A DNA stretch of 64,000 nt from positions 1 to 64,000 of the forward strand of contig JACRAS010000230.1 in the NCBI GenBank assembly GCA_016234705.1. The letters are read 5' to 3'. Below the pieces are notes generated by a model, which saw nothing but the letters and a program-made list of their open reading frames with translations, was not told the origin of the DNA and made no database searches. Shown here piece by piece: positions 1-64,000 of the stretch. Each line of letters begins with the position of its first letter. Within the stretch, counting starts at the first letter, position 1. This DNA is from Betaproteobacteria bacterium. GTDB lineage: Bacteria > Pseudomonadota > Gammaproteobacteria > Burkholderiales > SG8-39. A program made the position numbers and the translations under genes.

Positions 1-104
1 AAATCGGCGCGGACGGCCGAGCCGAACGCATCCAGCTTCCGCGCGCCTGCCAGCCGGCATAGAGCGGCGACTTCATCGCGGTGCCGGTCGATAAGGTTCG
101 TCAT
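1..104 (-). CDS. MNT-type nucleotidyltransferase domain protein, N-terminal part only
   Basis: Only the first 34 or so codons are inside the window; the gene continues off the left edge. The ATG is at 102-104 on the minus strand. The readable protein ends in DAFGSAVRADF, which fits the start of the nucleotidyltransferase active-site signature (FGSxxRxD). Small proteins of this kind (MntA) are the AMPylating antitoxin partner of HepT toxins. A HepT gene would be expected just outside the window. Its position beside several other toxin-antitoxin pairs supports this reading, but the partner cannot be seen. Confidence 0.6.
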   Translation of the reverse strand, partial: MTNLIDRHRDEVAALCRLAGARKLDAFGSAVRAD

Positions 105-370
105 GGTTGGCTCCAGGGTGAATTATGCCGCAGGCGCATTGTTTAGCGAAGATGTACTTCGGAAACCCAATCCCGAACAGCTACGTCGTTTCTCCTCTGT
201 GGGGAAGGGTATCGAGCACGCTACCGCCCTGCAACGCACTCGCGTGTTTCGCATAAATTTGATTCCGCTGCGGCCATCGTTGCCGCACTGCGCCGGTTCC
301 CGAATGCCGGACTAGGCCGCGGGGACCGGCCAATCGCGGCGCGGCTTGCGCAATATGGCGTGCCACGCGT

Positions 371-730
371 TCATTCGGGCCTGCGCTCGCCCAGTTCGCC
401 GACTTCGCGCTGCAATTGCTCGATCTCGGTCTTGAGCGTTTCGTATTCGGCCATCTTGCGCTTGAGAAACTGCACGGTGATGGTGGCCTTGCTTTCGATG
501 CCCCGCGGCGTGAGCAGGTATGCGTAGGCGAGCTTGTTGTTGCTGTTGCGAAAGTTGCGCACCTTGACCAGGCCCTTGTCGATGAGGGCATTCAGGCAAT
601 AGTTGACCTTGCCGAGGCTGGTGCCCAGCTCGCGCGCGAGATCGCGCTGGCTCAGCTCGGGCCTAGCTTCAAGCAGCCGCAGCAAACGCAGATGGGTGTC
701 TTCCATGGGGGGATCGATTGTGGCTGGCAT
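371..730 (-). CDS. MarR-type EPS-associated transcriptional regulator
   Basis: A protein of about 119 residues with an N-terminal winged helix-turn-helix ([20 protein letters not shown], then a wing with [21 protein letters not shown]) and a C-terminal charged coiled coil ([20 protein letters not shown]). This pattern is characteristic of the MarR-like regulator family found with exopolysaccharide loci in beta- and gammaproteobacteria. The likely role is control of the EPS genes starting at 6.7 kb, although toxin-antitoxin genes lie between. No start has a clear ribosome site: ATG 730, ATG 706 (which best matches the usual family start) and GTG 766 are all possible. Confidence 0.82.
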
Positions 731-800
731 GGTCGTGGGCTGCCGGGTTAAGGGGAGCGGAAACACTCGTCAATGGTGTGTGTTCAAGTCGTGAACGCAG

Positions 801-830
801 ATTAGAGAACGAATCGGGGGGGGATGTCAA
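801..830 (-). promoter_or_regulatory. Sigma-70 promoter for the MarR-type regulator
   Basis: On the minus strand a perfect -35 TTGACA (825-830) is followed after 18 bases by TCTAAT (801-806, 5 of 6 to consensus). The spacer contains a run of eight C. Transcription would start near 794, some 65-90 bases ahead of the candidate start codons of the regulator. Confidence 0.6.
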
Positions 831-944
831 TTGGCAGAGGGTTGTTGCGGGGTCGAGGGGGGAAATCCTTTCACCCGCTTGGGCTACCCTAGCCACTTTG
901 CGGGTGGTGTTCGGAGACCGATCGCGGCGAGGGAACCCGGAATC

Positions 945-1364
945 CTATCGACCGACGAACTCGAGCGCCTCCGCCGGTTTGACGATCGAAATACCTCTGA
1001 AGCGTCCCAATTCAAGCAAATGTCGATCCCCTGTGACGATCAGATCGGCCCGTGCAGCTACCGCGCAGGCGATGACATGATCGTCGTCGGCGTCACGGGG
1101 TACCACTCGGGGAATATGGGACGGCATGAGCAAATACGTGAGGGCTTGGTACTGTGCCACCAGTATCGTCACGTTGGTTTCGTGTTGAGCCATACGCTGC
1201 GCGAACTTTGGGTAGCCCAAGGTGCGGGTCAGTTCATCGATAAGTACTGTGCTGCTGCAGAGTTCGAAGCGTCGCTCAATCGCCTGATCGATGAGCCGGC
1301 GCGGTGGCCCGAGCCAGAGCAGGCCGGCCACGACGACGTTGGTATCGAGTACCAGTCGGGTCAA
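945..1364 (-). CDS. PIN-domain toxin (putative ribonuclease)
   Basis: A 139-residue protein of the PIN_3 type. It begins with the acidic motif VLDTNVVVAG and carries the later acidic residues in DADDDHVIACAVAARAD and VTGDRHLL, which build the Mg-dependent nuclease site. It likely cleaves RNA when free of its antitoxin. The start is a TTG that overlaps the TGA of the upstream antitoxin (TTGA), indicating translational coupling. No in-frame ATG is available upstream. Confidence 0.85.
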   Translation of the reverse strand: MTRLVLDTNVVVAGLLWLGPPRRLIDQAIERRFELCSSTVLIDELTRTLGYPKFAQRMAQHETNVTILVAQYQALTYLLMPSHIPRVVPRDADDDHVIACAVAARADLIVTGDRHLLELGRFRGISIVKPAEALEFVGR

Positions 1365-1609
1365 CCGACATTCCGCTGGCGCAGTTCCGCGCGTACCGTG
1401 CGGACTTCTTCGATAATTTCCTGTTCAATCTCGGGCGTCAGTTCCTCGCGGGGCATGCGCGCCCACAGCGCACGCAATTGTTCACCGGCCTGTTTCTTGA
1501 GTTGCTCGCGCAGCATGGCCTCGATGGCATCGGGCGTAAGCAGCCCCGCGCTTTTCGCCCGTTGCGCGAGTTCGTCCGGCAGATTCAGTGTCAATTCCAG
1601 AGTTGTCAT
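1361..1609 (-). CDS. Antitoxin of the PIN toxin pair
   Basis: An 82-residue protein directly upstream of the PIN toxin and overlapping it by 4 bases. The N-terminus (TTLELTLNLPDELAQRAKSAG) looks like a beta strand and helix of a DNA-binding antitoxin. The C-terminal half is highly charged (EIEQEIIEEVRTVRAELRQR), as expected for the toxin-wrapping segment. GAGGGA lies 8 bases before the ATG. Assignment rests on position and general form rather than on a named family. Confidence 0.72.
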   Translation of the reverse strand: MTTLELTLNLPDELAQRAKSAGLLTPDAIEAMLREQLKKQAGEQLRALWARMPREELTPEIEQEIIEEVRTVRAELRQRNVG

Positions 1610-1633
1610 ATCGTTCCCTCTGTGGCCATTTGA

Positions 1634-1819
1634 CTATTCTAACGGATCAACCGCACATCGGGACAGCCCGGCGATTTCGGCAGCCTTGCCTTGGGAGACT
1701 TTTCCCAGTTCGTACCACTTCACCGCCGCGGCCACGCGCATCTCCTGGCCGAATTCGTCCGGCGCCCGATGAAGGCTCGCGAACACGGATTCGGGAACCT
1801 GCAATATCAATTGCGTCAT
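1634..1819 (-). pseudogene. UPF0175-family antitoxin, C-terminally truncated
   Basis: The 61 readable residues match the UPF0175 antitoxin family (VFASLHRAPDEFGQEMRV, then AAVKWYELGKVSQGKAAEIAG). After AGLSR the expected last 15-25 residues are replaced by CAVDPLE and a stop. AGGAG lies 6 bases before ATG 1819, so the start is secure. The toxin gene normally found downstream is absent; the next gene begins 24 bases on and belongs to another pair. This looks like the remainder of a broken toxin-antitoxin locus, though a short functional form cannot be excluded. Confidence 0.65.
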
Positions 1820-1860
1820 GCGTTTCTCCTGCTTCAACCAGAATATTCAGGGACAGGTGA

Positions 1861-2217
1861 TTACTTTTCCGGCTTGAACAGGATTGCTTCGATCCGCGCA
1901 GCCACGTCATCGATAATCGCCGCCGGGACGGCTTCTCTAAACTTCACCTTGCGTACCCGCCAATCCAGTGATTTCAACTGGTGGCAATGGACTGCGCCTT
2001 GCGTGTCCGTGCCCGATCCCATCAGCGTGACTATCGTGCCATACGTACGCGCGGCAGCCGTCCCGCCTTGCGAGATGGGGCAGATCATCGCCAGCCCACG
2101 GCTGTTGAACGCTTTGGCGCTGACCACCAACCCGAAATGCGGCCCTTTCATTTCTTGTCCGGAAGACGGGTCGAATTGCAGATGCACAATGTCTCCGCGA
2201 TCCGGCACGTAGGCCAT
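1861..2217 (-). CDS. MazF/PemK-like endoribonuclease toxin (first copy)
   Basis: A 118-residue toxin of the MazF/ChpB type. It opens with the family signature YVPDRGDIVHLQFDPSSGQE and includes GPHFGLVVSAKAFN and HCHQLKSLDWR, the positions of the basic catalytic and RNA-binding residues. It would cut mRNA at short sequence motifs. Its ATG shares one base with the TGA of the upstream antitoxin (TGATG), so the two are translationally coupled. Confidence 0.9.
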   Translation of the reverse strand: MAYVPDRGDIVHLQFDPSSGQEMKGPHFGLVVSAKAFNSRGLAMICPISQGGTAAARTYGTIVTLMGSGTDTQGAVHCHQLKSLDWRVRKVKFREAVPAAIIDDVAARIEAILFKPEK

Positions 2218-2462
2218 CAGAGCGCTTCCTTGCCGACCGGCCCCATGGCGTCCCAACCATCGACGCGAGGCAGCGCCCCCGGCATCTCGGCCAGCAAGTC
2301 TTCCAGTTTGTAGCGATGCTTGCGCGGCGCATTGACGGTCATGCGGGCACCTTCCAGCAGAAGGTCGACCTGCGAGCCCTCCTGGAGCTGGTTTTGTTGA
2401 ATAAACGCTTTAGGCACCGTCATCACCAGCGAACCGCCGGCTCGTCTCAGGGTTTGGAGCAT
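2217..2462 (-). CDS. MazE-like AbrB-fold antitoxin (first copy)
   Basis: An 81-residue protein with a swapped-hairpin AbrB/MazE fold: LRRAGGSLVMTVPKAFIQQ, then LQEGSQVDLLLEGARMTV. The C-terminal tail (YKLEDLLAEMPG, ending near GWDAMGPVGKEAL) is the toxin-binding part. ATG 2462 is preferred because GGAG lies about 6 bases upstream; ATG 2477 is also possible. It is the promoter-proximal gene of the pair. Confidence 0.85.
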   Translation of the reverse strand: MLQTLRRAGGSLVMTVPKAFIQQNQLQEGSQVDLLLEGARMTVNAPRKHRYKLEDLLAEMPGALPRVDGWDAMGPVGKEAL

Positions 2463-2614
2463 ACCTTTCTCCAGCATGATAGAAAGTTCTATTTTAATAG
2501 GATTGATAGTTCTATGCAAGTAGGATTTCACGTATGCGATGAGGATTCCTCCGGCCCCAAACAGCATCATCGATGCCGCCAGGCTTGCGCGATGTTGCCG
2601 GTCAAGGCGAATGT

Positions 2615-2641
2615 TCCTCTCCCCGTCCCGCGGGGAGAGGA
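2615..2641. repeat. GC-rich perfect inverted repeat between divergent MazEF pairs
   Basis: Arms TCCTCTCCCC (2615-2624) and GGGGAGAGGA (2632-2641) are perfectly complementary, extendable by one pair. There is no T-run on either side, so it is not a standard terminator. It lies in the gap 2463-2943. The rest of that gap holds no gene I can support, only a 40-base stretch resembling the transglycosylase gene (see findings). Confidence 0.5.
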
Positions 2642-2943
2642 GACGTACACATTCCGCGGTGCCGCCGCAAGAGGGGGGTTAGAGCAACCATCGGTCGAAC
2701 GCTTTCAAGGTCCCAGCGTCTTCTTGATGTCTTTCGTAAGCAGGTACAGGTGGTATTTGTCCACCGATGAAGCCTCGAAGCCAATCCTTTTGCACGGTTG
2801 CGCTCGATCGCGCGCGCAACCTGGTTAGCAATTCGTCCAGGGCACCCACGATGCTATTAGCTTCGCGGCCAAGCGACTCATTTGACCTGGCATGCCGCAT
2901 TGTTTATACTTACGTTTATACATCTGGATCTAAGGGGTGAACC

Positions 2944-3195
2944 ATGACCGAAGCCGTTCTCGATATCAAACAGTGGGGCAATAGTCTGGGTGTTCGCTTG
3001 CCCGCGGCGGTCGCCCGCATGGCGCATCTGCGCGTCGACCAGCGGGTTCGTGTTTCGGTGGAAGATGGGCAGGTGGTCATCACCCCGGTCACCGACGCCG
3101 CGCTTACCTTGGAGCAACGGCTGGCGCGCTTTGATCCGGCGCGGCACGGCGGTGAAGTCATGGCAAGTAAAACCATCGGGGCGGAGCGGTGGTAG
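2944..3195 (+). CDS. MazE-like AbrB-fold antitoxin (second copy)
   Basis: An 83-residue antitoxin: IKQWGNSLGVRLPAAVARMA, then LRVDQRVRVSVEDGQVVITP, a canonical AbrB/MazE hairpin pair. The tail LTLEQRLARFDPARHGGE resembles the toxin-binding region of PemI/ChpB antitoxins. AAGGGGTG lies just upstream of the ATG. It is followed by, and overlaps, the second MazF-like toxin. It is clearly distinct in sequence from the first copy, so this is not a recent local duplication. Confidence 0.9.
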   Translation: MTEAVLDIKQWGNSLGVRLPAAVARMAHLRVDQRVRVSVEDGQVVITPVTDAALTLEQRLARFDPARHGGEVMASKTIGAERW

Positions 3196-3587
3196 CCACC
3201 AAGCGATCGGCCCCGGGAACACGTAGCCTCTGGATGCCGGACCGCCGGGACATCGTCTGGATCGACTGCAACCCACAGGTCGGGCGGGAAATGCGCGACG
3301 TTCATCCCTTTCTGGTACTCTCGCCGCGCATCTTCAACGCGAAAACTTCGCTGGTCATCGGCTTGCCCATGAGCACGGCGGAATACAACGCCGACAACCC
3401 TTTTGCCGTGGCAGTCGGTCAGGCCAAGGGGCGCAAGGCGGGGCAGACCAGCTATGTGCTCTGTCACCAACCCAAGTCCTTCGACTGGCGTTTGCGCCAC
3501 GCCAAAGTCCACCCGCTCGGGGCGTTGTCTGATGGCCTGTTTGCGCAGGTGTGCGAGCGCCTGAATCAAATTATCCGTTTGGGCTAG
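3189..3587 (+). CDS. MazF/PemK-like endoribonuclease toxin (second copy)
   Basis: A MazF-type toxin with the signature MPDRRDIVWIDCNPQVGRE, followed by HPFLVLSPRIFN and VLCHQPKSFDWRLRHAKV. The GTG at 3189 overlaps the end of the antitoxin gene and has GGAG just before it. The ATG at 3234 begins exactly where the family usually begins but has no ribosome site. The first 15 residues are therefore uncertain. Confidence 0.88.
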   Translation: MVATKRSAPGTRSLWMPDRRDIVWIDCNPQVGREMRDVHPFLVLSPRIFNAKTSLVIGLPMSTAEYNADNPFAVAVGQAKGRKAGQTSYVLCHQPKSFDWRLRHAKVHPLGALSDGLFAQVCERLNQIIRLG

Positions 3588-3621
3588 CGGACTGTTGTTT
3601 GCGGTTGTTGTTGACGGTAGC

Positions 3622-3662
3622 GAAGAGTCTGCTTTTGATAGGCAGCGAGAAGCAGATTCTTC
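3622..3662. repeat. Imperfect inverted repeat between convergent genes
   Basis: Between the second MazF gene and the converging transglycosylase gene, the arms GAAGAGTCTGCTT and AAGCAGATTCTTC (one mismatch in 13) enclose a loop of about 15 bases. The position between two gene ends suggests a bidirectional stem-loop terminator without a U-tract, or a remnant of a short palindromic element. Confidence 0.45.
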
Positions 3663-3705
3663 GGCCCGCGGCCTCAGAATGACAATTTTTGGAGGTCCCC
3701 TTTAC

Positions 3706-4836
3706 TCAATCAGAGTTTCCCTTGTTCCACACCCTTTGACCTGCTCGCCGGCCGGACTTTACCGTCCAAAGCTTTTGGCGCGCTTGCTCTTTCCGCATGA
3801 ATTCGTCGAGCCGTTGCTCGAAACCCCGCGCCCGGTCCACCGGAACGATCAGCGGCATGGTTGCGGACGCATTGATTACGTCATAGTTGTAGGCGGGGTT
3901 CAAGATCTTGAACTCCTCGATTTTCATTTCGGCGAACCGCGCCGCCTGGGAAAGGTCGAGGGCGGCGGATCTGGCCACCGTCGTGAAGTATCTCAGGTTC
4001 GGCACGGCGGGCAGTGCGATGCGAAACGAGGCGGGGCTCAGGACGATCTGTTTGACTGCCATCAGCTTCGGAACGTAATTGCGGGTTTCGGCCGGTAATT
4101 GCAGGCTCGCGAAATCCACGGGTAGTCCTTTTGCGCGGTTACGCTCGAGCGCGCGCGCGACCTGATTCTCACCCCAATTGTAGGCGGCAAGCGCAAGCTG
4201 CCAATCACCAAAGGTGTCATGCAGGAACGTAAGGTAGTCGAGCGCAGCGGCGGTAGAGGCGATGATGTCGCGGCGGGCATCGAAGGCGTTGTTCCGCGGC
4301 AGCTTGTATTTATTCGCGGTCTCGGGAATGAATTGCCAGAGGCCGGAGGCCTGCGCCGGGGACAGCGCGAACGGGTCGAAGCCGCTTTCGACGAAAGGCA
4401 GCAGCGCCAGTTCCATCGGCATGCCGCGCTGTTCGATTTCCTCGACGATGTGAAACAGGTAGTAGCGGCTGCGCTCCAGGATTTTCGTCACCAGCTCGGT
4501 GTGCGCCGCATACCAGGCTTCGGACTGCGTTGCTTCCTTGGCGTCGACTCTTGGTAGCGAGAACCCCGCGCGGATGCGGTCCCAGACATCGGCGAAATGC
4601 AGTTTTGCGTTTCGGGCGTCCTTGGCGTCCGGGGCGAAGTTGAGAACCAATGCGGGAAGCGAAGGCTCGGTCGTCGCGGCGCCCGCCGGCGGTACTTCGA
4701 TCGGCGCGACCGGGCGTAGGGCGGCGAGTTCGGGGTCGGGGGTTATGTTGACAAAGGGAGAGGCGACAGACAAAGACGAAGCGCATGACACAAGCGCCAA
4801 TAGCGCGCAGGTGACAAAGTTGGGCTGTAGCGCCAT
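3706..4836 (-). CDS. Lytic murein transglycosylase, MltD-like
   Basis: A 376-residue secreted protein. The N-terminus has a hydrophobic segment ending in LVSC (residues 15-18), a plausible lipobox, although basic residues before it are lacking. The SLT domain carries the catalytic glutamate (about E150) in LLPFVESGFDPFALSPAQAS, then GLWQFIPETA and ALAAYNWGENQVARAL, all typical of MltD. It would cleave peptidoglycan glycan strands with formation of 1,6-anhydro ends. The LysM repeats usually found at the MltD C-terminus are not recognisable. The reading frame stays open upstream to 5499, but that part overlaps the Sel1 gene; ATG 4836 begins just after that gene ends. Confidence 0.88.
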   Translation of the reverse strand: MALQPNFVTCALLALVSCASSLSVASPFVNITPDPELAALRPVAPIEVPPAGAATTEPSLPALVLNFAPDAKDARNAKLHFADVWDRIRAGFSLPRVDAKEATQSEAWYAAHTELVTKILERSRYYLFHIVEEIEQRGMPMELALLPFVESGFDPFALSPAQASGLWQFIPETANKYKLPRNNAFDARRDIIASTAAALDYLTFLHDTFGDWQLALAAYNWGENQVARALERNRAKGLPVDFASLQLPAETRNYVPKLMAVKQIVLSPASFRIALPAVPNLRYFTTVARSAALDLSQAARFAEMKIEEFKILNPAYNYDVINASATMPLIVPVDRARGFEQRLDEFMRKEQARQKLWTVKSGRRAGQRVWNKGNSD

Positions 4837-4838
4837 GC

Positions 4839-6185
4839 TCAGAACTTTCCGAACTTCAAGGCGCTGAAGGCATCGCCTTGGCGCTCCACCGGTTTCATCA
4901 ATCCCTGGATCACGGCATTGGCTTCGGCGTGGCCGCGTTCCGCGGCTTTCGCGAACCATTGCAGCGCGGCGCGGCTGTCGCTGTTCACGCCCAGCCCTTC
5001 GTCGTAAAGAACGGCGATCCGGTACAAGGCGTCCGCGTATCCGGCATCGGCGGCGCGCCGGTAGCGCCGCAGCGCTTCCGCGTAGTTGCGCTCCACACCC
5101 TTGCCCGTCTGATAGAGCAGGCCCAGACGCAAGTCGGCATCGCGCCAACCTGCTTCCGACGCTTTTTCGTACCATGCGGCCGCCTCCTTGGATGCGCGCA
5201 TCTCGGGCGGACCCTCGTCGAGCAGGATCGCCAGGCGCAGCGCGGCTTCGCCGTCGCCGCGCGTCGCGGCCTCGCGGTACCAGCGCAGAGCCGCGCGCGG
5301 ATCCCGGCCGGCGCCGAAGCCATATTCCAGGAACAAGCCGGCCAGGCGCTCGGCTGATGGCAGGCCTGCGCGTGCGGCGGCCAGCGTCAGTCGCATCGCC
5401 TCGCGCTCGTCGCGGGCCTTGTATCCGTCTCCCGCAAGCTGCAAAGCGAGCAGTTGCTGAGCCAGGGGATTGTCTTGCGCAGCCGACTTCTCGATCCACG
5501 CCAGACCTTGAACCGGATTGCGCTCCGCTCCCTTGCCTTCGTAGAGCGCCTTGCCCAGTTTGTATTGGGCTATGGCCAGCCCGCCTCGGGCGGCTTTTTC
5601 ATACCAGTCGAGTGCAGCCGCGAGATTGGGCACGCCACGCACCGGCGCGTAGCCCCCGCTCTCGTACAGACGCCCGATGTGATAAGCGGCAATACCGCTT
5701 CCGGCTGCCGCCGCCTTGGTGTACCAGCTCAGGGCGCGATCAAGATTGAGCTCCACGCCCCGGCCTTCCTGGTAGAGCCAGCCGAGGTTGTTCTGCGCTT
5801 CGCGCTCGCCCGCGGCGGCGGCGCGCTCGTACCATAGGGCTGCTTCCTGCTCGTTCTTCGCCACGCCTATGCCGTTCTGGAGCATGAAGCCGAATGCGTT
5901 TTGCGCGGCCGCGTGGCCCTTGTCGGCCGCGCGCTTGAGCAGATCAGCCGCTTGCTCGAGGTCCCCGCGAACGAGTTTGCCTTCGAAGACCAGGGATCCA
6001 AGATGATAGAGGGATTCGGGGTCGTGCCGTTCGGCGGTTTGCTTCAGGCGCTCCAGCGCGCCGGCGTCGCCCGCGCCCGCGCTATTCACCAAGGCCTCCG
6101 CCTCGTCTGGAGTCAGCGCAAGCGCAAGCATCGGCTGCCCGAGGAGGAGGGCTGCCAATATTGCGATGTTGCAAAAATACAACAT
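4839..6185 (-). CDS. Sel1-repeat (TPR-like) secreted protein
   Basis: A 448-residue protein with an N-terminal signal sequence (MLYFCNIAILAALLLG, cleavage probably near ALA). It is followed by about ten 36-residue Sel1 repeats, each with the A-x-x-W/Y-Y-x-x-A-A-x-x-G pattern (for example ALWYERAAAAGEREAQNNLG and RALSWYTKAAAAGSGIAAYH). Such solenoids are protein-binding scaffolds in the periplasm or at the envelope. It ends 2 bases before the MltD-like ATG, so the two are almost certainly one operon and may act together on peptidoglycan. Confidence 0.88.
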   Translation of the reverse strand: MLYFCNIAILAALLLGQPMLALALTPDEAEALVNSAGAGDAGALERLKQTAERHDPESLYHLGSLVFEGKLVRGDLEQAADLLKRAADKGHAAAQNAFGFMLQNGIGVAKNEQEAALWYERAAAAGEREAQNNLGWLYQEGRGVELNLDRALSWYTKAAAAGSGIAAYHIGRLYESGGYAPVRGVPNLAAALDWYEKAARGGLAIAQYKLGKALYEGKGAERNPVQGLAWIEKSAAQDNPLAQQLLALQLAGDGYKARDEREAMRLTLAAARAGLPSAERLAGLFLEYGFGAGRDPRAALRWYREAATRGDGEAALRLAILLDEGPPEMRASKEAAAWYEKASEAGWRDADLRLGLLYQTGKGVERNYAEALRRYRRAADAGYADALYRIAVLYDEGLGVNSDSRAALQWFAKAAERGHAEANAVIQGLMKPVERQGDAFSALKFGKF

Positions 6186-6338
6186 AGAAGAACCCCACCG
6201 GCAGCCATCCGTATCGCGCTGCCACAGTCTGTAATCTTGACCGTCGCGCCTATGGGCCGTTTATCGTGCTTAGGTTAGCACAACTCTTTCTTTGCGGGCT
6301 GTCCCAAAAAAGGGGAAGATGAGTGAACCCATATATAC

Positions 6339-6369
6339 TTGACTTTTTACACGGAAACTGTTTTATAGT
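6339..6369 (+). promoter_or_regulatory. Candidate sigma-70 promoter upstream of EPS half-locus A
   Basis: TTGACT (6339-6344) is followed by TTTATA (6362-6367, 17-base spacer) or TATAGT (6364-6369, 19-base spacer) in a markedly AT-rich stretch. A second candidate lies at about 6575-6605 (TTCCCA, 17 bases, TACAAT), closer to the gene. The whole gap 6186-6688 holds no gene I can support. It is the only long AT-rich region near the start of the EPS genes and is the natural place for regulator binding. Confidence 0.45.
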
Positions 6370-6688
6370 GCATTGAAATAATGAATATATATGGCATTAG
6401 CAAGGTGAAATGCGAATTTTACGAACCTGAGCGGGCGGGCTATGACTTCTGCGAGTCAGTTGCAGGCTGGAATGAGGCCGAAGTCCGATGCCGAAGATTC
6501 ATCGGTTTGGCATTTGCACGAGTCAGGATTGGCCCGGTGTAATTAGAAAAACTCGCAGGCGAACGAATAAATGGTGCTTCCCACAAAACTTAAAATTGCC
6601 TACAATGTTTTCCCTGCCGAAAAACTGGGTACTAAGTAAGGCGCTCGGTAGCGAGGAATCGAAGAGCGTCTGTGTACGGAGAATAAAA

Positions 6689-7921
6689 ATGCTGACCACA
6701 AAATCGCCTGTAGCACGCCGCGCGGTTTCGAAGCTCGGATTATTGTTGTGCGCATTGGCGGCGAACGCCATGGCGGAGAGTCCTCCGGGTTCGGTTCCCA
6801 TAGGGCCGATGTTCGCATATCCCGAACTCGAAGTTGCCGTGAGGCGCGACAGCAATATCGCCCTCGTGCCGGACGCGCTGCGCAAGGCGGACACGATCTG
6901 GTATTTGCGCCCCGTCGTGCGCCTCGAAGCCAAACAAGGGGTCAACGTCTACGACGTGACATATCGCGGCGAATACGGCCGCTACGACAGCCAGAAGACC
7001 GATGATTTCGAGAATCACGATTTCGGCGCGAACGCGAACGTGACCTTCGATGCGCGCAACAAGCTCAAGCTCGGGCTCCGCTACCAGGACAAAGTGGACC
7101 CGCGCGGCACCTTGAACCTGGCTGCGACGCCCACGCCCAACGAGTACCGGCAGAGCGGCGCTACGGGCTTGTACACCTATGGCGCCGAGGATGCACAAGG
7201 CAAACTTGAATTGGAAGGCGGCTATTACGACAAGCGCTATGTCAACAATCGCTCTTTGGGCACCTCCGCGCTCGACCACAACAATACAAGTTATGGCGGC
7301 ACTTTCCTGTGGAGAGTGATGCCGAAGACCTACGCCACCTTCAATCTCAGGCGGTCGGTGTACGACTACGCGGAATCGACGGTCACCCTGGACAGCAAGA
7401 ACACCTTCGCCCTCGTCGGCCTGCGCTGGGAAGCTACCGCGGCGACTTCGGGCAAGTTCTCAGTGGGCAATTTGACCAAGAAATTCGACTCGGCCGGTCA
7501 GGCCGCCGGGCGCCGGGACTTCTCCGGGCTGGCGTGGGAAGGCGCGATCAATTGGAAACCGCTTAAATACTCCAGCGTCGATTTCATTACTCAGCGCGCG
7601 GTAAACGATTCCACCGGCCTGGGAAATTTCATTGTCAACCAGACCTATCAAGCCCTATGGACGCATGCCTGGACCAGCCGGATCAGTTCGAAACTGAGCG
7701 GAAGTTATTCGAGCGACAAGTTCAACAATGCGCCGGTTGCGGCTGCCGGCGGCGCCGATCGGGACGACACCACCAAGTCCGCCGGGCTGCGGCTCGATTA
7801 CAGCGTGAAGCGCTGGCTGAAATTCGGCGCCGAATACCTCTATGGCGTGCGCGACTCGAATGACAACAACTCCGATTACAAGCGCAACCAGTTGATGTTC
7901 CTCCTTTCGGCAACGCTCTAG
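6689..7921 (+). CDS. epsL: EpsL-like outer-membrane beta-barrel protein of EPS locus
   Basis: A 410-residue protein with a signal peptide (ATG at 6689, basic start, LGLLLCALAANAMAES). Next come alternating short strands rich in Tyr, Arg and Asp (for example YDVTYRGEYGRYDSQ and LKLGLRYQDKVDPRG), ending in an aromatic-poor strand LMFLLSATL. This is the form of the EpsL family of porin-like proteins encoded in methanolan-type and exosortase-linked EPS loci. It is thought to help polymer cross the outer membrane. GGAG lies 8 bases before the chosen ATG; the frame is open further upstream but that part does not look like protein. Confidence 0.8.
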   Translation: MLTTKSPVARRAVSKLGLLLCALAANAMAESPPGSVPIGPMFAYPELEVAVRRDSNIALVPDALRKADTIWYLRPVVRLEAKQGVNVYDVTYRGEYGRYDSQKTDDFENHDFGANANVTFDARNKLKLGLRYQDKVDPRGTLNLAATPTPNEYRQSGATGLYTYGAEDAQGKLELEGGYYDKRYVNNRSLGTSALDHNNTSYGGTFLWRVMPKTYATFNLRRSVYDYAESTVTLDSKNTFALVGLRWEATAATSGKFSVGNLTKKFDSAGQAAGRRDFSGLAWEGAINWKPLKYSSVDFITQRAVNDSTGLGNFIVNQTYQALWTHAWTSRISSKLSGSYSSDKFNNAPVAAAGGADRDDTTKSAGLRLDYSVKRWLKFGAEYLYGVRDSNDNNSDYKRNQLMFLLSATL

Positions 7922-7998
7922 ATTGCCGAACAAAGCGAGGGGAAATCTCCCGAGGAGACTTCCTGCGGTGCGCATCCCCTCGTGCTCCCCTAAATCAC

Positions 7999-8031
7999 GC
8001 GCCTAACGGTAATTCTGTTAGGCGCTTTTTT
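7999..8031 (+). terminator. Rho-independent terminator after epsL
   Basis: A perfect 9-bp stem (GCGCCTAAC at 7999-8007 with GTTAGGCGC at 8017-8025) and a 9-base loop are followed directly by six T. This is the clearest intrinsic terminator in the window and separates epsL from the export and kinase genes. Confidence 0.9.
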
Positions 8032-8169
8032 GCATAGGCCCGGATAATTACTCTAGAATAGGTGTTCCTGATTGCAGGAACACCCAGGGCGGGCCGGATC
8101 CCCTTGGCTTGACGGGGCCGGCCTACCGCCCTTCCAATGCGGTTTTTGCGGGAAACTCGAAGTAAAACC

Positions 8170-8724
8170 ATGGGGCAACGCGTCTGTTACTTTCTTGCCG
8201 CAGGCTTGCTGGCGATTTTGCCGCGGCTGGCGCACACTCTGGAGGGCGACGATCTGCTCTCGCGCTATCGCCTCGCCTCCGGGGACGTCATTTCCATTTA
8301 TGTCCTCGGCGAGGACGACCTCAAACGCGAGAAGGTGCGGCTCACCGATGCCGGCACGATTCAATATGCCGTGCTCGGCGAAATCCGGGTCAAGGGGCTG
8401 ACCGCGGGAGAGTTGGAGCAAAAGATCACCTCCGGACTCCTCAAGGCGGAGTATCTGAAGAACCCCAAGGTCACCGTGAGCGTAGACGAATACCGCCCGT
8501 TCTTCATCAACGGCGAAGTGTACAAACCCGGAGGTTATCCCTATGTCCCGGGGCTCACCGTGCTCAAGGCGGTATCGCTGGCGGGCGGGTTCAAGGATCG
8601 CGCTTCCAAGAGAAACATGTTCGTGGTGCGCGACGGCACCGCGAACGAGGCGCGCAAAAAAGTGGAACTGGACAGCGCTATCTACCCAGGGGATATCCTG
8701 ACCATCGAAGAGAGCTTCTTCTAG
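8170..8724 (+). CDS. Polysaccharide export protein, Wza/EpsE-like
   Basis: A 184-residue secreted protein: signal sequence, Poly_export domain (LASGDVISIYVLGEDDL), then an SLBB-type domain (FFINGEVYKPGGYPYVPGLT). These form the periplasmic rings of the outer-membrane polysaccharide export channel. It is much shorter than E. coli Wza (about 380 residues) and shows no lipobox cysteine at the cleavage site, as is common for EpsE-type proteins. ATG 8170 fits the signal peptide; ATG 8137 is an upstream alternative. The stop is one base from the autokinase start. Confidence 0.9.
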   Translation: MGQRVCYFLAAGLLAILPRLAHTLEGDDLLSRYRLASGDVISIYVLGEDDLKREKVRLTDAGTIQYAVLGEIRVKGLTAGELEQKITSGLLKAEYLKNPKVTVSVDEYRPFFINGEVYKPGGYPYVPGLTVLKAVSLAGGFKDRASKRNMFVVRDGTANEARKKVELDSAIYPGDILTIEESFF

Positions 8725-8725
8725 C

Positions 8726-10978
8726 GTGGCCAACATGCAGATCGAACAGCTTCCGCTCGAGGATTCCGCCGCCGATGTGCGGCCGGAGGACGCGCTCTCC
8801 GCCCAACTGCGCTTCTGGCGCCGCAGCCTGGAGAAAAAGCGCTGGGCGATCGTGCTGCTCACTTTGCTGGTCGGCGCCGTCACCGCGCTGGTCGTCTATT
8901 CCATTACGCCCGTCTATCGTTCGACCGCCACGCTTTACATCGAGCCGGCGAAATCGAAAGTCGTCTCGATCGAGGAAGTGTACGGCGGCGTTAGCGGCAA
9001 CCGCGAGCATATCCAGACACAGTTGGAAATCCTCAAGTCGCGCGAACTCGCCGAAAAACTCGTCAAGCGACTCAAGCTGACCACCGACCCAGCCATAGAC
9101 CCCAGGCAAAAGCCGCCCGCGCTGAATCTCCCGATACACTTACGCGACTGGATTCCGGCCGGCTGGCTGCCGGAGGAGCCGCCTCTGTCCGAAGAAGCCC
9201 TGACCGCTGCCGCGATCCGCTCGGTCCAGTCCGATCTCGACGTGCAACTGGTTCGCCTCAGCTTTTTGATCCGGGTGAGCTTCGAATCCAGCGACAAGGC
9301 CCTCGCGGCAAAAGTGGCCAACACCCTGGCCGAAGTCTATATCGAAAGCGACCTCGAGTCCCGGCTGCAGATGACGCAGAAAGCGGGTTCCTGGCTTACC
9401 GAACGGGTCAAGGGCCTGAGGGCAACGGTCGAGGCTTCCGAGCGCGCACTGCAGCAGTTCCGCGACAAGGAAAAAATTGTCGATTCAAAGGGTGTGGCGC
9501 TGGGCGCAAGCAGCCAGCTCACTACCCTGACCACCGCCATGGTCGCGGCGCATCAGAAGGTCGCCGAGTTGGAAAATGCCTATCGCCAGGTCCAGGCGGT
9601 GCTCAAAGGCGAATCGCGGGCGAAACTGGAGTCGATCCCGGCGGTGTTGCGCAGCCCCAGCGTGATACCGCTCAAGACGGCGGAAGCCGAAGCCGAGCGC
9701 AAGCTGGCCGAGCTCAACAACCGCTACGGCGCCAATCACCCGAAAATCATCGCCGCGGAGTCCGACGTGCGTCAGGCCCGCGAAAACACGCAGAAGGTGG
9801 TCGATTCGGTGGTGTCCAGCATCACGCGCGAGTATGAAGTCGCCAAGGCGACCGAGAAAACCATGCAATTGTCGCTGGACAAATCGAAAACCGAAATCCA
9901 GGACATGAGCCGCAAGGAATTCCAGTTGGCCTCGCTGGAGCGCGACGTGCAGACCAACCGCCAGCTCTACGACCTGTTCGTCAACCGGGCGAAGGAAACG
10001 GGCGTCACCGGCGACCTGCAGTCCACCATTGCGCGCGTGGTCGATCCTGCCATCGTTTCCGGGACTCCGGTCAAGCCGCGGAAGACCCTGATCATCTCGA
10101 TTTCTCTGGTGATCGGTCTGATGCTGGGCGTCGTGCTGGCGCTGCTGCTGGAGTATCTGGATAACACCGTGCGTTCGGGCGAAGACGTCGCGAACAAGCT
10201 CGAAGTCCCCCTGTTGGGGATCTTGCCCTGGGTTCCCGGCAAACACGCCAAGTTCGAGTTGCAGCGCGGATTCCTGAAGAACTTCAACCCGGCGTTCAGC
10301 GAGGCGGTGCGCACGCTGCGCACCGGGATACTGATGTCGGCGCTGGACAATCCGCACAAGGTGGTGCTGGTCACCTCGTCGGTGCCCGAGGAAGGCAAGA
10401 CCTCGGTGTCGATGAATCTCGCCTTCGCCTTGGCGCAGGTCAAGCGCACCTGCCTGATCGACGCGGACATGCGCCGGCCCTCCGTCTACAAGGTCATGGG
10501 AGGCGAGGTCAATATGCCGGGGCTGTCCAACCTGGTGGCGGGCACCGAGCCCGTGAACAAGTGCGTCTACGAGCATGAGTCGGGGCTGTTTTACATCCCC
10601 TCCGGGCCGGTGCCGCCCAACCCGTCGGAACTTCTGTCGTCGAAGCGATTCACCGAGGTTCTGGCGAAACTCGAGACGATGTTCGACGTCATCCTGATCG
10701 ATTCGCCGCCGGTGCAACTGGTGAGCGACGCCACTATTCTGGCCGGTGTCGCGAATGCGCTGGTGTTCGTGGTGCGCGCGGATTCCACGCCCTACCAGGT
10801 GTCCAGGGGCGCACTCGAGGTGCTGAAGAAAGGCAAGGCGCAGTTGCTGGGCGTGGTCCTGAACCGGCTGGATGTGGATAAGGCCGAGCGCTACTACGGT
10901 TATGGGCGCTATTTCAGCTACGGCGGCAAGTACAAGTATTACAAGCGTTACGGCTATTACGGCGCCACCAAGAAGTAA
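8726..10978 (+). CDS. Wzc-like polysaccharide tyrosine autokinase (Wzz-BY-kinase fusion)
   Basis: A 750-residue inner-membrane protein. The N-terminal Wzz part has a first membrane helix (about 40-62) and the VYRSTATLYIEP strand. A long coiled coil (about 230-430) and a second membrane helix (about 450-475) follow. The C-terminal BY-kinase has Walker A PEEGKTS (about 553-559), Walker A' LIDADMRRPSV (about 577) and Walker B VILIDSPPV (about 653). The tail is extremely Tyr-rich (about 722-747, ten or more Tyr), the autophosphorylation cluster. It sets chain length and drives export with the Wza-like protein. The start is GTG 8726; ATG 8735 is possible. Confidence 0.95.
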   Translation: MANMQIEQLPLEDSAADVRPEDALSAQLRFWRRSLEKKRWAIVLLTLLVGAVTALVVYSITPVYRSTATLYIEPAKSKVVSIEEVYGGVSGNREHIQTQLEILKSRELAEKLVKRLKLTTDPAIDPRQKPPALNLPIHLRDWIPAGWLPEEPPLSEEALTAAAIRSVQSDLDVQLVRLSFLIRVSFESSDKALAAKVANTLAEVYIESDLESRLQMTQKAGSWLTERVKGLRATVEASERALQQFRDKEKIVDSKGVALGASSQLTTLTTAMVAAHQKVAELENAYRQVQAVLKGESRAKLESIPAVLRSPSVIPLKTAEAEAERKLAELNNRYGANHPKIIAAESDVRQARENTQKVVDSVVSSITREYEVAKATEKTMQLSLDKSKTEIQDMSRKEFQLASLERDVQTNRQLYDLFVNRAKETGVTGDLQSTIARVVDPAIVSGTPVKPRKTLIISISLVIGLMLGVVLALLLEYLDNTVRSGEDVANKLEVPLLGILPWVPGKHAKFELQRGFLKNFNPAFSEAVRTLRTGILMSALDNPHKVVLVTSSVPEEGKTSVSMNLAFALAQVKRTCLIDADMRRPSVYKVMGGEVNMPGLSNLVAGTEPVNKCVYEHESGLFYIPSGPVPPNPSELLSSKRFTEVLAKLETMFDVILIDSPPVQLVSDATILAGVANALVFVVRADSTPYQVSRGALEVLKKGKAQLLGVVLNRLDVDKAERYYGYGRYFSYGGKYKYYKRYGYYGATKK

Positions 10979-10987
10979 AGCGCCGCC

Positions 10988-11728
10988 ATGGTCGATGTCC
11001 ACTGCCACCTGTTTCCGGGCATAGACGACGGGCCGCAGATGCTCGACGCCGCGATCGCGCTTGCCAGGCATGCCGTAGCCGGCGGAATCGGGACGTCGAT
11101 CGTAACGCCGCACATCGTTCCGCGCCGCTACGAAAACACGCTTTCCGGAATCCGCGAGGCGGCGGCGCGTTTCCGCGCGGAATTGGCCGCCCGCCAGATT
11201 CCGCTCGCCATCGGCTACGCCGCCGAGGTGCGCATAGGCCCGGAGGTCATGGCGCTCGCCGAGGAGGAAACGCTGCCGCTGCTGGGGTCCGCCGAAGGCT
11301 ACGGCATCGTCCTCCTGGAGTTTCCGGACAGCCACGTTCTCCCGGGCAGCGACAAGCTCGCCGCCTGGCTGCTCGGCCGCAACATCCGGCCGATGATCGC
11401 CCATCCCGAGCGCAACAAGGAAATCATGCGCGACGTCGATGCCATCGCACCCTTCGTGCAGATAGGGTGCTGGCTGCAGCTTACCGCGGGCTCGCTAACC
11501 GGCGTGTTCGGCCCGCGCTGCCGCGAGCGTTCGCGCCAGTTGCTCGAACGCGGCTGGGTGCACCTGCTCGCCTCCGACGCGCACGACACGCCGGCAAGAA
11601 TGCCGGAGCTGGAACCGGGGCGCGCCGCCGCCGCGGAGATCGTCGGCGAAGAGGAGTCCTGGCGCCTGGTGCGCGAGCGCCCCGCCGCGATCGCCGCGAC
11701 CAACCCTGGGTTTGCCGAAGCCGCTTAA
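10988..11728 (+). CDS. PHP-type protein-tyrosine phosphatase, CpsB/YwqE family
   Basis: A 246-residue phosphatase of the polymerase/histidinol-phosphatase fold. Metal-binding motifs are visible: VDVHCHLFPGIDDGP at the start, VTPHIVPRRYE, PMIAHPERN and LLASDAHDT. These enzymes remove phosphate from the Tyr cluster of the cognate autokinase and so reset the export cycle. It lies 9 bases downstream of the kinase, and its TAA shares a base with the next ATG (TAATG), so the genes form a tight operon. Confidence 0.93.
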   Translation: MVDVHCHLFPGIDDGPQMLDAAIALARHAVAGGIGTSIVTPHIVPRRYENTLSGIREAAARFRAELAARQIPLAIGYAAEVRIGPEVMALAEEETLPLLGSAEGYGIVLLEFPDSHVLPGSDKLAAWLLGRNIRPMIAHPERNKEIMRDVDAIAPFVQIGCWLQLTAGSLTGVFGPRCRERSRQLLERGWVHLLASDAHDTPARMPELEPGRAAAAEIVGEEESWRLVRERPAAIAATNPGFAEAA

Positions 11729-12471
11729 TGGCGCCTGTGCTCGCAATGACACGATCGATCGGCAGATTGTTCGGGCGAGGCGTGTGCGCGGGCACGCTTA
11801 TCCTGATTCTCGGATTCCTGGCCTTCAAGGCGGGAAAGGAAGGGCTGTCGAATTTCTTCGTGCAGTCGGCGCATATGGAAATCGAACGGTGGTCGAAGCC
11901 CGGGCAAAGTTTCCGCGGGGACGAGGGGACGCGCGTGATGCAATACCTCGGCAGCAGCCTGTACCACTCGCCGAACAACCCCTGGCCTCTGGAAGTCATG
12001 GGAACGCTGCAATTGCGCAGCATGAGTGCCACCAAGGATCCGCAGCTTGCCGTGGCCGCCGCGCGCAGCGCCAACGTGAACTTCCGCATGGCGCTGGCGC
12101 AGAGGCCGACTTCGCCTTTTGCCTGGGCAAACGTCGCGCTGACCAAGCTTTATCTGGGCGAGCAGGACGAGGCGCTGTTCCGGGCGCTCGAGCGCGCGGA
12201 GGAACTGGGCCCGTGGGAGCCCGAGGTTCAGCAAACGGTGATTTTCGTCGGCCTTACGCTGTGGAATCGGCTGAACCCGGCCCAACAGGCCACGGTGGTC
12301 CGGGCGATGGACCGAGGCGCGCGACGCAATCCCGGTAAAATTGCCGAAATTGCCAAAACTTTCGATCGCATTGACCTGTTTTGTGCGTTAAGCTACAGTA
12401 CATCTCAAGGTAGGGAAGTTTGTAATCCGGTCGGCAAATCGGGCTCCGGAAAGAAGCCCAATCGACAATAA
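11728..12471 (+). CDS. Membrane-anchored helical-repeat protein, triad copy A
   Basis: A 247-residue protein with one N-terminal membrane helix (about 19-36, GTLILILGFLAFKAG) and then a helical region that looks like degenerate TPR. Key stretches are QRPTSPFAWANVALTKLYL and LGPWEPEVQQTVIFVGL. Nearly the same motifs recur in the gene at 53083, the first member of a second triad. I do not recognise a named family. Its constant place ahead of the FecR-domain and ligase-like genes suggests an inner-membrane scaffold for polymer assembly. Confidence 0.8.
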   Translation: MAPVLAMTRSIGRLFGRGVCAGTLILILGFLAFKAGKEGLSNFFVQSAHMEIERWSKPGQSFRGDEGTRVMQYLGSSLYHSPNNPWPLEVMGTLQLRSMSATKDPQLAVAAARSANVNFRMALAQRPTSPFAWANVALTKLYLGEQDEALFRALERAEELGPWEPEVQQTVIFVGLTLWNRLNPAQQATVVRAMDRGARRNPGKIAEIAKTFDRIDLFCALSYSTSQGREVCNPVGKSGSGKKPNRQ

Positions 12472-12487
12472 CGCGGGGGTACGTGCC

Positions 12488-14638
12488 ATGACATTCTTCA
12501 AATCGAGCCGTTCGGCGCAGCAATTAACTGTCTGGTGCCTGTTCACGATGCTTGCGGTCATGTCGAACCTTGCATGGGCCGCGGTCGGTTACGTGCATGA
12601 GGCCTCGGGCGAGGTGCGCGTGCAAAACGGCAGCGCCGCCGCAAGGACCGTCAAGCCCGGCGATACGTTCGATCCCGGGGTAACGTTTCAAACCTCCGGA
12701 AACGGCAACGCCGTGATCAAGTTCGAGGACGGCCAGCTCGCGAAGCTGCAGCCCAACACCCTTTTCAAAGTCGATCAATACAGCTTCAATGCGAACAATC
12801 CCAAGGCGGGAAGTTCGGCATTGAATCTGCTTCGAGGCGCGATGCGCTTCGTGACGGGCGTCATCGGTTCGACCAACCGCAGTAATGTGCGCTTGGCCGC
12901 GGGCACTGCGACCATCGGCATACGCGGGTCCGACATGACGCTGGTCGTCAGTGCGGCGGGCGCAGTCGAGGCGGCGACGGTTGTTCACGGCGCGATTGCC
13001 TTGCAAACGCCGGCGGGCGCAACCAACGTGAACGCCGGACAGTTTTCCGCAGCGCCTGTCGGACAGGCTCCGACACCGGTGGCACCCATTGCAGCCGCGC
13101 CGGCAGCGGTCCAGGCCGTGGTGAATACGACGGCCGCGGCGGTGCTTCCGGTGAATACGCCGGTCGCGGTCCAGGCGGCGGCGAATGCGGCGACGGCCGT
13201 CGCCGCAGCCCAGTCGGCGATTGCCGCTTCAGCTACCGCAACGGCGGCGGCGGCAGCGGCCAGGAATGCTCCGCCGGCGGTCGCAGCGGCGGCAGCGGCC
13301 CAGGCGGCCCAGGCATCAGCCGTAGCGGCCGCGGCGCAGGCCACGGCGGCCACGGCGCAAGTGCAGGCGAATACCCAAGCCCAGGCTGTCGTGGCTACCG
13401 CCTTCCAGGCAGGTGCGGCCCCGGCCGCTCCGCCTGCGCCGCCGGCAGCTTCGGCTGCGGCGCAGGTGGTCGCGGCAGCAGCGGCCCCGGTGGCGACGGT
13501 CGCCACGGTGCAGGCCGCGGCAGCCGCGGCGACGCAGGTAGCGGCGACGGCTGCGACAGTGGCGCAGACAGCGGCGACCCAGGCGACCAGCGCGGCGACA
13601 GCGGCGGCGACGGCGGCGACGCAGGCCTCGACCGCGGCGACGCCCGCGGCGGCGCAGGCGGCAGCGGCAGCGGCGCAGACGGCGGCCAGTGCCGCCGGCG
13701 CGCAGGCGACAGAGGCAACGGCGCAGGTTACGGTGGCCGCGGCGGCGACATCGACGACGCAAGCGTCAGTGCAGGCGACGGCGCAGGCGGCGGCGACTCA
13801 GGCCACCAGCCAAGCGCAAGCAGCGACGGCGCAGGTGCAGGTGGCGGCTACCGCGGCAACGCAAGCGGCAACGGCGACGACGCCAGCGGCGGCGCAGGCG
13901 GCGGCCAGTGCGGCCAATGCGGCGGCCAGTGCGGCCAGCGCGCAAGCGGCGGCGACGACGGCGCAGGCGGCGGTAGCGTCGGTAGCGACGACACAGGTGA
14001 CGCAGCAGACCGGGGCGGTGATTCAGGCGGCGCAGGCGGCGGCGACCCAGGCGAGCACGCAGGCGCAAGCGGCGACGGTGCAGTCGCAAGCGGCGACGAC
14101 CGCGGCAACGCAGGCAGCAACGGCGACAACGGCGGCGGGGGCGCAGGCGGCGGCCAGTGCGGCGCAGGCGGCGGCCAGTGCGGCCGGCGCGCAAGCGTCG
14201 GCGGCCACGGCGCAGGCGACGGTGGTGGTGGCGCAGGTGACAGGACAGACGGCCCAGGCGGTGGTGGCGCAGGCGGCGGCGGCGCAGGCGACGACCGCCG
14301 CGGCGACGGCAACCCAGTCAGCAACGCAGGCGACTACGGCCGCCACCCAGGCGGTGACGGCGCCGAATGCGACAGCGGCAGCAGCAGCAGCGGCGACTGC
14401 GGGGCAAGCGGCGGTGGGTGCCGCGGCATCAGCAGCACAGGCGGCGGCAGCGGCGCCTACGGCGGCGCCTACGGTGCCTCTGCCATTCGTCGCACCAGCC
14501 CCGGCTCCGGCTCCAGCGCCAGCTCCGGCGCCGGTTGTGGCACCGCCAGTCGTTGCACCGCCGGTTGTGGCGCCACCGGTGGTCATCCCGCCGACGGTCA
14601 CGCCTCCGCCGATTCTGTGCGGCGGTAGTCCCTGCTGA
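12488..14638 (+). CDS. FecR-domain secreted protein with giant Ala/Thr/Gln-rich tail, triad copy A
   Basis: A 716-residue exported protein. A signal peptide (cleavage after NLAWA) is followed by a FecR-type beta domain (about 33-170: SGEVRVQNG, IKFEDGQLAKLQPNT, GTATIGIRGSDMTLVV). From about residue 190 to 660 the chain is almost only Ala, Thr, Gln, Val and Ser with practically no charged or aromatic residues, including three imperfect repeats of about 80 residues. A Pro-Ala stalk and a VVAPP repeat lead to the final CGGSPC. The tail should form long amphipathic helices, perhaps a rod through or along the cell surface. GGGGGT lies upstream of the ATG. The paralogue at 53871 lacks most of the tail but ends in CTGSKC. 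Confidence 0.85.
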   Translation: MTFFKSSRSAQQLTVWCLFTMLAVMSNLAWAAVGYVHEASGEVRVQNGSAAARTVKPGDTFDPGVTFQTSGNGNAVIKFEDGQLAKLQPNTLFKVDQYSFNANNPKAGSSALNLLRGAMRFVTGVIGSTNRSNVRLAAGTATIGIRGSDMTLVVSAAGAVEAATVVHGAIALQTPAGATNVNAGQFSAAPVGQAPTPVAPIAAAPAAVQAVVNTTAAAVLPVNTPVAVQAAANAATAVAAAQSAIAASATATAAAAAARNAPPAVAAAAAAQAAQASAVAAAAQATAATAQVQANTQAQAVVATAFQAGAAPAAPPAPPAASAAAQVVAAAAAPVATVATVQAAAAAATQVAATAATVAQTAATQATSAATAAATAATQASTAATPAAAQAAAAAAQTAASAAGAQATEATAQVTVAAAATSTTQASVQATAQAAATQATSQAQAATAQVQVAATAATQAATATTPAAAQAAASAANAAASAASAQAAATTAQAAVASVATTQVTQQTGAVIQAAQAAATQASTQAQAATVQSQAATTAATQAATATTAAGAQAAASAAQAAASAAGAQASAATAQATVVVAQVTGQTAQAVVAQAAAAQATTAAATATQSATQATTAATQAVTAPNATAAAAAAATAGQAAVGAAASAAQAAAAAPTAAPTVPLPFVAPAPAPAPAPAPAPVVAPPVVAPPVVAPPVVIPPTVTPPPILCGGSPC
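13616..14350 (+). repeat. Three imperfect tandem repeats (about 240-249 bp) in the FecR-domain gene
   Basis: Repeat starts at 13616, 13856 and 14105 all encode ATQAxTA(T/A)T followed by an AAAQAAA-type block and A(Q/N)(T/A)AASAA(G/S)AQA, giving periods of 80 and 83 residues. The last copy decays near 14350. High GC and low complexity make the region prone to length change by slippage. The two opposite-strand frames that stay open here are a by-product of this composition. Confidence 0.75.
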
Positions 14639-14657
14639 TCCGGCAGAGCGCAATCCA

Positions 14658-14695
14658 CAGGCCAGGTAGCGAAAGCTACCCGGCCTGTTTCTTTT
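14658..14695 (+). terminator. Intrinsic terminator or attenuator between FecR-domain and ligase genes
   Basis: Stem CAGGCC-A-GGTAGC (14658-14670) pairs with GCTACC-C-GGCCTG (14675-14687) around a GAAA tetraloop, giving 12 pairs with one A-C mismatch. It is followed directly by TTTCTTTT. The ligase ATG is at 14697, so the hairpin would either end the FecR message or tune ligase expression by partial read-through. A hairpin stands at the matching place in the second triad. Confidence 0.75.
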
Positions 14696-14696
14696 C

Positions 14697-16190
14697 ATGA
14701 GCACCGATTACGAGCGGCCTTGGGCAAATCGGTGGCTGTTCGTCTTCTATCTGGCGCTGCTCGTGTGGGCCCCGATTCCGCTGGGGAGCAACCGGCCCTG
14801 GGCCTGGGCGATTCTCGAACTCTGGGTGTTCGCGCTCGCCATCTGGTGGCTGCTCGATTTCGCGCGAGGCAAGATCCAGCTTAGTCAGGCCCTCAAAGGC
14901 GCCTGGCCGGCGTTGCTGTGCGCGGCGCTGTGGTCAGTCTACGTGTGGCTGCAACTCGTGCCGCTGCCGCTCGAACTGCTGCAGGCGCTTTCGCCTGAGG
15001 CCGCGCGCGCGCACGCCGCCGCGGCGTGGCCGGCGGCCGCAAGCGCCGCGCCGCTGACGCTGGATCAATATGGAACCCTCGACGGCGCGTTAAAAAGCGC
15101 CGCGTACGTCGCGTTTTTCGCCTTGAGCCTCGCCCTGCTCGACCGGCCCGGACGCATCGCCATCGCCGCCTACATCCTGGTCATTTCAGGTTTTGCGCAG
15201 GCGATGTATGGCGGACTGACGTCCCTTTCGGAAACCGGCGCGGATGCGCATGGTTCATTTGCGAACCGCGATCACTTCGCCGCCTACCTGGTGATGTGCC
15301 TGTCGGTGGGGCTGGGCTTGCTGATTTCCGAATTGACGGGAGAAGTCTCGCGCAGTTGGAAGCAATTTTTCAGAAATGTCGTCGCCTGGATCCTGAGCCC
15401 CAAGATGCGGCTGCGCCTGGCGCTGGTGGTGATGGTGATCGCGCTGGTGCTGACGCGCTCGCGCATGGGCAACACTTCGTTTTTTCTGAGCCTGTTGATT
15501 ACCGGCGGCATCGGCCTCGTCCTGGCAAAACGCGCGAGCAGATCGATGGTCGTTCTGATTGCGAGCCTGATCGTGATCGATATTTTCATCGTCGGCGCCT
15601 ATTTCGGGGTGCAGCGCGTGCTGGACCGGATCGAGCAGACGACGATGCAAGCCGAGGATCGCGACGAGGTAGCGAGCGATGCGATCGGAATGTGGAAGGA
15701 CTATCCGGTATTCGGCTCGGGACTGGGTTCGTTCCAGGTGGTATTTCCGCGCTATTCTCAACAAGACCTCGGCGCGCTCTTCACCCACGCGCACAACGAT
15801 TACCTGCAGTTCGCCTCTGAAACGGGCGTCGTCGGCATAGCGCTGCTCGGCCTGCTGGTGTTCACGTCGTTTCTGGCGGCGTTGCGCGCGCAGATCATCC
15901 GGCACGATCCGCTCATGCGCGCGATTTCCTTCGGCGCGATGATGGCCATCATCGCGTTGGGAATGCACAGCGCGGTGGATTTCAATCTCCAGATCCCCGC
16001 AAATGCATTGACCTTCATGCTGCTGCTCGCGTTCGCCTGGATCTCCCTGTATCACGGGTATGACGGCGAATCGCAAGCGGAGCCCGGTTCCCAGGGGGCC
16101 GGCGTGCCCGGCCGAGGCATCGGTTCGAGACCTAATCTGTCCTCGCGACGCGGAAGCCGATATAGAAGTCGCGGTCGTCCGAGCCGATAA
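14697..16190 (+). CDS. O-antigen ligase/polymerase-like membrane protein, triad copy A
   Basis: A 497-residue protein with about 11-12 membrane helices. The characteristic large periplasmic loop carries LGSGLGSFQVVFPRYS and THAHNDYLQFASETGVVG, the Wzy_C/O-antigen-ligase signature (H-x-H-N-x-x-L/Y). It would polymerise repeat units or transfer a glycan to an acceptor. The last 59 bases overlap the end of the converging gene at 16132. The extra tail after ISLYHGYDG is low complexity and not present in the paralogue at 55043. Confidence 0.9.
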   Translation: MSTDYERPWANRWLFVFYLALLVWAPIPLGSNRPWAWAILELWVFALAIWWLLDFARGKIQLSQALKGAWPALLCAALWSVYVWLQLVPLPLELLQALSPEAARAHAAAAWPAAASAAPLTLDQYGTLDGALKSAAYVAFFALSLALLDRPGRIAIAAYILVISGFAQAMYGGLTSLSETGADAHGSFANRDHFAAYLVMCLSVGLGLLISELTGEVSRSWKQFFRNVVAWILSPKMRLRLALVVMVIALVLTRSRMGNTSFFLSLLITGGIGLVLAKRASRSMVVLIASLIVIDIFIVGAYFGVQRVLDRIEQTTMQAEDRDEVASDAIGMWKDYPVFGSGLGSFQVVFPRYSQQDLGALFTHAHNDYLQFASETGVVGIALLGLLVFTSFLAALRAQIIRHDPLMRAISFGAMMAIIALGMHSAVDFNLQIPANALTFMLLLAFAWISLYHGYDGESQAEPGSQGAGVPGRGIGSRPNLSSRRGSRYRSRGRPSR

Positions 16191-17145
16191 AGAAGCGGAA
16201 GTCATAGCGAACGAAAGCCGGACTATCGACCCACGCGCCCCCGCGCAGCACGCGCCGGCCACACTCCCCGCTCGACCGGTCGCGATCATCGGCGGGCGCG
16301 CCCGCGGACTCTTCGTTCAAGCAATCCTCGGTCCATTCCCAGGCATTGCCCAACATGTCGTACAAGCCGAACGCGTTGGGCCGGTAGCTGCCGACCGGCG
16401 CCGTGTAGGCGTGCTTATCGTCGCATTCGTGGAATGTCCAGCCAGCGGTACCGGGGACATCGCGCTTCGCGGCCGCATCGGCCACGTTGGCGTAACGGCA
16501 GGCAGCGCCCGGATTGTCGCCCCAGGGCCGGGACGTCGGATTGCCCGCGCGCGCGGCGTATTCCCACTCCATCTCGGTAGGCAGGCGATAGCGTTTGCCG
16601 GTTTTCTTCGTCAGCCACTCGGCGTAAGCCTTGGCATCGTTCCAGTTGACGCAGACCACCGGCTCCTTATCCGTTTGCGCAAAGCCCGGATTGCGCCAAT
16701 CCTTGGACGCATCCTGCTGGTAGCTGCTGCCGTTCCAGGCAAAGCAGCCACCGCTTGGCGCATGGCCGCTTTCCCGCGCGAAACGCGCGAACTGCGCCCT
16801 GGTCACTTCGTATTTGCCCACGCCGATTGCGGCCGGTATCGCCAGCGAAATCTGCGGCTCTTCGCGGCTGGTTTGCCCCGCCTCGTTTTCGGGCGAGCCC
16901 ACGCTCAAGTTCCCCGGCGGGATCACCACCAGCTCCGGGCAACCGGCGCAGTCGCGAAACACCGTCCCCGCCGCGAGGCGCTGCAAATTGTGCTGTCGCG
17001 GCGCGGGCTGCCGCGTCTGCACCGTCGTCGGTGCGCCGCCGGGATTGCGTTGCTGCGCGAGTGGATGCGAACTGCCCAGTCCAAGCAGCAGCGCGGCAAG
17101 TATCCAGTGAAGAATGCCGGAAAACAGGGTGGCCTCCCTGACCAC
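16132..17145 (-). CDS. Secreted SUMF1/formylglycine-generating-enzyme-like protein
   Basis: A 337-residue protein with an N-terminal hydrophobic segment (ILHWILAALLLGLG) and one SUMF1 (FGE-sulfatase) domain. Hallmarks include VGKYEVTRAQFARF, WNDAKAYAEWLTKKTGKRYR, LPTEMEWEYAARAG, FGLYDMLGNAWEWTED, RVLRGGAWVDS and the final YIGFRVAR. Many such proteins are not true formylglycine generators but use the fold for binding; no sulfatase is nearby. The start is GTG 17145 after GGGAGG. It converges on, and overlaps, the ligase gene. Confidence 0.85.
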   Translation of the reverse strand: MVREATLFSGILHWILAALLLGLGSSHPLAQQRNPGGAPTTVQTRQPAPRQHNLQRLAAGTVFRDCAGCPELVVIPPGNLSVGSPENEAGQTSREEPQISLAIPAAIGVGKYEVTRAQFARFARESGHAPSGGCFAWNGSSYQQDASKDWRNPGFAQTDKEPVVCVNWNDAKAYAEWLTKKTGKRYRLPTEMEWEYAARAGNPTSRPWGDNPGAACRYANVADAAAKRDVPGTAGWTFHECDDKHAYTAPVGSYRPNAFGLYDMLGNAWEWTEDCLNEESAGAPADDRDRSSGECGRRVLRGGAWVDSPAFVRYDFRFFIGSDDRDFYIGFRVARTD

Positions 17146-17358
17146 GTTTGTTATGCCGTCATGTTGGCATCATTGGGGCGGCGGTTCAAGTTTGGCGCGA
17201 TGGTTTGCCGCGAAGCAGAAAGAATCCCCGGAAAAGCGCTGAAGCAGCGTGAGTCGGGCTCCCGCCGCGATAGGTCGAAGATGAGGAGCAGCGCGGCATT
17301 CTCTTGCCGGCACCCGCTCACGCGATGCCCCATCCGCGCGCAACAGACGATCTTCAAA

Positions 17359-17389
17359 GAACCCGTTTCCCTCATTTTGAAACGGGCTC
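17359..17389 (-). terminator. Stem-loop terminator after the alpha/beta hydrolase gene
   Basis: On the minus strand an 11-bp stem (GAGCCCGTTTC with GAAACGGGTTC, one G-T pair) begins immediately after the TAA of the hydrolase gene and is followed by TTTG. The U-tract is short. The remaining gap to the next gene, 17146-17358, shows nothing further. Confidence 0.6.
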
Positions 17390-18178
17390 TTATATTGCAG
17401 CGCGGTCGAGGAACTCGCCCAGCGCCTGGTTGAACGCGTCCGGCTGCTCCAGGTTGGAAAGATGCGCCGCGGAGGGAATGATCACCAACTTCGAGCCCGG
17501 CAGCGCCTGGTGGATTTCCTCGGCCATCGCTACCGGCGTGCCGGGATCGTCCTTGCCGACGATGACCACGGCGGGGCAGCGGATTTCCTTCAAGCGCGCG
17601 GTCAGATCGATTTTCGGGATGGCGTGGCTGCAGCCGATGTAGCCCGCCGCCGGCGTGGTCCGGATCATGGCCGCCACTTTCTCGACCAGTTCCGGGCGCG
17701 CTTTCCTGAACGGCTCGGTGAACCAGCGCGCAAGGGTAGGCGCGACCAGCGGCTCCATGCCCTGGGTCTCGACGGTCTTGATGCGCTCGGCCCACAGGCC
17801 CGCGGCCTCGGCGGGATAGCGGCTGGTGGTGTCGCACAAAGCCAGGCTGTTGAACATGCCCGGGTACTTGAGCGCAAAAGTCTGGCCTATCATCCCGCCC
17901 ATGGACAAGCCGACGAAATGGGTGGACCGCACGCCCAGCGACCGCAGCAGGCCGTGCAGGTCGTCAGCCAGCAGATCCAACGTATAGGCGCCGGCGGGCG
18001 CGCTGCTCTCGCCGTGGCCGCGGGTGTCGTAGCGCAGCACCTTGTAGCGCCTCGACAGGCGCTTCGCCTCCTCGTCCCACATGTGCAGATTGCAGGCAAG
18101 GGAGTGGCTCAGAGTGAGCCAGTGGCCTTTGCCTTCGACGGCGTAATTGATATCGATGTCATTGGCGCTGGTTTTCAT
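17390..18178 (-). CDS. Alpha/beta hydrolase, 3-oxoadipate enol-lactonase-like
   Basis: A 262-residue alpha/beta hydrolase. It has an oxyanion region LTLSHSLACNLHMWDEE, YDTRGHGES, the nucleophile elbow GLSMGGMIGQ, a late acid in VGKDDPGTP and the catalytic His in SAAHLSNLEQP. The NLHMWD and RGHGES stretches are typical of PcaD, which opens 3-oxoadipate enol-lactone in aromatic catabolism. No other pca gene is in the window, so the substrate is uncertain. It lies 34 bases downstream of spoT on the same strand. Confidence 0.75.
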   Translation of the reverse strand: MKTSANDIDINYAVEGKGHWLTLSHSLACNLHMWDEEAKRLSRRYKVLRYDTRGHGESSAPAGAYTLDLLADDLHGLLRSLGVRSTHFVGLSMGGMIGQTFALKYPGMFNSLALCDTTSRYPAEAAGLWAERIKTVETQGMEPLVAPTLARWFTEPFRKARPELVEKVAAMIRTTPAAGYIGCSHAIPKIDLTARLKEIRCPAVVIVGKDDPGTPVAMAEEIHQALPGSKLVIIPSAAHLSNLEQPDAFNQALGEFLDRAAI

Positions 18179-18212
18179 AGCGGTTCCCCTGTCGCAATCT
18201 GCCGTTAATTTC

Positions 18213-20321
18213 TCAACCCCTCATCCGCGCGATGCGGGTGACCTCGGGTATGTGGCGCAGACCGCGCATGATGCGCGCCAAGTGCAGGCGATCGGTGACC
18301 TGCAGCGTGAACTGCATGCCGGTATAGGCGCTGCGGTCCTCGTCCATGCTGACATTGTCGATGTTGGAGCCGTGTTCCGCAATCGCCGCCGCCACCTTCG
18401 CCAGCACGCCGCGCTGGTTTACCACCGTCACGCGGATGCTGACCACGAACGTGCGCCCGGCCTCCGGCGCCCATTCCACGTCGAGCCACTTGTCCCGATC
18501 GGTGCGCGACTTGGCCGCAGTCGGGCAGTCATGAGTGTGGACCACCATGCCTTGGCCCTTCTTGATGAAGCCGATGATGGCGTCGCCTGGGATGGGGCGG
18601 CAGCACTTGGCAAACTGCACCGCCATGCCTTCGGTGCCGCGGATGACAATCGGCCCGCTCTTGCCTTCGGGCTGCGTCTGCTCGGAGGCAGCCAGCAGCT
18701 TTCTCGCCACCACGGCCGCGAGGCGCTTGCCCAGCCCGATGTCGGCGAACACCTCCGGGCGCGATCTTGCGCCGTCGTCGCGCAGCAGTTTTTCCCACCG
18801 CCCGGCGCCGATCTCGGTGAGGTCCGAGTTGAGCGCGCGCAGCGCCTGATTGAGCAGTTTTTCGCCCAGTTCGGTCGACTCCTCGTAGTGCATGGTCTTG
18901 AGGAAGTGGCGGATGTGCGAACGCGCCTTGCCGGTCTTGACGAAGTTGATCCACGCCGGATTCGGGTTGGCATGCGGCGCGGTGATGACCTCGACGCGGT
19001 CGCCGTTCTTGAGCTCGGTGCGCAGCGGCACCAGCTCGTGGTTGATCTTGGTGGCGACGCAGCGGTTGCCGATGTGGGTGTGCACGGCGTAGGCGAAGTC
19101 CACCGCGGTGGCGCCGCGCGGCAGCGCCATGATTTTGCCCTTGGGTGTAAACACGTAGACTTCGTCCGGGAACAGGTCCACCTTGATGTGTTCGAGGAAC
19201 TCGGCGGCATCGCGGCTCTCGCTCTGGATGTCCAGCAGCGATTGCAGCCAGCCGTGCGTCTTGTGCTGCAGCTCGCTCAAGTTGGCGTCGGAGGTCTTGT
19301 ACAGCCAGTGCGAGGCGACGCCGGCTTCGGCCACGCGATGCATGTCGCGCGTGCGGATCTGGATTTCAAGCGGCGTGCTAAACGGGCCGAACAGCGTCGT
19401 GTGCAAGGCTTGATAACCGTTCATCTTCGGAATGGCGATATAGTCCTTGAACTTGCCCGGCACGGGCTTGTACAGTCCGTGCAGCGCTCCCAGCGCGAGA
19501 TAGCACGAGGGCCTGTCCTTGACCACGACGCGAAAGCCGTAGATGTCGAGCACCTGCGTGAACGACAAGTTCTTCTCGCGCATCTTCTTGTAGATGCTGT
19601 AGATGTGTTTCTCGCGCCCGCTTACCTGAGCCTCGATGCCGGCCTCGGGCAGGCGCTGCTTGATCTCCTCCAGGATCTTGCCCACCACCTGACGGCGGTT
19701 GCCGCGCGCGGCCTTGGTGGCCTTAGCCAACACCCGGTAACGCAGCGGGTACAGGTGCGAGAAAGCGAGTTCCTGCAACTCCTGATACAGATCGTTCAAC
19801 CCCAGCCGGTTGGCGATGGGCGCGTAGATCTCCATCGTTTCGCGCGCGACGCGGCGGCGCTTTCCCGGCGGCACCGCGCCCAGCGTGCGCATGTTGTGCA
19901 GCCGGTCGGCGAGCTTGATCAGGATCACGCGCACGTCGCGCGCCATCGCCAGCAGCATCTTGCGGAAATTTTCCGCCTGGGCGACCTCTTGCGACTGGAA
20001 CTCGATCTTGTCCAGCTTGGACACGCCGTCGACGAGTTCGGCCACCGGCTTGCCGAAGCGCCGGCTGATCTCGTCCTTGGAGACCTCGGTGTCCTCCATC
20101 ACATCGTGCAACAGCGCCGCCATCAGCGCCTGCGGATCGAGATGCCATTCGGCGAGAATCCCGGCCACCGCGAGCGGGTGCGAGATGTAGGGCTCGCCCG
20201 AATCGCGGTACTGCCCCTTGTGCGCCTTGCCACTGAAATGGTACGCCTCCTCTATGCGTCCGATGTCGGGCGGCTTGAGGTAGCCGGCAAGGTTGCCGGT
20301 GAATTCAGCGAGAGCGTTCAT
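18213..20321 (-). CDS. spoT: Bifunctional (p)ppGpp synthetase/hydrolase SpoT
   Basis: A 702-residue RelA/SpoT homologue with all domains. The HD hydrolase domain has AALLHDVMEDT and IKLADRLHNMRTL. The synthetase domain has REKHIYSIYKKM, DIYGFRVVV, YKDYIA-type and GYQALHTT motifs. A TGS domain (VYVFTPKGKIMALPRGATAV), the conserved Cys-rich motif AKCCRPIPGDAI and a C-terminal ACT domain follow. Both catalytic halves look intact, so it should make and degrade the alarmone. It follows rpoZ on the same strand as in many proteobacteria. Confidence 0.97.
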   Translation of the reverse strand: MNALAEFTGNLAGYLKPPDIGRIEEAYHFSGKAHKGQYRDSGEPYISHPLAVAGILAEWHLDPQALMAALLHDVMEDTEVSKDEISRRFGKPVAELVDGVSKLDKIEFQSQEVAQAENFRKMLLAMARDVRVILIKLADRLHNMRTLGAVPPGKRRRVARETMEIYAPIANRLGLNDLYQELQELAFSHLYPLRYRVLAKATKAARGNRRQVVGKILEEIKQRLPEAGIEAQVSGREKHIYSIYKKMREKNLSFTQVLDIYGFRVVVKDRPSCYLALGALHGLYKPVPGKFKDYIAIPKMNGYQALHTTLFGPFSTPLEIQIRTRDMHRVAEAGVASHWLYKTSDANLSELQHKTHGWLQSLLDIQSESRDAAEFLEHIKVDLFPDEVYVFTPKGKIMALPRGATAVDFAYAVHTHIGNRCVATKINHELVPLRTELKNGDRVEVITAPHANPNPAWINFVKTGKARSHIRHFLKTMHYEESTELGEKLLNQALRALNSDLTEIGAGRWEKLLRDDGARSRPEVFADIGLGKRLAAVVARKLLAASEQTQPEGKSGPIVIRGTEGMAVQFAKCCRPIPGDAIIGFIKKGQGMVVHTHDCPTAAKSRTDRDKWLDVEWAPEAGRTFVVSIRVTVVNQRGVLAKVAAAIAEHGSNIDNVSMDEDRSAYTGMQFTLQVTDRLHLARIMRGLRHIPEVTRIARMRG

Positions 20322-20373
20322 GGTGGCGCGAGCCCCCGCCGCAGGAAGAAGGCGGGGAAACCCGCCGGATGTT

Positions 20374-20583
20374 TTAGGTGGCGTTCGCCCGGTTGAGCAT
20401 TTCCTTGCCCACTTTGCCGGCGGCGATCTCGCGCAGCGCGATGACCGTGGACTTGTCCTTGTCCGGCTCGACCAGGGGTGTCGCGCCGTTGGTCAACTGG
20501 CGCGCGCGGTAGGTCGCGGCGAGCGTCAGCTCGAAACGGTTGGGGATCAGCTTCATGCAGTCGTCAACGGTGATGCGGGCCAT
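20374..20583 (-). CDS. rpoZ: RNA polymerase omega subunit
   Basis: A 69-residue protein: [20 protein letters not shown], then AATYRARQL and [14 protein letters not shown], the canonical omega sequence. It assists RNA polymerase assembly and contributes to the ppGpp binding site on the enzyme, which fits its place between gmk and spoT. The 52-base gap to spoT suggests co-transcription. Confidence 0.97.
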
Positions 20584-20673
20584 GTTTTTCCTCGGTTAAA
20601 AGGCTGTCACGAAAGTCCAGTGACGGCCCTGATTCGGGGGAACAGGGGGTGTTTGCCCCGAATTCTTCCCGAC

Positions 20674-21276
20674 TCAAAATTTGAATACGTCCGGATCGCG
20701 CTCAAGCTGGCGCGAATAGTCCAGCCTGGACGCACGCACGACCGCAATCAGGTCGCGACACGCCTGCTCGAAGTCATTGTTAATAATAACATATTCAAAC
20801 TCGGCTGCGTGGCTCATTTCATCGGCCGCGACTGCCAGCCGCCGCCGCATCACTTCGTCGCTGTCCTGGCCGCGCGCCCGCATGCGCCGCTCCAACTCCG
20901 TGATCGAGGGCGGCAGGATGAATATGCCTATGGTGTCCGAAAAAATCCGGCGCACCTGCTGCGCGCCCTGCCAGTCGATTTCGAGCAGGATGTCGCGCCC
21001 GGCCGCGCGCTGCGTGCGAATCCAAGCCTGGGAAGTGCCATAGTGATTACCGTGCACTTCGGCGCTTTCCAGAAACTCGCCGCGCTCGAGCATGCCCATG
21101 AAACTCGCCTTGTCGACGAAGTGATAGTCGCGGCCATCGACCTCGCCCGGGCGCGGGGCACGCGTGGTGTAGGACACCGACAGGTGAATATTCTTGTCCT
21201 CCTCCAGCAGCTTGGCCGTGAGCGTCGATTTCCCCGCGCCCGAGGGGGCGGTGATGATAAAGAGGTTGCCGGTCAT
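20674..21276 (-). CDS. gmk: Guanylate kinase
   Basis: A 200-residue enzyme that phosphorylates GMP to GDP. The P-loop APSGAGKSTL is at the start, with SYTTRAPRPGEVDGRDYHFV (GMP binding), EVHGNHYGTS, EIDWQGAQQVR and RMRARGQDSDEVMRRRL following. Length and motifs are normal. ATG 21276 begins a typical sequence; the frame continues open upstream into the yicC gene but that part is antisense noise. It lies 14 bases after yicC. Confidence 0.97.
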   Translation of the reverse strand: MTGNLFIITAPSGAGKSTLTAKLLEEDKNIHLSVSYTTRAPRPGEVDGRDYHFVDKASFMGMLERGEFLESAEVHGNHYGTSQAWIRTQRAAGRDILLEIDWQGAQQVRRIFSDTIGIFILPPSITELERRMRARGQDSDEVMRRRLAVAADEMSHAAEFEYVIINNDFEQACRDLIAVVRASRLDYSRQLERDPDVFKF

Positions 21277-21290
21277 GGTGAACGAATGCT

Positions 21291-22157
21291 TTACTCGATA
21301 TTCTGTATCTGCTCGCGCATCTGCTCGATCAGGAGTTTCAGTTCGAACGCGGCTTCGGAAACGTCCTTCGAAACCGATTTCGAGCCTAGCGTATTCGCTT
21401 CCCGATTCAGTTCCTGCATAAGAAAATCCAGGCGCTTGCCCGCTGCGCCGCCCGCGTCGAGCACGCGCCGTACTTCCTGCAGATGCGCCGCCAGCCGGTT
21501 GAGTTCCTCGGCGACGTCGACTTTGATGCCGAAAACGGCGATTTCCTGGCGTATGCGCTCCTCGTCGTTGGAGGCCAGCGCCTCGCGCAGCCGCGCCGCG
21601 AGCTTCTCCTGATACGCGGCGATGGCTAGGGGCAGCAGCGGCGCAACCCGGTCCACCAGCGCTTGCATCTTGGCGACGCGCTCGAGAATCATGTCCTTGA
21701 GCTTTCCGCCTTCGCGCAGGCGCGTGGCGCGGAGTTCGGCGAGCGCCTCGCGCATCAGCGCCAGGCAGGGTTCGCGCAGATCGTCGGCTTTGATCGCGGC
21801 ATCGCCCAGCATGCCGGGCCAGCGCAGCACTTCGCCGGCGCGCAGCGGCTGTGCCCCGGGCATCGCCGCGCGCACTTCGCGATCGAGTTCGGCCAGCCGC
21901 TGCAACAACTCGGCATTCAACGAAAGTTGCTTGCCGGCCGCGGCAGCCGGCGTGAAACTGATGCGGCATTCGAGCTTGCCGCGCCCGATGTTCGCGGCGA
22001 TGAGCTCGCGCAGGCCCGGTTCGAGCGCGCGCAACTCCTCGACCACGCGGAACTGAAGGTCGAGAAAACGGTTGTTGACGCTTTTCAGCTCGAGAAACAG
22101 CGAGCCCTGCGCAGTTTCGCGCGCGAGTGCCGCGTAGCCGGTCATGCTCTGGATCAT
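21291..22157 (-). CDS. yicC: YicC-family endoribonuclease
   Basis: A 288-residue protein with the family start SMTGYAALARE and the conserved ends VDVAEELNRLAAHLQEVRR and FLMQELNREANTLGSKS. YicC/YloC proteins are endoribonucleases involved in RNA turnover. The arrangement yicC-gmk-rpoZ-spoT is the standard proteobacterial order. It is divergent from the kinase gene at 22304, with about 145 bases between them for both promoters. Confidence 0.95.
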   Translation of the reverse strand: MIQSMTGYAALARETAQGSLFLELKSVNNRFLDLQFRVVEELRALEPGLRELIAANIGRGKLECRISFTPAAAAGKQLSLNAELLQRLAELDREVRAAMPGAQPLRAGEVLRWPGMLGDAAIKADDLREPCLALMREALAELRATRLREGGKLKDMILERVAKMQALVDRVAPLLPLAIAAYQEKLAARLREALASNDEERIRQEIAVFGIKVDVAEELNRLAAHLQEVRRVLDAGGAAGKRLDFLMQELNREANTLGSKSVSKDVSEAAFELKLLIEQMREQIQNIE

Positions 22158-22303
22158 GTGAGTCCGTGTAAGTGTGATGTGCGTGGGTGCGAGAGTGTGG
22201 CCCAGTGTGACTTAGTGCGCTTTACTTTACCTGCGTGCGGACTGAAAATGCTTTGGCGACGGGATGTTTTCGTCATAATCATAACAGAGGCTGCGCTCAG
22301 GTA

Positions 22304-23260
22304 ATGCCCACGCAAGCGAACCAGCCGCTGGCCGACGGTTATCAACTGCACAACTACCGCATCCGCAAGGTGCTCGCGTGCGGCGGCTTTTCCATCGTCT
22401 ATCTCGCCGAGGACGAGAACGACGTGCCGGTGGCGATAAAGGAATACCTGCCCGCCTCGCTCGCGCTCAGAAGCGAGGGCGATGTTCTGCCCGCGATTGC
22501 GCCGGAAAACCTGGCGGCTTTCCGTTACGGCATGAAGTGTTTTTTCGAGGAAGGCAAGTCGCTCGCGGGCCTGGCGCACAACAACGTGGTGCGCGTGTTG
22601 AATTTCTTCCGCGCCAACGAGACGGTATACCTGGTGATGCGCTACGAGCGCGGCCGCACGCTGCAGGAGCATATCCGGCACCGCCGCGGCGGCATCAAGG
22701 AAGACTTCATTCGCCGCGTCTTCACCCTGCTGCTGAACGGGCTGCGCGATGTGCACGCGAACAAGCTGCTGCACCTGGACATCAAGCCGGCCAACATTTA
22801 CATTCGCAACGACGGTTCTCCCGTATTGATCGATTTCGGCGCGGCGCGGCAGACACTTACCGCGGAAACAACGCGCCTGAGTCCGATGTATACGCCCGGC
22901 TTCGCCTCGCCCGAGCAATACCGCAAACGCGAGTTGCTCGGCCCCTGGAGCGACATCTACAGCGTGGGCGCGACCCTGTATTGCTGCCTCGCCGGAGCCG
23001 CGCCCGTGCCCGCCGATCAGCGTCTGGATAACGACAAGTATGTCGCCGCCAGAAGACTGTGGGGCGGCAAGTACTCCGACCAGTTGCTCCGGACCATAGA
23101 CTGGTGCCTGCGCTTGGATCACCTGCGGCGGCCGCAAAGCGTGTTCGCGCTGCAGAAAGTGCTGATGGGAGAGCGCGACCCCGTCGCGTCCCTGACCTCG
23201 CGCACGGCCGATTTCCGCGACATGATCCGGAAACTGGCCGGCTGGCGCGACGGACGGTAG
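22304..23260 (+). CDS. Serine/threonine protein kinase
   Basis: A 318-residue soluble Hanks-type kinase: glycine loop VLACGGFSIVYLA, catalytic lysine in PVAIKEYLP, catalytic loop HLDIKPANIYI, Mg loop LIDFGAAR and the APE-like GFASPEQY. No membrane helix or sensor domain is visible. It is followed 2 bases later by a PP2C phosphatase, which should reverse its action. This pair between yicC and rph is a usual betaproteobacterial arrangement. ATG 22304 begins a normal kinase start. Confidence 0.93.
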   Translation: MPTQANQPLADGYQLHNYRIRKVLACGGFSIVYLAEDENDVPVAIKEYLPASLALRSEGDVLPAIAPENLAAFRYGMKCFFEEGKSLAGLAHNNVVRVLNFFRANETVYLVMRYERGRTLQEHIRHRRGGIKEDFIRRVFTLLLNGLRDVHANKLLHLDIKPANIYIRNDGSPVLIDFGAARQTLTAETTRLSPMYTPGFASPEQYRKRELLGPWSDIYSVGATLYCCLAGAAPVPADQRLDNDKYVAARRLWGGKYSDQLLRTIDWCLRLDHLRRPQSVFALQKVLMGERDPVASLTSRTADFRDMIRKLAGWRDGR

Positions 23261-23262
23261 CG

Positions 23263-23997
23263 ATGCAATTCTCCATCTACCAGGAGAGCCGGCGCGGGGC
23301 GCGCAGGTCCAACCAGGATCGCATCGCTTATTGCTACAGCAAGGCTGCGCTGCTGATGCTGGTTGCCGACGGCATGGGCGGGCACCTGCACGGCGAGACG
23401 GCGGCCCGGATCGCGGTGCAGTTCATCACCGAGGCGTTCCGGCGCGAGGCCAAGCCCGCCCTGTCCGATCCTCCACTGTTTCTGCGCCAGGCGATCACCG
23501 GGGCCCATCATGCGATTGTCGAACACGCCGCGGCGGGCGGGCTGGCGGAGGCGCCGCGCACTACCTGTGTCGCCTGCGTGGTGCAGGACGACGCCGCCTG
23601 CTGGGCGCACGCCGGCGACTCGCGCCTGTACCATGTCCGCGACGGTAGGATCCTGGCGCAGACCAAGGACCATTCGCGCGTGCAGCAACTGATCGACCAG
23701 GGGCGCATCCGCGAGGAAGCCTTCGGCGCGCACCCCGAGCGCAACCGAATTTTCAGTTGCCTCGGCTCGGCGGGGCCGCCGCAGGTGGACTTGTCGGGGG
23801 CGGTCCGGCTGCACGCCGGCGACACCTTGATTCTGTGCTCCGACGGACTATGGAGTCCGCTGTCCTCCAAGATAATCAGCAGCGCGGTGGAAAAAAGCGG
23901 CATCATGCAGGCTGCTCCCGAGCTGCTGGATGAGGCGGAGCGGCGCGCCGGGCGCGCATGCGACAACTTGTCGGTGATCGCGCTAACCTGGGAGTAG
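23263..23997 (+). CDS. PP2C-family serine/threonine phosphatase
   Basis: A 244-residue PPM phosphatase. Metal-binding motifs are [56 protein letters not shown] and [10 protein letters not shown]. It is the likely antagonist of the preceding kinase and is probably co-translated with it. The start ATG 23263 follows the kinase stop by 2 bases. Confidence 0.93.
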
Positions 23998-24026
23998 AAT
24001 CCGCAACCCGTCAAGAAGGCTCCAAA

Positions 24027-24767
24027 ATGGCAAGACCTAGCGACAGGCAACCCGACGAGCTGCGCATGATTCGGATCACCCGCGCCTATACCAAGCACGC
24101 CGAGGGCTCGGTGCTGGTGGAGTTCGGCGACACCAAGGTGCTGTGCACCGCCAGCGTGGAGGAAAAGGTGCCGGGATTTCTCCGCGGGCAGGGCCGCGGC
24201 TGGCTCACGGCCGAATACGGCATGTTGCCGCGCGCGACCAATACCCGCACCGAGCGCGAGGCGGCGCGCGGCAAGCAGTCGGGCCGGACGCAGGAGATCC
24301 AACGCCTGATCGGCCGCAGTCTGCGCGCGGTGGCCGATCTGTCGCTGCTGGGCGAGCGCACCATCCGGATCGACTGCGACGTGATCCAGGCCGACGGCGG
24401 CACGCGCACCGCCGGCATCACCGGCGCCTATGTGGCCGTGCACGACGCGGTCACGCTGCTCCTTGCGCGCGGCCTGATCCCAACTTCGCCCCTGCACGAT
24501 CTGGTTGCCGCGGTTTCGGTCGGAGTGTACCAGGGCACGCCGGTGCTCGACCTCGATTACGCCGAGGATTCGGCCTGCGATACCGACATGAACGTGGTGA
24601 TGACGGGTTCGGGCGGATTTGTCGAGGTTCAGGGAACCGCCGAGGGGGCGCCGTTTTCGCGCGACCAAATGGATGCGCTGCTGGCGCTGGCGCAAACGGG
24701 CATCGCGCAACTGGTCGCCAGGCAAAAGCAGGCGCTGGGCTTCGGTCTAGGCGGCGCCGCAGTCTGA
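24027..24767 (+). CDS. rph: Ribonuclease PH
   Basis: A 246-residue phosphorolytic 3' to 5' exonuclease that trims tRNA 3' ends. Signatures are [66 protein letters not shown] and [20 protein letters not shown]. It is full length. In related genomes rdgB usually follows directly; here the next core gene on this strand is 7.7 kb away. Confidence 0.97.
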
Positions 24768-24797
24768 TCCGTAGCGAAGCCTTGCCGGCCGAAAGGA

Positions 24798-25910
24798 TTA
24801 TTGCAGCCCCGGCTGGTGCGCGTGCAGGAACCAGCGATCCAGCACCACGCGGCGGGTAAACCAGCGGCTGTGCAGCAGCGCCCCGGCGAGGATGTTGCGC
24901 AGAAACCCCGGAACCATGCCCCCGGCCGGGGCCGCCTCGGGTCCGAAACGCGCCCTTAGCCGGCTCGCGTAAGCCTCCAGCCGTTGACGGCGGTAATCTT
25001 CCCCCGCTTCCGCCACGACGGCGGCCGCGAGCAAACCGGACTCGACCGCGGGCCTTATGCCTTCGCCGCTTTCCGGATAGGCCAGCCCGGCTGCATCACC
25101 GACGAGCAGCACTCCATCATCCGCCAGCTTGCGCCGCGAATGTCCATACAGCAGATAGGCGTGACCATGGAACTTTTCGGGGATGTTCCTGGGAATTCTG
25201 CCGCGTTGCCTGAGGAAATCGCAGAAATCCTCGAGTTGTTCCGAAAGACCCTGGTTGCCCTCCCGGCCGAGCCCGATATTGAGGTAGCCGCCTTTGCGGA
25301 AGCACCAGCCATATCCCTTGAGGTCCCGGCAAAAGTAGAGCTCCGGCGTATCCGCACGGACGCGGCAATCGGCGAGCTGCTCCGGATTCATCTCGAATTC
25401 GATTTCCTTTGCCGTCACTGCGGCTTCGCCGGCGCCCAGCTTCGCGCCCAGGTACCGGGCCACCGGACAGAAATGGCCGCCCGCGCCGATCAGCATCGGG
25501 GTCGTGATGGCGCCGTTCACCAGCCATTGGCCGCCGCGCTTGTCCAAGGATTTCAGCGCCTGGCCGAACAAAGTGCGCGCACCCGAGCGCTGCAGCAAGT
25601 AGTCGTCGAACTCGCAACGGCGTATGCCGAAGCTGACCGTGGCCGGGTATCGGGTCTCAAGGCAGCGCCCATGGATCAATCCGGTGCGAAAGGCCGTTAT
25701 GGGCTGAAATACTCGTCCCGCGGCATAGGCCTCGGTATCGAGTTGCAGCGCCTGCACCACCGCGGGTGTAATCCAGCCGGCGCAAACCTTGTCGCGGGGG
25801 AAGCGCGCCTTGTCCAGCACCATCACGGCCATGCCGTGCCGGCGCAGTTTCCAGGCGCAGGATGAGCCGGCGGGGCCGCCCCCGACGATGAGCGCGTCAC
25901 AGGTTTCCAC
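24798..25910 (-). CDS. FAD-dependent reductase of the geranylgeranyl reductase family
   Basis: A 370-residue flavoprotein. The N-terminal dinucleotide motif is ALIVGGGPAGSSCAWKL, with VLDKARFPRDKVCAGWITP next and the second FAD motif VLLVGDAAGLAYPESGEGI about residue 270. This combination is typical of geranylgeranyl-reductase-type enzymes that saturate isoprenoid or other lipid double bonds. It starts 9 bases after the cyclopropane-synthase-like gene on the same strand, so the two probably act on the same lipid substrate. The substrate is not known. Confidence 0.82.
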   Translation of the reverse strand: METCDALIVGGGPAGSSCAWKLRRHGMAVMVLDKARFPRDKVCAGWITPAVVQALQLDTEAYAAGRVFQPITAFRTGLIHGRCLETRYPATVSFGIRRCEFDDYLLQRSGARTLFGQALKSLDKRGGQWLVNGAITTPMLIGAGGHFCPVARYLGAKLGAGEAAVTAKEIEFEMNPEQLADCRVRADTPELYFCRDLKGYGWCFRKGGYLNIGLGREGNQGLSEQLEDFCDFLRQRGRIPRNIPEKFHGHAYLLYGHSRRKLADDGVLLVGDAAGLAYPESGEGIRPAVESGLLAAAVVAEAGEDYRRQRLEAYASRLRARFGPEAAPAGGMVPGFLRNILAGALLHSRWFTRRVVLDRWFLHAHQPGLQ

Positions 25911-25919
25911 CGGCCGGCT

Positions 25920-27206
25920 TCAGCAAGAGTATAGGTATTGCCTGGTCCAGGGAATCCGGTTTTGGCCGGAGCGGTTGAAGCTCACCTGGAATAGCTGCAT
26001 GTCCCCGGATCTGAACGCGGCGAGGGAGCCGGCCAGGTACAGGCGCCATGCGCGCACAAACGCCGGATCGAACATTTGCGCCACGCGCTCGATATTGGCT
26101 TCGTAGCGCTCAAGCCAGTGCTCCAGCGTCTTGGCGTAGTGCAGCCGCAAGTTCTCCACATCCAGAACGGAAAAACCGAACGGCTCGAAGATCTGCATCA
26201 TTTGCGACAGGCTCGGCGGACAGGCGCCGGGAAAAATGTTGCGCTCGATCCAGGGGGTCATCGAGCTGGGACGATCCCGGCCGATGGAATGGATGAGCCC
26301 GCGGCCCGTATCCTTGAGGCTGCGGTCTATGACCGCCCCCAGGGCCTGGTACTGATCGGTGCCGACGTGTTCGAGCATGCCCACCGACACGAAAGCATCG
26401 AATTCGCCGTCCACGTTGCGGTAATCGTCCTCGATGAACTGCACCCGTTGGTCCAAACCTTCGACGCGGGCGCGTTCGCGCGCGTAAGCGATCTGCTCCT
26501 TGGATATGTTGTAGGCTTTCACCATGACGTCGTAGTGTTTGGCCATGTGCAGCGCCAGGGCGCCCCAGCCGCAGCCGGCCTCGAGCACCATTTCTCCGGG
26601 CGCGAGGCGCAGCTTGCGGCAGACGTAGTCGAGCTTGGCCGCCTGCGCCTCCTCCAAACCCATCGCCGGATCGGGAAAATAGGCGCAGGTGTACACCAAG
26701 TCCCGGTCGAGCCAGAGCTTGTAGAATTCGTTGCCGATATCGTAATGATGGTGGATATTGCGCCGCGCCCTGGGCTGGGTGTTGCGCAGCGGGCCGTTGA
26801 ACGGCGCCAGCAGCTTTTTCGCGATTTGGCCGTGGTCGGCGCGCGGTAACGCGCGATAGATCGCTTCCAGGCAATCCACCAGATTTCCCTGCACCTCGAT
26901 GCGTCCTGCGGCATACATTTCGCCGAAGGCGAGCTCGGGGTTGGCGATCAGCTTCAGCAATGCGCGGCGGTCGCGAATCAGAACCCGCGCAAGCGGAGGT
27001 TTCCCCGGGCTCGCGATTTCCTGCCCGTCCCACAACACCAGATCCAGGGGTGGATTGCCGAGGGACTCCATCATCCGCGCGAGCAGCAGTTTTTTGGCGG
27101 AGAAAACCTTGTTTGCCAGAGCCAGGCGCGGCTCGATTCCAGGCGATGCACAATCGGCGCCACCGCTTGTCGCTTTAGCGTACGCTTGGGTTCGCTCTTG
27201 ACTCAT
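25920..27206 (-). CDS. Cyclopropane-fatty-acyl-phospholipid-synthase-like methyltransferase
   Basis: A 428-residue enzyme of the CFA synthase family: HHHYDIGNEFYKLWLD, LVYTCAYFPDP, the SAM-binding motif VLEAGCGWGALALHMAKHY, and SVGMLEHVGTDQY with the active-site glutamate. Family members add a methylene or methyl group from S-adenosylmethionine to unsaturated acyl chains. GAGGTG lies 6-7 bases before ATG 27206. The motif-II region reads KAYNISKEQIAYAR rather than the usual GVTLSxEQ, so the product may differ from a plain cyclopropane. It forms an operon with the flavin reductase. Confidence 0.85.
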   Translation of the reverse strand: MSQERTQAYAKATSGGADCASPGIEPRLALANKVFSAKKLLLARMMESLGNPPLDLVLWDGQEIASPGKPPLARVLIRDRRALLKLIANPELAFGEMYAAGRIEVQGNLVDCLEAIYRALPRADHGQIAKKLLAPFNGPLRNTQPRARRNIHHHYDIGNEFYKLWLDRDLVYTCAYFPDPAMGLEEAQAAKLDYVCRKLRLAPGEMVLEAGCGWGALALHMAKHYDVMVKAYNISKEQIAYARERARVEGLDQRVQFIEDDYRNVDGEFDAFVSVGMLEHVGTDQYQALGAVIDRSLKDTGRGLIHSIGRDRPSSMTPWIERNIFPGACPPSLSQMMQIFEPFGFSVLDVENLRLHYAKTLEHWLERYEANIERVAQMFDPAFVRAWRLYLAGSLAAFRSGDMQLFQVSFNRSGQNRIPWTRQYLYSC

Positions 27207-27399
27207 GCCGGCACCTCGTAATCGTATCCTGCAGTTGCTTATGCCATCTTCGCATGCATCGGCGCCGCAGCGCAAATTCTCTGCGCTTCGGCTTTCCCTC
27301 ACGCGGGTCGTGTTTTTTCGCGGTGCAGGGCGCGCGCATGCTCGCTACGATGGCGCGAACGTCGGCGCCGCGTGTCGACGATTCCGAGGCGCACCGGTG

Positions 27400-27422
27400 C
27401 CCCCGGGGAGGCGCCCCGGGGG
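27400..27422 (-). terminator. GC hairpin downstream of the ATPase-UspA gene
   Basis: A perfect 9-bp inverted repeat (CCCCCGGGG at 27400-27408 and CCCCGGGGG at 27414-27422) lies 8 bases after the stop of the ATPase gene. There is no T-run, so termination is only suggested by position. The rest of the gap 27207-27399 shows no gene. Confidence 0.4.
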
Positions 27423-27430
27423 CGCGGCCT

Positions 27431-27937
27431 TCAGTCCGCGGCGGTCAGCATGAGCGCGAGCACGGCACCGACGGCGGCCGGAATGCCGTAGCGCTCCCAC
27501 TTCGACACTGCGTCGCCCGCGATTACTTCGACCGGCACCGAAGTCAGCGCTAGCACCTTGTTGGTGACCGAGTTCTCGACCAGCCGGGTGAGCGAGTTCT
27601 TGCGCGCAGTGCTCATCACAATGTGGTCGCAGCGCAGGCGGCGGGCCGTATCGGTGATGATTTTCGCCCTCTCACCCACCTCGGCGTGCACCGAGTAGGG
27701 AATGCTGAAACCGTCGAGCATCTGCTTCGCCGGGCCCAGCGCCTTTCCCGCCTCATCACGGTGGTAGTCGCGCAGGCTCTTACTGCTGACAAAGCGCGCG
27801 ATGTCCCTGCTGAACGGCGGCTGCACGTTAAGCAGGTGAATTTCCATCGCCGTGTTGTTCATGAATTCCTTGATGACATGCTTCACCGCGAACTGGCAAT
27901 TGCGGGAGCCGTCGACCGGGATGAGTACCTTTAGCAT
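27431..27937 (-). CDS. Possible independently translated UspA protein inside the ATPase frame
   Basis: The universal stress domain of the fusion begins with its own ATG at 27937, in frame, preceded by a perfect AGGAGG seven bases upstream. Translation from here would give a 168-residue stand-alone UspA-like protein with a C-terminal hydrophobic tail ([17 protein letters not shown]). Such a strong site in the middle of a gene is unlikely by chance and suggests either that two products are made or that two formerly separate genes fused after loss of a stop codon. Confidence 0.6.
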   Translation of the reverse strand: MLKVLIPVDGSRNCQFAVKHVIKEFMNNTAMEIHLLNVQPPFSRDIARFVSSKSLRDYHRDEAGKALGPAKQMLDGFSIPYSVHAEVGERAKIITDTARRLRCDHIVMSTARKNSLTRLVENSVTNKVLALTSVPVEVIAGDAVSKWERYGIPAAVGAVLALMLTAAD

Positions 27938-30850
27938 GGTGTTTCCTCCTGCGAATTGTTGCGACATAGATGCGAGACTTGCGCCCTGCCGCGCAGAGCC
28001 GGCGACGGATGCACTGGACATGGGTGCTTGCGCTGCTTCCATCGCCGTTGCCGTCCGTTTGCGGAAATAAACCTTCAGCAATTCCATCGCGACCGGCGAG
28101 GCGAAGAAGAACGGCAGCATGAACAGCCAGTCTCCGGCGCTAAGCGGAACGGTGTCGAAGAACGGCGCTAGGAACGGCACGTACACCACCACCAGCACGA
28201 GCAGGAACGACACCCCGACGGCCCAGACCATCCAGCGGTTGGAAAACACGCCGATGGAGAAGATGCTGTGGTACTCGGACCGGGCGGTAAACGCGCGGAT
28301 CAGTTCCGAGGTGCACAGGGAAACGAAGGCCATGGTCTGCGCCGCCTCCAGATGGCCTGGATAGCGCTGCAGCGCCAGCCAGAAGACGGCGAGAATGGCG
28401 ACGGCGTCGACCATCCCCACTACGCCGATGCCGATCGCCATGTCTTTGTTGATCACGGGCTCGGTAGGGGAACGGGGTGGGTGCGTCATGATATCGGGAT
28501 CGCCCTTCTCCAACCCCAGGGCGAGGGCGGGGGCGCCGTCACTGACCAGATTGAGCCAAAGGAGCTGAACGGGCCTCAAGGGGATGGGCAGGCCCGCCAG
28601 CATGGCACCGAATATGATGAGGATTTCGCCGACGTTGCAGGCGAGCAGGAAGTAGACGAACTTGCGGATGTTGGAATAGATGATCCGCCCCTGTTCGATG
28701 GCCGCGACGATGCTGGCGAAATTGTCGTCGGTGAGGACCATGTCCGCCGTCTGCTTGGCCACGTCCGTGCCGGTGATACCCATGGCGACGCCGATATTCG
28801 CCCGCTTCAGGGCCGGCGCGTCGTTGACGCCGTCGCCGGTCATCGCCACGACGTGGCCTCGCGCTTTGAAGGCATCGACGATTCTCGTCTTATGCTGGGG
28901 CGAGACCCGGCAACATACTTCCAGCCTGTCGACCTTGGCCGCCAATTCTTCGTCGCTCAGCTTTTCTATCTCAAGGCCGGTGAGCACCAACCCACCCGGG
29001 GTCAACAGCCCGATGTCCCGGGCGATGGCCTCGGCGGTATCCTTGTAATCGCCGGTCACCATGACGCTCTTTAGTCCGGCCCCGCCGGCCACTTTGATCG
29101 CGTCGACCACCTCGGGCCGCGGCGGGTCGATCATTCCGAGTAGTCCGACGAAGACAAGATTCTTCTCGACGGTCTCCGGGGTGATGCTCGCCGGGAGTTC
29201 CTGCAACGGGCGATAGGCCACCGCCAGCACCCGCAGCGCGTTGCCCGCCATGTCCCGGTTCTGCTCCAGTATCGCCGCGCGCTGCTCCTCGCTCAGGCCG
29301 ACGGCCTGGCCGGATTGCAGGGTGTGGCCGCACAGATCGAGGATGACATCGGGCGCGCCCTTGACGAAGGCGATGAGCGGCGGAGCGCCAAGGCCGCAAA
29401 CGACAGTCTGGGCATGCGCGCCGTCAACGCTGTGTATCGTGGTCATGCGCTTTCTGTCGGAATCGAAGGGAATCTCCTGCATTCGAGGCAGGGCCTGTTC
29501 CAGCTCGTCGCGCCGGTATCCGCTCTTCGCGGCGGCAACGACCATGGCGCCTTCGGTGGGATCGCCGATGATCTGCCACGAGCGCTTGCCAGTATCGTCC
29601 GTTCTTTCCTCCAGCTTCGCATCGTTGCAGACCAGCGCACCGTGGAGCAGCAGTGCCGCGTCCGCGTCGGCGCGCGGGTCGAAGGCGTCCGCGCCGAGGA
29701 AGAACTGTCCGTTCGGACTGTATCCTTCTCCCGTTACGCGGAACCGCTTGCCCCCTGCCCACCCTTGAACCACCGTCATCTGGTTCTGCGTCAGCGTGCC
29801 GGTCTTGTCGGAGCAGACCACGGTGGCGCAGCCGAGCGTTTCGACGGCAGGAAGTTTGCGGATCAGCGCATGGTGCTTGATCATCCGCTGCATCCCCAGG
29901 GCGAGGCAGATGGTCACGATGGCCGGCAGGCCTTCGGGAACGGCGGCGATGGCGAGGCTCACCGCAGTCATGAACAGATTAATGATGTCTTTCTTCTCGG
30001 CCTCCAGATAATTCAGGAAACCTGTGTTTAGGACATCCGTAAGGTGGGTGTCCCGGAACAGGCCGTAGATGAACACCAGCGCGCAGATGGCAAGGCACGC
30101 CGTTCCGAGAACCTTGCCCAGGTGCTCCAGCTTCTTCTGCAGCGGCGTATCCTCGTCCTCGAATGACTGGATCATCTCCGCGATGAGACCGATTTGCGTG
30201 TTCATCCCCGTGCCCGTCACGAGTCCCTTGCCGCGTCCATAGGTGATCAGCGTGCCCATGAAGGCGGTGTTCTTGCGGTCGCCCAGAGGGATTTCCTTGT
30301 CCAGCACCACGGCGGCGTTCTTCTCGACGGGCACCGATTCGCCTGTCAGCGAGGCCTCCTCGATCTTCAGATTGACGCTCTCGATCAGGCGCAGATCGGC
30401 GGGAACATAATTTCCGGCTTCCAGCAGGACGATGTCCCCGCCGACGATCTCGCGGCCGGGAATCGTCAGTTGCTGGCCATCGCGCATGACTTGGGCATTG
30501 GGTGCGGACATCTTCTTCAGGGCCGCGAGGGCCTGTTCCGCCTTCGATTCCTGGATGACGCCGACCACCGCGTTCAGCACCACGATGAACATGATGGCGA
30601 TGGAGTCGACGTACTCACCGAGCGCGAGCGAGACCAGCGCCGCGATGATCAGAATGATCACCAGGTAATTGTTGAACTGATCCCAGAGCAGCGCGAAAAA
30701 TCCCGGCCGTGGCCGCTCGGTCAGTTCATTGGCGCCGAACTTCGCGAGACGCTTCTCGGCCTCCTGCTGGGTCAGCCCGCGTTCAAGGTGTGTCTGAAGG
30801 ACGCTGACGAGTTCTTCGATCGGCTTGCCGTGGGCTTCTCTGTCTTGCAT
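27431..30850 (-). CDS. P-type (Ca2+-type, P2) cation ATPase fused to a C-terminal universal stress domain
   Basis: A 1139-residue membrane protein. The ATPase part has the N-terminal cation-ATPase region ([18 protein letters not shown]), the TGESVPVEK actuator motif, [18 protein letters not shown] in M4, phosphorylation site [13 protein letters not shown] (Asp near 347), [12 protein letters not shown] and a full set of C-terminal helices. PEGLP and overall form match SERCA/PMR1-type Ca or Mn pumps. From about residue 972 a complete UspA domain follows ([17 protein letters not shown], then [26 protein letters not shown]), ending with a further hydrophobic helix. AAGGAG lies about 8 bases before ATG 30850. 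Confidence 0.9.
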
Positions 30851-31048
30851 TGCAGACTCCTTGGGATTTGCGGATCCACTGGCAGACACGCGCCGCGTGG
30901 CGACGCTTGGTTCAACCAAGTATGGGTGACGCCGCCGCCAAAGAAAAATTGAAGTTTGCGATGGCTTGCATTATAAAAACGAAGCTGCGGAAACGATTGC
31001 CAATGGCTGGCATTACGATTGGTAATGGATATTCACCGCAAATAGATC

Positions 31049-31077
31049 TTGATCGGCGGGGTCGGGTCTGCTATAAA
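31049..31077 (+). promoter_or_regulatory. Promoter of the riboswitch transcript
   Basis: TTGATC (31049-31054), a 17-base spacer and TATAAA (31072-31077) give a good sigma-70 promoter on the plus strand. The predicted start near 31085 is just ahead of the structured leader that follows. This makes it likely that the leader is transcribed. Confidence 0.6.
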
Positions 31078-31094
31078 TGAATTGCGTGTACCGG

Positions 31095-31220
31095 CGGGAG
31101 CCGGGCGCCCCTCCAAAGGGGAGTAGCTTCGGCAGCCGGTGGCTGCTGTGACGCGGTCGTCAAGACGGGCTTTACGCCCCGGTCGCGTCGGCATCGTGCA
31201 AGCGAGACCTTTGCCCATCG
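31095..31220 (+). promoter_or_regulatory. yybP-ykoY (manganese) riboswitch candidate
   Basis: The two conserved internal-loop strands of this Mn2+-sensing riboswitch are both present: GGGGAGTAGC at 31118-31127 and GCGAGACC at 31202-31209. They are held by a perfect 6-bp helix, CAAAGG (31114-31119) with CCTTTG (31208-31213). Between them lie a GCAGCC/GGCTGC hairpin (31132-31146) and a second arm closed by GACGCG/CGCGTC, as expected for the family. It normally sits upstream of Mn exporters or P-type pumps. Here the next gene on this strand is a LysR regulator, while the P-type ATPase is on the opposite strand. A covariance-model search would settle the identity. Confidence 0.65.
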
Positions 31221-31238
31221 GGTGAAGGTATTTTTAAT

Positions 31239-31268
31239 AGCGGCCTTCATCCAGAGGTGAAGGCCGCT
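31239..31268 (+). promoter_or_regulatory. Hairpin between riboswitch and LysR gene (possible expression platform)
   Basis: A perfect 11-bp stem (AGCGGCCTTCA with TGAAGGCCGCT) and an 8-base loop lie 50 bases before the LysR ATG. No T-run follows, so it is not a classical terminator. It could be the switching element of the riboswitch or a processing site. Confidence 0.4.
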
Positions 31269-31317
31269 GTGCGTTTACGGCATGGCGGAATCGCAATCGA
31301 TTCGAGGAGGAATCGCC

Positions 31318-32271
31318 ATGCCGCAAGCAAATATCCGACGCTATCTCAAGCACGGAACACTGCCGCAATTGCGCGTTTTCGAGGCGAGCGCGCGCCTGGG
31401 GAATTTCAGCCTTGCGGCGCAGGAACTTCACATGGCCCAGCCGACGGCGTCGGTTCAAATAAAAAAACTCACCGAGACGGTCGGACTGCCCTTGTTCGAG
31501 CAGGTCGGCCGGCGCGTGTACCTCACGGACGCGGGGCAGCGCCTTTACGCGGGCTGCCATGACGTGTTTCGCGCGCTATCGACGCTCGAGGAAACACTCA
31601 ACGGCCTGCGCGCCATGGAGAACGGGCATCTGCGGCTGGCCGTTTGCTCGACCGGCAAGTACTTCGCCCCGCGCATGCTCGGCGCCTTCATCGGGCGCTA
31701 CCCGGGAGTGGAAGCGTCGCTCGCGATTCACAACCGCAAGACGCTGATCGACCGGCTCGCGAACAACGAGGACGATCTGTACGTTTTCGCCTCGCCGATC
31801 GAGAAGGAAGACGTCGTGACCCAGGCGCTCCTGCCCAATCCGTTGGTGGTGTTCGCGCGCGACGACCACCCGCTCGCCGGCACGCAGCGCGTCAGCTTCG
31901 AGCGTATCGCCGCGGAGCCCTTTCTGATGCGTGAACCCGGGTCCGGGACACGCCTGCTCGCGACGAAACTGTTCGAGCAGCGCGGTCTTACACCGAAGGT
32001 CAGCATGGAGCTGAGCGACGACGAGGCGATCAAGGAAGCCATCCTGGCCGGCCTGGGCCTGGCTATCATGTCGCGCTTCACGTTCGGACTGGAGCCCGAA
32101 CCCTCACGGCTGATTTGCCTGGACGTCGACGGCTTTCCACTGGAAAACCACTGGTATTTTGCCTACCCGGTGGGCAAACGGCTTTCGGCGACGGCCCGGG
32201 CGTTCATGGATTTTGCCCGGCTTGAAGCCAAGGGACTGGTGATGCAGGGCATCGCCCGGCACCGGCAATAG
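31318..32271 (+). CDS. LysR-family transcriptional regulator, CbbR-like
   Basis: A 317-residue regulator. The N-terminal helix-turn-helix is LPQLRVFEASARLGNFSLAA, then QPTASVQIKKLTETVGLPLF. The effector domain begins LRLAVCSTGKYFAPRMLGAF, which is close to the CbbR branch, known for control of carbon fixation genes. No cbb gene is in the window, so the target is unknown. GAGGAGG lies about 8 bases before ATG 31318. The gene is apparently transcribed behind the riboswitch candidate. The gap 32272-32467 downstream holds nothing I can identify. Confidence 0.85.
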   Translation: MPQANIRRYLKHGTLPQLRVFEASARLGNFSLAAQELHMAQPTASVQIKKLTETVGLPLFEQVGRRVYLTDAGQRLYAGCHDVFRALSTLEETLNGLRAMENGHLRLAVCSTGKYFAPRMLGAFIGRYPGVEASLAIHNRKTLIDRLANNEDDLYVFASPIEKEDVVTQALLPNPLVVFARDDHPLAGTQRVSFERIAAEPFLMREPGSGTRLLATKLFEQRGLTPKVSMELSDDEAIKEAILAGLGLAIMSRFTFGLEPEPSRLICLDVDGFPLENHWYFAYPVGKRLSATARAFMDFARLEAKGLVMQGIARHRQ

Positions 32272-32467
32272 ACTGAAGCGTGTTGAGGGCGTCGCTTTCC
32301 GCGCGCCCCGACTGCCGCGGCCGGCGCAGCGCCACCTGCGGAGCGCGGCCCATTCGCAACTGCTGACGAAGTGCGCTCGGCGTTCGCGAGGCGGAGCATG
32401 AGGCGTTGAGTACCCTGCTCGGCGGCGCAGCCGCGGCAATGCGACGCGGCCGAGTTAGAATGCTTCA

Positions 32468-33070
32468 ATGAAGAAACTTGTCCTCGCCAGCAGCAACGCC
32501 GGCAAGCTGCGCGAAATCCAGGCGCTGCTCGGCCCGCTGGGTTACGAGGTGTTGACCCAGGCCGCACTGGGCATCGCGGACGCGGAGGAACCCCACCTCA
32601 GCTTCATCGAGAACGCGCTGGCGAAAGCGCGCCATGCGTCCGAACACGCAGGTCTGCCGGCGCTGGCGGACGATTCAGGAGTGTGCGTGGTCGCGCTCGG
32701 CGGCGAGCCCGGCGTGCACTCGGCGCGCTATGCCAGCGATGCGGCCGGCCGCGATGAGCGCGACGCGCGCAACAACGCCAAGCTCGTCGCCGCGCTCGCC
32801 GCTCACTGCGACCGCCGTGCATACTATTATTGCGCCATGGTGCTGGTGCGCCACGCGGCCGATCCGCAGCCGCTGATCGGCGAAGGCTACTGGTGGGGCG
32901 AGATCAGCGAGCAGGCTCGCGGCGGCAACGGCTTCGGCTACGATCCGCATTTCTCTCTGCCCGACCTCGGCAAGACCGCGGCCGAACTCGATTCCGAGCA
33001 GAAGAACCGGCTGTCGCATCGCGGCCAGGCGCTGCGCCAACTGGTCGAAAAACTGCGCAGCTTTCCTTGA
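32468..33070 (+). CDS. rdgB: XTP/dITP diphosphatase (RdgB/HAM1)
   Basis: A 200-residue house-cleaning pyrophosphatase that removes ITP and XTP from the nucleotide pool. Motifs include LVLASSNAGKLREIQALL at the start, SFIENALAKARHAS, LPALADDSGVCVVALGG, GVHSARYA and NGFGYDPHFSLP, with SHRGQAL near the end. All are typical and complete. It is followed after 3 bases by hemW. Confidence 0.97.
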   Translation: MKKLVLASSNAGKLREIQALLGPLGYEVLTQAALGIADAEEPHLSFIENALAKARHASEHAGLPALADDSGVCVVALGGEPGVHSARYASDAAGRDERDARNNAKLVAALAAHCDRRAYYYCAMVLVRHAADPQPLIGEGYWWGEISEQARGGNGFGYDPHFSLPDLGKTAAELDSEQKNRLSHRGQALRQLVEKLRSFP

Positions 33071-33073
33071 CCC

Positions 33074-34288
33074 ATGCCCGCCGAGAGCATAAGCGTCGCT
33101 TCGCCTCCGGGTGGCGTACACCTGAAGGCGCTGCCGCCGCTATCGCTTTACGTGCATATTCCCTGGTGCGTGCGGAAATGCCCCTACTGCGACTTCAATT
33201 CGCACGAAGCGCGCGGCGAGGCGCCCGAGCAGGACTACGTGCGCTCGCTGATCGCCGACCTGGAATTTGCGCTGCCGCAGATCTGGGGCCGGCGCGTGTA
33301 CTCGATATTTTTCGGCGGCGGCACGCCCAGCCTGTTCTCCGCCCGCGCGATCGAGGAACTGCTGGCCGCGTTCCGCGCCCGGCTGAACCTCGCCGCCGAC
33401 GCGGAAATCACGCTGGAGGCCAATCCGGGCACGTTCGAGTCGGCCAAGTTCCGCGACTACCGCGCCTGCGGTGTCAACCGCCTGTCGATCGGCATCCAGA
33501 GTTTCAACTGCGCACACCTGCGGGCGCTGGGGCGCATCCACGACAGCGAAGAGGCGCGGCGCGCCATCGCCATCGCACAGGCGCATTTCGACAATATCAA
33601 CCTCGACCTGATGTACGCCCTGCCGCAGCAGACGCTAGCGCAGGCCGAACAGGATATCGCCACCGCGGCGGGCTTCGGCACCACGCACCTCTCTGCCTAT
33701 CACCTAACACTCGAACCCAACACGCTGTTTTTCCGCGACCCGCCGGCGCTGCCCGATAGCGAACTCGCTGCCGACATGCAGGACATGATCGAAGCGCGGC
33801 TCGCCGGCGGCGGTTACCTCAATTACGAGACCTCGGCCTTCGCCCAACCGGGCCGGGAGTGCAGGCACAACCTCAATTACTGGCGTTTCGGCGATTATCT
33901 GGGCATAGGCGCCGGCGCGCATTCCAAGCTGTCGTTTCCCGATCGTATCCTGCGCCAGATGCGCCACAAACAGCCGCGCGCATACCTGCAGCGGGCGGCG
34001 GCCGGTATGCCGGTGCAGGAAGAGCACGCGGTTTTACGCCAGGATCTGGGCTTCGAATTCATGATGAACGCACTGCGCCTGGCGGAAGGTTTCGAGGTGG
34101 CGCTGTTCGCCGAGCGCACCGGCCTGCCGATTTCCGCCTTGGAGCGGCCCTTGCAGGAAGCCGTACGGCGTGGTCTGATAACGCGTGACCATGTCCGCGT
34201 TGCGCCGACGCAACGCGGGCAGCGGTTCCTGAACGATCTGCTGCAACTGTTCCTGCCGCCGGGCGCGACCGACTCAACCAGTGCGTGA
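33074..34288 (+). CDS. hemW: Radical SAM heme chaperone HemW
   Basis: A 404-residue protein of the HemN/HemW group. The radical SAM motif is HIPWCVRKCPYCDFNSH (CxxxCxxC), followed by FFGGGTPSLFS and GVNRLSIGIQSFN. The N-terminus lacks the extra segment of true coproporphyrinogen oxidases, and the context next to rdgB is that of HemW, a heme-binding protein thought to deliver heme to respiratory enzymes. It is probably co-transcribed with rdgB. Confidence 0.92.
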   Translation: MPAESISVASPPGGVHLKALPPLSLYVHIPWCVRKCPYCDFNSHEARGEAPEQDYVRSLIADLEFALPQIWGRRVYSIFFGGGTPSLFSARAIEELLAAFRARLNLAADAEITLEANPGTFESAKFRDYRACGVNRLSIGIQSFNCAHLRALGRIHDSEEARRAIAIAQAHFDNINLDLMYALPQQTLAQAEQDIATAAGFGTTHLSAYHLTLEPNTLFFRDPPALPDSELAADMQDMIEARLAGGGYLNYETSAFAQPGRECRHNLNYWRFGDYLGIGAGAHSKLSFPDRILRQMRHKQPRAYLQRAAAGMPVQEEHAVLRQDLGFEFMMNALRLAEGFEVALFAERTGLPISALERPLQEAVRRGLITRDHVRVAPTQRGQRFLNDLLQLFLPPGATDSTSA

Positions 34289-34313
34289 AGGAAAACAACA
34301 TGAATCGGACCGA

Positions 34314-35396
34314 CTAGACCGATGTCGACAGGTCCCAGCGCGGTTTGACGGTGAAGGCGTAAGTGCGCGCCGCCGAATCCGGAGTTGGAGATACCGAACC
34401 CTGCAGGCGTAGCGTTTCCGCTGCATTTGCACCGATCCCGGCGCCCAGACGCAGCGCTCCCGCCAGGGCGATCATCGCGCCGTTGTCGGTGCAGAACTCG
34501 AATTCCGGATAGAAGACGGTATAGCCCTGCTCTGCGGCCTCGCGGTCGAGCCGCTGGCGCAGGCGGCGGTTGGCGCCGACGCCGCCGGCGACCACGAGCT
34601 GGTTAAGGCCGGTCTGCTCCAGCGCGTACAGCGATTTGGCCACGAGCACGTCAACGATCGCTTCCTGGAACGACGCCGCGACATCGGCCCTCGCCGCGGC
34701 ATCGGGCGCCTCCTTGCGCACCAGCAGCAGCACCGCGGTCTTCAGGCCGCTGAAGGAAAAATCCAGATTGCCGGTCTTGTGCATTTGCTCGAGCATGGGC
34801 CGCGGTAGCTTGTATTTGTCCGCCCTGCCCTCCCCGGCCAGCCGCGCGAGCGCCGGCCCGCCCGGATAGCCCAGAACGAGCAAGTGCGCCGTCTTGTCGA
34901 ACGCTTCGCCCGCGGCGTCGTCTAAAGTTTCACCCAGCAGTTCGTAGTCGCCAACGGCGGCGACGCGCATCAGTTGTGTATGCCCGCCCGAGACTAACAA
35001 CGCGACGAAGGGAAAGCGCGGTGGATTGCTGGCGAGCAGGGGCGAGAGCAGATGGCCTTCGAGATGGTGTATGCCCAGCGCCGGAATGCCGAGCGTGAAA
35101 GCGAGCGCATTGGCGACGCTGCTGCCGACCAGCAGCGCGCCGGCCAGTCCCGGCCCCTGGGTGTAGGCAACGGCGTCGACGTCCTGCAGCGCGGCTCCGG
35201 CCTGATGCATCACCCGGCGGATCAGCGGCAGCACGCGCCGGATGTGGTCGCGCGAAGCGAGTTCGGGCACCACGCCGCCGTATTCCTCGTGCATCGCCAT
35301 CTGGGTATGCAGGGCGTGCGCGAGCAGGCCGCGCTCGCTGTGATACAGGGCGATGCCGGTTTCGTCGCAGGAGGTTTCTATGCCCAGGATCAGCAT
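34314..35396 (-). CDS. tsaD: tRNA N6-threonylcarbamoyladenosine synthase TsaD
   Basis: A 360-residue enzyme that transfers the threonylcarbamoyl group to A37 of ANN-decoding tRNAs. It has [17 protein letters not shown] at the start, the metal-binding [36 protein letters not shown] and [19 protein letters not shown] 35396 is chosen because the sequence begins exactly as the family does. It is divergent from rpsU, the usual arrangement in proteobacteria. Confidence 0.96.
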
Positions 35397-35561
35397 GGGG
35401 CGGGGTTGAACAGGCTCGGGGTTATCCCTAACGGGAAGGGCAGATACCGCTCGATATAATACGCGACTTTGTGCAGCGGGCGCAGGGCCCAAGCCGGCCT
35501 GTTCCTGCAAAGTAAGGCACCGCCACGACCAATAGCCCGGCCTGAAAGTCTGAAACAGCCC

Positions 35562-35591
35562 TTGTCCGGCCCGTGAAAGTGCTGATATAAT
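35562..35591 (+). promoter_or_regulatory. Promoter of the rpsU-yqeY-dnaG-rpoD group
   Basis: TTGTCC (35562-35567), an 18-base spacer and a perfect TATAAT (35586-35591) lie about 37 bases ahead of the rpsU start codon. Another TATAAT at about 35455-35460 has no convincing -35 element. Confidence 0.65.
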
Positions 35592-35627
35592 TTACCGTTT
35601 TCCGCCCAGAGAAAAGCCGGAGTATTG

Positions 35628-35840
35628 ATGCCCACCGTACGAGTCAAGGAAAACGAGCCGTTCGAAGTGGCGCTGCGCCGTTTCAAACGCACGATCGAGA
35701 AGACCGGTCTGCTGACCGAGCTGCGCGCGCGCGAGTTCTACGAAAAGCCCACCGCCGAACGCAAGCGCAAGCTTGCCGCCGCGGTCAAGCGCCATTACAA
35801 GCGCATCCGCAGCCAGCAACTCCCGCCAAAGCTGTTCTAA
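35628..35840 (+). CDS. rpsU: 30S ribosomal protein S21
   Basis: A 70-residue, highly basic ribosomal protein: [20 protein letters not shown], then [19 protein letters not shown]. Sequence and length are standard. GGAG lies about 7 bases ahead of ATG 35628; an in-frame TTG directly before it is ignored. Confidence 0.97.
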
Positions 35841-35916
35841 TTCGCAATGGGTGATGGTCAATCGGTGACGGGCAAGCCCGTTCCCGCCTGACCCATCACG
35901 CAGCGCCGCCGCCCGG

Positions 35917-36363
35917 ATGTCGCTCAAGGCACAAATCACCGAAGACATGAAGGCGGCGATGCGCGCCAAGCATGCGCCGCGCCTGTCGGCGATCCGCCTG
36001 CTGCTGGCGGCGATGAAGCAGCGCGAGGTGGATGAGCGCATCGAGTTGTCCGATGCAGATATCCTCGGCATCATCGAGAAGATGCTGAAGCAGCGCCGCG
36101 ATTCGGTGACGCAGTACGAGGCGGGCAAGCGGCAAGACCTGGCCGACGTGGAAAAATTCGAAATCGGGGTGCTCTCGGGCTACATGCCGCAGCAGCTTGC
36201 GGAAGCGGAAATCGCCGGCGAAGTGGCCGCCGCAGTCGCGGCGGCGGACGCCAAGGGGATGCAGGACATGGGCAAGGTCATGGCGGTGCTCAAACCCAAG
36301 CTTGCCGGCCGCGCCGACATGGCCCGGGTGTCCTCCCTGGTCAAGGCCAAACTCAGCAGTTAG
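35917..36363 (+). CDS. YqeY/GatB-like tRNA-amidotransferase-domain protein
   Basis: A 148-residue helical protein of the YqeY family (MSLKAQITEDMKAAMRAK, SAIRLLLAAMKQREVDE, QRRDSVTQYEAGKRQDL, VLSGYMPQQL and a C-terminal segment MGKVMAVLKPKLAGRADM). It resembles the C-terminal tail domain of GatB. The role is not well established. Its place between rpsU and dnaG is conserved. Confidence 0.93.
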   Translation: MSLKAQITEDMKAAMRAKHAPRLSAIRLLLAAMKQREVDERIELSDADILGIIEKMLKQRRDSVTQYEAGKRQDLADVEKFEIGVLSGYMPQQLAEAEIAGEVAAAVAAADAKGMQDMGKVMAVLKPKLAGRADMARVSSLVKAKLSS

Positions 36364-36500
36364 CGGGGCCTTCCGCGGGAGGGGCACGGCGTTTTTTGAC
36401 TTGCGTTTCGGCCGAATTGGCCTATAAAGAATAGATGTTCCCTTGGCGCGGATGCCGGGGAAAGTTTCTCCAGGCCCTCGATCCCAGCCCCCAGCCGCGC

Positions 36501-38291
36501 GTGATTCCTGATTCCTTCAAACGCGATTTGCTCAATCGCGTCGACATCATCGACCTCATCCAGCGCCATCTCCCGCTGAAAAAAGCGGGCGCCAATTACA
36601 GCGCCTGCTGTCCCTTTCATAACGAGAAATCGCCCTCGTTCACCGTCAGCCCGTCGAAGCAGTTCTATCATTGCTTCGGCTGCGGCGCGCACGGCGACGC
36701 CATCGGCTTTCTCATGGAGTATTCCGGCCTGGGCTATATCGAGGCGATCAAGGAGCTCGCGGCGGGCGCGGGCATGACCCTGCCCGATTTCGAGCCGCGC
36801 TTCGGCAAGAAGAAGGAGGAAGACGGTCCCGATCTGTACGACATCATGCAGCGCGCCAGCCAGTACTATCGCGAGCAGTTGAAAGCCTCGCCGCACGCGA
36901 TCGAGTACCTCAAGCGCCGGGGATTGTCGGGGCAGGTCGCGGCGCGCTTCGGCATCGGCTACGCGCCCGAGGGCTGGCAGAACCTGCAGGCCGCGTTTCC
37001 GAAATACGACGACAAAAGCCTCAAGGACGCTGGATTGGTGATCGAGAACGACGCGGGCAAGCGCTCCGACCGCTTCCGCGACCGCATTATGTTCCCCATC
37101 GTCAACCAGCGCGGCTTCGTCATCGGTTTCGGCGGGCGCGTCATCGGCGCGGGGGAGCCGAAATACCTCAATTCGCCGGAGACGCCGCTGTTCGAGAAGG
37201 GACGCGAGCTCTACGGGCTGCCGCAAGCGCGCCAGGCGATACGCGACGCCGGCCGCGTGCTGGTGGTCGAAGGCTACATGGACGTGGCGGCACTGGCACA
37301 GCACGGCGTGGAGTATGCGGTCGCGACGCTGGGCACGGCGACTACGCCCGTCCATGTGCACAAGCTGCTGCGCCAGGCCGATGAAGTCGTGTTCAGTTTC
37401 GACGGCGATGCGGCCGGCAGGAAGGCGGCCTGGCATGCCCTGGAAATGAGCCTGCCGGCGACGCTCGATCAAAAAGCGATTCGTTTCCTGTTCCTGCCCG
37501 AAGGCGAGGACCCGGACAGCTATGTGCGCGCCGAGGGCAAGCAGGCGTTCGAGGATCTGGTCGGACGCGCCGAGCCGCTCTCCGCCTATCTGCTCACGCA
37601 ACTGCGCGCGCGTGTGGACACAAACACCGCGGAAGGCCGTTCGCGCTTGCTCCATGAAGCCAAACCGCTAGTCATGAACATCACTTCCGCACCCGCGCTG
37701 CAATTGCAACTGTTGAAGCAAGTCGCGGACTTGGCCGGCATGACGCAAACCGAGGTTGAGCAGCAGTGGGAACTGCGGCGTACCAAAGCTTTTACCAGTG
37801 CCTGGGAAAAACCCGAGCTGCCGAAACTCCCGCGCACGGCCCCGCAAAGCGTGCAACGCTGGCTGCTCAAGCGCATGTTGATCAAGTCCGGGTTGGCGCG
37901 CGAGCTGCCGCTTGAACGCTTCTGCGGCGAGGATGTCGAATCGAGAGGGCTTGTTGCCTTGGCCGAGTATTCGCTGGTCCAACCGGAGCAGGGCGGCAAT
38001 TTCGACGCCCTGGTGATCGATCATTTCCGCGGCACCGAGTTCGAAACCCTGTTCAACCAGTTGCGTTCCGAGTTAATGGTGCTCAATTTGTCCCCCGAGC
38101 AGGCCGAAGCCGAGTTCCGCGATTCCCTGCCCAAGCTGGAGCGCGACCATATCGACCAGCAACTCAATGAGTTACAAGCTAAAGTCAGAATTGGGGCGTT
38201 TAGCCGCGCCGACGCGGATCGAATGAACGAGCTGACCAAACGCAAGGCGGCGCTGGACCAGCGCCCAAGCGGAAACCGCTCTGTGGTATAA
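36501..38291 (+). CDS. dnaG: DNA primase
   Basis: A 596-residue primase from the chosen GTG 36501, giving the standard start IPDSFKRDLLNRVDIIDLI. The CHC2 zinc-binding domain is CCPFHNEKSPSF with YHCFGCGAHGD. The catalytic core has GFVIGFGGRVIG, PKYLNSPETPLF and the TOPRIM motif VVEGYMDVAAL, followed by the DxD in SFDGDAAGRKAA. The C-terminal helicase-binding domain is present. ATG 36435 would add 22 residues that do not resemble the family. Confidence 0.95.
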   Translation: MIPDSFKRDLLNRVDIIDLIQRHLPLKKAGANYSACCPFHNEKSPSFTVSPSKQFYHCFGCGAHGDAIGFLMEYSGLGYIEAIKELAAGAGMTLPDFEPRFGKKKEEDGPDLYDIMQRASQYYREQLKASPHAIEYLKRRGLSGQVAARFGIGYAPEGWQNLQAAFPKYDDKSLKDAGLVIENDAGKRSDRFRDRIMFPIVNQRGFVIGFGGRVIGAGEPKYLNSPETPLFEKGRELYGLPQARQAIRDAGRVLVVEGYMDVAALAQHGVEYAVATLGTATTPVHVHKLLRQADEVVFSFDGDAAGRKAAWHALEMSLPATLDQKAIRFLFLPEGEDPDSYVRAEGKQAFEDLVGRAEPLSAYLLTQLRARVDTNTAEGRSRLLHEAKPLVMNITSAPALQLQLLKQVADLAGMTQTEVEQQWELRRTKAFTSAWEKPELPKLPRTAPQSVQRWLLKRMLIKSGLARELPLERFCGEDVESRGLVALAEYSLVQPEQGGNFDALVIDHFRGTEFETLFNQLRSELMVLNLSPEQAEAEFRDSLPKLERDHIDQQLNELQAKVRIGAFSRADADRMNELTKRKAALDQRPSGNRSVV

Positions 38292-38334
38292 TTTACAGCT
38301 TTTTTCCAATATTTCACTGACTTAGGACAAGCTC

Positions 38335-40710
38335 ATGGCAGCACATCAGGCCAAGGCCAGGCAGAACAAAGCCAAGAATCCCGCCGCAGCGGCGAAAGCC
38401 AAGGGCGCCAAACCGAAGGCCCTGCACAAGAGCGCCTCACCGCCGAAGAAAAAGCCCCTGGTCGCGCCGAAGCCTGTGGCCAGGTCGAGGTCTCTGGCCA
38501 AGACGAGGTCTCTCGCCAAGAAAGCCAAGCCGACCCATGCGAGACCTCTGGCCAAGACAAGGCCTCTGGCCAAGAAAGCCAAGCCTGCGACGCATACGAA
38601 GCCACCCACCAAGACGCGGTCTGTGGCCAGGATCCAGGTCAAACCCGAACCCAAGCCTGAGGCCAAGCATCAAGCCGGAAAAGCGCAGGTGCCCAACAAG
38701 GGCAAGGCGCAGGCGAAGCTGCCGCTCAAGGGCAAGGCTGCCCAGCAGGAAACTGCAGTGCCGAAGCCCACGCAGTCGGCGAAGCAAATCGCCCGGCAAA
38801 TCGCCAAGCAACAGGCGGCGAAGCTCACGGCGAAGCAGAAGCAGGATCTGCGCAGAGGCGAGCAAAAACCGGAGGACGTGGAGGCGCGGCGCACGCGGCT
38901 GAAGAACCTGATCAAACTGGGCAAGGAGCGCGGTTTCCTAACCTACTCCGAAATCAACGACCATCTGCCAGACGACCTGGTGGACGCGGAGCAGATCGAG
39001 TCCATCATCACCACCTTCAGTGACATGGGCATCCAGGTCTATGACGTGGCGCCGGATGCGGAAACGCTGCTGATTTCCGAAAACGCGCCGGCGGCCGTGC
39101 CCGACGAAGACGCCGAAGAGGAAGCCGAGGCCGCGTTGTCCACGGTCGATCCCGAGTTCGGCCGCACCACCGACCCGGTGCGCATGTACATGCGCGAGAT
39201 GGGCTCGGTCGAGTTGCTGACGCGCGAGGGCGAGATCGAGATCGCCAAGCGCATCGAAGACGGCCTGAAGCACATGATCCAGGCGATTTCCGCCTGCCCC
39301 ACCACCATCGCCGAAATCCTCGCCCTCGCCGCCAAGGTGTCGCGCGACGAGATGCGCGTCGACGAACTGGTCGACGGACTTATCGATCCGAACGCGAAAA
39401 ACGAGCCGGTCGCCGAGCTCGCGGAAGCGGTGGCCGAGGAGGAGGAAGAGCTCGACGAGGAGGCGCAGAACGCCGCCATCACGGCGAGCCTGCAACAACT
39501 GAAGGAAGACGCCCTGGCGCGCTTCGGCACCATCCATCGCCTGTTCGAAAAGAAGAAGTCGGCGCTGGCCAAGCACGGATCGCGCAGCAAGGAGTACCTG
39601 AAGATCCGCGACAAGATTTCGGGCGAACTGATGAATATCCGCTTCTCCGCGCGCATCGTCGAGCGCCTGTGCGACGCCTTGCGCGGCCTGGTGGAGCAGA
39701 CGCGGCGGCACGAGCGCCATATCCAGCAGTTGTGCGTGACCAAGGGCAACATGCCGCGCCCGCACTTCATCAAGGTGTTCCCGGGCAACGAGACCAACTT
39801 GAGGTGGGTGGGTAACGAGATCGCCGCGCGCCATCCTTACAGCGGCCAGCTTGCGCGCCATCAGCCGGCAATCATGGAAAACCAGCAGAAGCTGCTGAAC
39901 CTGCAGGCAAAGATCGGCATTCCGCTCAAGGACCTCAAGGACATCAACAAGCAGATGTCCACGGGCGAGGCCAAGGCACGCCGCGCCAAGCGCGAAATGA
40001 CCGAAGCCAACCTGCGTCTGGTCATATCGATCGCCAAGAAGTACACCAACCGCGGGCTGCAGTTCCTCGACCTGATCCAGGAAGGCAACATCGGCCTGAT
40101 GAAGGCGGTGGACAAGTTCGAATACCGCCGCGGCTACAAGTTCTCGACCTACGCTACCTGGTGGATCCGCCAGGCGATCACGCGCTCGATCGCCGACCAG
40201 GCGCGCACCATCCGCATTCCGGTGCACATGATCGAGACCATCAACAAGATGAATCGGATCTCGCGCCAAATCCTGCAGGAGACCGGGCAGGAGCCCGATC
40301 CGGCAACGCTCGCGCTGAAGATGGAAATGCCCGAGGACAAGATCCGCAAGATCCTCAAGATCTCCAAAGAACCGATTTCGATGGAGACGCCGATCGGCGA
40401 CGACGACGATTCGCATCTGGGCGATTTCATCGAGGACGCGGCCACCATGGCGCCGGTGGATGCGGCGGTGTACGGATCCTTGCGCGACGCCACCAAGGAA
40501 GTGCTGGACTCGCTCACGCCGCGCGAAGCGAAGGTACTGCGCATGCGCTTCGGCGTCGAAATGAACACCGACCACACGCTCGAAGAAGTGGGCAAGCAGT
40601 TCGACGTCACGCGCGAGCGCATCCGCCAGATAGAAGCGAAAGCGCTGCGCAAGCTGCGCCATCCCTCGCGCTCGGAGCGGTTGCGCAGTTTCTTGGATAA
40701 CGAAGCTTAG
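38335..40710 (+). CDS. rpoD: RNA polymerase primary sigma factor RpoD
   Basis: A 791-residue sigma-70. Region 1.1 ([17 protein letters not shown]) starts only at about residue 200; before it is a Lys/Ala/Pro-rich extension with internal repeats. Region 1.2 ([11 protein letters not shown]), the long non-conserved domain, region 2 ([20 protein letters not shown], then [14 protein letters not shown]), region 3 and region 4 ([20 protein letters not shown], then [20 protein letters not shown]) are all intact. A TATAAT (38287-38292) overlaps the dnaG stop and has an extended TGG, so rpoD probably also has its own promoter. Confidence 0.97.
38490..38600 (+). repeat. Tandem repeat in the RpoD N-terminal extension
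   Basis: Two adjacent 54-base units encode (S/P)LAKTR(S/P)LAKKAKP-x-x-x-(R/T). The repeated Lys-Ala-Lys-Pro pattern gives a disordered basic segment ahead of region 1.1. Such extensions are common in betaproteobacterial sigma-70 and vary in length between strains. Confidence 0.6.
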
Positions 40711-40720
40711 ACAAAAATCT

Positions 40721-40743
40721 CTCTCCCCTTCCAAGGGCGAGAG
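40721..40743 (+). terminator. Hairpin between rpoD and the tRNA gene
   Basis: CTCTC-C-CCTT and AAGG-GC-GAGAG can fold into a stem of about nine pairs shortly after the rpoD stop. No T-run follows, so it is only a possible terminator or processing site. Confidence 0.3.
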
Positions 40744-40786
40744 TTGGGGCAAGGGGCTTTCCCCAAACCCTGTATCATTTCCCGAA

Positions 40787-40863
40787 GGGCCTATAGCTCA
40801 GTTGGTTAGAGCAGAGGACTCATAATCCTTTGGTCCCTGGTTCGAGTCCAGGTGGGCCCACCA
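40787..40863 (+). tRNA. tRNA with CAU anticodon (tRNA-Met elongator or tRNA-Ile2)
   Basis: A 77-base cloverleaf with an encoded CCA end. The acceptor stem GGGCCTA pairs with TGGGCCC (one G-T pair). The D-arm is GCTCAGTTGGTTAGAGC, the anticodon arm AGGACTCATAATCCT has anticodon CAT, and the T-arm is CCTGGTTCGAGTCCAGG. The variable and T-arm region (TTGGTC-CCTGGTTC) is closer to E. coli tRNA-Ile2, whose C34 is changed to lysidine, than to E. coli elongator Met. Without identity-element scoring I leave the choice open. It is not the initiator, which would start with a C-A mismatch. Confidence 0.95.
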
Positions 40864-41232
40864 TTACAATCAAGCGCTTAACACGGTGACCGGCATTGCA
40901 ATCGGCCGAGCTTCGGCGCAATATATTCTCAGAGCAATGCCCGGCCGCGCTGAATCAGCGCCAGACCGTCGCCATCGGCCAGACGCACGAAAAGGGCAGG
41001 ATTGAATTTTCTATCGCTTTTTGTCGTTTCAAAACTGGGCAATGGGCACATTCCGGGAGAAAAAACGAGTGCTGCTCGCGCTGGCACGGATATCACTTTA
41101 TCACTCCGGCACTAATACATCCTGGCGGAGTCGCTCCTTCCGTGGCATCGGGCGCGGGACTCGGTCGCTCACTGCTGGATTTGATGCTAACATTTGCTGA
41201 GTAGCGGCGTTCAGAAATTCTCTGGAGGAAGT
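40864..41232. other. Intergenic region between the tRNA and EPS half-locus B
   Basis: These 369 bases contain one open frame of 102 codons on the plus strand (40896-41204) without any protein feature I recognise and without a ribosome site. No convincing promoter pair was found. The tRNA-proximal position is a common border for acquired islands, but no copy of the tRNA 3' end was seen at the other side. Confidence 0.4.
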
Positions 41233-42315
41233 ATGTCCCAATTTCCTGACGGATCGGTCGACGTTTCAACGAGGAACGCGACAAACCGGCGCGAAGGCGC
41301 AAATCCATTTTCTGCAACTCAGCCCGGCGTGACGGTCATCGTATGCACGCGCGATCGACCTGTGCAGCTCGATCAGTGTCTTGAAAGCCTGGCGCAGCAG
41401 ACCTGTCGCCGATTCGACGTGCTGGTTGTGGACAACGCGTCCGCCCATCCGGCGCGGGAGATCTGCCGGCGTCGCGGAGTCAGCTACATGTACGAGCCGG
41501 TGCCCGGCCTTACACGGGCGAGAAACCTCGGGGCGCGGGCGGCGCGCGGCGAGGTTGTCGCTTATATCGACGACGACGCGACCCCTGAGCCGGGATGGCT
41601 GGACGCACTGGTGCGAGACTTCGAAGACCCCGCAGTTGCCGCCGTGTCTGGCAGGATACGTTACATGAAAGCGCACGGAGACACGCGCACGATGTCGAAC
41701 GAGGAAGCCTCTTCAGCGTGCACTCACAGGCCTCGGGGCAGCGTCGATAAGGGGACGCCGGACTGGTTTGCCCTTGCCTGTTTCGGCGGAATCGGCGACG
41801 GCAGCAGCATGGCCTTTCGGCGGGCCGTGATCGAACGCTCGGTCGCGTTCGATGAACGTCTTGGCCGCGGACGATTGCTGGAGGGCGGCGACGAGCATGT
41901 CGCATTCATGTCGCTGATTGCCAGCGGACACCGTATCACCCACGCGCCCGACGCGGTCGTCCGGCATCCCTATCCGGCAACGCCGGCGCTGGAGCGTGCG
42001 AGGCGGTTGCGGGATTTGCGAAATGCGATCGCGAACCTGATGTTCCTATGGGGCGAGTTCCCGGCGCACCACGTCGATATCGCGCGCTTCCTGTATCGCG
42101 CCGTCCTCAAGCGCGTCGCGGGATCGGTCACGCGGCTGCCCGGATCGGCCCGTTTACCGCGGTGGCTGGTTCTGAAAGCCATGCTCGGCGGATGCCTCGT
42201 TTACTGGAAAGCAAGGCGAGAGTGGACCGGTACCCGCGGGCACCGTCGGGAGGAGGTGGGCCGGTCTTCCTCCGGCTCACGCGAGTCCGCCCTGATTCCG
42301 CGCCGAGTCGCATGA
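41233..42315 (+). CDS. Family 2 glycosyltransferase
   Basis: A 360-residue GT-A enzyme: VTVIVCTRDRPVQLDQCLES at the nucleotide-binding start, DVLVVDNASAHP, GLTRARNLGARAARGEVVAY, the metal-binding IDDDATPEPGW and a later GGIGDGSSMAFRR. It has C-terminal hydrophobic patches but no clear membrane helices. It probably adds a sugar to the lipid-linked repeat unit. GGAGGA just before ATG 41233 fixes the start. First gene of half-locus B. Confidence 0.88.
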   Translation: MSQFPDGSVDVSTRNATNRREGANPFSATQPGVTVIVCTRDRPVQLDQCLESLAQQTCRRFDVLVVDNASAHPAREICRRRGVSYMYEPVPGLTRARNLGARAARGEVVAYIDDDATPEPGWLDALVRDFEDPAVAAVSGRIRYMKAHGDTRTMSNEEASSACTHRPRGSVDKGTPDWFALACFGGIGDGSSMAFRRAVIERSVAFDERLGRGRLLEGGDEHVAFMSLIASGHRITHAPDAVVRHPYPATPALERARRLRDLRNAIANLMFLWGEFPAHHVDIARFLYRAVLKRVAGSVTRLPGSARLPRWLVLKAMLGGCLVYWKARREWTGTRGHRREEVGRSSSGSRESALIPRRVA

Positions 42316-42389
42316 AGCCGCGGTAATTGGCTGCAGTTCCGTGCAGCAATTTCCGATTGCGTTTGAGTATTCCCTATCACGGCCTCGCG

Positions 42390-43331
42390 ATGCATGTATT
42401 CTGGCAAGGAAAGCGAGTGCTGGTCAGCGGCGGCGGGGGATTCATCGGTTCTCACGTCGTCGAGGCGCTGCGGCAGCGCGGTGTTCCTGATGACAGCATC
42501 GTAGTCCCGCGATCGAGGAACTGCGACTTACGCCTGCGGGACAACTGCAGGGACGCCGTCCGAAACTGCAATGTGGTCATTCATCTGGCCGCGCCGACCG
42601 GCGGCATTGCTTTTAGCCGCGCCCACCCCGCCTCGCAATATCGCAACTGCTCGCTGATCAATCTTCACCTGCTGGAGGCCGCGCACGAAGCGGGCGTCGA
42701 GAAGTTCATCGCGCTCGGCAATCTCCTCGCCTATCCGGCGGCCGCGGCATCACCGCTGCGCGAGGAGTTCCTCCACAATGGCCCGGTTGCCGATACCCAT
42801 TTGGGTATTGGACTTGCAAAGCGGGATATGGTGGCGCTTGCGCAGATGTATTTTGTGGAATATGGAATGAACGTGGTCAATGTTCTTTCCGCGAATGCCT
42901 ACGGTCCCCGCGATCGTTTCGAGGGACCGGAATCGCATGTGATTCCCGCGACGATAGCAAAGTGCTTTCGAAACGAGGATCTGGTGGTCTGGGGTGACGG
43001 TTCGCCGACGCGGGATTTTCTGTACGTCGACGACGTCGTCGAGGGGATTCTTCTTGCGGCGGAACGGCTTGAGTCGCCGGATTACGTCAATCTGGCATCC
43101 GGACGCGAGGTTTCAATCGCGGATCTTGTGAAGCTCATTGCCAAACGCTCCGAATTTCGTCGAAGAATCGTGTTTGACTCTTCGAAGGGTCGCGGTGACC
43201 CGCGGCGCGTAGCATCCACCGACCTGGGAACCAAACTGACCGGATTCTCTCCCAAGGTGCCGCTCGGCGAGGGGCTGGGGCGAACAATCGACTGGTACAA
43301 AAGGACGCTCCGGGAGTCTGTGCCAAGGTGA
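42390..43331 (+). CDS. NAD-dependent epimerase/dehydratase-like protein with altered active site
   Basis: A 313-residue extended short-chain dehydrogenase fold: VLVSGGGGFIGSHVVEAL (NAD motif), VVIHLAAPTGGI, GDGSPTRDFLYVDDVVEG and a C-terminal substrate domain, most like GDP-fucose synthase and sugar epimerases. The catalytic Tyr-x-x-x-Lys appears as IGLAK (Tyr replaced by Ile) and the usual Ser before it is replaced by Asn (GNLLAYP). It may be inactive as a classical epimerase or use another chemistry. The start at ATG 42390 has no ribosome site. Its TGA overlaps the next GTG. Confidence 0.8.
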   Translation: MHVFWQGKRVLVSGGGGFIGSHVVEALRQRGVPDDSIVVPRSRNCDLRLRDNCRDAVRNCNVVIHLAAPTGGIAFSRAHPASQYRNCSLINLHLLEAAHEAGVEKFIALGNLLAYPAAAASPLREEFLHNGPVADTHLGIGLAKRDMVALAQMYFVEYGMNVVNVLSANAYGPRDRFEGPESHVIPATIAKCFRNEDLVVWGDGSPTRDFLYVDDVVEGILLAAERLESPDYVNLASGREVSIADLVKLIAKRSEFRRRIVFDSSKGRGDPRRVASTDLGTKLTGFSPKVPLGEGLGRTIDWYKRTLRESVPR

Positions 43332-44422
43332 CGAGATACATCCCTCAGATGGAACCTCTCGTTACAGAAGGCGATGCCAGGGCAGTCAATGAATATCTGG
43401 CATCGGGGGGCTGGCTGACTGAGTTCACGCAGACTCGGCTGTTCGAAAAGTCCATTTGCCAATACACGGGGGCACGCTTCTGTTCAATCGCGCCAAGCGG
43501 AACCCTGGCACTGTTCCTCGCGCTCAAGGCTTGCGACATCGGTCGGGATGATGAGGTTATCGTTCCCGACTTGACCATGGCCGCGACGGCCACCGCTGTG
43601 ATGCTCGCCGGTGGCAAGGTTGTCTTCGCCGATATTGATGCAACTACCTTGTGCCTGGATCTCGACCGCGCCGGGAACCTGATTTCGGAGCGAACAAAGG
43701 CGGTTATATTTGTTTCGCTCAACGGACGCTCGCCGCAAGGGTTAGGCGAATTTGTGGCGCGCTGCAGACGCCGGGGCGTCAAAGTGATCGAGGACGCGGC
43801 CCAGTCGTTGGGGTCGTTCGAAGCCGGCCGCCATCTCGGCACCATCGGCGACTGCGGATGTTTTTCGTTCAGCTCGCAGAAAATCATAACGACGGGGCAG
43901 GGCGGCGCGGCCGTCACCAACGACGAGCAAATCCACAAGAAAATGAGTTTACTGAGGGATTTCGGCAGACTGGAAGGAGGCTCCGACCATTACCTGAGCA
44001 TCGGGTGGAATCTCAAGTTCACAGACCTGCAAGCGGCTATCGGCCTTTCGCAGATGAGCCGCCTAGCGGAAATCGTGGACCGGAAAAAGAGCCTCTATGG
44101 TCTTTACCGGGAGTGTCTTTCCGGGGTCAAGGGCATTGAGATCCCGATGACGGACCTTACAAACGTCACGCCGTGGTTCGTCGACGTGCTCATCGACAAG
44201 GACCTCAAGCCGCCGCTCATGAAGCATCTGCATGAAAACGGCGTCGGCAGTCGGGACTTCTATCCAGCGCTGCATGCTGAGCCGGCATTTGCGACGGCCG
44301 GAACATTTCCGGTGGCGGAAGCAGTGTCGGGTCGCGGACTTTGGTTGCCTTCGTCGCTGCGTCTGGAAGACGATGAGGTGAGGCGTGTTTGCCATCTGGT
44401 TCTTCAATTTTTCGCAGGATGA
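43328..44422 (+). CDS. DegT/DnrJ/EryC1-family sugar aminotransferase
   Basis: A 364-residue PLP enzyme. It has PSGTLALFLALKACDIG, DDEVIVPDLTMAATATAV, VIEDAAQSLGSFEAGRHLG and the PLP lysine in FSFSSQKIITTGQGGA, then RDFGRLEG and WNLKFTDLQAAIGLSQM. It closely resembles perosamine or related keto-sugar transaminases that make amino sugars for surface glycans. The GTG start overlaps the preceding stop (GTGA), so the two are translationally coupled. Confidence 0.92.
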   Translation: MTRYIPQMEPLVTEGDARAVNEYLASGGWLTEFTQTRLFEKSICQYTGARFCSIAPSGTLALFLALKACDIGRDDEVIVPDLTMAATATAVMLAGGKVVFADIDATTLCLDLDRAGNLISERTKAVIFVSLNGRSPQGLGEFVARCRRRGVKVIEDAAQSLGSFEAGRHLGTIGDCGCFSFSSQKIITTGQGGAAVTNDEQIHKKMSLLRDFGRLEGGSDHYLSIGWNLKFTDLQAAIGLSQMSRLAEIVDRKKSLYGLYRECLSGVKGIEIPMTDLTNVTPWFVDVLIDKDLKPPLMKHLHENGVGSRDFYPALHAEPAFATAGTFPVAEAVSGRGLWLPSSLRLEDDEVRRVCHLVLQFFAG

Positions 44423-44467
44423 GAAGTTGAGCCAAGTCCAGCGCGACCCCACTTGAGGATTCGCCCA

Positions 44468-45250
44468 ATGCCTTGGTTGCCGCCGCTCATCCGAGACAGT
44501 ATCGATTCCTGCCGTCGCCTGGCCCACGGCCTGCGTGTTCTGGGACGCCTGCCGTTGCGCCACGTCCCTAGGCTGCTCTTTGACTGGCATCGATACCAGA
44601 CCAGCAACAGCATGCCTTCGATGCGGATCGCACTAAGCTCGCTGTACCTCATTGTGGATGATTTTAAAGCGCAAGCGGGAAATCTATCCGACTATTTCCA
44701 TCAAGATCTTTGGGCAGCCCGGAAAATATTCAAATTGCAACCTTCGCGACATGTCGACATTGGATCCAGAATTGACGGCTTTATCGCGCACCTGCTTGTG
44801 TTCATGCCCGTTGAATACGTCGATATTCGGCCGCTCGATGCGCAGGTACAGAATCTCACGATCGTGCGCTCAGATGCGATATCGCTCCGTAACTTCCAGG
44901 ACAACAGCATCAGTTCAATTTCCACTCTGCATGCCGCAGAGCATTTTGGTCTCGGTCGGTACTCGGACCCGATTGATCCGATGGGTTGTTTTACGTTCAT
45001 GTCCGCGCTTTCTCGCGTACTTGCACCTGGGGGAAGGCTCTATTTTTCGGTACCCCTCGGTAAAGAAAGGGTGGAGTTCAACGCGCATCGCATATTTTCC
45101 TTGCAGACAATTCTTTCGCATTTCCGGGAATTGAAACTTGTTTCATTCTCTTTCGTCGACGAAGGCGATCGGCTGCACGAAAACGTGAACCCGGGAGATT
45201 TCCCCTGCAACTCCAAAGACAGCTGTGGTCTATTTGAGTTCACCAAGTAA
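44468..45250 (+). CDS. DUF268-type methyltransferase-like protein
   Basis: A 260-residue protein with DLWAARKIFKLQPSRHVDIG, RIDGFIAHLLVFMPVEYVDI, then HAAEHFGLGRYSDPIDPMG and VLAPGGRLYFSVPLGKERV. These are hallmarks of the DUF268 family, which has a SAM-methyltransferase-like core. Such genes are frequent in polysaccharide clusters, but the reaction is not known. ATG 44468 follows a GAGG. It is more AT-rich than the core genes. Confidence 0.78.
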   Translation: MPWLPPLIRDSIDSCRRLAHGLRVLGRLPLRHVPRLLFDWHRYQTSNSMPSMRIALSSLYLIVDDFKAQAGNLSDYFHQDLWAARKIFKLQPSRHVDIGSRIDGFIAHLLVFMPVEYVDIRPLDAQVQNLTIVRSDAISLRNFQDNSISSISTLHAAEHFGLGRYSDPIDPMGCFTFMSALSRVLAPGGRLYFSVPLGKERVEFNAHRIFSLQTILSHFRELKLVSFSFVDEGDRLHENVNPGDFPCNSKDSCGLFEFTK

Positions 45251-45293
45251 CGTGTGAAATGACCGTATCAGCTTCGCCATTGTGGAATCGCAT

Positions 45294-46379
45294 ATGACAG
45301 CCAGGGCTCGGACACCTCGCGTAGCGGTTCTCCTGCCGGTCTACAACGGCGCGAAGTACATCGCGGAAGCCGTCCGCAGCGTCTTGACTCAGACATTTGC
45401 GGACTTTGAGTTGATTGTGATAGATGACGGTTCAACCGACTGCAGCGCAGAAGTGCTCGAGGGTTTCTCGGACACCCGTTTGCGCGTCATACGGTTTTCC
45501 GAAAATCGCGGATTGGTTGCGGCGTTGAACCATGGCATCCGGGAGTCCCGCTCGGAGTTAATCGCGCGCATGGACGCGGACGATATTTGCATGCCCACCC
45601 GCTTTGAACGGCAGGTGGATTTCCTGGATTCCCATCCGAAGGTTGCGCTTTGCGGTACGTGGACGCGGCAATTTGGTGATAACAGCTTCGTCAGGCGCCC
45701 CCCCGTAGAAGCGAAGCAGATCCGCGCGAGGATGTTTTTAGGATGGGCCATGGACCATCCTTCGATAATGTTACGCCGCTCTTTCCTCGAACTCCACGAC
45801 CTGGCCTATGACGACGACTTCAAGCATGTAGAAGATTTTGATTTGTTTCTTCGTGCCGCGGAACTTGGAGACCTGGCGAATTTGCCCGAGATCTTGCTAC
45901 GCACTCGAGCGCATGCCGAAGAGACGAGCGTGGTCCATGAAATAGAGCAGGTGCAAACGGAAGCGCTATTGTTGGTGCGCGTGCTTCGAAAACTGATGCC
46001 AGAAGTGACGAAGGAGGAAGAAGAGTTTCACCTCCAGATTTTGAACAATCCAGTTGAGGTATCTGATCTGCCAAAGGTTGAGCAATGGTTGTTCCGCCTC
46101 GATCAGATTAATCGCGATAGAGGGCAGTATGATGCTGACGCATTTAGACACGAATTGCGCCTGCAGTCGTATCGCTTGCATGCTAAGGCGATCGGACCGG
46201 GCGTTGCTGTATTGACCTCCTACTGGAAATCGTTTCTCGCCAATCGTCATGAATTTGGTGCTCGTGAGCACGCCGCCCTAGCCGCCGAAGTGGCTTTCAT
46301 CCGCCTGCTTGGCGTAGCGCGGGTCTGCAAGAAACGGCTTCGGCGGCGCCAGACCGGAAAATTGGCGACGAAGAAATAA
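45294..46379 (+). CDS. Family 2 glycosyltransferase (paralogue 1 of a pair)
   Basis: A 361-residue GT-A enzyme: VAVLLPVYNGAKYIAEAVRS, DFELIVIDDGSTDCS, GLVAALNHGIRESRSELIAR and the metal-binding MDADDICMP. The C-terminal third is helical and basic at the end. The gene at 47383 encodes a clearly related protein along its entire length (shared ADFELIVIDDGSTD, SELIARMDADD, CGTWTR), so the two arose by duplication. ATG 45294 is preferred to the GTG four codons upstream. Confidence 0.9.
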   Translation: MTARARTPRVAVLLPVYNGAKYIAEAVRSVLTQTFADFELIVIDDGSTDCSAEVLEGFSDTRLRVIRFSENRGLVAALNHGIRESRSELIARMDADDICMPTRFERQVDFLDSHPKVALCGTWTRQFGDNSFVRRPPVEAKQIRARMFLGWAMDHPSIMLRRSFLELHDLAYDDDFKHVEDFDLFLRAAELGDLANLPEILLRTRAHAEETSVVHEIEQVQTEALLLVRVLRKLMPEVTKEEEEFHLQILNNPVEVSDLPKVEQWLFRLDQINRDRGQYDADAFRHELRLQSYRLHAKAIGPGVAVLTSYWKSFLANRHEFGAREHAALAAEVAFIRLLGVARVCKKRLRRRQTGKLATKK

Positions 46380-46519
46380 GAATGCGTTCTTTGCTCCGGT
46401 TCGGCCAATGATCCCCGAAATCACGAACCATCGAGGCCGCGCGCTTCGGCTGAAGTCAGAAATGGGCCTGTGCCGACGGTCGCGCGGTTTGCTGCAGACA
46501 ATTTCCGCCATGAGAATCT

Positions 46520-47386
46520 ATGCGAAGGCCGATTGAAGTTGTGATGGATGCCGGATTGGGGAACGAGATGTTCCAATACGCGATTGGACGCGCCTTGTCC
46601 ATCCGCCTGAACCGGCCCTTAGTGCTCGACATCTCGCTTCTGTTTCAGTCGCCGGGCTGGGGATTCGATCTTCCTTGTTTTAAGCTGGGAAAGCAGCGAA
46701 TACGAGATTTGCCGTATCCTCTCTGGTGGGCGCGAACAAAGATGCTGCAAATGCTGCGGTCTTGGACGATCGAAACAATGCGCTTCGTGGAAGAACCGAG
46801 TCTTCAATTCTGGAGCGAGGCGTTACAACTCCGCAATCCCTGCATTCTTCGCGGCTACTGGCAGAGCGAGCGTTATTTCGAATCGATCGCCGGGCAGTTG
46901 CGCGATGAGTTTACAATCATCCGCGAGCAGGACGCGCGAAGCGCCGAATGCCAGACGCGCATCTGCCGGCCCGGTTCGATAGGCCTGCACGTTAGGCGCG
47001 GAGACTATCTTACCGCTCATGGGAAGGAAGATTTTCACGGCACCTGTTCCAAGGAGTATTACGATGCAGCCCTTAAACTGGCGCTGGCCCGCGTTGGACC
47101 TAACGCGGAACTGTTCGTGTTTTCCGACGACATGGAGTGGTCGCGGCAGAATATTCGCTATGGCCTTCCAACGGTGTACGTGGACTGGAACGCCGACAGA
47201 GACTACGAAGATTTGCGCCTGATGAGCCAGTGCCATGCGCTGATCATGGCCAACAGTACCTTCAGCTGGTGGGGAGGGTGGCTCAACTCCCGCCCCGACA
47301 AAATGGTCGTCGCGCCACGCCTCTGGTTTCGGGCGCCAGGAGCGATTTCCGATCTACCCAATTCGCCTTGGCTGATTGCCATATGA
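46520..47386 (+). CDS. Alpha-1,2-fucosyltransferase-like glycosyltransferase (GT11)
   Basis: A 288-residue enzyme with the GT11 motifs: GLGNEMFQYAIGRALSIRL near the start, LRGYWQSERYF, IGLHVRRGDYLT (the HxRRGDY GDP-fucose signature), LFVFSDDMEWSR and ANSTFSWWGGWL. It would add fucose in alpha-1,2 linkage to a surface glycan. No GDP-fucose synthesis genes with intact active sites are seen in the window. Its TGA overlaps the next ATG. Confidence 0.92.
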   Translation: MRRPIEVVMDAGLGNEMFQYAIGRALSIRLNRPLVLDISLLFQSPGWGFDLPCFKLGKQRIRDLPYPLWWARTKMLQMLRSWTIETMRFVEEPSLQFWSEALQLRNPCILRGYWQSERYFESIAGQLRDEFTIIREQDARSAECQTRICRPGSIGLHVRRGDYLTAHGKEDFHGTCSKEYYDAALKLALARVGPNAELFVFSDDMEWSRQNIRYGLPTVYVDWNADRDYEDLRLMSQCHALIMANSTFSWWGGWLNSRPDKMVVAPRLWFRAPGAISDLPNSPWLIAI

Positions 47387-48432
47387 CTGCCTCCCCCCGC
47401 GCGCCGCACATTGCGGTAGTGCTGCCGGTCCATGACGGTGAGAATTACCTGGCCGAGGCGATCCGCAGCGTATTGGCCCAGACGCTCGCGGATTTCGAAC
47501 TGATAGTGATCGACGATGGATCCACCGACCGCACCGGGGCAATCCTATCTGCGTTTTCGGACAGCCGTCTGCGCGTCATCCGCTTTGCCGAGAACAGGGG
47601 ACTGGTGGAGGCGTTGAACTGCGGCATCCGTGCATCGCGGTCCGAACTGATCGCACGAATGGACGCAGACGATGTCTGCCTACCCCGCCGGTTCGAGCGC
47701 CAGGCAGCGTTCCTGATAGCACACCCGGAAATTGATCTCTGTGGGACCTGGACTCGTGTTTTCGGGAATTGTCCCGGTGTGCGTCGTCAGCCAGTGGAGC
47801 CGGCGCAGGTCCGCGCACACATGTTTTTTGGGGGGGCGATCGACCATCCGTCCCTCATGATGCGTCGGGCTTTCGTCGAGCGGAACGGTTTGGCTTACAA
47901 CGATGATCACAGGTATGCTGAAGACCTGGATTTTCTGATAAGAGCGGCAGATTTTGGGAAGCTTTCGAATGTGCCGGAAATCTTGCTGCGGTATCGGATG
48001 CATGGCCGTCAAGTCAGTGTGGTCCGGAAGCAGGAGCAATTGGACGCGCACCGACGCCTGCTGGTGCGGCAACTTCGGTCGCTGATTCCCGATGCCGGTG
48101 CAGATGAAGAGTTTCACGTCCAACTTGCCACAAGCGGCGTTGGCGAATCCGAACTGGGGCGCGCTGAAAGCTGGCTACTGCGGCTTGACCGTGTCAACCA
48201 TGACAGTGGACGCTACGATCCGGGTGCGTTTCAGCGCGAATTGCGCCGAATGTGGTTCTATGCGCACGCTCATTGCGCTTCGGTGGGCCTGCGCACCCTG
48301 GGTTCGTACTGGACGTCGCCGCTCGGGGGCGTTCGCGACATAGGCTTGCTGCGTCAGCTTAGGCTTGCGGCCAAATCTCTTTTCCGGAATCCTGGCAGCG
48401 CGGGGCGCGCTGTCAAACCGGCACGCGAATAA
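47383..48432 (+). CDS. Family 2 glycosyltransferase (paralogue 2 of a pair)
   Basis: A 349-residue enzyme closely similar to the product of 45294: IAVVLPVHDGENYLAEAIRS, DFELIVIDDGSTDRTG, SELIARMDADDVCLPRR, AIDHPSLMMRRAFVE. The ATG overlaps the stop of the fucosyltransferase gene (ATGA), showing coupling. The duplicated pair with a fucosyltransferase in between suggests insertion into, or duplication around, an ancestral glycosyltransferase gene. Confidence 0.9.
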   Translation: MTASPRAPHIAVVLPVHDGENYLAEAIRSVLAQTLADFELIVIDDGSTDRTGAILSAFSDSRLRVIRFAENRGLVEALNCGIRASRSELIARMDADDVCLPRRFERQAAFLIAHPEIDLCGTWTRVFGNCPGVRRQPVEPAQVRAHMFFGGAIDHPSLMMRRAFVERNGLAYNDDHRYAEDLDFLIRAADFGKLSNVPEILLRYRMHGRQVSVVRKQEQLDAHRRLLVRQLRSLIPDAGADEEFHVQLATSGVGESELGRAESWLLRLDRVNHDSGRYDPGAFQRELRRMWFYAHAHCASVGLRTLGSYWTSPLGGVRDIGLLRQLRLAAKSLFRNPGSAGRAVKPARE

Positions 48433-48515
48433 AATCTGGCGGTCAGGGTGGTAGGCATTCAGGATGGCAGTCTGCTTCCGGCCCTCACGGCGCGATTTAC
48501 AAGGAGGATGATTGC

Positions 48516-49070
48516 ATGACCGTTCAACTTCATCTTGGTTGTGGAAAGCGTTACATACCTGGCTTTATTCACATAGATCTCGACGATTTCCCGCATATCG
48601 ATCATCGAAGCCGGATTGATCGCTTGCCGATGTTTCCGGACGAGACGGCAGATCTGATCTATTGTTGCCACGGTCTTGAGTATTTCGATCGAATCGAGGC
48701 GCCGGAAGTGCTACGCGAATGGCATCGCGTATTGAGGAAGGGCGGCATTCTGCGAGTTTCCGTACCGGATTTTTCAGCCTTGATTTCGGTTTACGAAAAT
48801 ACCGGCAATCTGAACGCAATCCTGGGTCCGCTGTACGGGCGCATGGCCATCAACACTGAGAAAGGGGATGCAGTCATTTATCATCGCACTGCCTACGACT
48901 ATCGATCGCTTGAAGAGCTTTGTCTGACAGTGGGATTTCGCTCCGTTTGCCGTTACGATTGGCGTAAGACGATCCATAAGGATTACGATGACTACTCCCA
49001 AGCCTACCTACCGCACATGGACAAGGACGGCGGACTCCTCATCAGCCTCAATATTGAAGCCCAAAAATAG
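48516..49070 (+). CDS. Class I SAM-dependent methyltransferase-like protein
   Basis: A 184-residue protein with a SAM-binding start (VQLHLGCGKRYIPGFIHIDL), then LIYCCHGLEYFDRIEAPEVL and REWHRVLRKGGILRVSVPDF, typical of small methyltransferases in glycan clusters. AAGGAGG lies just upstream of the ATG. The last 83 bases overlap the next gene in another frame. The target is not known; methylation of a sugar hydroxyl or capping of the chain is possible. Confidence 0.85.
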   Translation: MTVQLHLGCGKRYIPGFIHIDLDDFPHIDHRSRIDRLPMFPDETADLIYCCHGLEYFDRIEAPEVLREWHRVLRKGGILRVSVPDFSALISVYENTGNLNAILGPLYGRMAINTEKGDAVIYHRTAYDYRSLEELCLTVGFRSVCRYDWRKTIHKDYDDYSQAYLPHMDKDGGLLISLNIEAQK

Positions 49071-50016
49071 CTTTCAGCCAGCTCCGAGATTTAGCGTAAT
49101 AATTCCTACATACAATCGTGCCCATGTCGTAGACAGGGCAATCGATAGTGTGCTCAAACAGTCCTACGGTGATTTTGAACTATTAGTTATCGATGACGGC
49201 TCGTCCGACCATACCGAACGCTGTGTTGCCAATTACAACGATACGAGAATTCGGTACATCAAGCACGAGAGGAATCTTGGGCAAAACAGCGCATTGAATA
49301 CAGGGCTGGATCTGGCGCGAGGGGGGTTTGTATCCTTTCTTGATTCAGACGACGAATGGCTTCCGGGCATGCTGGAGAAGGTATTCGAGAAATTCAATTC
49401 AGATGCGGATATCGATTGCGTATACACGGCCTGGGGGGCAAAGCTTCCGTCAGGAGTCATACAGGCTCCCATGGGCAACTCACTGGAGGGGTGTATTTAC
49501 AGGGAGGCGCTGGAACGGGTTAACGTGTGTCCACCGACAACGCTTTCGGTAAGAAGGAAATGCTTTGGCGTCGTCGGACATTTTGAGCTGGACGTCATAG
49601 TTTGCCAGGATGACGTTATGTGTCTAAAGCTTGCCAAGGCCTTCAAGTTCGGGTGGGTAAAAGAGGTACTTGCCACAATGCACTACGACGCAGGCGGGCG
49701 GTTAACGGACGATCCGGTGCTAACTGCATACGGTTACTACTATCTGTACAACAAATTTGCCGATGACATCGTGAAATATTGCGGTCGTAAAACAATGGCA
49801 AAGCACTATGCGCGTTCCGGAATGCTTTTCTTGAACGTGAGAGAAAGCAACATGGCATTCAAGGCTTTCTGCAAGAGTCTGACGCGTGGATTTTCGGCTA
49901 AGGCTATAGGTTACATGGCTTTCTTGTTATTACCCTATTCATATCAGCGCAAACTGCGAAGTACGAGACAAAGCATGATTCACGCCTGGCGCTCGTTTGG
50001 ACACCCGCATGGCTAG
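48988..50016 (+). CDS. Family 2 glycosyltransferase
   Basis: A GT-A enzyme of up to 342 residues: FSVIIPTYNRAHVVDRAIDS, DFELLVIDDGSSDHTE, NLGQNSALNTGLDLARGGFV and SFLDSDDEWLPG. The C-terminus has a hydrophobic segment (AIGYMAFLLLPY). ATG 48988 has AAGGA upstream but makes an 83-base overlap with the methyltransferase gene. TTG 49054 would start closer to the domain. Base composition is lower in GC than the core genes, as for its neighbours. Confidence 0.85.
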   Translation: MTTPKPTYRTWTRTADSSSASILKPKNSFQPAPRFSVIIPTYNRAHVVDRAIDSVLKQSYGDFELLVIDDGSSDHTERCVANYNDTRIRYIKHERNLGQNSALNTGLDLARGGFVSFLDSDDEWLPGMLEKVFEKFNSDADIDCVYTAWGAKLPSGVIQAPMGNSLEGCIYREALERVNVCPPTTLSVRRKCFGVVGHFELDVIVCQDDVMCLKLAKAFKFGWVKEVLATMHYDAGGRLTDDPVLTAYGYYYLYNKFADDIVKYCGRKTMAKHYARSGMLFLNVRESNMAFKAFCKSLTRGFSAKAIGYMAFLLLPYSYQRKLRSTRQSMIHAWRSFGHPHG

Positions 50017-50063
50017 GCGCTCTCTTCTTGTCTTGGTGCAGATCCTGCCGTAGTACAGGTTTG

Positions 50064-51218
50064 TCAGATTGCGGGCAGATGGCGCACAATTTCCTGGGCG
50101 ATTCGTTCGGCAACTATCCTGTTGCCCTCCGGCAGCAGATGTTCGGAGTCCTGAAAAAGCTCTGCCGTCATGCCGTCAAAGATTCCCGAAATATCGTGAT
50201 ACTTGGCATTGCTCGCAAGGTAGGGATTTCGTCTGAAGATGCTGTAGGACAGTCTGAAAAAGTCGGCCTCCCATTTTCGGTTCTTTGCTCGTTCCCTGAA
50301 TACGGCTTCCTCGAGGACGGAGTTATTTTTTCGGGCGATCATGGGGCAGGGCTGGAGGAAGAAATAGGCGGCAAACCCGTATTCTCTTGCCAACGCATCG
50401 ACGGTACGGACATTGGTAGCATAGACGTTGACTAATGCGCTGGCGTACCCAAGCCTGTCGGCCTCGGGGACGGAGTATTCGTTATGCGCAGTCTTCTGAT
50501 GGCCCGGGAACAGGCGGCGCGTGAGCGCACGTACGATGAGGGAATGCTGTGCGATGCTGTTCCAGACGCTTCTGTTGTCAGAGTCTAGGGCACGCTTCAG
50601 CGCGGCCTCGGCTTCAGGATCAATGCCCCCCGGTGTTCCGCCGTAGGCGACTGCGTTTACTTCGTTGATACCGTCATAAAAGATCACCAATTGCGGGCGG
50701 ATGCCTTTTTTTAATACTTCGATCAGCTGGATAAGCGACTGGGATGATTGCCACCAGCCCGAGCCATAATTGACTACCTTGATGCAGCGACCCTCGCGAT
50801 TGAGTAATTCGGCGAAATAGGCGGGAATCGTGTATTGGTCTGGAACGCCGGCGCCGTACATGGTTGAACCGCCGAAGGTAAAGACGGTAAAAGCATCATT
50901 TTTTTCGCAACTGCCGGGAACCCACCGCCTACCTTCGGAATCGATATTGAGCGTCGTGGAAGCATATGGCTTCTCTCGGAATTCGACGTAGGTCACGTGC
51001 ATTGCGGATTCGCCTGCGGCGTCAATCTGATGTTGTTTCCCCCATATCTGTTTGTGGAGTATGGCGTTCTCTGGCGATGCCACGTTTGACGGGTACATGA
51101 TGTCTCTAACCTGCTTCACCAACCGCGCCGCGATCTCCAGTCCTGCCAGCATTGCGAGGGTTATGGTGACGACGATGCATGCATCTACCAGATTGCTCTT
51201 GATGGTGTTCATACTCAT
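50064..51218 (-). CDS. Membrane-anchored SGNH/GDSL-hydrolase-like protein
   Basis: A 384-residue protein, the only minus-strand gene of half-locus B. An N-terminal membrane helix (ACIVVTITLAMLAGLEIAA) is followed by an SGNH domain. Block I is FTFGGSTMYGAGV (Ser nucleophile in GGST), block III is IFYDGINEVN (Asn) and block V is DSEHLLPEGN (Asp-x-x-His). Such enzymes add or remove acyl groups on polysaccharides, so O-acetyl control of the polymer is a reasonable guess. The start is ATG 51218 or the ATG two codons later. Confidence 0.8.
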   Translation of the reverse strand: MSMNTIKSNLVDACIVVTITLAMLAGLEIAARLVKQVRDIMYPSNVASPENAILHKQIWGKQHQIDAAGESAMHVTYVEFREKPYASTTLNIDSEGRRWVPGSCEKNDAFTVFTFGGSTMYGAGVPDQYTIPAYFAELLNREGRCIKVVNYGSGWWQSSQSLIQLIEVLKKGIRPQLVIFYDGINEVNAVAYGGTPGGIDPEAEAALKRALDSDNRSVWNSIAQHSLIVRALTRRLFPGHQKTAHNEYSVPEADRLGYASALVNVYATNVRTVDALAREYGFAAYFFLQPCPMIARKNNSVLEEAVFRERAKNRKWEADFFRLSYSIFRRNPYLASNAKYHDISGIFDGMTAELFQDSEHLLPEGNRIVAERIAQEIVRHLPAI

Positions 51219-51466
51219 ATCGACAATTGGCTTCAAGAATGGATTCGGGTAAGAGCGCGGGACCCCGCAGTCTATTAGAGGTTTCAGCCACACTCAATAG
51301 TTTGCACGGATCCGATCTCCTTCTCCAGAAACGGACTCCAGTTTATACTGGCATTTAATCACTCTATCCAGTGCGTCAGTAGGATCGACGGCTAACAATC
51401 CATCGGAACCATGATGATTTTTTTGCAGGCGTACGTACCGGCGCCCCGGTTGATCAGGAATAGAAC

Positions 51467-51646
51467 ATGAGCGCTCAGTCGATCCCCTTTTCGACCCCCT
51501 ACAGGTCAGGCTCGGAGATGATGCGGATTCACCTCGACTCGATCCGGAGGTTCCATCCCACCGCCCCGATTCAAATTTCGAAGCGGGGAGGCGATGCCGG
51601 AGAAATGGGGAGATACAGGAGTGTGTTCGGCATTTTGCAGAAAATA
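51467..51646 (+). pseudogene. Glycosyltransferase-like fragment, 5' end only
   Basis: After ATG 51467 the frame reads STPYRSGSEMMRIHLDSI, then RFHPTAPIQISKRGGDAGEM and YRSVFGI. This resembles the start of a glycan-cluster protein family as I remember it (repeat of HLxSIxxFHPxAPIxxSKxGG). The match stops at about residue 57, where the sequence runs into the leader of the next gene. It is probably the left-over 5' end of a deleted gene. The surrounding gap 51294-51657 holds nothing else I can identify. Confidence 0.4.
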
Positions 51647-51657
51647 TGGGGGACGCA

Positions 51658-52044
51658 ATGCGTAAAGCTATTTTGACGATGCTACTGGCTGTCGTGAGCA
51701 GTAATGCGGCGGCGGCGTGGGTGGAGCTCGGCAGCAATAATGACAGCACCTATTACGCCGACGCTACCAGCATTCGGAGGGACGGCGACACAGTGAAGAT
51801 GTGGAGTCTTCTTGACTTCAGGAAGACAAGAATGTTCGAGAATTTGCCATATATGTCGTTAAAGGCGCAGGGTGAGTACGACTGCAAGAAAGAGCAACTG
51901 CGAGTATTTTCCGGTACTCGACAATCTGAAAAGATGGGCGAAGGAAGTGCGGTTAGCAGCATATCCGAACCTAGCGAGTGGAGTGCGGTCGCGCCTGGCG
52001 GCATTGGGCAAGCTTTTTGGAAATTCGCCTGTGAGAAGCGGTAG
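51658..52044 (+). CDS. Surface-adhesin-E-like secreted protein, copy 1
   Basis: A 128-residue exported protein: signal peptide MRKAILTMLLAVVSSNAAAA, then WVELGSNNDSTYYADATSIR, VKMWSLLDFRKTR, an Asp-Cys pair (EYDCKKEQLRV) and a final FACEKR. The YYAD...I/VxMWxLxDF pattern and two Cys match the surface-adhesin protein E domain. It is the first of three tandem paralogues starting with nearly identical leader and ribosome-site sequence (GCA-ATG-CGTAAAG). ATG 51658 is chosen by comparison with them. Confidence 0.78.
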   Translation: MRKAILTMLLAVVSSNAAAAWVELGSNNDSTYYADATSIRRDGDTVKMWSLLDFRKTRMFENLPYMSLKAQGEYDCKKEQLRVFSGTRQSEKMGEGSAVSSISEPSEWSAVAPGGIGQAFWKFACEKR

Positions 52045-52060
52045 GCGCTTGGAGGAAGCA

Positions 52061-52450
52061 ATGCGTAAAGCTGTGTTAATGATGTTGCTGGCTGGTGTGA
52101 GCAGCAGTGCAGCAGCGGATTGGCTATGGGTTGGCGTTAGGGAATCAACTACAACCTACTTCGATTTCTCGACCATTGGCAGGGCGGACAACATGGCGAA
52201 GCTGTGGAAGCTGATTGACTATGAAACGTCACCAGCACAGAATTTTACCAAACCGTATAAATCGCATAAGGAGCAAGCCGAATTTGACTGCGAGAAAAGG
52301 AAGATGCGACACGTTGCCCTTATTTTCTACTCTAATAACATGGGCGAAGGCGAAGCAGTTTTTACTGAAAATATTGCTGGAGCTTGGACTTTTCACCCAA
52401 CTGGAAGCATAGACAATTTCCTGCTGAAAATCGCCTGTGGAAAGGAGTAG
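52061..52450 (+). CDS. Surface-adhesin-E-like secreted protein, copy 2
   Basis: A 129-residue paralogue: MRKAVLMMLLAGVSSSAAAD, then STTTYFDFSTIGRADNMAKL and WKLIDYETSP, with AEFDCEKRKMRHVALIFYS and a final KIACGKE. GGAGGAAGCA directly precedes ATG 52061. The two Cys are conserved with its neighbours, probably forming a disulfide. It follows copy 1 by 16 bases. Confidence 0.78.
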   Translation: MRKAVLMMLLAGVSSSAAADWLWVGVRESTTTYFDFSTIGRADNMAKLWKLIDYETSPAQNFTKPYKSHKEQAEFDCEKRKMRHVALIFYSNNMGEGEAVFTENIAGAWTFHPTGSIDNFLLKIACGKE

Positions 52451-52647
52451 GGACTCGTGACTTCCTCACGATGGTACGGTAGCGAAAAGGAAACCAGCCT
52501 GCCCACCAACCGACACTAGCTGATAGCGACTGCTAACACCTTTGCGACCCGAACCCGCGCTACAGGGGCTATTGCGCGATAATGTTCCGGCGGCAAACCG
52601 ACGGGGATGAATTGGTGGCGAAACACCTGTGGCAATTGTGGGGGGCA

Positions 52648-53076
52648 ATGCGTAAAGTCATTTTGACGGTACTGCTGATGGTCATGAGCAATGGTGCGGC
52701 GGCACAATGGGAACAGTGGTTTGTACCTAAGAGCAACTTGTCGGAGTGGGTTGTGGCTAACTACAATGAAGCCGTCACCATCTACGCAGATATTGCCACC
52801 ATTCGCAAGGCAGGCAACATGGTGCAAATGTGGGATCTGACCGACTTCCGGACCGGGGGCAAGGTAGTTAGCGGGGATAAGCGGTCTCTGTCGTTCAAGA
52901 AGGACCAGGAATACGATTGCAACGGACAGCGAGCGCGAATACTCTACATCTCCTGGCACTCTGAGAATATGGGAGCAGGTGAAATACTTGGCAGCGACCG
53001 TATACCTGGCGATTGGCGACCAGTCCTTCGGGGCACGATACTCGAAAGGTTGTGGACAACGGCCTGTGGGAAATAG
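52648..53076 (+). CDS. Surface-adhesin-E-like secreted protein, copy 3
   Basis: A 142-residue paralogue: MRKVILTVLLMVMSNGAAAQ, then VTIYADIATIRKAGNMVQMW, DLTDFRTGGKV, EYDCNGQRARILYISWHSE and a final WTTACGK. GGGGGGCA precedes the ATG. A 197-base gap separates it from copy 2. It has a longer insert after the signal peptide than the other two. Confidence 0.78.
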   Translation: MRKVILTVLLMVMSNGAAAQWEQWFVPKSNLSEWVVANYNEAVTIYADIATIRKAGNMVQMWDLTDFRTGGKVVSGDKRSLSFKKDQEYDCNGQRARILYISWHSENMGAGEILGSDRIPGDWRPVLRGTILERLWTTACGK

Positions 53077-53082
53077 GCGCCA

Positions 53083-53874
53083 GTGATCTTGTCACCGACA
53101 GAATCAGAGCGGCCCGTGGGAAAGAGTGCGACGGGTACAGGCCATCAACGACCCGCGCGCCGCTGGGGCAAGGCGGGTTATGTAGCACTTTTCATTATCC
53201 TTGCCCTCACCGCAGCGCAGTGCGCCAGGCTGGGCATGGCGGGACTTTTGGTGCAAACGGCGCAATTTGAAGTCGACCGGTGGACTCTTGCGTCCGGAAC
53301 GCCGGGCATGGCGGAAATCAGCCGAACTGCGAAATATTTAACCGAGAGCCTTGGATACACCCCGGACAACCCTTGGGCGCTGGAAGGCGCCGGCGCGTTG
53401 GACCTGGCCAAAATGCGGGCCTCCAGAATCCCGCGCCAGGCGCACGCCGCCGCGAGGGATGCTCACGCGCGGTTTCGCCAGGCCCTGCTGCAGCGGCCGA
53501 CCTCGCCGTTCCTGTGGGCGAACCTCGCTTTGACCAAGCTCTATCTCGACGAAATCGACGACGAGCTTCTGACGGCGCTGCGGCACGCCGACGAACTGGG
53601 CCCGTGGGAACCACACGTGCAGCAGACGACGCTGTTCGTAGGGCTTGCCGTCTGGCGCGACCTCGATCCTGCCCTGCGGCAGGCGCTGGCGCGGACAGTC
53701 GAGCGCGGGGCATCGCGCAATGCCAAGAAAATGTTCGAAATCGTGAAAAGTTACACGCGTTTTGACCTCATTTGTGCTATACAGAAATATCAACCGATTG
53801 CCGCTGCGGATTGCAGAAAAGCTGCGGAAACTGCCAGACCGGGCGCACCGACATACAAGGGATATCGTCAATGA
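53083..53874 (+). CDS. Membrane-anchored helical-repeat protein, triad copy B
   Basis: A protein of up to 263 residues, paralogous to that of 11728. It has one N-terminal membrane helix (YVALFIILALTAAQC), then TPDNPWALEGAGALDL, QRPTSPFLWANLALTKLYL and LGPWEPHVQQTTLFVGL. The start codon is unsure: GTG 53083 and GTG 53116 are both possible and no ribosome site is clear. Its stop overlaps the start of the FecR-domain gene (ATGA). The function is unknown; the conserved context links it to polymer assembly. Confidence 0.75.
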   Translation: MILSPTESERPVGKSATGTGHQRPARRWGKAGYVALFIILALTAAQCARLGMAGLLVQTAQFEVDRWTLASGTPGMAEISRTAKYLTESLGYTPDNPWALEGAGALDLAKMRASRIPRQAHAAARDAHARFRQALLQRPTSPFLWANLALTKLYLDEIDDELLTALRHADELGPWEPHVQQTTLFVGLAVWRDLDPALRQALARTVERGASRNAKKMFEIVKSYTRFDLICAIQKYQPIAAADCRKAAETARPGAPTYKGYRQ

Positions 53875-54959
53875 TCGCCACAAGGAATGCACACAGGGCG
53901 GCAAGCGCGTTTGGCGCGTGCTGCATATTGATCGCGCTTGCCGCTTTTTCATCCGCGGCATGGCCGCAGGCCGGATATTTGCACAACGTTTCGGGTTTGG
54001 TTTCCATCCAGAGAGAGGCAGGCAAAGTGGAGGCGGCCAAGGCCGGGGATAAGTTCGACGCCAACACGGTCTACCGCACCGGCGCCGATGCAACGTTGAT
54101 GCTGAAGTTCGCCGACGGCCAGGTTGTCGCACTGGGCGCAAACTCTGCCTTGCGCGTCGATCAATATCACTACGATCCGGCCAGCCGCAGCCAGAACCGT
54201 TCGACCATAGAGATGATGCAAGGCGAGATGCGTTTCGTGGCCGGCCTCATCGGCGCGGCCAACAGCGAAGGCGTGCGCGTTATTGCGGGAAACTCGGTGA
54301 TCAACATAAGCCCGGGAGGGGCTGACTTTAGCGTGGGAGTCACACCCGGTGCGCAGGAGGCCGGGTACATCGCGGTCGCGCTCGGCGAGATTTCCGCGCG
54401 CACGCCGAGCGGCGATATCGGTAAAATCACGGCCGGCCAGTATGCCCCATGGCAACCCGGACGCACTCCGGCGCTACCGGTGCCTCTTGCTGCGGCACCC
54501 GCCACGATCCAGGCGAGCGTTGCGGCGCTGTGGGCGGCGATATTGCCGGCCAGCACGCCGGTGGAGGTTGCATCGGCGGCACGTACGGCGGCGACGGTGG
54601 CCGCGCTCGGCCCGGCAATGGCTTCCGTGGGCGTCAATCAGAGGCTAGCGGCGGAAGCGGACGCCAACCGGGCTCAGGCTGCCGCGAACGCCAATCCACA
54701 GAACGCGCAGTTGCGCGCCGCGGCACAGGGGGCCAGAGAACTGGCGAATCTGGCGACCAAAGAAGCAGCTGCCGCGAGCGAGGCCGGCATTGCGGCGAAA
54801 GCAATTGCGACCATGCTGCAAGACTTGCCGCCCACGGCCGCAGGCCCGGTGCTGGCGCAGGCCCCGGCAGCCGCAGCGGCGCGCCCGGGGGAATCGATAC
54901 CGACTATCACATCGGTAACGCCTGGCGCGGGAGGCGGCTGTACGGGTAGTAAGTGCTGA
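53871..54959 (+). CDS. FecR-domain secreted protein, triad copy B
   Basis: A 362-residue exported protein: signal peptide (FGACCILIALAAFSSAAWPQ), FecR-type domain (GYLHNVSGLVSIQREAGKVE, then LMLKFADGQVVALGANSALR and MMQGEMRFVAGLIGAAN), followed by an Ala-rich helical tail of about 150 residues that includes charged residues, unlike copy A. The last residues are GGGCTGSKC. Shared features with copy A are the domain order, the MRFVxGxIG motif and the C-terminal CxGSxC. Confidence 0.83.
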   Translation: MIATRNAHRAASAFGACCILIALAAFSSAAWPQAGYLHNVSGLVSIQREAGKVEAAKAGDKFDANTVYRTGADATLMLKFADGQVVALGANSALRVDQYHYDPASRSQNRSTIEMMQGEMRFVAGLIGAANSEGVRVIAGNSVINISPGGADFSVGVTPGAQEAGYIAVALGEISARTPSGDIGKITAGQYAPWQPGRTPALPVPLAAAPATIQASVAALWAAILPASTPVEVASAARTAATVAALGPAMASVGVNQRLAAEADANRAQAAANANPQNAQLRAAAQGARELANLATKEAAAASEAGIAAKAIATMLQDLPPTAAGPVLAQAPAAAAARPGESIPTITSVTPGAGGGCTGSKC

Positions 54960-54980
54960 CGGCAACACGTAGCTGCATCG

Positions 54981-55029
54981 GGCCCGGCAGCGCAGGTTTC
55001 CGGGCCTGTTCATTTCCGGGCCTGTTCAT
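54981..55029 (+). terminator. Hairpin and 16-base tandem duplication between FecR-domain and ligase genes, copy B
   Basis: GGCCCGG (54981-54987) pairs with CCGGGCC (55000-55006), followed by TGTTCATTT. The segment TTCCGGGCCTGTTCAT then repeats at once (55014-55029). The placement equals that of the stronger hairpin at 14658 in copy A. It may attenuate transcription into the ligase gene. Confidence 0.5.
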
Positions 55030-55042
55030 CTAAGCGGTAGCC

Positions 55043-56410
55043 GTGCACCATAGTCCTGATGACACCGGAGGGATGTTTGTCCTTTATCTGGCACTGCTCG
55101 TCTGGGCTCCCGTCCCGTTGGGCAGCAACCGCTCCTGGGCATGGGCCTTGCTCGCTCTATGGGCATTGGCGCTCGCACTATGGTGGCTGGCTGGCTGCAT
55201 CCGCGGCAAGCATTCCTTCCCCGCGATAACCAAGGATGCCCGGCCGATGCTCTGGTGCGGTCTGTTGTGGCTGGGCTACGTCTGGCTGCAGTTGGTCCCG
55301 CTGCCCGTCGAGATCCTGAAAATGCTCTCGCCGGAGGCAGCCCGGTGGCACATTGCGGCTGCCGCCCCCGCCACGCTAGTCTTGGCGCCGCTGACGCTCG
55401 ATCGTTACGCCACGCTGGAGGCCGCGTGCAAGAGCACAGCGTACCTTGCTTTTTTTGCGCTGAGCCTGATCCTGTTGCGGGACCGCGACCGGATTCGCTA
55501 CACCGCCTATGCGCTGATCGCATCGGGGGTGTTGCAGGCCTTGTATGGCGCCCTGATCAGCCTGCAAAGCGCGGGCGACGTGGCGTCCGGCACCTTTGCC
55601 AATCGCAACCACTATGCCGCCTATCTCACCATGTGCCTGTCCGTCGGGATTGGCGTGCTCATTGCGAGCCTCACGGGCGCGCAGCACCGGTCGTGGGGAT
55701 CATTTTTTCGCAATCTGATGCAATGGGTCATCACCCCGAAAATGGGCTTGCGGCTCGGGCTGGTGATCATGGTCATCGCCCTGGTGCTCACGCGCTCGCG
55801 CATGGGGAACAGTTCCTTTTTCATCAGCCTGCTCATCACCGGGGTCATCGGCCTGCTGCTGGCGAAGCGGGCGACTAAGTCCATGGTCATCCTGCTCGTC
55901 AGCCTCGTCGCCGTTGACGTATTCATCGTCGGCACCTATTTCGGCACGCGGCGCGTGGTCGAGAGAATTTCGCAGACCACCGCGGAAACCGAAGATCGCG
56001 ACGAGGTTGCGGCCTACGCCATCGACATGTGGAAAGATTACCCGGTGTTCGGATCGGGCCTGGGTTCGTTTCCGGTGGTGTTTCCGCGCTATAGCGCGGA
56101 CGGGACCCCGGTGTCCTATACGCATGCGCACAATGACTATCTGGAGTTTGGCGCCGAGGCCGGCGCGGTCGGCCTATCGCTGCTCGGGCTGATGGTGCTC
56201 ATGTCCTTCGCGGCCGCGCTGCGAGCCCAGAACCTGCGCCGGGATCCGCTGATGCGAGGCCTGTCCTTCGCGGCCATGATGGGCATCCTGGCGCTGATGA
56301 TCCACAGCTCCGTGGACTTCAATCTGCAGATACCGGCCAACGCGCTGACCTTCATGTTGCTGCTCGCGTTTGCCTGGATCTCGCTTTATCACGAGAGGGA
56401 CGAATCCTGA
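55043..56410 (+). CDS. O-antigen ligase/polymerase-like membrane protein, triad copy B
   Basis: A 455-residue polytopic membrane protein closely similar to the product of 14697 throughout (shared LVWAPxPLGSNR, ANRxHxAAYL, LTRSRMGN, DYPVFGSGLGSF, THAHNDYL and SSVDFNLQIPANALTF-type end). The HAHNDY motif in the large periplasmic loop marks the O-antigen ligase/Wzy_C family. The GTG start 55043 gives a shorter N-terminus than copy A. Last gene of half-locus B. Confidence 0.9.
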   Translation: MHHSPDDTGGMFVLYLALLVWAPVPLGSNRSWAWALLALWALALALWWLAGCIRGKHSFPAITKDARPMLWCGLLWLGYVWLQLVPLPVEILKMLSPEAARWHIAAAAPATLVLAPLTLDRYATLEAACKSTAYLAFFALSLILLRDRDRIRYTAYALIASGVLQALYGALISLQSAGDVASGTFANRNHYAAYLTMCLSVGIGVLIASLTGAQHRSWGSFFRNLMQWVITPKMGLRLGLVIMVIALVLTRSRMGNSSFFISLLITGVIGLLLAKRATKSMVILLVSLVAVDVFIVGTYFGTRRVVERISQTTAETEDRDEVAAYAIDMWKDYPVFGSGLGSFPVVFPRYSADGTPVSYTHAHNDYLEFGAEAGAVGLSLLGLMVLMSFAAALRAQNLRRDPLMRGLSFAAMMGILALMIHSSVDFNLQIPANALTFMLLLAFAWISLYHERDES

Positions 56411-56522
56411 AGGTGCGGCCGGGACGCTGCGTTCGCAAATTCGCCACAACCGCCCTGTCGCGGGCGCCGCGCCCAGGCCCTGTTGATCCATCTCGCGAGC
56501 CGCGCGGCCTATGCAGAAGTTA

Positions 56523-56578
56523 GCGCAGCGCGCAAGTCCGCTCGCGGCATGCAACGGTATTTGAGACGCCGTATATGG
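56523..56578 (+). repeat. Isolated tail fragment of the composite hairpin element
   Basis: About 56 bases match the last 50 bases of the element at 62817-63256, including GGCATGCAACGGT and GAGACGCCGTATATGG, with a few substitutions and a 3-base length difference. It lies in the gap between the ligase and the next gene, which otherwise holds nothing. Confidence 0.65.
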
Positions 56579-56582
56579 AAAC

Positions 56583-58244
56583 TCAGCGCTTCCCGAACAG
56601 CGCGCGCTCCAGCTTCGGGTGCGCGGCGAAGCGGGCGATGAACTCGCTTTCGTCGCGGCCGCCCTTGGCGCGGATCACGCGCGCCAGGGCGCGTTTTTCG
56701 GCCTGGCTCCAGCGCGACACTCGCGCCAGCGCAAACACCACCAGCGGACTCCAGCGCTGCCAGGCGAGGCGCTCGCCCGCGGAAAAGCCGCGCAGCGAGC
56801 GCATGCCGGTCAGTCTCATGGTTTCGCGGTTGCATTGCGCGAGAACGCGCTCGCGTTCGCCCGCCGCTCGTGCCGCGAGACCGTCGCAGATGCGCAGGCC
56901 CGGTTCGGCCACCGGCGGCAGGCTTGGTGCGCGCGAGCGGTCGAAATCGAACAGCAGGTGCGACTCGGCCAGGGCGCGCAAGGTCGCGGCGCGCGAACGG
57001 TGCGCCGGATTGGCGCGCATGCTTGCCAGTTCTTTGCGCATGAGACGGCGCGCGTCCGCGGTCAAAGGCCTGAACCCCAGTTTGTAGTAGAACCACCAGG
57101 CGCCCGAGGCGATCGCTTCGTCGTTGCCTTTGCCGAGCTGATACGGATCGAGGCTGAACGACTCGGCGCCGAACAGGTGCCGCACTACCGCCAGGGTGCG
57201 GGCAAAGGTGTAGGCCGCCTCGGCGCCGCGAAAGCTCGCGAAAATGTTGAACGTCATCACGGCCGAGCGCCCGCTCACGAACGCCTCGCCGTAGCCGATC
57301 GGCACGCCGTTGTGCAGGATCAGGTAGCCGCAGGTCGCGGCAATCAGCGCACGCCGCTCGGGGATGACGCCGATCAGGACAAAGCCGAGCCCGCCGCCGT
57401 CGTCGACCAGGCGCACGTCGCGCGCGTTGCCATAAGCGAACGCGTCGAGGTCGCGCGCGCGGGTCACCATCGCGCCGCGCGCAAGCTCGATCAGTTGCTC
57501 GCCCTCGCGCGCCGACGCGAGGCGCACGGCGCGATAAATCCGCCGCAGTTCCCCGCGCAGATCGGGACGCCCGCGCCGCAGCGGCTCGCGTTGATAGGCC
57601 ATCGGCGCCGCGGCATGTTTGGCACGCGTGCGCGAGGGCGTGTCCGGACCGGGTTTCAGTTCGTAAGTCGGTTCGATCGCGTCGTGGAACGCCTCGCGCG
57701 TGAACCCGTCGCCCGGCATGGCGTCGATGCGGCGCGCAAAAAACGCCGCATCGCCCTCCCCGCGCGCGCGCAGCCGGTCTATCGCCGCGAACGCCGGCGG
57801 GTCGAATTCCTTCAGCGCGGCGGCTTCGGCCCAGGTGACCAGCAGCGGCAGCGCCGAACCGAGCTTGTCGGCGATCTCGGCTTCACTGCGGTCGATTTCG
57901 ATCCGGTCGGGCCAGCGCCGGGCGAGCCAGCGCAGGGTGGACCAGAAAAAGCGGTAGCGGATTGCCGTGCCCGCAATCCCGGTGTCGGTGAGCGCCTCGC
58001 GCTGACGCCTGAGATCGGCGCGCCCGGCGAAGCGCGCGAGCATGCGCTCGACCTCGGCAAGCAAGCGTTCATCGTCGGGATAGGCGCGCAGGAAGCACAA
58101 CACCTCGTGCAGGCGCAAGACCGCGCGCGCGGAGCCTAGCTTCGCGTGCGCGAGCCGCGCGAGCAGTGCCCGCTTCGCCTCGGCGCTGCCTGCGCCGTAG
58201 TGGTCCTTCGAGCGTTCGAGCGCGGTAAGAGTCCTGGTCGCCAT
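56583..58244 (-). CDS. Large protein of unknown function with GNAT-like C-terminal region
   Basis: A 553-residue soluble, Arg/Ala-rich protein. The N-terminal half is helical and low in distinctive motifs. From about residue 300 it has a mixed fold with GLGFVLIGVIPERRALIAAT, GVPIGYGEAFVSG, FNIFASFRGAEAAYTFART and ASGAWWFYYKLGFRP, which recalls the acetyl-CoA-binding and KLGF end of GNAT acetyltransferases. I recognise no named family. ATG 58244 is chosen because upstream residues look non-coding. Composition is like the core genes. Confidence 0.7.
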   Translation of the reverse strand: MATRTLTALERSKDHYGAGSAEAKRALLARLAHAKLGSARAVLRLHEVLCFLRAYPDDERLLAEVERMLARFAGRADLRRQREALTDTGIAGTAIRYRFFWSTLRWLARRWPDRIEIDRSEAEIADKLGSALPLLVTWAEAAALKEFDPPAFAAIDRLRARGEGDAAFFARRIDAMPGDGFTREAFHDAIEPTYELKPGPDTPSRTRAKHAAAPMAYQREPLRRGRPDLRGELRRIYRAVRLASAREGEQLIELARGAMVTRARDLDAFAYGNARDVRLVDDGGGLGFVLIGVIPERRALIAATCGYLILHNGVPIGYGEAFVSGRSAVMTFNIFASFRGAEAAYTFARTLAVVRHLFGAESFSLDPYQLGKGNDEAIASGAWWFYYKLGFRPLTADARRLMRKELASMRANPAHRSRAATLRALAESHLLFDFDRSRAPSLPPVAEPGLRICDGLAARAAGERERVLAQCNRETMRLTGMRSLRGFSAGERLAWQRWSPLVVFALARVSRWSQAEKRALARVIRAKGGRDESEFIARFAAHPKLERALFGKR

Positions 58245-58548
58245 GACTTTGCCCAATCGGTGAAGTCCAAGCTGCAGGACGGAAACGAGATGCGACAGCA
58301 GCTCGCGCGGAAAGTTTATCAGATTGGCGCCCACGGTCAACAAAGCCGGCTTACGGCTACCGCACGGCGCGGACAAACGGCGCATAATACGCCACACGGT
58401 CGAAGGAAAACCGGTAGGCGGGCGTTCAGGCTTGCATCGCTTTTGGCGTAAACCGTAAACATCTGATCATCGCCTTCACCGCCGCTATCGATAACCAGGG
58501 CGTTGGGGGCATCGGCTCGGCCCCGCAGGAATCAACTTCGGGAACGCA

Positions 58549-60489
58549 GTGAAATCCTATTCCAAGGTAAGCGTAGCGTCCGCAAAAACCGCGATCTTCA
58601 GAATTGCGGTGCTTTTTTCTTTGCTCGTCGCAATCTGGGTATTCGTCCAGAGCGGAATTCCCTTTGCCCTGGCGCTCGACATGAAGATCGAACGCGCCAT
58701 ATGGATTCAGACCTTCAGCGGATGGTTTTTTGTCATCGCCTCCGGATGGCTGCTATATCTCCTGGTGCATCGAACTTTGACCGCAATTTCGAGCGCCGAA
58801 GAAGACCTGAAATTGAGGGACCGCGCGATCGAATCCAGCGTCAGCGCGATCTGCATCACCGACAATCTGGCCCCGGACAATCCCATTGTCTACGTCAATC
58901 CCGCGTTCGCGCGCATCACCGGGTATTCCAGCCAGGAGGTGCTCGGCCGCAATCCCCGCCTGCTGCATGGCACCGACCTCGCGCAGCCGGAGCTCGTTAC
59001 CGTTCGCGCCGCCCTCCGCGATCAGCGCCCCTGCCACGTCGTGCTGCGCAACTACCGCAAGGACGGCAGCATGTACTGGAACGAACTGAATATCTCTCCG
59101 GTGCGAAACGACGCGGGAGCGGTCACCCACTACATCGGCGTGCACAGCGATGTCACCGACGCAAAAACACACCAGGATGAACTGGCGCGGCAGGCGAACC
59201 ACGATTCCCTGACCGGGCTGCCGAATCGCAATCTGCTGCGGGACCGCATCGACCACACCTGCGCGCGCACGCGGCGTTACGGCGATTTCGCGGCGGTCGC
59301 ATTTCTCGACCTGGACAACTTCAAGCTTGTGAACGACAGCCTCGGCCATAGCCTTGGCGATCACTTGTTGCGCGCGGTCGCGGCACGGCTCGAATCGTCG
59401 CTGCGTGCCATGGACACGGTGGCGCGGCTGGGCGGCGACGAGTTCGTGCTCGTGCTCTCCGATCAGAAGAGCGAGCAGTCCGTTTCGGGCGAACTGCAAC
59501 GGATCGTGGAGCTGTTTTCCCAGCCGTTTGCGGTGGATGGCAGGGATGTATTCATCACCGCAAGCGTCGGCGTTGCGCTATATCCGCAGGATGCCAGGGA
59601 CCCGGAGTCGCTGATGAAAAGCGCTGAGCTTGCGATGTACCGGGCCAAGGAATCCGGCCGCAACGCGTATCAGCTCTATACCGTGGAAATGCAAACCAGG
59701 GTCACCGAGCGCCTGGCGCTTGAGAGCAGGCTGCGGCGCGCGCTGGAACACGGGGAGTTCTCGCTCCACTACCAGCCGCAAGTGGATCTGCGCAGCAACC
59801 GCATTTTCGGATGCGAGGCGCTCATACGCTGGACGCAGGCCGATCTGGGCATGGTCTCCCCGGCGAAGTTCATTCCGCTTGCGGAGGAAACCGGCCTGAT
59901 CGTGCCGATCGGCGAATGGGTTTTGCGAACGGCATGCAGACAATGCAAGATCTGGCAGGACGCCGGATTGCCGGCGGTTACCGTGGCGGTGAATATCTCG
60001 GCGCGGCAGTTTCGGGAAAAAAATTTGTTACAACTGGTCGCGACCATACTCGCCGAGACGGGGCTGGCCCCTAGCCAGCTCGAGCTCGAAGTCACCGAGA
60101 GCGTCATCATGCATGACGCACAGCACGTCATCGCGGCTCTTCAGGCCTTCAGGGACATGGGTGTAAGACTATCGGTGGACGATTTCGGCACCGGTTACTC
60201 CAGCCTGAGTTACCTGAAGCGCTTTCCCGTCGATCGATTGAAAATAGATCAGTCGTTCGTGCGCGACCTCAGCACCGACGCCGACGATGCCGCGATTGCA
60301 CAGGCGATAATCACCCTGGGACATACCATGAATCTGCGCGTGATCGCGGAAGGCGTGGAAACCCCGGAGCAGCTCGCGTTTCTGCGCAGGAATCATTGCG
60401 ACGAAATGCAGGGGTATCTGTTGGGCAAGCCCATGCCGGCGGACGAATTCGGGAAACTGCTGGCGGCGGGCCGGACCCTGGCACCGTAG
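58549..60489 (+). CDS. PAS-GGDEF-EAL cyclic-di-GMP signalling protein
   Basis: A 646-residue membrane protein. Two N-terminal helices (about 12-35 and 53-75) are followed by PAS/PAC (VNPAFARITGYSSQEVLGRN, then LNISPVRNDAGAVTHYIGVH), GGDEF (LARLGGDEFVLVLS-like, motif GGDEF intact near 295) and EAL (CEALIRW near 423, with VDDFGTGYSSLSYLKRFPVD and IAEGVETPEQ). Both catalytic motifs are complete, so synthesis and breakdown of c-di-GMP are both possible. It may link signalling to the EPS genes nearby. The start is GTG 58549. Confidence 0.94.
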   Translation: MKSYSKVSVASAKTAIFRIAVLFSLLVAIWVFVQSGIPFALALDMKIERAIWIQTFSGWFFVIASGWLLYLLVHRTLTAISSAEEDLKLRDRAIESSVSAICITDNLAPDNPIVYVNPAFARITGYSSQEVLGRNPRLLHGTDLAQPELVTVRAALRDQRPCHVVLRNYRKDGSMYWNELNISPVRNDAGAVTHYIGVHSDVTDAKTHQDELARQANHDSLTGLPNRNLLRDRIDHTCARTRRYGDFAAVAFLDLDNFKLVNDSLGHSLGDHLLRAVAARLESSLRAMDTVARLGGDEFVLVLSDQKSEQSVSGELQRIVELFSQPFAVDGRDVFITASVGVALYPQDARDPESLMKSAELAMYRAKESGRNAYQLYTVEMQTRVTERLALESRLRRALEHGEFSLHYQPQVDLRSNRIFGCEALIRWTQADLGMVSPAKFIPLAEETGLIVPIGEWVLRTACRQCKIWQDAGLPAVTVAVNISARQFREKNLLQLVATILAETGLAPSQLELEVTESVIMHDAQHVIAALQAFRDMGVRLSVDDFGTGYSSLSYLKRFPVDRLKIDQSFVRDLSTDADDAAIAQAIITLGHTMNLRVIAEGVETPEQLAFLRRNHCDEMQGYLLGKPMPADEFGKLLAAGRTLAP

Positions 60490-60491
60490 CC

Positions 60492-61020
60492 TTATACGTG
60501 GCGACTTAAATCGCGCCCCCGTCGTTGCAGAGTTTCGATTTTGCGCGGACGAAAAACCGTCCGCGCGGATCGTCGATCTTAAATACAGGTAGGCCCAAGC
60601 CGTGGTTGCCTTTATCCTCTTTATCCTATAACCGTGTTTTTGGTACGGATGCGCTTTTCATCCGTACCAAAAACACGGTTGGCGCGCGCAGCGCGCAATG
60701 GTTGCTCGTCGATAATCCCCAGATATACCGGGGTAGTTCAAACTGCTGCGGCTCCTCTTGCGCGAACGGCGTCCCGTCCGCGCGGATCCTCGATTGTGCA
60801 CGGATGAAAAGCACATCCGTGCACAATCGAGGATCTCGGATAAAGGCAAACCCAAGCCGTCGCCACTCTTATCCTTAGCGCGGCCGTTGGCCGCAACCAA
60901 AAGGACAAAAACATTCGCGCGGATGTGGCAATTGTTGAGGAGTAATTGCATAACCGCGTTTTCTGTACGGATGCGCCTTTTATCCGTACCAAAAATACGG
61001 TTGGCGCGCGTAGCGCGCAA
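60492..61020. repeat. Composite hairpin-rich repeat element, copy 1
   Basis: Directly after the EAL gene stop, 529 bases are built from three hairpin types. Type C: 60543-60566 (perfect 9-bp stem) and 60760-60783 (one mismatch). Type A: 60630-60680 (perfect 22-bp stem, 7-base loop) and 60952-61002 (imperfect 22-bp stem), each followed by GGCGCGCG(C/T)AGCGCGCAA. Type B: 60785-60835 (perfect 22-bp stem). All A and B stems end in CGGATG at the loop. The same order and flanking text return in copy 2. No protein frame is supported here. Confidence 0.8.
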
Positions 61021-61039
61021 ATCCGATAAAGTGCGGAAC

Positions 61040-61951
61040 ATGGCACGTGAAAATCACGCCCACTCCCATGAACCAAAGGGGCACGATCGGGCCTTCGCTT
61101 TTGGCATCGCGCTGAACCTCGGATTCGTCGCGATCGAGTCGGCGTATGGGGTGCTTTCGCATTCGATGGCTCTCCTGGCCGACGCCGGCCATAACCTGAG
61201 CGATGTTCTGGCGCTGGCTCTCGCCTGGGGGGCCAGCGTTTTGGGCCGGCGCGAACCCTCCCAGCGCTTCACTTACGGGCTGGGCAGTTCCTCCATCCTT
61301 GCAGCCCTGGTCAATGCCATGCTGCTGATGCTGGTGGTCGGCGGCATCGCCGTGGAGGCGGTTCAGCGCCTGATGAACCCGGTTCCGGTCGCCACCATGA
61401 CGGTCATCTGGGTGGCCCTGTGCGGGATCGTGGTCAACACGGCGACGGCGCTGTTTTTCCTGCGCGGCCGCGAACACGACTTGAACCTGAGGGGGGCGTT
61501 CCTGCACATGGCGGCCGATGCGGCCGTCTCTCTGGGGGTGGTGCTCGCCGGCGTGGGCATGCTCTACACCGGATGGACCTGGCTCGATCCCGCCATGAGC
61601 CTCGCCATCGCGGCGGTGATTGTCGGCAGCACCTGGGGGCTGCTGCGCGATTCCCTGAATCTGTCGCTGCATGCGGTTCCGCCACGCATCGACACCGAAC
61701 TGATCCGCGGATATTTTTGCGCGCTCGATGGTGTCGCCGAAATCCACGACTTGCACATCTGGGGCATGAGCACAACCGAAACCGCGCTGACGGTGCATCT
61801 GGTCATGCCCGACGGACATCCGAGCGACCGCTTCATCGCCGAGGTCGCGAACGAGTTGCGCCAGCGCTTCGGCGTCGGGCATGCAACGATTCAGGTCGAA
61901 ACCGGCGACGAACTCCATCCCTGCCCGCTCGCGCCGGACCACGTGGTGTAA
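61040..61951 (+). CDS. Cation diffusion facilitator (CzcD/ZitB/DmeF-like)
   Basis: A 303-residue inner-membrane antiporter for divalent metals such as Zn, Co or Cd. It has a His-rich start (ENHAHSHEPKGHD), six membrane helices, the metal-site motifs LLADAGHNLSDVLALAL and LHMAADAAVSLGVV, and a C-terminal cytosolic domain (GVAEIHDLHIWGMSTTETAL). ATG 61040 is 20 bases after the repeat element, so the element supplies the upstream region. It converges with rlmJ. Confidence 0.93.
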   Translation: MARENHAHSHEPKGHDRAFAFGIALNLGFVAIESAYGVLSHSMALLADAGHNLSDVLALALAWGASVLGRREPSQRFTYGLGSSSILAALVNAMLLMLVVGGIAVEAVQRLMNPVPVATMTVIWVALCGIVVNTATALFFLRGREHDLNLRGAFLHMAADAAVSLGVVLAGVGMLYTGWTWLDPAMSLAIAAVIVGSTWGLLRDSLNLSLHAVPPRIDTELIRGYFCALDGVAEIHDLHIWGMSTTETALTVHLVMPDGHPSDRFIAEVANELRQRFGVGHATIQVETGDELHPCPLAPDHVV

Positions 61952-61969
61952 GCCGGGAGCCGTCCCGCT

Positions 61970-62815
61970 CTACGCCAGTTCGCACTCCAGGCTGAAGCCA
62001 GCGGCGGCATCCTGCGCCAGAACCCTGGCGAGATACGGCATGGCAAGCTCCAGCGCTTTCGGCAGCAGCCAAGGCGGGTTCAGAATGAACATGCCGCTGC
62101 CATGCAAGCCGAAGCCTCCGGCCACTGGTTTCTTTACGCTCAAGCTAACGTGCAGCCAATCCTTATGCTGCAGCTGTTTTAGCCGCTCGGGAAACTGGCG
62201 CGACTCGCGCCGCTGCACCTGCGGATACCAGACCGCATAGACCCCAGCGCGGAAACGCTTCTGCGCGTCGCGCAAGGCCGCCAGTACCTGCCGGTAATCG
62301 CCCTTGTCTTCGTAAGACGGATCGATCAGCACCAGAGCGCGGCGCGACGGCGGCGGCAACACGGCCTGCAGGCCGGCAAAGCCGTCGCCGGCCTGCACGA
62401 TCGCGCGCGGGCCGGCGTCGCGAAAATATTGCCGCAGCAGCCGGCTCTCGGTGCTGTGCAACTCGAACATCCGTAGGCGATCCTGCTTGCGCAGCATCTG
62501 CATCGCCAGTTGCGGCGAACCCGGATAGCGGCGCAATACGCCATCGGGATTGAGCGATCGCACTTGTTCGACGTATTCAGCCACCGGCGCAGGCATATCC
62601 TCGCGCGCCCATACGCGCCCAATGCCGCTTGCGTACTCCGCATTCTTCATCGCATAGCCCTCATCCAGAGCGTACGCGGCCGCGCCGGCGTGGGTGTCGA
62701 TAAACCAGAGCGGCTTGTCCTTCTGCGTGAGGTAGCGCAGCAGATGCACCAGGACGACGTGCTTGAGCACGTCGGCGTGCATCCCTGCGTGGAAACCATG
62801 ACGGTAGCTGAGCAT
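61970..62815 (-). CDS. rlmJ: 23S rRNA (adenine2030-N6)-methyltransferase RlmJ
   Basis: A 281-residue RNA methyltransferase: MLSYRHGFHAGMHADVLKHV at the start, DTHAGAAAYAL, the catalytic ALVLIDPSYEDKGDY (DPPY-type motif as DPSY) and SGMFILNPPW. It methylates A2030 of 23S rRNA. The start codon lies one base from the second composite repeat element, so its promoter must lie in or beyond that element. No Shine-Dalgarno is seen. Confidence 0.95.
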   Translation of the reverse strand: MLSYRHGFHAGMHADVLKHVVLVHLLRYLTQKDKPLWFIDTHAGAAAYALDEGYAMKNAEYASGIGRVWAREDMPAPVAEYVEQVRSLNPDGVLRRYPGSPQLAMQMLRKQDRLRMFELHSTESRLLRQYFRDAGPRAIVQAGDGFAGLQAVLPPPSRRALVLIDPSYEDKGDYRQVLAALRDAQKRFRAGVYAVWYPQVQRRESRQFPERLKQLQHKDWLHVSLSVKKPVAGGFGLHGSGMFILNPPWLLPKALELAMPYLARVLAQDAAAGFSLECELA

Positions 62816-62816
62816 C

Positions 62817-63256
62817 TATACGCGGCGAGTCAAAGCGCGCCCCCGTTGCTACAGAGTTTCAATCCTGGCCAACACGCCTACGCTCTGCTTGGTGTTACCC
62901 ATAACCGTGTTTTCCGTGCGGATGCGCTTTTCATCCGCGCGGAAAACACGGTTGGCGCGCGCAGCGCGCAATATTTGATCGCCCGCAACCCGCAAATGCA
63001 TCCGGGCGACTCGCATTTCAGCAGCCCGGCTTGCGCGGACGGCAGCCGTCCGCGCGGATCGTCGATTGCGCACGAATGATGCGGCCATCCGTGCGTAATC
63101 GACGATCTCGTATAGAAGCAACCCCAAGTCGTTTTTGCCTTCAACCATAACCGTGTGTTTGGTACGGATGCTTCATCCGTATCCAAAAGAACGGTTGGCG
63201 CGCGCTGCGCGCAAGTTCGTTCGTGGCATGCAACGGTGTGAGACGCCGTATATGGG
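62817..63256. repeat. Composite hairpin-rich repeat element, copy 2
   Basis: This copy opens with the same text as copy 1 (TATACG-GGCGA-then CGCGCCCCCGT and CAGAGTTTC). It then has type A at 62903-62953 (22-bp stem, one G-T pair), type C at 63033-63055 (perfect 10-bp stem), type B at 63057-63107 (22-bp stem, two mismatches) and type A at 63149-63196 with a shortened loop. It ends with GGCATGCAACGG and GAGACGCCGTATATGG. Several stem positions differ from copy 1 on both arms at once, so pairing is kept. Confidence 0.8.
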
Positions 63257-63285
63257 TTTCCGCACACTATCCCCGACCTGCAACA

Positions 63286-63651
63286 TCAATACTTGTCGTA
63301 TTTCGTCGCCTTGCCGCGCACGGTGTCGGCGGGATATTTGCCGGCGTTGATGGCAATTTTTTCCGCGGCCGCCGCGATGAGGTCGACGCCCAGCTTGTCG
63401 GCCAGCAGAACCAGGTAGACCAATACGTCGGCCATCTCATGGCGCACCGCCTCCAGCTTTTCCGGCGCGAGCCGGACCGACTGCTCCGGCGTGAGCCAAT
63501 GAAACTCTTCCATCAGCTCGGCCGCCTCGATCGCGACGCCCATGGCGAGGTTCTTCGGGGTATGGAACTGATCCCAATCCCGCTCCTCGGCAAAAGCGCG
63601 GATAACGAGCGCGAGTTCGTCCAGGTTGCCCGGCGGTGGACGCTGCATCAT
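63286..63651 (-). CDS. MazG-like nucleotide pyrophosphohydrolase
   Basis: A 121-residue all-helical NTP pyrophosphohydrolase: DELALVIRAFAEERDWDQFH, KNLAMGVAIEAAELMEEFHW (the ExxE metal motif) and EMADVLVYLVLLADKLGVDL (the ExxD motif). It hydrolyses non-canonical or excess NTPs to NMP and PPi. GGAG lies 5 bases before ATG 63651. It begins 7 bases after the end of the DAHP synthase gene and is likely co-transcribed. Confidence 0.92.
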   Translation of the reverse strand: MMQRPPPGNLDELALVIRAFAEERDWDQFHTPKNLAMGVAIEAAELMEEFHWLTPEQSVRLAPEKLEAVRHEMADVLVYLVLLADKLGVDLIAAAAEKIAINAGKYPADTVRGKATKYDKY

Positions 63652-63658
63652 GGCTCCG

Positions 63659-64000
63659 TTACGCCGGCCCGGCGCGCGCGCGCAGCGCCGGGGCCACGGC
63701 CGCGGCCGATTCACGAATGAGCTTTGCCGTGGTGTCCCAACCGATGCAGGGGTCGGTCACGGAACAGCCGTAGATCAACCTGGATTTGTCTTCAGGAATC
63801 GGCTGGTTGCCCGCCACGAGGTTGCTCTCCAGCATCAAGCCGACGATGGAGCCATTGCCTTCGATGACCTGGTGAATGCAATCCTTGAACACCAGAGGCT
63901 GCAGCTCCGGCTTTTTGCGCGAATTCGCGTGCGCGCAGTCGATGACCAGGTTGGGGCTCAGCCCTGACTGCAACAGTTCCTGTTCCGTCAGCGCCACTTG
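63659..64000 (-). CDS. 3-deoxy-7-phosphoheptulonate (DAHP) synthase, C-terminal part
   Basis: The frame enters from the right edge, so only the last 113 or so residues are seen. VIDCAHANSRKKPELQPLVF, VGLMLESNLVAGNQ and LIYGCSVTDPCIGW are the closing motifs of class I AroF/AroG/AroH enzymes, which condense phosphoenolpyruvate with erythrose 4-phosphate at the start of aromatic amino acid synthesis. The feedback specificity (Phe, Tyr or Trp) cannot be told from this part. Confidence 0.94.
   Translation of the reverse strand, partial: QVALTEQELLQSGLSPNLVIDCAHANSRKKPELQPLVFKDCIHQVIEGNGSIVGLMLESNLVAGNQPIPEDKSRLIYGCSVTDPCIGWDTTAKLIRESAAAVAPALRARAGPA

Follow-up and report, generated by a model that had tools for sequence, protein, structure and literature searches.

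The window analysed here, the first 64,000 nucleotides of contig JACRAS010000230.1 from a Betaproteobacteria bacterium (GCA_016234705.1), contains two related non-coding elements built from hairpins, E1 and E2. They raise two questions: what kind of element they are, and why the arms of their hairpins continue to match when the sequence of the arms has changed. An original prediction, made from the letters of the window, had listed mobile elements, structured RNAs and protein-binding arrays as options. Dispersed copies, conserved imperfect inverted ends, and orthologous places that carry the element in some genomes and lack it in others lead us to conclude that E1 and E2 very probably represent a MITE-like, non-autonomous transposable element family with BOX-like modules.

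Both elements lie where they had been predicted, with boundaries now set as in the table. The common left end expected of them is present in both; the expected common right end is found in E2 and is missing from E1, which stops after a GC palindrome (P). Stems A and B measure 22 bp and have CGGATG at the loop in both elements, as had been described, with the exception that the last A of E1 contains three mismatches. E2 runs in the order left end, A, P, spacer hairpin, C, B, D, A, P, right end, and E1 has an additional C hairpin ahead of its first A. E2 starts 1 nt away from the rlmJ start codon (gene at 61970-62815, minus strand). Folded as RNA, E2 has a z score of -8.3 against dinucleotide shuffles, and E1 folded as DNA has a z score of -11.4; in neither case were any of 100 shuffles equally stable. 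Open reading frames overlapping the two elements are taken as chance. At gathering score, the only Rfam family found in the whole window was tRNA, with none on E1 or E2, and the single tRNA, at 40787, is too distant from both elements to serve as an insertion target.

Table. Features of E1, E2 and a third-copy remnant within the window
Feature	Position	Strand	Basis or remark
E1, two-unit copy with left end, without right end	60493-61020	+	orthologues in G001 and G006 share the right boundary
E1 left end (S), starts TATACGTGGCGACTTAAATCGCGCC	60493-60539	+	left-end pattern search, direct repeat
E1 first C hairpin, arms GCGCGGACG/CGTCCGCGC	60543-60566	+	
E1 first A hairpin, 22 bp perfect stem, 7-nt loop	60630-60680	+	101.6 bits
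E1 first P palindrome, GGCGCGCGCAGCGCGCAA	60681-60698	+	
E1 short CCCC/GGGG hairpin in variable spacer	60717-60733	+	direct reading
E1 second C hairpin	60760-60783	+	
E1 B hairpin	60785-60835	+	
E1 D, inverted repeat GGATAAAG...CTTATCC between B and A	60838-60874	+	direct reading
E1 second A hairpin, imperfect, 3 mismatches	60952-61002	+	79.7 bits
E1 second P palindrome, end of E1	61003-61020	+	
E2, two-unit copy with both ends, 436 bp	62817-63252	+	
E2 left end (S)	62817-62863	+	3 mismatches to left-end pattern
E2 first A hairpin	62903-62953	+	99.3 bits
E2 C hairpin	63033-63055	+	
E2 B hairpin	63057-63107	+	
E2 second A hairpin, short loop, imperfect	63149-63196	+	58.8 bits
E2 right end (R), GAGACGCCGTATA	63240-63252	+	
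Third-copy remnant, P-like text and right end only	about 56511-56575	+	

A single unit of the family is about 275 bp long and consists of a left end (TATACG..GGCGACTTAAATCGCGCC), the hairpins C, B, D and A, the palindrome P and a right end (TTTAAGACGCCGTATA). Left and right ends form an imperfect inverted repeat, TATACGTGGCGACTTAAAT on the left and, read inward, TATACGGCGTCTTAAAT on the right. The D inverted repeat can be recognised by eye in many other copies. The number of A units per copy ranges from one to three and varies between species at one site; the repeated middle unit, mostly near 245 bp, itself contains several hairpins. Among 14 two-ended copies collected by one script, eight measured 273-279 bp, four 182-264 bp, and two 436 and 516 bp. 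By its sequence, C-B appears related to A-P in inverted orientation; C and B of E1 score 64.4 bits against the A+P model when inverted and 36.5 bits when direct. Taken whole, the single unit has a partly palindromic character: in seven of seven copies, the alignment to its own reverse complement beat all 50 shuffles.

The original prediction would have been refuted by a lack of further copies or of statistically supported pairs; instead, copies were found in number and their pairs are supported. The regions fetched from the source genome contain at least 57 A hairpins, an undercount because each row needed a 7-nt loop and the exact left arm of P. Pattern matches in the same genome number 30 for the left end and 21 for the right, with none for the reversed control patterns; pattern searches that included G007 and G083 gave one control match in each of those genomes. 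G083, from another genus, has 16 left ends, nine of which belong to copies with both ends. In the tally of B hairpins among copies of the source genome, every hairpin was counted on both strands. The element is present in all 13 other genomes examined of the genus, and within the family our model R1 matches 28 genomes out of 98; of 399 genomes drawn from the order, three match, each within that family. The two scans behind these genome-wide counts used stricter filters and scored no more than 51 and 12 candidates per genome, and since the model also matches the reverse strand of the hairpins, matches do not equal copies. No match was found in plasmid and phage collections with E2 as a blastn query, in viral contigs with one exact 24-base pattern, or, in a weak test with model R1, in the genomes of 18 of 80 loci related to the neighbouring EAL gene. 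Titles and abstract openings found in searches of the open-access full-text literature do not describe the family, though it may have been published all the same.

The places occupied by the element are compatible with insertion at TA. The cleanest case is S143, where a 279 bp element in the source genome faces an exactly empty site in its relative G001 (GCAAT/TATATCC). This is the one clean empty site in answer to the proposed search for empty sites and target duplications, and it fits a duplication of TA. At the place of E2, read in 11 relatives, three are filled and eight element-free; E2 itself has TG instead of the second TA, and two of the eight empty relatives have CA at the target. The E1 site holds two units in the source genome and one each in G001 and G006, and in G005 the neighbouring genes stand side by side without an element. 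The text that follows CGTATA is TA in 12 of the 21 right ends of the source genome and TG in five others, and by eye count TA follows the right end in eight of the nine two-ended copies of G083. Sites S161, S153 and S158 gave no clean insertion junction. Of the seven sites tested, five carry the element in the source genome and in G001 alike, so that present mobility is not demonstrated.

The stem covariation is genuine, at orthologous sites of two species as well as among dispersed copies. Among 57 A+P copies, of which 54 are distinct, pairing holds in 98.7% of cells and 11 pairs have changed on both sides, and the observed covariation was reached by none of 500 shuffles on any of five measures. 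As the exact left arm of P was required for a row, the invariance of that arm is partly built in; the right arm was unconstrained. Between the source genome and G001, 10 of 20 hairpins at orthologous sites contain compensated pairs, 17 in all where 2.8 would be expected. Of the 16 site pairs put into this comparison 14 were usable (C92b and C117 gave no hairpins), a hairpin was excluded if more than two of its pairs failed to align, and C17, which has the same G001 locus as C104, was left out of the compensated-pair count and kept in the stem and flank site counts. The A hairpin of S158 and the B hairpin of S157, which may each have been replaced whole, account for seven of the 17 pairs. The compensatory stem changes first noted between E1 and E2 are thus borne out. 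The accompanying claim that the fold is under selection is upheld only in part: the paired changes are real, and selection, arm-to-arm copying and gene conversion are all candidate causes of them.

A mutational origin, by arm-to-arm template switching in replication or by conversion between dispersed copies, is a serious contender that falls somewhat short of probable. Differences are about equally frequent in stems (78 of 1126 sites) and in flanks (366 of 5053), yet those in the stems coincide on both arms. The A hairpin at S145 is unchanged apart from one replaced pair, C247a and C247b show one replaced pair together with a one-sided change, and the A hairpin of S158 differs at four pairs and in the loop, as if wholly replaced. 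Unless it is an assembly fault, a long inverted duplication centred on the B hairpin in G083 points the same way. Against this, none of the 57 A hairpins of the source genome (all with seven-base loops) has an inverted loop, which the account in PMC8604942 gives as an expected by-product of template switching, and correction alone does not explain why the sequence of the C stem is kept among copies of that genome.

That near-invariance of the C stems, together with paired changes seen by eye in genus g13, would fit a structured RNA or riboregulatory untranslated element useful to the host, with its fold selected at each place. The covariation over distinct copies and at orthologous sites would also fit, as would the persistence of hairpins in old insertions: the A hairpin is recognisable at S157 in the source genome, G001, G005, G010 and G013, and at S158 in the source genome, G001, G009 and G005. 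We nevertheless regard this explanation as unlikely. Presence is patchy among congeners, and parts are missing or decayed in several orthologues (C-B in G013 and G008 at S157, D-A-P in G006 at S145, and the A stem in the E1 orthologue of G006). Orientation to the unannotated neighbouring genes is mixed: rough ORF calling at 17 of 20 places, the other three being dropped for distance and the hairpin-free L139 being included, gave 12 codirectional, three divergent and two convergent gene pairs. Some of the paired changes are transversions, which have no G-U intermediate. Both explanations address why the stems match, and are compatible with a mobile element.

In the source genome, 29 of the 30 left ends lead into hairpin modules rather than a gene, and such modules also precede 20 of the 21 right ends; the one exception among the left ends, L139, enters a short stretch without a transposase. 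No autonomous element with the same ends was found at the places read in that genome, in the genus or in G083, a weak negative since draft genomes break at the element. An IS630-type parent was rejected: the DDE_3 domain has no match in the source genome, and its 12 loci in the genus, some cut by contig ends, lack convincing ends, offering one end likeness with four mismatches (L201) and bare TATACG in five. Mobilisation as a REP/REPIN-like element by a RAYT-type tyrosine (Y1) transposase is most improbable: C-B and A-P do resemble the inverted hairpin pair of a REPIN, and Y1 matches occur once in the source genome and at least once in 11 of 14 genomes of the genus, but no element modules, and hence no sign of an adjacent or cognate RAYT gene, were found in the 3.3 kb around the source genome's single Y1 gene, G003 (at least 50 A+P matches) and G009 (at least 47), both incomplete, have no Y1 match, and conserved left and right ends with insertion at TA are foreign to REPs as far as PMC3733652 describes them.

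Compared with known systems, the family is MITE-like in being short, multicopy and transposase-free, with terminal inverted repeats that are imperfect. MITEs are usually AT-rich, which is typical of them and not required; here the GC content of the A+P part is 0.52-0.61 in the four best plus-strand A+P matches. In architecture the family works like the BOX elements of Streptococcus, boxA-boxB(n)-boxC, which are described as multicopy, with terminal modules around a variable-number middle module, predicted stem-loops and MITE features (PMC3049150). Unlike BOX, the repeated unit mostly approaches 245 bp with several hairpins, the ends begin TATACG, the element is GC-rich and the host is not Streptococcus; the comparison with BOX is one of architecture, by description. 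Correia elements (NEMIS) of Neisseria, which come in two forms of about 107 and 155 bp with 24 bp inverted ends (PMC2229807), are likewise small non-autonomous repeats with 5'-TA at inverted ends; their target duplication and folded transcripts may have counterparts here, and the accounts available to us mention no chain of repeated hairpin units (PMC2229807, PMC10969869). The BrickBuilt MITE of Porphyromonas gingivalis likewise has a repeated middle with leader and tail parts, but that middle is described as a 23-nt tandem repeat without spacers rather than a hairpin chain (PMC4596501). REPINs and BIMEs, with GTAG- or CGTC-tagged REPs, also have many copies of often paired hairpins; REPs are given as 20-40 bp with a tetranucleotide tag, whereas here the 22 bp stems are parts of a 275 bp element that has ends of its own (PMC3733652, PMC3116915). 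No constant tag beside the A hairpin was noticed by eye among the left-end places of the source genome.

A working mechanism for such a transposable element would be as follows. A transposase acting in trans would cut at the ends and insert the element at TA with duplication of the TA. Unit number would then change by recombination or slippage between repeated units. Single-stranded DNA or read-through RNA would be where the hairpins form, and arm-to-arm copying, gene conversion, selection or a mixture of these might keep the arms matched. Insertion might affect host genes as a by-product, through transcript processing by a double-strand RNase, attenuation or possible promoter text in the right end.

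The family adds a hairpin chain to the small mobile repeats. It has a practical consequence in that the element breaks draft assemblies, with at least 15 contigs of the source genome starting or stopping inside a copy. It also carries a caution, as strong covariation in bacterial repeats need not imply a functional RNA. Tentatively, and without yet calling it probable, we propose a transposable element whose arms stay matched long after insertion and whose many dispersed, settled copies in each genome evolve by paired changes. Such an element would be either a structured nucleic acid domesticated for some role in the host or a natural recorder of template switching between hairpin arms. If the second is true, it would amount to concerted evolution inside single hairpins, in bacteria. 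Whether paired changes arise by selection or by mutation is a question usually left open by covariation studies, and the presence of orthologous copies in as many as six congeneric genomes makes it testable here.

The two composite hairpin elements of the original prediction are confirmed in the window, and both are two-unit copies, read on the plus strand, of a dispersed element. Their host genome (G000, a draft of 4.49 Mb in 260 contigs) was compared with 13 other genomes of its genus. By gene names taken from ORF reading, E1 follows an EAL-domain gene, starting 3 nt past its stop codon, and ~20 nt separate its end from the probable start of a cation-efflux gene. E2 starts 1 nt from the rlmJ start codon, and 33 nt lie between its end and the stop codon of a MazG-like gene, which is on the opposite strand. 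The right end is absent from E1. The window also holds a remnant of a third copy.

We found 30 left ends and 21 right ends in the own genome, with 0 of each in the control, and these places yielded one common plan, S-C-B-D-A-P-R, in which S and R are the ends, A to D hairpins or inverted repeats, and P a GC palindrome.

Positions of copies and loci, and modules of the element
Feature	Position	Strand	Description
E1	window 60493-61020	+	two-unit copy
E2	window 62817-63252	+	two-unit copy
Third-copy remnant	window 56511-56575		only P-like text and right end
L138/L006	G000:C46:1-200		left end, then inverted A-P unit, near contig start
L139	G000:C51 about 8400-8605		left end and right-end-like text
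L184	G000:C260:37801-38127		Y1 transposase match
L340	G007:C366:4882-4903		lone left end, rest of element missing
L352	G083:C100 about 3650-3900		inverted duplication
S, left end			TATACG(T/C)GGCGACTTAAATCGCGCC..GTTGTTGCAGAGTTGCGAT
C hairpin			GCGCGGACG/CGTCCGCGC
B hairpin			22 bp stem
D			GGATAAAAGCAAC..GTTGTTGCTTTTATCC
A hairpin			22 bp stem; loop CGCTTTT in 45/57
P			GGCGCGCGCAGCGCGC
R, right end			GCATGCGACGGTATTTAAGACGCCGTATA

Among the 14 two-ended copies found by one script, eight measure 273-279 bp, four 182-264 bp, and two 436 and 516 bp. Additional units are repeats of P-spacer-C-B-D-A, with an A-to-A spacing mostly of ~245 bp (range 167 to 374). The E1 site carries two units in the own genome versus one in the relatives G001 and G006, and we infer that E1 expanded by recombination between copies; its last A hairpin combines the left arm of one type with the right arm of another, with three mismatches, as expected from such an event.

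The plan also has palindromes nested in one another: its two ends, S and R, form an imperfect inverted repeat, and single-unit elements align to their own reverse complement. The alignment scores are 84-136 for six copies and 41 for a seventh, and every copy outscored all 50 of its single-base shuffles (maxima 21-42). C-B is likely to be an inverted relative of A-P: against the A+P model, C-B of E1 scores 64.4 bits on the opposite strand and 36.5 bits on the same strand, and for E2 the opposite-strand match alone is listed (46.4 bits). The hairpins resemble their own reverse complement and A itself also matches the model reversed (50.1 and 46.8 bits), so these scores fall short of proof. The loop text, AAAAGCA in B and CGCTTTT in A, agrees with inverted kinship, as does the side on which the GC-rich mini-hairpin lies.

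In the own genome, a BLAST search with a single A unit returned 87 matches, both hairpin strands counted, and the fetched regions contained no fewer than 57 different A hairpins with a P after them. A covariance model built from A+P copies (R1) matched 28 of 98 family genomes, 8 of 26 genera and all 14 genomes of the own genus, where matches, as distinct from copies, number 47 to at least 51 in 11 genomes and 3, 6 and 3 in G004, G007 and G012. In a sample of 399 genomes from the order, of which at least 13 are members of the family, it matched three, and these too are family members. G083, of genus g19, has its own subfamily on the same plan (TATACATGGCGACCTAAATCGCG to CTTAAGACGCCGTATATA), with 16 left ends, nine of them in two-ended copies. 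Plasmids, phages and a viral pattern scan gave no element match. Many G000 contigs end inside copies (C252, C201, C18, C210, C104, C17, C247, C183, C22, C107, C100, C215, C16, C117, C204, C244, C60 and C125), and the pairs C104/C17 and C18/C117 are each joined in a single G001 contig. At L352, a near-perfect inverted duplication covers the left end, C, a portion of B and ~20 bp of flank; it is centred on the B hairpin, lies near a contig end and reflects either a fold-back event or an assembly fault.

Occupied and empty sites were then compared between relatives. At the E2 place, G005, G010 and G011 of 11 relatives carry the element, and the target in the eight without it reads TA in six and CA in two (G002, G004). 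Of eight relatives at the E1 place, G001 and G006 have a copy with an identical right boundary, G005 has both genes adjacent with no element, and five have a different upstream gene and are thus uninformative on presence or absence. Searches with 7 of 11 joined flanks added seven further sites (relatives' places read: S143 2, S161 12, S157 9, S145 8, S136 5, S153 6, S158 9). The clean case is S143, with GCAAT-[279 bp]-TATATCC in the own genome versus GCAATTATATCC in G001. S157, S145, S136, S153 and S158 are filled in both genomes, so these insertions predate their split; changes in the DNA around S161, S153 and S158 leave no clean junction there. TA follows the right end in 12 of 21 own places (TG in five more) and, by eye, in eight of nine two-ended G083 copies. 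These sequences fit an element TACG...CGTATA between duplicated TA, with a boundary uncertain by two bases. In the own genome, G001, G005, G009 and G010, the right end at S158 (L286 and orthologues) reads CGCCGTATATAAT ahead of the next gene, merging with TATAAT text that may act as a promoter; five element-free genomes have GCGAATATAAT.

The original prediction held that compensatory stem changes place the fold, not the sequence, under selection. The compensatory changes stand. In 54 distinct A+P rows, 98.7% of cells are paired (92.5 in shuffles), 11 pairs changed on both sides (6.0) and 92 cells did so (27.6); none of 500 shuffles reached the observed value on any measure, and slid versions were all far lower. 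P is invariant among these rows, which for its left arm follows in part from how they were selected, and is hence uninformative there; two copies from genus g13 show, by eye, paired changes in P and C. With G-T counted as a pair, 44 of the 57 A stems are free of mismatches. Comparison of the own genome with G001 over 20 orthologous hairpins at 14 sites gave 32 differences on left arms and 33 on right arms. Both arms differ at 17 pairs, every one of which still pairs; 10,000 random trials averaged 2.8 such coincidences and never exceeded 9. At least one compensated pair occurs in 10 of the 20 hairpins, and seven of the 17 pairs sit in two hairpins apparently replaced whole. Mismatched pairs in these copies (13 own, 9 G001), the decayed A stem of the E1 orthologue in G006 and module loss in some orthologues count against strict maintenance.

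Selection as the cause is only partly supported. Stems may quite possibly be kept matched by mutation, through template switching from arm to arm, or by conversion from another copy, either of which is expected to give the same paired outcome; template switching alone is opposed by the absence of an inverted loop in all 57 A hairpins and by C stems near-constant among own copies. A selected host role is rather unlikely, as differences are about equally frequent at stem and flanking sites (6.9% versus 7.2%, a flank figure that includes coding DNA, with the class 'other element' loosely bounded), copies are gained and lost between species, and certain paired changes (T-A to A-T at C164a, T-A to G-C at S157) are transversions, for which there is no G-U intermediate.

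Most likely, a transposase supplied in trans would act on both ends, S and R, with insertion at TA. Neither own ends nor G083 ends were found leading to a candidate transposase gene instead of hairpin modules, and we found no IS630-type domain in the own genome and no Y1 transposase flanked by the element; draft genomes break at the element itself, so this is a weak absence. The single Y1 match, L184, is a 205 aa frame with the element absent from the surrounding 3.3 kb. At L139, ~170 bp free of hairpin modules separate the two end texts, which may mark a relative whose interior differs.

The main MITE features are present (small size, inverted ends, no gene), but the element is not AT-rich and a parent element was not found. 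BOX elements, in the part of the account consulted, have variable middle modules between terminal modules, fold and show MITE features (PMC3049150); the present element works alike by plan. Correia/NEMIS elements, in the corresponding part of their description, have TA ends and folded transcripts (PMC2229807), and the present element has the TA ends in common with them and would have the folded transcripts in common too. The explanations for stem matching do not compete with the mobile-element reading. The family is probably of MITE type, assigned to neither BOX nor Correia/NEMIS.
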